From assembly GCA_963681505.1 (NCBI GenBank), contig OY811972.1, forward strand, positions 5,771,753 to 5,835,752: 64,000 nt of DNA. The letters run 5' to 3'. Positions 1-64,000 of this stretch are shown here, one piece after another. Numbering within the stretch: position 1 is the stretch's first letter; every line of letters starts with the position of its first letter. The position numbers were made by a program, and so were the translations under genes. The stretch is from Eunapius fragilis (lineage: Eukaryota > Porifera > Demospongiae > Spongillida > Spongillidae). Below the pieces are notes generated by a model that worked only from the letters and a program-made list of their open reading frames with translations, was not told the DNA's origin and ran no database searches.

Positions 1-1079
1 TCATATTTTTACAAATGTTAATCATGTGTTAGACCACAATAATATATATTTAAACGACACTCTGATGTAATCTTACCTACCAAAACTAAGCATAAGCCCA
101 TACTTCTCCATTGTAAACGAGCACCAATATGGCGGACTAATTAGAACATGAATACTATTAAGTCACGCGATGAAAGAGCTCTATACTGCGGTTCCTGAAT
201 TATGGCGGGGGAAGGGGGGGCGGCAAATTGATTGGCTGGAAGGAGTGCAGTATACAATCGCAGTCCCCGGCCCCCATCGGTGTATTGTAGTTATTGAAGC
301 TAACGGCTGTGTTGAATATTATAACTACCTGCGATAGTAATTAAACTTTTGTCTTTTTGTATAACGTTGCATACTTATAACGCATTGAAAAATACAATTC
401 GAATTCTTAGTTCATTTAGAATTCAATTTGAAAAAAAATGCAAGATGACCGCCAATGTATGGCCATTTTTTTTTCCATATAGGTAGAAATGGCTGAGATT
501 GGGCACTTTTTAAACTGCATGAAAACGTCACTTTAAAATAGCAAAGCATAGATTCAGTAAACTTGTACTAAACGAGTAGTATATTCAATTTGATATTAAT
601 ATTTATGATCCATATAGATGCTGCATAGCATTAGCATATGCTATCTAATATGATGAGGATCACTACTTTGAATGCATAGGATAGCCGGAAAGGAGGGGGG
701 TGGGGTTGAGGAATACCGGAACATTTTATAACTAACAGAAAGATCCAGGAGGCGAACCAGATGTTTTCAGCAACAAATAGGTATCAGAACCTAAATATCA
801 GAACCAAATTTCCAATTCAAGTTGAATATCCTCTGAATCACAGCTGTTCTATATAGTAGTTTATTTTCTAGCATGAAACTAGTAAATGATTGCAAATTAT
901 TATATAACTAAGCTTTTTTGTTGCACACTATTTCAGTAAATAAACATATCTTATAAACCTGCGTAAAATAAGAGTATAGTTTCTTTCTCCCACGGAGGAA
1001 AATTGGTTAGAGATACAACTCGAGGACTTTATTGTATTGCAAGGAAGATATTGATTATAATGATATTCTTAATTTTATC

Positions 1080-1092
1080 CTCTCTCTCTAGC

Positions 1093-1153
<61 letters not shown>

Positions 1154-1192
1154 CTCTCTCTCTCTCTCTCTCTCTCGATCTCTCTCTCTCGA

Positions 1193-1229
<37 letters not shown>

Positions 1230-1230
1230 G
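1080..1230. repeat. (CT)n microsatellite, copy 1
   Basis: Long CT/TC dinucleotide run broken by a few GATC units. The homologous run in copy 2 is shorter (14162-14268). The reading frame through it (Ser/Leu repeats) is an artefact. Confidence 0.95.
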
Positions 1231-1814
1231 AGTCTCTAGTATGTCAATCATCTATAAATTGTTGTGTTTATAATACGCCACTATGCACAAAGAAAACTCT
1301 CACAAGAAACCCAAATTCCATGGACTTCAGTGGAAAGGTTATCTACTTTCCCTTCTAGTTTCTTATGGCTACAGACAAGTTCAGAGGTCAAGGGTTGAGG
1401 CATAGGAAAGAGTAAACTGATGATAGTAGTTATACTTATGACCATGTCCGGAAAAAAAAGTGTACAGTTAAAACAAGGAGCTCGACTCTCTCGACATAGC
1501 GTGCCTCATCCATAAAGCCTACATACAGGTAACTGATTCAGAATGTAGAAAACAGGATGCATCTTCGTGCATTCAAAGGATCATTTTATCGTACACCATG
1601 CAAATATCTGCAACACCCACTATGGCGACAATCGGATTTTGGTATACGTATCGTTAAATGAGATTCCTGCATCACGTTCGCAGTTCAAAAAAAGTGGTGC
1701 GGCATATATAGCCACACCAACTTGAACAGCGGCATCGGCCCTGTTATTGATGTTTATGGAACTTGCTATGAATATATTCAACCTTTCGTACTAAATATAA
1801 CACTTACATCACAG

Positions 1815-1822
1815 TGACGTAA
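1815..1822 (+). promoter_or_regulatory. CRE/ATF-like site upstream of gene A copy 1
   Basis: TGACGTAA lies 35 bases before the gene A start codon. It is conserved in copy 2 and is echoed by a perfect TGACGTCA before gene B. A bZIP (CREB/ATF) binding role is inferred from the motif alone. Confidence 0.4.
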
Positions 1823-1856
1823 TAGTTGTAAAATTCACAGCCGACCACTCTAAGTC

Positions 1857-2288
1857 ATGGCAGCGCCCTCACTTGTTGGACAAGGAAGCGGTGGACCCGC
1901 TGGGCCGGCCATTCCCGGAGGATCGTCCCAACGTCTTATGACGGAGCTGTGCAATAAGATTGGGTTATTTGGCTCCAAGTTTGACGCGGAGGGTCAGATC
2001 ACATTACAGTTCGATACAATGCAGTTGACATTTATAGCCCATGGATCAGATTCTATATCTGTCATCTGTTACGTTGGGGAAATCGGCAAAAACGAAAACA
2101 TGATAAAGTTGATGGAGCTGAATTTCCTGCCTGGTGCTGGTCGTTTCGCCGTGGAACCCAACTCAACTCGCGCAGTCGCCGTGCATTGTTGGGATACTAA
2201 GAAAATAGCACCTGACGAGTTCTGTAATGGCGTTGAAGCATTCCTGAATCGCGCTGAAAAAGGACAAAAACTCCTCGCCAGTAAATGA
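1857..2288 (+). CDS. Gene A copy 1: CesT/Tir-chaperone-like small protein
   Basis: Intronless 143-aa frame with a normal start (GTCATGG context) and a TGA stop. Residues 1-25 are a Gly/Pro/Ala-rich tail. From residue 26 the layout is an amphipathic helix (RLMTELCNKIGL), a run of beta strands (about 40-75), a helix ending in LMELNFLPGAGRFAVEP, two more strands, and a C-terminal helix (EFCNGVEAFLNRAEKGQKLL). The pattern 'leu-rich helix, N-F/L, G-aliphatic-A-V-P' followed by a final E-F/A-AE helix matches class I type III secretion chaperones (CesT family), which bind and escort effectors in bacteria. It is a paralogue of gene B (shared GSDSI, IGE, LELNF, EPxSTR and EF motifs). The role in an animal cell is unknown. 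The family call comes from reading motifs, not from a search. Confidence 0.6.
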   Translation: MAAPSLVGQGSGGPAGPAIPGGSSQRLMTELCNKIGLFGSKFDAEGQITLQFDTMQLTFIAHGSDSISVICYVGEIGKNENMIKLMELNFLPGAGRFAVEPNSTRAVAVHCWDTKKIAPDEFCNGVEAFLNRAEKGQKLLASK

Positions 2289-2994
2289 GCTCGATTGCAT
2301 GCATGCACGATGGACATGTAGTTGTATGCAGCCCTGGTTGTACATTGTATATAATATTGCATATTATATACATGAATCGTACGCATATACATTATTGAGA
2401 ATGGGGTGAGAGGGAGGTCTATAGGGTACGTGAGAGATGAATGGACTTGGGAGGGTGCGTGATGGTGTCAGATCTAGATCTAACACAAATCCCAGTATAT
2501 AGAACACTGATGCCATTTTACCGTTCAGTTAATTAACCAGGTCAAACGTATGCAAAAAAAAGTGTGTATCAGGACTCGGTCTTAGTGAAAGGAACGCGAT
2601 GTCCCAAGAGGAGAAGAGGAGAGGGATGGCCCTAGGGAGGAAGAGAGGGAGATTAGTGGGGGGATGGCCCTAGGGAGGCAGGAGGGGGGTGGCCCTAGGG
2701 AGGAAAAGAAGGTGGCCTAAAAGGCGAAAAGGGGGGACGGAGGAGGGGGGTGGCCATAGGAGGAGGAGGGAGAATGAATGGAAAAGTGAGATGAAAAGTA
2801 AACTGCAAGGACCGCTATATACGGCGAAATAATCCGGCCTGCATGCAAGTACATGCATGTAGATCCTTCTGCTTTCCACTGATAACTGCGTATCTCTTAA
2901 GATAATACACACGGTCCAACGAAAAATCAATATAGTGCTACTAGATATGTACCATATACTGACATCCTAAATATACGGGCACTAATCAGCACTG

Positions 2995-3444
2995 CTAGGG
3001 GAACATGGCTTGACCTGCTTCGACAGAATTTAAGAATTCTTCCAAGGACTTTGAAAACTCCTCAACAGTAATGATTTTCACATTCCAACTATTGACAATC
3101 ACCACCCGTGTCGATCCTGGCTCGATGGCATAGCTTCCGCCACCATGGTGCATTGGAATGAAATTCAGCTCGAGTAATTTTTTTAAGTGTTCTACCTTGA
3201 ACTTTCCACCAACCTCGCCAATGAAGGCAACAGCGGCAATAGAGTCCGACCCTTGACTTACAAATGTAACTACCAAGGATCCGGATTTATTATACTGTAG
3301 CGTCAACATTCCTTTTTCGTCCATTCTTGTTGTATCGGCCATTCCAATACTTCTGCAAAAGGCGGCCATGAATTGGGCATTGATCGGCTCCTGTTGATGC
3401 TTGATCGCCTCTTTTACGCGCGCTCCGAGCCCTCGTACTGCCAT
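2995..3444 (-). CDS. Gene B copy 1: CesT/Tir-chaperone-like small protein
   Basis: Intronless 149-aa frame, convergent with gene A and 706 bases away tail to tail. Helix 1 (about 22-35), beta strands (about 40-76), helix 2 with HLKKLLELNFIP, a loop MHHGGGSYAIEPGSTR, strand VVIVNSW, and a final helix (VEEFSKSLEEFLNSVEAGQ) follow the CesT-type chaperone layout seen in gene A. The copy-2 partner is 146 aa. Differences between them are almost all in residues 36-65 and all change the protein. No signal peptide or membrane segment is visible, so a cytosolic protein is likely. Function unknown. Confidence 0.6.
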   Translation of the reverse strand: MAVRGLGARVKEAIKHQQEPINAQFMAAFCRSIGMADTTRMDEKGMLTLQYNKSGSLVVTFVSQGSDSIAAVAFIGEVGGKFKVEHLKKLLELNFIPMHHGGGSYAIEPGSTRVVIVNSWNVKIITVEEFSKSLEEFLNSVEAGQAMFP

Positions 3445-3507
3445 TTCAAATTAGTACTGCTACAGCCGTTTTGTTGCATGGGGGGTACGGGTAGATTCTA
3501 GGTAGAA

Positions 3508-3515
3508 TGACGTCA
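3508..3515 (-). promoter_or_regulatory. CRE-like palindrome upstream of gene B copy 1
   Basis: A perfect TGACGTCA is 64 bases upstream of the gene B start codon and is conserved in copy 2. Factor identity is inferred. Confidence 0.4.
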
Positions 3516-3697
3516 TAAATACGCTAAATATAGATCCCAATCTAGATATAGTTTTCATCGCGTGACTTAATAATTATGCTATAACACATTCCACAACATG
3601 GTGATGTCATGGTGATATAACACAATGCACATCCAAATTATTATGAAGTGCATGAAACGGCTTCTGATATACTTGAATTCGCAATGTTATAAGTTAA

Positions 3698-4494
3698 TGT
3701 CTATTGTCCTGAGTGGCCACCCGGGGGTACAATTGGACACCCGGGTGGACAGCAAAAAAAGTTTTTTGCCGTTCGGTCGTGGAAGGGACCTAGTGGCATT
3801 TAACGGTACCGGCTTATAGAACAAGCCTTTCTAGGATCGGGCCGAGATAAGTAAGGCTTAAATCCTTTCGATACCCGTAAAACGAGCCGTGCTAGCGGAC
3901 CTATCCATTACGGTCCGTGCGGTACGTACATATCGTATACGAGCTACGTAAGGTAAGTTTTTTTTTGCCAACGTTCATACAGATAGTAAAATAGCTGTTT
4001 CTCTGGACTAGTGTTTGTCAGCAAAAGGTGATAGAGAGCTTTCAGCTGTCTGTTTAGGCCTATGTTTAAAAGGTCATGTACGAGTATAGTCTATACGCGT
4101 ACATGTTCTTTTAAACATAGGCCTACCAGCAAACAGACAGCTGAAAGCTCTCTATCACCTTTTGTTCATTTGTTGACAAACAGTAGTCCAGAGAAACAGC
4201 TATTTTACTATCTGTATGAACGTTGGCAAAAAAAACTTACCTTACGTAGCTCGTATACGATATGTACGTACCGCAGGGACCGTAATGGATAGGTCCGCTA
4301 GCACGGCTCGTTTTACGGGTATCGAAAGGATTTAAGCCTTATTTCTCTCGGCCCGATCCTAAAAAGACTTGTTCTATAAGCCGGTACCGTTAAATGCCAC
4401 TAGGTCCCTTCCATGACCGAACGGCAAAAACTTTTTTTGCTGTCCACCCGGGTGTCCAATTGTACCCCCGGGTGGCCACTCAGGACAATAGACA
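3698..4494. mobile_element. Foldback MITE with TTAA target duplication (piggyBac-type)
   Basis: This 797-base element is almost one long hairpin, with arms of roughly 380-390 bases and a short loop near 4080-4105. It begins TGTCTATTGTCC and ends with the reverse complement. It is flanked by TTAA at 3694-3697 and 4495-4498. Copy 2 has the uninterrupted empty site (a single TTAA near 17099), so this is an insertion after the duplication. TTAA duplication is typical of piggyBac-group transposases. It encodes no transposase. Confidence 0.9.
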
Positions 4495-4639
4495 TTAAGC
4501 GATCGACTTAAGTCCATATCCAATATTGCATATACTGATTTACGGCTATCATTATATGGAACAGTGTCCAGCAAAATCACCCTTGAGATACTTTTCCAGG
4601 ACCAGCAAATGAAAAGTATAACTCTTGCATTGAAACGTA

Positions 4640-5333
4640 TGGCAACATTGCAACATGCTCTTGACTGTAAGGTTGGTGGCCTAGTTATCCAGAGACATAA
4701 TGAGATCAGAGATTGCGTTGGAGATATTGCAGCACAGGTGTGGACACAGGTTGTCAGAGAGCCAATCGTTAGAGAGGCAGAAACACAAGTGGATGACTCA
4801 GGGTTGAGGCTGGATTTGGGGGTGCGTGGTGTTTGGCAACCTCAGGCAGAGGCGCTCTTTGACTTCAAGGTCATTGATACAGATGCCCCATCATACAGCA
4901 ATCGCTCGCCAGAATCAGTTCTTGAATCGGGTGCTCAGGAAAAAAAGAGAATTTACAGGCAAGCAGTTGAAGATCGGAGAGGTACTTTTACACCCTTTGT
5001 GATTTCAGTTGATGGACTCCTTCACCGGGAAGCAGAGCACTTCCTGAAGAGAATGGCCACATGTGTTGCAAGCAAATGGAAAAAGTCTTATGCACAAACA
5101 TGTGGCTACATCAGAGCAAGGCTTTCATTTGCCATCATCAGAGCAGCCAGCTTATGCCTAAGGGGTTCCAGAGTAAAGTGGAGAAGTGGCCTGGGCTTTG
5201 AGGATGGGGCCGCTCTTTACTCAATCATGCATTGAACCATTTATTGGTTAAAAATTCTCATAAGTTATGTGATATGTATAATGGCTGTATGTGTGTGTAT
5301 TTGCTGTAAGTTTAGTTAAAAAAAAAAAAAAAA
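4640..5333 (+). pseudogene. 3' fragment of a retroelement (RT-associated C-terminal domain), poly-A tailed
   Basis: The frame open from about 4643 to 5234 encodes a protein region I recognise from cnidarian and sponge retroelements: ALDCKVGGLVIQRHNEIRD, then VWQPQAEALFDFKVIDTD, EKKRIYRQAVEDRRG, FTPFVISVDG, and ARLSFAIIRAASLCLRGSR near the end. The spaced D...E-x-K pattern suggests a restriction-like (PD-(D/E)XK) nuclease fold, by inference. No reverse transcriptase core is present, so it is 5'-truncated. A 16-base A tract (5318-5333) fits a reverse-transcribed end. The upstream start codon near 4564 is host flank, shared with copy 2. Confidence 0.7.
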
Positions 5334-7415
5334 TGGCTCATTATTAGGTACTTTGACAAATCGCGTAAGTGGGTCCGTAAATCGATGATCTAAAACTACG
5401 TCGAAAACTGGACCCGTATTTCGTAAAGTTTGAAAAAGGTCTTAACAAGCGACGAAACTTATTCGATTCTCTGCACGGCTAGTCCGACTACACAGCTTGA
5501 CTTAGCTAGCCAATTAGTTGTAGAATGCAACACCAATGCCTAATTTCGAGCTGGTTCGAATTCCGGATCTATATTTGTTTTGACGCATTGAATTCGTAGT
5601 ATAACTTCGGGAATGAATCTTGACTCTAATTGTGAGCCAACTATCACGGGATGTATATTGTTATTTAAATCAGGTATTGAATCGTCATACTACAAAGTAT
5701 GAGGACGTTTGGATGATGCCCAAAGGGTGCTTTAACCACCCAGGCGTTTTGTGTTGGTCTGCATGAAAAAAGAACACACAAGCTTATGTAAATGTATCTT
5801 TATATTTTAACTAATTAGGTTTAATTAGATTCTTTGTCTACAAAGCTTAAGCACATAGCCATTTCATACAATAAAATATTTTGTGACTACGTACCCTATT
5901 TATTGCACACCCCATTCATTGATCAACTAAGTTGTTAATGACATTACGTTGAAGATTGAACTAATTTTTCTATTTCTGTCGTTGTAACATTGCAATTCGA
6001 TGATGCCCACGCAGTGTTCTTTTCAAGCCAAATATTCATATTTAATTAGATGCATGTGTAATTACTGATGCGCATCTGCGCAACCAATGCTTTGTTGCTA
6101 TTTAGAATGAAGATAGTTATTGATCTCAAGAGGCTCATTAATAAATATATGTAAAAGGATGTGAGTGAGCATGGATCCCTTCTAGCTCCTGATATAAGAA
6201 ATGGCTTACTGCATTTTGAATTGCCTTAAAATGAATCCCAAACAAATACATTCAACGATCCACTTTCATCGGTCAATGCTCTGCACACTAGCCAAACTGA
6301 CACTTCCCAATCCATACCAATAAACCTTAGATCTAGCTACACTATATATGAGGTAAGAAAAAGTGCTTTTTTTACATAAAAAAAAGGAATTTGATTACAC
6401 ATGTACATCAAATTAGGTTGAGTACTTGCTAGTGTTAAAATGCTAAACCATACAGTATCTTCAAAGTGCAATGATCAAGTTGGCCCACACGAAAGTGGGA
6501 TTTCTATATAGCAAAGTTAAAAGTAAGATCATTAAAACACTGCTATGATTGTGTTGTTTCACCCACAGGATGAACAGCAAGATAATTTGGTAAAATTTTT
6601 GCAAAACACAGGTCAGGTATGCTGGACAAAAAGTTAAGAATCAGAAGAATAAGGATACATTTAGGAGAAGTATTGGAAAAAAATTTGTAGAGAAAGAAGA
6701 TTATTTCCTACCTAACTACAATATTAAATGTTTTGTCAGATATATGGTGTCTACATTTACATCTTTGGTAGAAGAATGTACTCTGATAATGGGCATGTAG
6801 TTTGTGTGAAACCTTTTACAATGCCAAAATTCCTAAAGTCATTGTAACCTATTGGAAGTTGAAGAAGATGGGGATAAGTGAACTGAATACATGAATCTAT
6901 TTGTACGTGTATTGTACATAGTGTGGTGTTTTTGATATGTTTCTTATGTCAGCTTTGCATTAAAAATTGTACTAGCAGTTAGATTTATATCAGTTAGTAC
7001 CATACTTCTAATCACTCAGTACATATAGTTATATGTGTACTATTTGCAGAATAACCTTAATTCTTATCATGACCAATGGTAAGTGTTAGTTACTTATTGA
7101 AGCGAAATCCAATGCATCCGTATGTATGATATCAGCAAGACTATGTATATTAAAGTTTTGGTTAAGGCTGCACACTTATTTACATCTCTATACTGATTAT
7201 AAACTCAACCGGGACAGTTTTTGTTTTGCGTACCCTATCAATTCACGTACATTCGCGATCATTTCATTTGTGATCTTTCGAATGGCGTGGTGCTCGCAAC
7301 GAAACGCATCACCATGAATATAAGGTATCTTTGGGATGTAGATTTTTTGCTCTTTCCAACGATATATAATATGCGGCTTAAATCCCAATTTCAAAAAAAT
7401 ATCAAAGTACCTATC
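5334..7415. other. Copy-1-specific insertion remainder
   Basis: AT-rich sequence absent from copy 2. It lies between the retroelement A tract and the point where the two copies realign (about 7416). I see no convincing reading frame, terminal repeat or RNA gene. It may be transduced flank or a second, decayed insertion. Confidence 0.5.
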
Positions 7416-8165
7416 ATTATGCATTCAGTACGTATACCCTATATAACTTTCTGATGAATAGCCCATGTTTTGGATGCGTAAGGACCATTTGATAGAAAGT
7501 CTTTGGAGTTAACGGAAATAAAATCCAAAAACGTGAAAACTTGAAAAACTACCCAGAAGGGTGATTTTGCTATAGACACTGTCCCATATATAGCTGTACC
7601 GTTTATATAAAACCATTGGACACCTAGTTATGTATATAATTATATTGATGCATCACATGCGTTCATTCAAAGCCACTATTTAGACAGCTCCTCTCGGTTA
7701 TGTGGCCTTCACCAAGAACTGGTTCCACTGTCCTTATTCCCCCCCCCCCCCACCTTTGATTGGGTTCCATCGGGTCACTCTTTTAACACGTGCCCATGTA
7801 CGGGCACATAAGAACAGCCCTTCGAGAAGTTAGCCAGTAGGCATGTTTAGGCCAGACAACTTCATCGAACAAAAGTACTATTAAAACGTGGCGTCTGTTA
7901 CATGAAGTGGTGCTCAGATTATACTTACGTAATTACAGTGAGGACAACAATACAAAAGGACAAGAGGAGCCATTCTCCCCAGTAGGGTGCTGTGACATCA
8001 CCATGTTGTTATTTTAAAAAGTTTATAAGCATAGGCCACAGTGATTGGATGCACTGTAGACCATTGGACATCACGTGCCCAACAAAAGGTATAAATATGC
8101 ACTCTCAAAATATCAATATCACGCTACATAGTAATGTATGCATGCACACGAAGAGGTCCTGGGGA
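7416..8165. other. Shared intergenic sequence 3' of the WDR19 tail (copy 1)
   Basis: Matches 17270-18015 in copy 2 nearly base for base, apart from a variable poly-C run. No gene is visible. It should hold the 3' UTR of the minus-strand WDR19 tail. Confidence 0.5.
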
Positions 8166-9545
8166 CTAGGCTTCAATGTCTGATTGAGGGGGTGGACTGG
8201 GCACCAGCTTGACGTCGTCCACGTTTACGTTGGCTGCACACATGGGACACACCCTCTCATCAGGAGCTGAAGATTCCAACAACCTGCCAAATCGTGTGTG
8301 GGGGAGGTAAACATGAATGGCACACACATATATGCACACACACATAATGACACTAACTTTTTGAACTCAGAGTACAGTGCAGGGAAATGGCAAGAAGGGC
8401 ACTGGGACCAATCGTCTTTGAGCATATGCCACCCCTATATGTAGAAGGGAGAGATATGGGGGGAGGGGGAGGGAGATATGGGGGGGGGAGGAAGAGGTTG
8501 ATGAAAAGGAATGGTAGGGGTGGGAGTGGGGGGGGGGGTATGGTTGGGGTCCAAACGTACAGTGACTATGCAGTAAGGAATATTGTTCTTGCACTGAGGG
8601 CAGTCCAGCTTGGTCTGCAGCAATGGTTGTGAGCAGTAGGGACATGGCTCTAGTGGTTCTTCCACTTCGCCTTTGTCAGGCTTTCTACAAATACATGTAC
8701 ATAAAATACACAACACACATGCACATGTACATGTGTACTTATTGTACATGTACATACCCACATGCCTGCAGATCTACATGTACATACAATGCATGTGTTC
8801 AACACCCAAGACTGCACGTAACCACAGAAGTACAGTGAATCAAGTAAAAAGTGGTCACGAATAGTCGCTCCAATGCCCATGCAAGGACATATGAATGCAT
8901 AATCGCACTCTCACCTCACTATCTGTTCTATCTTCTTCTTCCATTTTGGGTCAATCTTTGCCCTGTTCTCTGGCCTCAGTAACATGGCAGCAAAGTTAAA
9001 CGCAGAGTTCTTAAGACCCGAGCGATGGCATTCGATCACTGTTGAAGTCAGGATGGGAACAACATCTGGAAAGGAGGTAGAGGAATTGATAGGCCAGATG
9101 GGGTGGGAGGTGGAGGAAGGGATGAGTGTGGAGGTGGGGGAACACTCAAAGTGTGCAAGTGTACATGTGTAGCCGTGAGTTCAGTACATGAGGCAATGAT
9201 TACATGCACATACTGCAACGCCTAATTCAGCAAATTACTATAAGAGTGTGTGTGCAAATGAAGCACTGCATCAAGCAACCATCACTACATGCACATACAT
9301 GTATGCATGCATACATGCACACAGGTACGTACATATACATGTACATATACACAAACATTACAGCCCAATTCAGAGAGGCACACATACACATTGTGCAAGG
9401 ATTGTTGTCACATCCCTAAGGCGAGTGTGTACATTGAATTGAACTTAGTTGATCACCACATATGGTGCTGTATTAATACCTTGGTACAAATTATATGCAG
9501 GGGGCACCCCCTCTGAAGGAACTCCTATATGTGCTTTGGTGTTTG

Positions 9546-9599
9546 TGTGTTTGTGTGTGTGCATGTGTGTGTGTGTGTGTGTGTGTGCATGTGTGTGTG
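9546..9599. repeat. (GT)n microsatellite
   Basis: Impure GT run left of exon 43' of the WDR19 duplicate. A shorter version is in copy 2 near 19610-19650. Confidence 0.9.
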
Positions 9600-9809
9600 C
9601 AATCTACTTACGGCTTGGAAACTTGCTAATGTTGTTGGCAACACGGACCAACATTCTGGCTCCTTTGGCATGCTCCTCCCTCTTCACCAGAAGCTGAAGG
9701 GACGCAGGACAACACTTAACAGAGCAGTACCATCGTACCGACACACTCACACAGTTGGGACATAAATGGAATGTTCTCTGCATACAATGTAGATGCACAC
9801 AACAAACCC

Positions 9810-9812
9810 CAA

Positions 9813-9846
<34 letters not shown>

Positions 9847-9889
9847 ACACACACACACAACACACACACAGACACACACACACACACAC
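9810..9889. repeat. (CA)n microsatellite abutting a splice donor
   Basis: The CA run ends exactly at the 5' splice site of exon 42' (minus-strand donor GTGTGTGT). The copy-2 equivalent is 19845-19950. Confidence 0.9.
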
Positions 9890-10700
9890 CTTGACTAGGA
9901 TGTAGCTGTGGAGGATCATTAGGTTCTGGGTCATCTCAGATGGTATTCGGATGTTACGTTGTTGGAGCTCTGTAATTCAATTGTACCCTGATCACACACT
10001 GTGCATGTACTTAAGTACATGTATCCAAATTCAGAAATACAATCTACTACACCAACATAAAAAAAAACAATACAACTGCATTGAAACAGGTAATCCGTAT
10101 GACTTACAGTGTACATAATTATACATTGGTGTAAACATTGCATACAAGTGTACGGCCCTCCCGGTGCATGCACACACGCTGCACTGGGGTATTTATACCT
10201 TCCCATGCAGCTACCACGTACACAAGCTGACCACTTCAAGTCAGTAATGACCCTTCAGCCACCTCTGAAGTACTATACACATGCAAGGGGTTACCTGCAT
10301 GCATGTGGAATAAGACGTCGTGAGCATTCCTGTAGTTCCCGGCCGTCTGGTCCTCCCTCGCTATCAAGATGGCCGTGCGTGCTGCTTCCCTGTACTCCCC
10401 CAGGGCCATGTACAGGCGGAAGAGGTACTTGGCATCCTGTGGACAGTGGTGGGACCCATGCAATGGTCAGTATATGTGTGTGTGTGTGGGGAGGGGGGGA
10501 GACACGCCCACATCCCACAAGGGAGAAGACAGATCCCCCCCCCTCCCCCCCTCCACCCTCGTAGGGTGCAGTGACCAACATTGTACATGTACATGCATGC
10601 AGGTGTGGATAGTGTTTACAGTTGCACCTCATCGGAACCTGCGTCAAAAAGGTTTCCATATAAGAGTGATTTGGTATACTATAATAAACATTTAAATAAA

Positions 10701-12175
10701 CACCACACCACACCCACTGGAGTGCACACACCACACCCACTGGAGCACACACACCACACACACTGGAGTGCACACACCACACCCACTGGAGTGCACACAC
10801 CACACCCACTGGAGCACACACACCACACACACTGGTGCACACACACTACACCCACTGGTTCACACACACCACACCCACTGGAGTGCACACACCACACCCA
10901 CTGGATTGCACACACCACACCCACTGGAGCACACACACCACACCCACTGGTTCACACACACCACACACACTGGAGTGCACACACCACACCCACTGGAGCA
11001 CACACACCACACCCACTGGATTGCACACACCACACCCACTGGAGCACACACACCACACCCACTGGAGCACACACACCACACACACTGGAGCACACACACT
11101 ACACCCACTGGTTCACACACACCACACCCACTGGAGTGCACACACCACACCCACTGGAGTGCACACACCACACCCACTGGATTGCACACACCACACCCAC
11201 TGGAGCACACACACCACACCCACTGGAGCACACACACCACACCCACTGGAGTGCACACACTACACCCACTGGAGCACACACACCACACCCACTGGTTCAC
11301 ACACACCACACACACTGGATTGCACACACCACACCCACTGGAGCACACACACCACACCCACTGTAGCACACACACCACACACACTAGAGCACACACACTA
11401 CACCCACTGGTTCACACACACCACACCCACTGGAGTGCACACACCACACCCACTGGAGCACACACACCACACCCACTGGATTGCACACACCACACCCACT
11501 GGAGCACACACACCACACCCACTGGAGCACACACACCACACCCACTGGAGTGCACACACTACACCCACTGGAGCACACACACCACACCCACTGGTTCACA
11601 CACACCACACACACTGGAGCGCACACACCACACCCACTGGAGCACACACACCACACCCGCTGGAGTGCACACACCACACCCACTGGAGCGCACACACCAC
11701 ACCCACTGGAGCACACACACCACACCCACTGGATTGCACACACCACACCCACTGGAGCACACACACCACACCCACTGGAGCACACACACCACACCCACTG
11801 GAGTGCACACACTACACCCACTGGAGCACACACACCACACCCACTGGTTCACACACACCACACACACTGGAGCGCACACACCACACCCACTGGAGCACAC
11901 ACACCACACCCGCTGGAGTGCACACACCACACCCACTGGAGCGCACACACCACACCCACTGGTTCACACACACCACACACACTGGAGTGCACACACCACA
12001 CCCACTGGAGCACACACACCACACACACTGGAGCACACACTACACCCACTGGAGTGCACACACCACACCCACTGGAGCGCACACACCACACTCACTGGAG
12101 CACACACACCACACCCGCTGGAGCGCACACACCACACCCACTGGAGCGCACACACCACACCCACTGGAGCACACA
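10701..12175. repeat. 23-24 bp minisatellite, expanded array
   Basis: Around 60 tandem units of the type CACACACCACACCCACTGG plus AGTG, AGCA, TTCA or ATTG variants. It lies in the intron between WDR19-duplicate exons 40' and 41'. The orthologous array in copy 2 (20767-20957) has about eight units. Long reading frames in several phases arise because the unit lacks stop codons, and are not genes. Confidence 0.97.
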
Positions 12176-12594
12176 AGGACAATCGAATGCGCCTGGATGT
12201 GATGGCACACGTCCATTGTTAAGACACACCCTCCAAATAACGCTCTACCTTTGGCACACCGTCAGTCTCTCCCATGAGGTAGTCGGTGAGCTGCTGTGTA
12301 AGGGATTCAAGCCTTGCCTTCCCAACCTGCACGGAGGGGAATAGAACAAACAAAAAAAGGCAAATGGATAGGACATCCATCCAAAGACGTCAGGTCATGA
12401 GGTTCTGGGTTGGTTAATGCGTGCAACGCTTGCAACAACTTACGCGACTTCAATAGCTACGTCAATGTTTTCTCCATCGGGGTGTAGGGTGGTTGGTTGG
12501 AGAAGGAGATGGTGGAGGGCCTGGGAAGGATGATGTGATAGTTATACATTAACAGCACCATAGGGGTCAGACAAGACAATGCATGCAAACGTAC

Positions 12595-12912
12595 ATCCCC
12601 CCTCCCCCCCCACCCCCCCCCCCCCCCCCACCTGCAGGGTTTCATCGAGAAAAAATTTTAAGGGGGGCAAACGCAGAATTGATACTTTTTAGAGGGGGCG
12701 ATTATAAGGCAAATCAGATTACTTTGAGCCTACAGTATATGTCACTTAAATGTACATGTACATTGTGTGTACTACATGTACCTTAGTTATGATGCATTTA
12801 TTAAAGATCACTCCCTAAATACCAAGGGGGGGGGGGCAATATATTGGCAAGGGGGTCATTTGCCCCCCCCCCCCCCCCCCCCCCCCCTCCTCGATGAAAC
12901 CCCGCCCCTCCC
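12595..12912. mobile_element. Foldback element with GGGTTTCATCGAG ends
   Basis: GGGTTTCATCGAG at about 12637 is mirrored by CTCGATGAAACCC near 12891. The interior holds G-rich and C-rich runs that can also pair. A shorter, more degraded form is in copy 2 (about 21390-21655), so it predates the duplication. No target duplication could be fixed. Confidence 0.5.
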
Positions 12913-12973
12913 AACTCCTGGGAGATGCGCATAGAGCCATCATGTGTTAAGTACATGAGTTGTATACATGTAT

Positions 12974-13149
12974 GTACTGATTTGTATCGTTGTATTAGCA
13001 TGCACTGGTGGAAGTTTTTGCTAGCAACAAATACGGAAAAGTTAAAGTGGCTGGGGCTTTCGCCCCAAAACCCATTGGGTGAGCTTACAACACTCCCCCA
13101 AAACCCCTCCCTGTGGGAGGGGAACGCCTCCGAGGGCACAAGTAAAAAA
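12974..13149. other. Duplication junction segment
   Basis: About 176 bases lie between the end of copy-1 homology and the base matching window position 1. They have no partner inside the window. The simplest reading is that they are the true left end of the duplicated unit, whose copy-1 counterpart lies just outside the window. Confidence 0.6.
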
Positions 13150-14171
13150 TCATATTTTTACAAATGTTAATCATGTGTTAGACCACAATAATATATTTTT
13201 AAACGACACTCTGAAGTAATCTTACCTACCAAAACTAAGCATAAGCCCATACTTCACCATTGTAAACGAGCACCAATATGGCGGACTAATTAGAACATGA
13301 ATGCTATTAAGTCACGCGATGAAAGAGCTCTATACTGCGGTTCCTGAATTATGGGGGGGGGGGGGGGGGCAAATTGATTGGCTGGAAGGAGTGCAGTATA
13401 CAATCGCAGTCCCCGGCCCCCATCGGTGTATTGTAGTTATTGAAGCTAACGGCTGTGTTGAAATTATAACTACCTGCGATAGTAATTAAACTTTTGTCTT
13501 TTTGTATAACGTTGCATACTTATAACGCATTGAAAAATACAATTCAAATTCTTAGTTCATTTAGAATTCAATTTGAAAAAAAATGCACGATGACCGCCAA
13601 TGTATGGCCATTTTTTCTTCCATATGGGTAGAAATGGCTGAGATTGGGCACTTTTTAAACTGCATGAAAACGTCACTTTAAAATAGCAAAGCATAGATTC
13701 AGTAAACTTGCATGTACTAAACGAGTAGTATATTCAATTTGATATTAATATTTATGATCCATATAGATGCTGCATAGCATTAGCATATGCTATCTAATAT
13801 GATGAGGATCACTACTTTGAATGCATAGGATAGCCGGGGAGGAGGGGGGTGGGGTTGAGGAATACCGGAACATTTTATAACTAACAGAAAGTTCCAGGAG
13901 GCGAACCAGATGTTTTCAGCAACAAATAGGTATCAGAACCTAAATATCAGAACCAAATTTCCAATTCAGGTTGAATATCCTCTGAATCACAGCTGTTCTA
14001 TATAGTAGTTTATTTTCTAGCATGAAACTAGTAAATGATTGCAAATTATAAAATAATAGTATAGTTTCCTTCTCCCACGGAGGAAAATTGGTAAGAGATA
14101 CAACTCGAGGACTTTATTGTATTGCAAGGAAGATATTGATTATAATGATATTCTTAATTTTATCCTCTCTC

Positions 14172-14241
<70 letters not shown>

Positions 14242-14900
14242 CTCTCTCTCTCTCTCTTTCTCTCTCTGAGTCTGTCAATAATCTATAAATTGTTGAGTTT
14301 ATAATACGCCACTATGCACAAAGAAAACTCTCACAAGAAACCCAAATTCCATGGACTTCAGTGGAAAGGTTATCTGCTTTCCCTTCTAGTTTCTTATGGC
14401 TACAGACATGTTCAGAGGTCAAGGGTTGAGGCATAGAAAAGAGTAAACTGATGATAGTAGTTACTTATGACCATGTCCGGAAATAAAAGTGTACAGTTAA
14501 AACAAGGAGCTCGACTCTCTCGCGACATAGCGTGCCTCATCCATAAAGCCTACATACAGGTAACTGATTCAGAATGTAGAAAACAGGATGCATCTTCGTG
14601 CATTCAAAGGACCATTTCATCGTACACCATGCAAATATCTGCAACACCCACGGCTATGGCGACAATCGGATTTTGGTATCATGATTTCATTGACCACGCG
14701 TTTAAAAAATATATATTTAGGATATCAACTTCGTATCGTTAAATGAGATTCCTGCATCACGTTCGCAGGTACAAAAAAAGTGGTGCGGCATATATAGCCA
14801 CACCAACTTGAACAGCGGCATCGGCCCTGTTATTGTATTCATCATGTTTATGGACTTGCTATGAATATATTCAACCTTTCGTACTAAATATAACACTTAC
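13150..14900. other. Intergenic sequence upstream of gene A (copy 2)
   Basis: Aligns with 1-1800 of copy 1. It contains a CT microsatellite (14162-14268) and short reading frames that are broken in one copy or the other. No gene is supported. Confidence 0.6.
14162..14268. repeat. (CT)n microsatellite, copy 2
   Basis: Counterpart of the 1080-1230 run, shorter and with fewer GATC interruptions. Confidence 0.95.
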
Positions 14901-14907
14901 ATCACAG

Positions 14908-14915
14908 TGACGTAA
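14908..14915 (+). promoter_or_regulatory. CRE/ATF-like site upstream of gene A copy 2
   Basis: TGACGTAA, 35 bases before the start codon, identical in copy 1. Confidence 0.4.
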
Positions 14916-14949
14916 TAGTTGTAATATTTACAGCCGACCACTCTAAGTC

Positions 14950-15381
14950 ATGGCAGCGCCCTCACTTGTTGGACAAGGAAGCGGTGGACCCACTGGGCCG
15001 GCCATTCCCGGAGGATCGTCCCAACGTCTTATGACGGAGCTGTGCAATAAAACTGGGTTATTTGGCTCCAAGTTTGACGCGGAGGGTCAGATCACATTAC
15101 AGTTCGATACAATGCAGTTGACGTTTATAGCCCATGGATCAGATTCTATCTCTGTCATCTGTTACGTTGGGGAAATCGGCAAAAACGAAAACATGATAAA
15201 GTTGATGCAGCTGAATTTCCTGCCTGGTGCTGGTCGCTTCGCCGTGGAACCCAACTCAACTCGCGCAGTCGCCGTGCATTGTTGGGATACTAAGAAAATA
15301 GCACCTGACGAGTTCTGTAATGGCGTTGAAGCATTCCTGAATCGCGCTGAAAAAGGACAAAAACTCCTCGCCAGTAAATGA
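14950..15381 (+). CDS. Gene A copy 2: CesT/Tir-chaperone-like small protein
   Basis: 143 aa, intronless. It differs from copy 1 at three residues (A16T in the Gly/Pro tail, I36T, E88Q), along with four silent changes. The chaperone-like core is intact, so the duplicate is probably functional. Its relation to gene B copy 2 (convergent, about 1.0 kb apart) is kept. The spacing is larger than in copy 1 because of the extra segment at 15543-15802. Function unknown; the fold assignment is by motif reading. Confidence 0.6.
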   Translation: MAAPSLVGQGSGGPTGPAIPGGSSQRLMTELCNKTGLFGSKFDAEGQITLQFDTMQLTFIAHGSDSISVICYVGEIGKNENMIKLMQLNFLPGAGRFAVEPNSTRAVAVHCWDTKKIAPDEFCNGVEAFLNRAEKGQKLLASK

Positions 15382-15542
15382 GCTCGATTGCATGCATGCA
15401 CGATGGACATGTAGTTGTATGCAGCCCTGGTTGTACATTGTATATAATCATTGCATACTTAGGAATTCATGCAATAAATAAAATAGATATTACTAGACTC
15501 GGCTGATGAATCGTACGCATATACATTATGGAGAATGGGGTG

Positions 15543-15802
15543 TGTAGTACCTACCACTGATACTGACATGTCAATTGGTACACACTATAATGACTTATGC
15601 AGCAACACCAAAACAACGAACACAATGTACATCAATAAGCACCGTACGTAGTTCAATGACAGATATTGTTCTCCAGTCTAGACTGACTCTTTACTTCAAT
15701 GCTAGGCCTTAAGAATGCCCCAAACTGGTTCTACCGGATTCTGCCATCTCACTGCGCATGCTCCACTTGCATGTTCTATTGTTAACCAGTTACTACAGGG
15801 TT
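15543..15802. other. Copy-2-specific 260-bp segment
   Basis: Present between genes A and B in copy 2, absent at the matching point of copy 1 (about 2408). I see no terminal repeats or target duplication, so either an insertion here or a deletion in copy 1 is possible. Confidence 0.6.
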
Positions 15803-16411
15803 AGAGGGAGGTCTATAGGGTACATGAGAGATGAATGGACTTGGGAGGGTGCGTGGTGGTGATCTAGATCTAACACAAATCCCAGTAAAACATGCCATTT
15901 TACGCTTCAGTTAAATAACCAGGTCAAACGTATGCAAAAAAAAAAGTGTGTATCAGGACTCGGTCTTAGTGAAAGGAACGCGATGTCCCAAGAGGAGAAG
16001 AGGAGAGGGATGGCCCTAGGGAGGAAGAGAGGGAGATTAGTGGGGGGATGGCCCTACTGAGGGAGGCAGGAGGGTGGTGGCCCTAGGGAGAAGAAGAAGG
16101 TGGCCTATAAGGCGAAAAGGGGGGACGGAGGAGGGGGGTGGCCATAGGAGGAGGAGGGAGGATGGATGGAAAAGTGAGATGAAAAGTAAACGCTCATGCA
16201 ATTGCAAGGACCGCTATATACGGCGAAATAATCCGGCCTGCATGCAAGTACATGCATGCAGATGCTTTCTATGACTGCGTATCTCTTAAGATAATACACA
16301 CGGTCCAACGAAAAATCAATATAGTGCAACTACATATGTACCATGTACCATATCCTGACATCCTATAAATATACGGGCACTAATCAGCACTGCAGCGTAG
16401 TTCAGGATCAA

Positions 16412-16852
16412 CTAGAGGAACATGGCTTGACCTGCTTCGGCAGAATTTATGAATTCTTCCAAGGACTTTGAAAACTCCTCAACAGTAATGATTGTCACTT
16501 TCCAACTATTGACAATCACCACCCGTGTCGATCCTGGCTCGATGGCATAGCTTCCGCCACCATGGTGCATTGGAATGAAATTCAGCTCGAGTAATTTTTT
16601 TAAGTGTTCTACCTTGAACTTTTCACCAACCTCGCCAATGAAGGCAACAGCGGCAATAGAGTCCGACCATTGACAGTCAAATGTAACTACAAAGGATTTA
16701 TCAATCTGTAGCATCAACTGTCCATTTTCGTTCATTCTTGTTGTATTCATTCCAATACTTCTGCAAAAGGCGGCCATGAATTGGGCATTGATCGGCTCCT
16801 GTTGATGCTTGATCGCCTCTTTTACGCGCGCTCCGAGCCCTTGTACTGCCAT
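16412..16852 (-). CDS. Gene B copy 2: CesT/Tir-chaperone-like small protein
   Basis: 146 aa, intronless. Relative to copy 1 it lacks three residues through two in-frame deletions (one near residue 36, two near residue 55). It carries about 20 amino-acid changes, concentrated in the beta-strand region around residues 36-65. I found no silent differences over about 440 bases. The N-terminal helix, the LLELNFIP helix and the EEFSKSLEEF helix are nearly unchanged. This is the pattern of a protein whose surface strands are being altered while the scaffold is kept. A tract copied from another paralogue is the main alternative. Confidence 0.6.
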   Translation of the reverse strand: MAVQGLGARVKEAIKHQQEPINAQFMAAFCRSIGMNTTRMNENGQLMLQIDKSFVVTFDCQWSDSIAAVAFIGEVGEKFKVEHLKKLLELNFIPMHHGGGSYAIEPGSTRVVIVNSWKVTIITVEEFSKSLEEFINSAEAGQAMFL

Positions 16853-16906
16853 TTCAAATTAGTACTGCTACAGCCGCAAGGGGGTACGAGTAGATTCTAG
16901 GTAGAA

Positions 16907-16914
16907 TGACGTCA
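16907..16914 (-). promoter_or_regulatory. CRE-like palindrome upstream of gene B copy 2
   Basis: TGACGTCA, 55 bases before the start codon, conserved with copy 1 despite a small deletion between motif and start. Confidence 0.4.
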
Positions 16915-18015
16915 TAAATACGCTAAATATAGATCCCAATCTAGATATAGTTTTCATCGCGTGACTTAATAATTATGCGATAACACATTCCACAACATGC
17001 ATATGGTGATGTCATGGTGATATAACACAATGCACATCCAAATTATTAAGCAGTGCATGAAACGGCTTCTGATATACTTGAATTCGCAATGTTATAAGTT
17101 AAGCGATCGACTTAAGTCCATTTCCAATATTGCATATACCGATTTACGGCTATCATTTTATGGAACAGTGTCCAGCAAAATCACCCTTGAGATACTTTTC
17201 CAGGACCAGCAAATGAAATTAAGGTATAACGCTTGCATTGAAACGCATGCATGGCTAATTATACATTCAGTACCCTATATAATTATATAACTTTCTGATA
17301 GCCCATTTTTTGGATGCGTAAGGACCATTTGATAGAAAGTCTTTGGAGTTAACGGAAATAAAATCCAAAAACGTGAAAACTTGAAAAACTACCCAGAAGG
17401 GTGATTTTGCTTTTGACACTGTCCCATATATAGCTGTACCGTTTATATAAAACCATTGGACACCTAGTTATATATATATTATTATATTGATGCATCACAT
17501 GCGTTCATTCAAAGCCACTATTTAGACAGGTCCTCTCGGTTATGTGGCCTTCACCAAGAACTCGTTCCACTGTCCTTATTCCCCCCCCCCCCCCCCCCCC
17601 CTCCCCCGCCCCCTTTCCATCGGGTCACTCTTTTAACACGTGCCCATGTACAGGCACATAAGAACAGCCCTTCGAGAAGTTTGCCAGTAGGCATGTTTAG
17701 GCCAGACAACTTCATCGAACAAAAGTACTATAAAAACGTGGCGTCTGTTACTTGAAGTGGTGCTCAGATTATACTTACGTAATTACAGTGAGGACAACAA
17801 TACAAAAGGACAAGAGGAGCCATTCTCCCCAGTAGGGTGCTGTGACATCACCATGTTGTTATTTTAAAAAGTTTATAAGCATAGGCCACAGTGATTGGAT
17901 GCACTGTAGACCATTGGACATCACGTGCCCAACAAAAGGTATAAATATGCACTCTCAAAATATCAATATCACGCTACATAGTAATGTATGCATGCACACG
18001 AAGAGGTCCTGGGGA

Positions 18016-51024
<33,009 letters not shown>

Positions 51025-51169
51025 TGTTCGCTTTGCCTAGCGTAGTTCCAAGGGGCCGGGCTATGGAAGAGTAGAGTTCTTCTCACAGTCGATATATAAA
51101 TTGTCGCTATGGAAATAAAATTCATGACGTACACAAATATTTCGGGCGCCAAAAATAATGATAACAACT

Positions 51170-51440
51170 GAGTTGATAAAAGCATTCTCTATGCGAGAAG
51201 GTTGGTGGTATATAGGAATCAATGGTGATAGTGGTGTTAAAAGCAAGGGAACAAGGCTTCTGATTGAAAAGGAAAAATGAAATAGACCTATTTTAGCAGC
51301 ATTTATTGTTGTCGTATTTCAAAGTGTGGGCTAATATATGTTTATATCATCATTCCTTTTCAATCAGAAATCATGTACCCTTGCTTTTTACACCACCCCC
51401 GCCTTTGATTCATATATCATTTTTTAAATCTCATGCTTCA
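51170..51440. mobile_element. Foldback MITE, family F1 (degraded)
   Basis: Imperfect hairpin just upstream of the WDR19 start region. GAAGGTTGGTGGTATATAGG resembles the arm of the 62560 element, and the loop is near 51310. Confidence 0.6.
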
Positions 51441-51625
51441 GTATATAAAATTACATTTTCACAGCTAGTTAGGGAGAATAGTTTGAAATGCTACGGTGAC
51501 GGTTTTCTACTGTAGGCTGAAATACCTTTGCACGCGCGACAGCCTCTTACTGCTCCTTAATGCATTTGCAATTCCTAAATTAATGTACTTATTAAGGACA
51601 TCACCTTCTTAAACCAAGTCTCCAA

Positions 51626-51799
51626 CTTTACAATGATGACAATGAACTGCGGAACATGTTAAGTTCAATAACAAACACCCTTCTTGATGATCGTGCATGG
51701 TTGCAAGCTTCACTCCCTGGGAAGTCTGGAGACCTTGGCATAAGGAGTGCTTTCACCTTGCTCCGTCAGCATATATTTGACCTCATTTGCAGGTTGTAG
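51626..51799 (+). pseudogene. Retroelement protein fragment
   Basis: 57-codon frame ending in TAG. It contains DDRAWLQASLPGKSGDLGIR and RSAFTLLRQH, a motif I know from the region C-terminal to the reverse transcriptase in cnidarian and sponge retroelements. Isolated remnant. Confidence 0.6.
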
Positions 51800-52680
51800 A
51801 GAACTCACCTTTACCGAATCCTGCAGTATCATGAAGTCATTAAAACAACGTCTAGCGGGACGGCCAAGAGTCGGGTCACTTCGCTCTTAGTGGCAATCGA
51901 GCGATATCAAATAGGAGAACAGTTCTGCGTTGTTTCCATGTCATCAGACTGTGTACTTTTAGAGAACAAAAAAACTCGTCCCCATCGTCCGTACCCAGTC
52001 CCATCTAAAATTTCTCCCCGCCGTCAGTAATTTGGAGATCCAAACAATGGGAACCTTCATCATTTACACACTTCGGTATTAATATGCTGTCTTTTTTTTG
52101 CTAATATACTATTTATTTATATACGGTACCATCGTATCAATACTGGTACAAGCTGTTATCAATTGACATACGACAAAGATAACAAGCTAGATACCGATTG
52201 ATAACATGCGGTAACAATTTTATATTTCAATCCGGGTACAATGTTGTCAGGGCTATCACTGGCTTGATACAGGTTGATTGGCTTATCAAAATTGCTACCA
52301 TACTGTAAAGTGTAAACTGCTGGCTGTGTAGCAATTACACTCGTAATTAAGTAATACCGTGACGTCCCTACGGGCTGCAATTTGATTGGTTCTCCAAAAT
52401 CTATAAGATCCAAGAACTCGACCGACCCACTTTCCACGTAGCGGTGATGTAATCCATCCGCAGGTGTTGGGAATCTGGGTCTGCAGGGTCGAGACTAACC
52501 ATTGGCTTATGTCTGGCACAGGAAAAAGTTTCGTGTTCCCATCCTTGGATTTTGATCCAGGGTTTTCCCAGGTTTGCAGTTTTCTTTGCTAGCCACATCT
52601 AAGGTACAATGTTGCCATATGCCATTCCTCGATCCTGGGAATGTGGATCAAAATCCAAGGATGGGAAGACAAAACTTTTT
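51800..52680. other. Intergenic sequence
   Basis: Contains a short inverted pair (a GGATTTTGATCC-type motif near 52550 and its reverse orientation near 52645) but no supported gene. Confidence 0.4.
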
Positions 52681-52681
52681 C

Positions 52682-52765
52682 CTGTGTGGGGGGCCCCCAC
52701 TTCGCATCCCTCACCTTTGCCATCACTGTGGATCAAATGTGGACATGCTTGGCACAAATTTCCGT
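52682..52765 (+). pseudogene. Retroelement zinc-motif fragment
   Basis: Short frame with PHLCHHCGSNVDMLGTN, the CxxC-type segment that precedes the ALxCKxGG block in the same retroelement superfamily. Confidence 0.5.
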
Positions 52766-53139
52766 ATCTGACATTTATTAATTATTAAAAGTGTAGATGG
52801 AATACAAGATACAAGATATTAATTTATGCAGCAACTAAATACAGATATCTAAAATATAAACAAGTTCTACACATGCACTAGCTTCCCTAAGATGGCCCTG
52901 GCCATACTGAGATCTCTGCAGCTTTTTTTTCTTTAGAGCTGGCCTGGCCAATGGCAAGCCAAAGTCGTAGATAAGGGTGAGCTTGGTGGGACACATGCCC
53001 CCCCCCCCTCCCCCCCCCAAAATTTTTTTAAATGTATCTGACATCTATTAATTATGATTGTTTAAAATGTATAAATGAATATATATTAGTGACTCAATTG
53101 CACCTGTTGTGACCCCCCAAACTATAAAAGTTTTCTACG

Positions 53140-53480
53140 GCCTTGCAAGCAAAGAGGCTAGTTGGGAGAATGTACACTGAGCTTCTTTGCCCAGTTGCTG
53201 CTCCGGTATGCTCCTACGGCCAAAGGGATACAAAACCATCCCAATTCCTGGCACTTGTCATCATTAGCAGCATGCTCCTAACCTCATGATCAGCAGCTGG
53301 AAAGGCTGTCGCACCAACTGCTGTTGTTTATGGTGGCAGAGGAAAGAACAGATTAACTGCAACATCAAAGGCAGCTGGTTTTCTCCTGTCCCATCCCTGA
53401 ACAAGGACATCTGCAGTGCGGGAGTTGATATGGTCTGTGCCTAGCCCATAGCCTACTAGTACCTCAACCTTTACTGGCAG
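53140..53480 (-). pseudogene. Retroelement C-terminal fragment, opposite strand
   Basis: The minus strand reads ADVLVQGWDRRKPAAFDVAV, then after frame breaks a stretch ending FSQLASLLA. This is the same C-terminal region as at 24489. Stops and frameshifts make it a relic. Confidence 0.55.
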
Positions 53481-53489
53481 GTGGGCACG

Positions 53490-54015
53490 ACGAAACTGTA
53501 TAAACGAATATTAGTGATATAATGACACAATGACATTCAGACCTATTCCCCCCCCCCCCCCCCCCCCCCCCCCCAAAAAAAGTTATGTATGGCCCTGTTC
53601 ATATTATAGTTAATCTTGTTGGGCTCACCTAGCGTTTCGATCGAACCGTCAACGGAACCATATAAATTTAAATTCAAGCTCCTGACCCGAACTGAGCCCG
53701 TGAGTGCCAGCTGCAGTGATACTTTTCAGACTTGAGCGCTGGATGTTCTTTTTAACTGGGTCCATTAATGCCCACTGGCATGACATATTTGTGTGCTATG
53801 ACAACAGCTAGGGGATCCATTCATGTGTTAACAGTAACCAACCTCTCCTATAAGTTCAACCTCTTCATGAATATGAAGGACAGCCTGATGTGAATTATAT
53901 AGCATTCCTTATTGTATTACGATGCATGCGCCTCAGAAACTTCTCTTCATTTCACTTGTATCAAGTGATACCGCCTACCCAACCCCTTTCAAGATATACA
54001 GTGGTCTGTATAAGC
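53490..54015. other. Intergenic sequence
   Basis: Poly-C run at about 53547-53573. No gene seen. Confidence 0.4.
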
Positions 54016-54400
54016 CACCTACACACTAGCTAGCCACCTACACACTAGCCACCTATACACTAGCCACCTCCACTAGCCACCTACACACTAACCACCTATA
54101 CACTAGCCACCTACACACTAGCCACCTACACTAGCCACCTACACACTAGCCACCTACACACTAGGCACCTACCTACACACTAGCCACCTACACACTAGGC
54201 ACCTAGACATTAGCCACCTACACACTAGCCACTACACTATAGCCACCTACACCTACACTATAGCCACCTACACCTACACTAGCCTATAGCCAACACACTA
54301 GCCACCTACACCTACACACTATAGCCTAAGCACCTACACTAGCCACCTACACTAGCCACATACACATTAGCCAGCTAGCCACCTACACACTTAACACCTA
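54016..54400. repeat. 15-bp minisatellite
   Basis: About 25 irregular units of AGCCACCTACACACT, with shorter variants lacking ACA. Confidence 0.93.
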
Positions 54401-54852
54401 CATCGCAACGGATAATGTGACAATCAATAGTGACAGGTCCTTCTAGGAAAGTTCCGATTTGGACACTCCTGCGGAATGAAATTAAGGTTTTGAACCCCTA
54501 GGGGTAACGCCCTTAGGAGATCCTGAAGGGAAGTGCTTCAAGGAGTAAAATTTGGTTTGTAGTGTAGAAACGAGATGTGGCTTGATATATGGAAAATACG
54601 AAGTTGATGGCGTTAATAGTTCAGAGGATATAGTGATTTGAGTTTTTGTGTTGTAGACATAAGTTCACTGTTATCAAAACCTCATAGAACGTTCCATATA
54701 GCGAAGTATCATTATCGCGATCCTGCCCCATATGTTTTTGCTGGCGGTAATCCATTTTCTTTTCATTTAAATGTTCGGTAAAAATCTGCGCATGCGTATA
54801 GCATTTGAGAAAGACATTCAATCAGATAAGGTAAGTGATATACAATAGCCAA

Positions 54853-54996
54853 CTTCTTACGTAGGTCAGCTACTCAAAGGAGGTGATTCAGTCGCGAGGC
54901 GGAAATGGTATCATATTTAGGAAATGAAGTCCGCCTCACTGAATCACCTTATGGGTAGCTGACCTGATTCAAACACGTAGAAAGTTGGCCGTGTAT
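54853..54996. repeat. Short foldback
   Basis: GCCAACTTCTTACGT...GTCAGCTACTC...AGGTGATTCAGT is mirrored by ACTGAATCACCTT...GGTAGCTGAC...AGTTGGC. About 144 bases, too short to classify. Confidence 0.7.
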
Positions 54997-55547
54997 TAAA
55001 GCTTACGAGAAAATGTTGTGGCAGAGTCTCCCTTTGTGTTTTATCAGTGTCGCGTCTATCTTGTAACTGTCAGTGTGTCTATTAATCTTCCCTCTGTTTG
55101 TTTCTAGCTTGGATCGAACACTTATTGAACGTATAGGCTTGGTGCACTGGTACAGACGGACTATTTCTAAGGTAAGGCGAGCCGGGCGTTATTGCTGTGT
55201 AAGTTGTGGCACGCTAGGTTTTTGTATAGAGCGCACCCAGTAAATTTTGAGGTGTGGGGAGGTGTGCAACGAGCGGATTCACGTGTAAACTCCTTTTAAA
55301 AATGGGTTTTCATGCACGTTGCTTAAACTCATTGTCCTTGGTAGCCCCATGCGTCTGTTGTGTTAGTTTCTTACTTTTTCTTTGTTAAGCGCTTGGTTTA
55401 CGCTAAAAGAAGCAACCAGTTGTTCCAAAAAATGATTACAGCATCTATTGAAAAGTAGAACCTTGTTCATCGCTAAGAAATAGTCTTACCAAAGCTGAGG
55501 CACAATAAAATACACCATTTTCGAATGATTTTCATTGCAGCTATGCT

Positions 55548-55667
55548 AATAGACCCTTCCCTTTAAGAAGTACTCTGGACGCGACATCACTCATTGACGT
55601 ACTCGTTAAGTACGTTGATTAGCGATGTCATGTCCGGAATACTTCTTAAAGGGAAGGGTCTATTATT
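55548..55667. repeat. Short foldback directly left of the large inverted repeat
   Basis: AATAGACCCTTCCCTTTAAG with its complement at 55667, and the arms also share CGACATCACT/AGCGATGTC. Confidence 0.8.
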
Positions 55668-55675
55668 ACCTATTT

Positions 55676-58553
55676 TGGCTGAATACAGTACGCCTCGGTC
55701 ATTGCGACATCCCACATTGGGGAAATATGCCCTATTCATAGCGATGTTATCTAGGTCCTTGTGTTCCTCGCGAACGCTACAACCCACCGCTAATGAGATT
55801 CATTTCGTCCAGGAATCTTATTAGAAGGTGGTTTATATAAACTATACCTCTCCCAGAAGTTATTAATACAATACTAGCTGCATGCAAACGCCTTACCTTC
55901 ATCCTTTGGTTGAAAATAAAACGAACTTACCTGTACAGTACCGTGCACCCTTATACATAAAAGACAGGTTCCACAACATGGACAACTGATGACAGAAAGG
56001 AGGCAGACCTGTGCCAGCTCCAACACCATGACTATTAATGGGAGACAACATATGCAATTGATGACTAGATTGAGATGGATCAACCAGCATGTAAACCACC
56101 TACATATGCATGCATGTGTACATAAAGTATGTGCGTCTTGTGCAAGTGACGAGCATGCATAAAATTGAGTCAAGGAATTATTACAGCACAATACGAACCA
56201 TGCCAACATAATCTTACCAAGCATGTGACTGAATCAGAAGCTCAAGTTTGCCTGGACGTACAAAGCAAGCAATAACAACAAGACACTTTCTTTTTGATTG
56301 GCTGAATTACCCTTGTTAGGTGTGTTGCATTACCAAGCTTAATGCAGAATATTCCTAGTCCTAGTCTTTACATCTCTGTAAACTAGATGGTAATGAAACA
56401 ACAATCCCAATGCATGTACATGTAGGTTAATGTAAATTCATCTTAGGTATGTTTCTGTAATGTGGGTTCTTTGTATCTAAGTACTTTCACCAAATTCTTC
56501 CCAGTGATGTGAGTATATATGTAGTGGCCAGGAATCTCCAGTTGTGTCACAAACACTAAGCATACATGACAGGTGGATCTACATGCAAATCTGGGTGAAG
56601 TCAGCATGCTTGTCCTGGTTACCTGTGAAAGGTGTGTTGTGTGTGTGTGTTGTGTGTGCGTACGTGTGTGTCTGAATATGTTACAGTACTCATTACATGT
56701 ATGGTGATGAACCTATATGCTTGAAGTACTTACAAAGGTCATACATGCACATAATAGTAACTGCAGGAAGCGAAGCTTACATGCAAACACAAAACAGTTC
56801 TAATTAATCCCAACCATTAATTCGAGCTCACAACTCATAACCCACAAACCCATTTTGCAGATTGAAGAATGTGTAGAACGGTTTCTATCATAGGTTATCG
56901 ATTCACAATAGTGCAAAATACAGTAAGCTTACTTCTAAACCTTTAGGCCTACAAACAGCAATCCAATAATAATAATAAAACAGTAGCGGTGAATGTCGCG
57001 CACGCGCACGATCATGTGCATGGAAGAGAAGGTGCCTCTGATAAGCAGAAGGGAATTGCAGATATTTAAGCTAGAAACTTGTGGAGGACATTGCAAGTAA
57101 GTATAAATCCCAGGCATACAGAAGCTATCAAAACAAGGATTCCATTATTACTAGCAAGGGGGTAGCGTATATGTATAAAATCAAATTAAACGTCATTGTG
57201 AAGGCCTAAATACCCAGTAATCTAATCAACAGGGCAGTATTACAGTGGTCCTGCTTGCTAAGAAGCCTTGCAACCATTATCAGTTTCGCGCAAATTAATT
57301 CAAGCGCGGGCTATATGCACAGGCCAAAGCTCATAACACAGTTTATTTCATACCTGATGTCAAAGCATCTGACGGCTGGTTTATGCACTGGAGCTGGCAT
57401 TGAACTTGTATGTCTCCACACTGATGGGTTCGTGTGTCATGAGATTTGAGCTCGAATTAATGGTTGGGATTAATTAGAACAATTTTGTGTATGCTTGAAG
57501 TTTTGCTGTCTGCAGTATTATGTGCATGTACTACCTTTGTAAGTGCTTCAAGCTGTAGGTTCGTCACCATACATGCAATGAGTATTGTAACAGATTTACA
57601 CACACTCTCACACACACACACACACACACACACAACATATCTTTCACAGGTAAATCCACCTGTCATGTCTGTTTAGTGTTTGTGAGATTCCTTGGCCACT
57701 ATACATACTTACATTGTGGGGAAGAATTTGAAGAGTGAGAAGACAAAGTTCTTAGATAATAAGTACCCACGTTACAGAAACACACCTAAGATGAGTTTGC
57801 ATTAACCTACATGTACATGCATTGGGATTGTTGTTTCATAACCATCTAGTTTACAGAGGTGTAAAGACTAGGACTAGGAATATTCTGCATTAAGCGTAGT
57901 AATGCAACACACCTATAAAGGGTAATTCAGCCAATCAAAAAGTGTCTTGTTGTTGTTGCTTGCTTTGTACGTCCAGGCGAACTTGAGCTTCTGATTCAGT
58001 CATATGCTTGGTAGGATGATGTTGGCATGGTTCGTATTGTGCTGTGAATAATTTCTTGACTCAATTTTATGCATGCACGTCACTTGCACAAGACGCACAT
58101 ATTTTATGTGCACATGCACGCATATGTAGGTGGTTTACATGCTGGTTGATCCATCTCAATCTAGTCATCAATTGCATATGTTGTCTCCCACTAATAGTCA
58201 TGGTGTAGGAGCTGGCACCTGCCTTTCTGTCATCAGCTGTCCATGTTGTGGAACCTGTCTTTTATGTATAAGGGTGCACGGTACTGTAGAGTTAAGTTCG
58301 TTTTATTTTCAACCAAAGGGTGAAGGTAAGGCGTTTGCATGCAGCTAGTATTGTATTAATAACTGCTGGGAGAGGTATAGTTTATATAAACCACCTTCTA
58401 ATGAGATTCCTTGACGAAATGAATCTCATTAGCGGTGGGTTGTAGTGATCGCGAGGAACACAAGGACCTAGATAACATCGCTATGAATATGGCATATTTT
58501 CCCAATGTGGGATATGCAATGAGACCGAGGCGCCACTGTACATAAAGCCAGCA
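55676..58553. repeat. 2.9-kb inverted repeat
   Basis: Left arm about 55676-56850 and right arm about 57420-58553 are reverse complements with perhaps 10% divergence and small indels. A unique spacer of about 570 bases separates them. Matching marks: the GCATGCAAACGCCTTACC block at 55880 and its mirror at 58325, and CTAATTAATCCCAACCATTA at 56798 and its mirror at 57455. The arms hold no conserved protein. It may be a large foldback element or an inverted duplication. Confidence 0.85.
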
Positions 58554-58559
58554 CAAGTA

Positions 58560-59060
58560 ATTAATTCATTACTTGTGGCCAAATATAAGTTTGTTTAGTA
58601 CACAATTATTACATTAGAAGGGTTTCTTTAAGACTAAAACACGAGCGCTTCGATGTGATGTAGTTTAGTAACGGCTTGGCGTTCCGTCTTGCGATTGAAA
58701 ACACAACAAGCCAACAGATAGCCTTTCATTAATATTTTTTAATGGTGGCAACTATTACTCTCGAAAAGCATAGTTTCCGTTGTGCTCAATTATGAAGATT
58801 CTTTTTTTATTAAACAGCATGATAGTCATGATATTCTGTATGCATGGAAAAATAACCATCGCTATTGCTATAACGCTCGCAAAGATAATTAGCATAGTTT
58901 ACATATGTGGTCAACTTTTTCACACCTAATAACTTACGAACAATTGATATTTAAAAGTTAGTATAATACATAAATATACGCAGGGTAATAACCTGCACTC
59001 ATCCACAAAAATGCTTCCAAAAATGAAACATATGTGTTGAATCGATATAGAATGACCCAC
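58560..59060. other. Intergenic sequence
   Basis: AT-rich, nothing recognised. Confidence 0.4.
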
Positions 59061-59062
59061 CT

Positions 59063-59213
59063 ACAATCAGACCCATGTTCCCCAGCCACCAGACCCATGT
59101 TCTACCTACTACCACACCCATGTTCCCCCTGCCACCACATCCATGTTCCCCAGCTACCACACTATGTTCCCCCAGCTACCACACCCAAGTTCCCCCTGCC
59201 ACCACCTCTAGAC
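59063..59213. repeat. About 21-bp minisatellite
   Basis: Around seven units of ACCACACCCATGTTCCCCC-type sequence. Confidence 0.88.
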
Positions 59214-59341
59214 AAATAATGGGTTATCATTCAAGATGTAGATGTTGCTTAAACTAAGTTGTACCATTTTCCCTTTGTACATAAGGTTACGTTTTCAGAG
59301 CATTTTTATCTAAATAAATTGTGTTCTTTTGCATATCCCAG

Positions 59342-59444
59342 GATGGAATCTATTGTGGAAGAAGATGAAAGGGGAAAAACGACAAAAGACACCAGAGCAA
59401 AAGTCTATCATGTGCGAGGTCTCAATAAAGGTCATGCAATTAAG
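59342..59444 (+). CDS. Possible single coding exon of an unidentified gene
   Basis: A CATATCCCAG acceptor, a start codon in good context at 59343, 34 codons (MESIVEEDERGKTTKDTRAK then VYHVRGLNKGHAIK) and a GTAAGC donor look like a first coding exon. A candidate upstream noncoding exon with clean borders is 55108-55171. I could not find a continuing exon in matching phase. Another frame (KTGYAEELLQIKERLHDLLE, about 59868-59953) looks protein-like but has the wrong phase to join directly. No homologue recognised. Confidence 0.3.
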
Positions 59445-59959
59445 GTAAGCTGACTGTAGAAGTCAAAAGCATTGTCTGGAGGACGTTTTAACACCACCAA
59501 GTGTCACTACTGATGGATGCGCACCATATGATCATTTTAAAAGTTTTCCAGCACCTTTTGTTTTGCATATCCACTCGCACCTCTGAAGGGGGGGAGGGGT
59601 TTGCGATGAGTGCCAAATTAGAACAGGGGGTGTGTCGTAGCTTTTTAATAAGTTTCAATCGAACAGATAACCAGCAATGCCGCCAACATATCTGGAAGTA
59701 TCCTAAGTGAAGTTCTAAACACACCAAAAAATACATTTGCGTTCTCTGTCTGCAACTATGTCACTTTCTGTTAGTTCGAGGGGTAGTGATAAAAAAGCCA
59801 TGCATTGCAAGAGCTAGCAAAAACCCTCCTTTTCCCCATCTTTCTATTCATAACTCATGAGGCATAGATTTTAAACTTAAAACTGGTTACGCGGAAGAGC
59901 TACTTCAAATCAAAGAGAGGCTTCATGACCTCCTTGAAAATTACCGGAAGTGAGTACTA

Positions 59960-62170
59960 AATGAGCCATAGCTTGCATGGTGGAAATTGGCATCGCTAAG
60001 TTACGGTTTTAACACAAATCTACACAAGAAAGAATGAGTTTCAAATCCCTATCTCTTCTACAGCCTCCTGAGAATCGCTGGAATTCAGCAAAACAAAACT
60101 TGTTTACCTGTACTTGGTTCAATTATTGTAATATATACTTATTGGGAAATTATTGATAGATGCGGGTATATCGGGTACACAATCGGCTATGATTGTAATT
60201 GTGTTCAGATCAGTGGTGGCGTGTCCTGGGTACTGCTGTTTGGCCTTATATTTACCAAATGCTAGGCCTACTTTCTTTGACCCCACGAACAGGTTTGTTC
60301 TGTGGAGCGATATCGTTTATACAAGTCCATCGTGGCATCTTTACTACTAACTGGGATAGGCGCTTTCCCTTTTGCTGCCAGCCATTTCTTCCACGCTTGG
60401 CCTCCAAGAAATAAGAGGTTTATTAACTAGCTTTCGTACGTACGTGAAACAAATTAACTACTTTGCTTAAGGGTATTATCAACTGTGATTATAGGCTGCG
60501 GTTATTCGGACCCCCCCCCCCCCCCACCCCCTGTTCCAATAAGGCCAACCTGTTCTAATATGGCAGTTTACCTTAATGTTACTACTGGTCAGCTTTCTCT
60601 AAACACTCACGGCCTTTTTTCTCTGCACTCATGTCACCCTTCTCATTAAACACCTCTAACGTGTAACAACTTCGTGTATAAATGATCCTATCCCTTCTCT
60701 GCACACATGCCACATACCATTGATATTTAGTAATCACCTTACAATTAACAATCACATCAGCCAATAGTTATCAGTCACTTATTACCTACACACACACTCA
60801 TAGCACCCAACACAACTCACTCCACGTTATGTTAATGGTAAGTGAATCGCTTACAAATTGTTCAAAATATGTTAGATGTGTTATAAAACGGTCAAGCTTA
60901 CAATGGCAAGTAGTGTTGTTGTCAAAGAGAGTTTGAGTGGTCCCTTCTGGCTAATTTACCAATTTCTTTATCAATGGCTAACACCATTAAATGTCTTACC
61001 CATTTATTGGGTTGGGTTCTGTGTTGTCACGTGTGATAGAAATTGTGTGGGTTAGTTTTCATGTTCTTTTGTGGTGTACTTACATGTACACGATTATTTT
61101 ACATGATGACAAAAAGAGGAAACTGGAAAACGAAAAGACGGGAGAGAAAGATGACAATAATGATGTGGACGTTAAGCAAATAGGTGAGCTTAATGAGAAA
61201 GGGAAGCTGGAAATGGATAAGGTGAAAGTAGAGAGAACCCACACTTTGGGTTGTCTCTATCACAACTTTGTCATTAATGTCATGCAACACCTAAGGGAAT
61301 CAAAATGGATGCCATCCTGATGTGTATGAATCCCAGTACAATATACATGTAAAGCAATGTAATCCAATGATGTCAAGAGCTACTAATATAAAAAAATGGT
61401 GTAATTGGGCTTATTTTATTTTTTGCTCCTGTCGTAATACAACCTTATGGCATTGCATAAATAATAGGTCAGGAAACTATTGGCGCATGTAAATCTTACA
61501 AGTCATTCATCACTTTCACGCCTGTAGTAACTCTCATATAGGATTTGACCCCAATTATGAATGTCATTAAAAAAGCGACCCGCTTCTAACAAGACTCCTG
61601 ACGAGCGGATGGCTTACCTTGTTGTCATCATCGTACAAGAAGGCAACAACAAGCAGTTTCGTGTTTGTTTGATGTCATTAAACTGCGTGGTTGTAGAGAA
61701 CTCGTACCCAGTCCCACATTATTCTCATTCGTCTTGTTCCTGGTCTTTTGTTCTTGTTCTTATCCGAGTCGTGTCAGTGCAGTAAACTTAACTATTCGTG
61801 ATTTGCTAACACAACCACCGATATATGTCATGTAGGCTAGAGATGTTTTGACCACAGAAGCGAGAATGCCAACGAATTCTGAAGCCATTGGTGTGATTTT
61901 CATTTCTTAAAAGTGTTCTTATCCCGAGTTATGCGTGGTCAAGAACTAGGTCATACTTCGCTCTTTATTACGAAGTACTAGTAGTATACATGATGTAATC
62001 AAATGTTTACGGTCTGGGCACTACACGTAGTCGTAATTAACTGTGGCATGTATCCGGTTTTGCAAATTGGGCACTTACATGTATTTAATAACATACACGT
62101 GCTTACTATAATCATTCTTGTGCTTCGATCGTTGTAGGTTTGACGCTCTTTGTAACTTAGTGAAGTTGTG
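59960..62170. other. Intergenic or intronic sequence
   Basis: No gene can be supported. It includes a poly-C run near 60511 and a Lys/Glu-rich frame at 60991-61320 that I do not trust. Confidence 0.4.
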
Positions 62171-62179
62171 TTTCTCCAA

Positions 62180-62463
62180 ATGCCTTCACGTCAGGAAAAG
62201 AAGAAAGCCAAACGACGAGCAAAGTACCTCAAACTCGAGACAACATATTAGATTCTGCCCGAGCGGAACTACAAAGCAGAGCCTGAAAAGAAACGGGCCT
62301 CTCAACATGAAAACTATTGAGCAGAGCCTGAAAAGAAACGGACCTCTCGATGCGCAAGGTATCGAGCAGATCCTTAAAAGGAACGGGCTGCTAAAAGACA
62401 GCGATATTGCCATAGTCCTGAACGTGCATCTCGCTCGGCAAAAAGAGTTAAGGTCACTCAAAG
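62180..62463 (+). pseudogene. Degenerate MPSR / AEPEKK repeat frame
   Basis: Starts MPSRQEKKKAKRRAKYLKLE and then hits a stop. After a frame change it continues with NYKAEPEKKRASQHENY, a stop, AEPEKKRTSRCARYRADP, a stop, and KERAAKRQRYCHSPERASRS. The repeat structure matches the 30487 protein but is broken by several stops, so it is a decayed transposon-related gene. Confidence 0.6.
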
Positions 62464-62559
62464 GTATGTCATACCTTTACAACAACCGTCTCATATCAAG
62501 ATGGATTACTTAACATGCTACGGCTCATAATCGGGTAAAAATAAAAATCAATGAAACAA

Positions 62560-62845
62560 GTAAATATAAAATATTCTCTATGAGAAAGTTGGTGGCATAT
62601 AGGATTTGAAGGCAATGGTGGTAAAAAAAGGAAGGAAACAAGGGTCTAATTATAAGGGAATATGGAATAGTCCTATATTTAGCACATTTCTATATGTAGG
62701 ATATAGTATGTTGTTCGTGTGCTAAATATAGGACTATTCCATTTTCCCTTATTATTAGACCCTTGTTTCGATCCTTTTTACACCACCATTGCCTTCAAAT
62801 CCTATATGCCACCAACTTTCTCAAAGAGAATGTTTTAAATTTCTT
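62560..62845. mobile_element. Foldback MITE, family F1
   Basis: About 286-base hairpin: ATTCTCTATGAGAAAGTTGG at 62573 and its near-mirror at 62813, with GGACTATTCC in the inner stem. Shares blocks with the 33133 and 51170 elements. Confidence 0.8.
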
Positions 62846-63039
62846 GTATAATATAATCTGGAACGTTGGACGAGAAAATGGGTCTTGTGGATTTATGTAG
62901 ATAAAAAGCAAATCAACATATCTCATGAAATATTAACGCTATCGGGTCCCTATTTTTAACACATAATACCACACCATTACTATATGTGAAAATCCATTTT
63001 GGTGTCGTACACATGCAGGCTATCAACGTTGGAAGGTCC

Positions 63040-63200
63040 GATACCCCGTAGGGTTCAAAATGATGGCTATATCTCCTGGTAGGAGCGTTCCAATTCGATA
63101 CCTACATACATAGGGTCCTATCGCTATTGATTTGTTCTGTTTGTTAATTTTTATTTTATCCGTTAAGGGGATACAACTGTGCAAAGTAATTGCATATTCC
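63040..63200. mobile_element. Half-element of foldback family F2
   Basis: GTAGGGTTCAAA, TACATACATAG, CTATTGATTTG, GTTAATTTTTA and GTGCAAAGTA occur in the same order as in the left arm of the 48152 element. The second arm is missing. Confidence 0.5.
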
Positions 63201-63717
63201 CGGTCGTTTCGCACTATTTACCCATTACAACTGGCATCTAGGACATGAATTATGTAATTACTTCCTGTTAAGTAACTATGTCTCCACCTCTTTCATCTAT
63301 ACACTGTACAACAATTACGGCGTTTTCGCTTCTTGCATACATCAGGTTCTGTTCCCCATCTTGGCTTCTTCAATACAGCAAACAGAAGCTAACGTTTCAT
63401 TCAATGTGGATTCAGCTGCTAAAGGGTCTATAGAGAATGTTTTTATGACTTGTTAGTCTGTGCACCTGACTAACTAACAAATGTGGTAAAAAAAAAGCTT
63501 TTCCTGGATGATTACCATGTGTTTGTGATGACTGAATGCAGGGAATGATAGCGAGGGTAAGTTACCTGACCCTTGTATGTAGGGTCTGTACCAAAAGCCA
63601 GTGATGAGATACACTCTTGAGGGTTAAATGTATTTATAATCTCTTTGAGGGTTAAATGTACATGTATATGATTTTGAGGTGCCTGTTGTAGTGATATCAA
63701 TCCACTGTTTCAGAGTT

Positions 63718-63795
63718 AAAAGGAAGAGGAAGAGGAAGAAAAAGAGGAAGAGGAAGAGGAAAAGGAAGAGGAAGAGGAAAAGGAAGAGGAAGAGT
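63718..63795. repeat. GGAAGA hexanucleotide tract
   Basis: Purine repeat of GAAGAG units interrupted by AAAAAG. Confidence 0.95.
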
Positions 63796-64000
63796 AATTG
63801 TTGAAGGTATGTATGCCTGTACATGCTACTATGTATCTTTAGTTCCACTATGCCTGTGGTAGTTACAGTACTAGTCAGAAAAACGTTTCCGTAACGTAGC
63901 GTAGTTTAAACTAACGTAGCTTAGCATCATAGCGTAATACTGTAGCTACAGGTACTTAGTAACGGAGTTAGCGTAACTTGAAGCGCACCGTAGTTCGCGT

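Follow-up and report, generated by a model that had tools for sequence, protein, structure and literature searches.

A tandem family of CesT-type genes beside WDR19 copies in the chromosome of Eunapius fragilis

Results

Two convergent genes and their tandem copies

The window, meaning the whole stretch of 64,000 bases that was analysed (C2:5771753-5835752), lies on a 17.6-Mb contig of the Eunapius fragilis assembly (218.9 Mb, twenty-four contigs). It carries two small open frames, A1 and B1 (Table 1), that converge on each other as a preliminary description of the sequence had reported. Their products are paralogues, also as described (40 per cent identity over 125 aa, E 2e-33), and no intron is needed in either coding part because each open frame spans the entire domain.

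Genomic searches with A and with the Pfam profile PF05932 (CesT) returned the same eight genes, all above the profile cut-off and all within C2:5747509-5788604. These make up four A/B pairs, three of them convergent and the leftmost with both genes on the minus strand. Two pairs are inside the window, including A2 and B2, which the preliminary description had not named, and two more lie to its left. Seven of the eight frames are full-length and intact. The remaining one, an A copy left of the window (L020 3654-4086; C2:5765406-5765838), is frame-shifted by a surplus base after codon seven. From an inner ATG it reads 116 aa, and the protein may be made from there without its N-terminal extension.

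Table 1. Positions of genes, repeat units and candidate signals in the window
Feature	Positions	Strand	Description
A1	1857..2288	+	143 aa CesT-family protein; basis: ORF, PF05932 match, predicted structure
B1	2995..3444	-	149 aa CesT-family protein; basis: ORF, PF05932 match, similarity to A
A2	14950..15381	+	143 aa, 98% identical to A1
B2	16412..16852	-	146 aa, 88% identical to B1
Tandem unit with A1, B1	1..12836		Edges approximate; begins ~25 bases left of the window; has inserts missing from other units
Tandem unit with A2, B2	13125..21648		Edges approximate
Open frame with WDR19/IFT144 exon	10236..10466	-	In A1/B1 unit; 76 aa
Open frame with WDR19/IFT144 exon	20302..20532	-	In A2/B2 unit; identical 76 aa
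CRE-like octamer TGACGTAA	1815..1822	+	42 bases before A1 ATG
CRE-like octamer TGACGTCA	3508..3515	-	71 bases before B1 ATG
CRE-like octamer TGACGTAA	14908..14915	+	42 bases before A2 ATG
CRE-like octamer TGACGTCA	16907..16914	-	62 bases before B2 ATG

Residence in the animal chromosome

Self-alignment of 124 kb showed that the pairs sit in repeated units, mostly 88-98 per cent alike where they align. The animal-type gene that had been noted beside A and B is WDR19/IFT144: each of the two units in the window has a copy of one exon, and fifty-eight of its seventy-six residues match PDB chains titled WD repeat-containing protein 19 (E 1.9e-22). The aligned DNA implies like exon copies in the other two units. 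Adjoining these exon copies is a 23-base minisatellite with sixty-four copies in one tandem unit (window 10704-12175) and eight in the other (20771-20958), so that it has expanded in one of two recent duplicates. Two further features occur elsewhere in the A1/B1 unit. One, about 800 bases long (window 3694-4498), is an almost perfect foldback element with nested inverted-repeat arms of 73, 211, 67, 34, and 35 nt, 91-100 per cent complementary around a single common centre. The other is a 223-aa open frame (window 4564-5235, plus strand), presumably a retroelement fragment, within sequence to which the other units show no alignment.

An animal host is supported by Wnt genes in the assembly (seven exon-sized matches in three places, best E 1.4e-39), which to our knowledge are found only in animals. 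FHIPEP, an export-gate family common to flagella and injectisomes, was the one type III secretion component family searched in this genome and gave no match in the assembly at E 1; a control search matched 4 of 14 genomes.

The genes also carry signals expected in the host. G stands at both -3 and +4 of the start codon in every B copy and in three of the four A copies, and the fourth, frame-shifted A has the same G context at its old start, seven bases outside the start used for comparison. Eight of the eleven CRE-like octamers in the 124 kb sit just before the eight CesT genes, with TGACGTAA at -42 in the A copies (-49 from the inward-shifted start of the frame-shifted A) and TGACGTCA at -62 to -71 in the B copies. 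As the gene copies are duplicates, these sites amount to two cases and not eight. An AATAAA follows three of the four A copies at +91 or +92, A1 being the exception, and the B copies have neither AATAAA nor ATTAAA within 900 bases.

Bacterial contamination or a chimeric contig would fit a family known from bacteria. Against this stand the eight copies in tandem units on a 17.6-Mb contig, the WDR19 exon copies in the same units, the eukaryotic-type start contexts with their CRE-like sites, and the failure to find an FHIPEP gene. The copies in WDR19-bearing units, together with the Wnt genes and the FHIPEP result, virtually exclude contamination, which the preliminary description had called unlikely; we leave it a chance close to nil. 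The placement in an animal chromosome is likewise upheld by the tandem units, the WDR19 exon copies, and the Wnt genes.

Family assignment and predicted fold

By sequence, A and B belong to the CesT family. In the profile comparison that had been proposed for them, both score above the curated PF05932 cut-off of 22 (A, E 8.4e-8, 32.8 bits; B, E 5e-10, 40.0 bits), and CesT is the sole Pfam family, eukaryotic ones included, to which either protein matches up to E 10. The profile is not promiscuous. It exceeded its cut-off in one of forty-eight bacterial genomes, picked from eighty loci in an arbitrary-pattern draw; the single genome was that of a marine Hahella, in whose phylum 7 of 299 genomes scored above the cut-off. 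Chance is excluded by the PF05932 scores, by the divergence of A from B (dN 0.53-0.59 with dS too high to compute), and by the eight copies in one cluster, and the observation of the pair is confirmed.

Other searches returned little. In NCBIfam, A is weakly SicP-like (E 8.8e-4, 19.1 bits against a model cut-off of 99) and B has no match. A PDB sequence search gave nothing for A and a single unrelated match for B (E 1.7), and profiles of known and candidate anti-phage defence families (PADLOC) gave none for either protein up to E 1.

The model of A supports a class I type III chaperone fold and has the predicted order helix, three strands, helix, two strands, helix that the preliminary description had laid out. 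Neither outcome named there as refuting was obtained, since A is modelled with the expected fold and Pfam adds no further family up to E 10. In VIA structural comparison, type III chaperones score well above YbjN and Arp2/3, and the alignment with SicP reaches residue 127 of 130. Well-scoring structures that are not type III chaperones by title include a Synechococcus protein (11.8, rmsd 10.1), Deinococcus DR_1245 (11.7), and PA14_16140 (10.8). The YbjN/AmyR family, besides its lower VIA score, has no profile match (PF10722) to A or B up to E 10. Arc1, an antitoxin-like chaperone, was considered as a likeness and rejected; PMC4938570 calls its structure atypical of type III chaperones.

Relatives in bacteria

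We built a profile from the eight animal proteins alone and searched it against bacterial genomes, taking phyla from the titles of the centre loci. In the phylum of Hahella, 3 of 398 genomes matched at E 0.05 (best 2.2e-7, L152), the third (L154, E 0.049) not being CesT-like in look, and in the order of the L152 genome the only match among 150 was that same genome. The phylum of a Planctomycetota locus gave 1 of 199 (E 8.3e-7, L155). In the phylum of a Verrucomicrobiales locus there were ten matches in 240 genomes (best 3.2e-7), one of them a fragment with stops, and one order of that phylum gave 6 of 141 (best 3.4e-8, L181), two of which were already among the ten. The Corallococcus phylum gave none in 146 genomes at E 0.01, a zero that is not evidence of absence. 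Pfam confirmed CesT in eight of eight bacterial proteins in one test set and six of six in another, with the L155 gene in both. In BLASTP alignments spanning most of the domain, the bacterial proteins are about 19-28 per cent identical to A1 or B1.

The L152 gene adjoins one with Secretin and Secretin_N domains. Four genomes of one Verrucomicrobiota-phylum order (L187, L188, L189/L156, L190) have two adjacent CesT paralogues, as the animal does, with both members confirmed by Pfam in L187 and L188. These pairs are among the best matches of the animal profile and run head to tail, whereas three of the four animal pairs are convergent. At L187 (6839-10156) the pair directly follows a gene for a 770-aa protein with a protein kinase domain, a layout like that of an effector and its chaperones. 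L190 has three CesT-like genes (6071-6550, placed by the tree alone; 9010-9438; 9463-9921) within 4 kb around a 769-aa gene.

Plasmids had no match to B at E 10, and phages had a single chance match to A at E 9. Pattern matches in genome_contigs (357 for A1) and viral_contigs (326 for A1, ten for B) yielded no confirmed case. Among the papers listed in searches of open-licence PMC articles, which cover the literature partially, none was seen to report an animal CesT protein; in the part of a coral paper concerned (PMC3750612), the mention of a 'type III secretion chaperone' is a reference on a flagellar chaperone.

Phylogeny and origin

We constructed a tree of the animal proteins with forty bacterial rows. 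Most of these were read from stop to stop; for L187, L190, and L191 reading began at the first start codon. Left out were L144 and L145, which fell below the cut-off, L154 (not CesT-like), L164 (a fragment with stops), and the PF05932 matches L174, L177, and L179. L162, nearly identical to L159, was dropped; L170 and L171 duplicate L152 and L153; and L182 and L183 are represented through L187 and L190. One of the forty rows, L176, has a branch of 6.46, an odd make-up, and only 49 per cent of columns, and is probably in the wrong frame; it also counts among the forty rows used for the tail and pI comparisons below. A reduced tree, without L176 and nine other long rows, kept thirty bacterial rows.

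In the larger tree the A and B proteins group as a single clade (100/99), split into two sister groups, on a stem of 1.47 changes per column and with no supported bacterial sister (SH-aLRT 0 at the next fork). The reduced tree gives the same result (100/100, stem 2.35). We found no bacterial donor, and A and B stand on a long isolated branch. The idea that each descends from one member of a Verrucomicrobiota-type pair is unsupported, as A and B are each other's sisters in both trees.

The simplest reading of these trees would be a single gain followed by an old duplication; the acquisition of two related genes from a donor outside the sample would be a less simple one. Lateral gain, as the preliminary description had suggested, stands as the most likely origin, with the animal-only profile finding bacterial CesT proteins in return; the trees add no donor to it and leave the genes on their isolated branch. 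We consider a bacterial origin of A and B very probable. A rarely noticed, vertically inherited eukaryotic branch of the fold, matching CesT through distant common descent, is very unlikely: the proteins match CesT alone, searching with their profile recovers bacterial CesT proteins, the best at E 3.4e-8, and VIA favours type III chaperones as described above.

Change among the copies

A and B differ by dN 0.53-0.59 for full-length A and 0.46-0.52 for the truncated copy, and this with an incomputably high dS indicates long purifying selection. Pairs of A copies differ by three to six replacement and two to four silent changes. Among the B copies, twenty-seven aligned codons differ in amino acid and six only silently; seven alignment columns have indels, all in frame, and all four frames are open. 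B1 and B2 are separated by 20.5 replacement and 0.5 silent changes, and dN/dS across the six B pairs ranges from 0.27 to 11.6.

The replacements in B are clustered: a stretch of 33 columns out of 151, running from the loop that follows helix 1 up to and including strand 2, contains fifteen of the twenty-seven replaced columns (scan P 7.5e-4, or 5e-5 with indels, for a 33-column width chosen after seeing the data). Selection for change is suggested only locally, because the B copies as a whole, at 27 to 6, come close to what the numbers of sites would give (about 345 to 93). Much of the overall change in B could reflect relaxed constraint.

Cleft, dimer face, and tail

Helix 2 and strands 4 and 5, which lie at the dimer interface, are reported to contain most of the conserved sites of SrcA, CesT, and SicP (PMC2816692). 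Tir is described as extending the CesT sheet within a cleft bounded by helix 1 and strand 1, where helices 1 and 3 pinch it (PMC6114900). A and B are identical at nineteen of thirty-four positions from helix 2 to strand 5 and at fourteen of forty-three from helix 1 to the turn before strand 3; the segment from the loop following strand 5 through helix 3 is intermediate (11/28). Carried over from the A model by alignment, the predicted cleft part is where the B copies vary.

After helix 3 the animal proteins have a tail of four to six residues, against a median of twenty-eight in the forty bacterial rows, only one of which has ten or fewer. Twenty-one of the forty rows end in an F-[IML]-R-V-like motif (GFIRV, SFMRV) after a variable tail, a motif defined once the rows had been inspected. 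When residues 137-160 are removed from Xanthomonas HpaB, the protein is reported still to bind effectors and itself and to be hardly released by the ATPase (PMC7842900). This laboratory truncation likewise lacks a tail after the CesT domain, a likeness of build only; by analogy, an animal protein with a short tail could hold what it binds. The short tail does not exclude export, as SicP too ends soon after helix 3. The animal proteins are of 15-16 kDa and near neutral (pI 5.8-7.9), and the forty bacterial rows are mostly acidic (median pI 4.63); bacterial pI values and N-terminus lengths are rough, since most rows were read from stop to stop.

Discussion

Both proteins share with class I type III chaperones (CesT, SicP, ExsC, VecA, SycE; PF05932) the curated profile match, the size of 15-16 kDa, and the conserved side from helix 2 to strand 5, and A shares the predicted fold and element order. 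They differ in their setting, an animal genome with tandem pairs beside WDR19 where an export-gate gene was not found, and in near-neutral pI, short tail, and low identity over most of the domain. By the features that can be tested, A and B are not working type III secretion chaperones in this host.

Our best explanation, to which we give a probability of roughly 0.4, is a binding dimer that was gained laterally and has no part in export, its slightly favoured ligand being injected effectors. An ancestral CesT gene would have entered the animal lineage from a bacterium long ago and then duplicated, A and B diverging under purifying selection, and a segment with A, B, and a 3' part of WDR19 would later have been copied to four units. 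The proteins would keep the chaperone fold with no link to export, acting as soluble homo- or heterodimers (A-A, B-B, or A-B) and gripping a short hydrophobic peptide, which would join the sheet between helix 1 and strand 1. Dimerization and peptide binding are somewhat probable. As ligand we slightly favour the chaperone-binding segment of effectors that symbionts or pathogens inject, the effector being held and not released. Such co-option, offered as speculation in the preliminary description, would fit the site of B variation and the short tail, though we regard a microbial ligand as doubtful. More doubtful again is the specific case of a cytosolic capture protein that grips the segment a bacterium's own chaperone must grip, without a release tail of the HpaB type and with its cargo cleft varied among tandem copies.

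Several points count against the best explanation. A and B have no supported bacterial sister and a stem of 1.47-2.35, the SicP tail is also short, and the pI is near neutral. The CesT-like fold also occurs in YbjN proteins, which have no known secretion role (PMC5398634), and CesT-like domains are described with PspA, outside type III secretion (PMC11237479). The overall B counts are near neutral, and a frameshift is present in one of the A copies.

A fixed host client is almost as likely as injected effectors. The laterally gained proteins might chaperone or regulate an endogenous host protein, with the tandem copies providing dose and the B variants serving related host clients. We see this as a real possibility short of probable, favoured by the long purifying selection between A and B, by the conserved CRE-like promoter sites before all eight genes, and by the activity of bacterial CesT-like proteins outside effector export (PMC11237479). 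Local variation and in-frame indels on the cargo side of B are less expected for a fixed client. The same changes might instead mark a young array of partly relaxed duplicates in which A is functional, the extra B copies are drifting, and the clustering reflects tolerance of a loop-rich segment. The overall B counts near the site ratio, the frame-shifted A copy, and the loops within the variable part of B would agree with such drift, but four open B frames with in-frame indels only, the 20.5 replacement against 0.5 silent changes between B1 and B2, and the clustering itself (P 7.5e-4) make it unlikely.

Type III chaperones are usually treated as parts of bacterial injection machines. Here a small tandem family of genes for such proteins sits in an animal chromosome, and this suggests that the host has put a bacterial protein-binding tool to uses of its own. 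Four long-kept chromosomal pairs, in a genome where no export gate was detected, would show that a eukaryote can maintain the domain independently of secretion. If the proteins do capture injected effectors, they would represent a new kind of animal defence, or of symbiont control, against injection systems, and the use by a host of a bacterium's own effector handle against it becomes directly testable with two small proteins.
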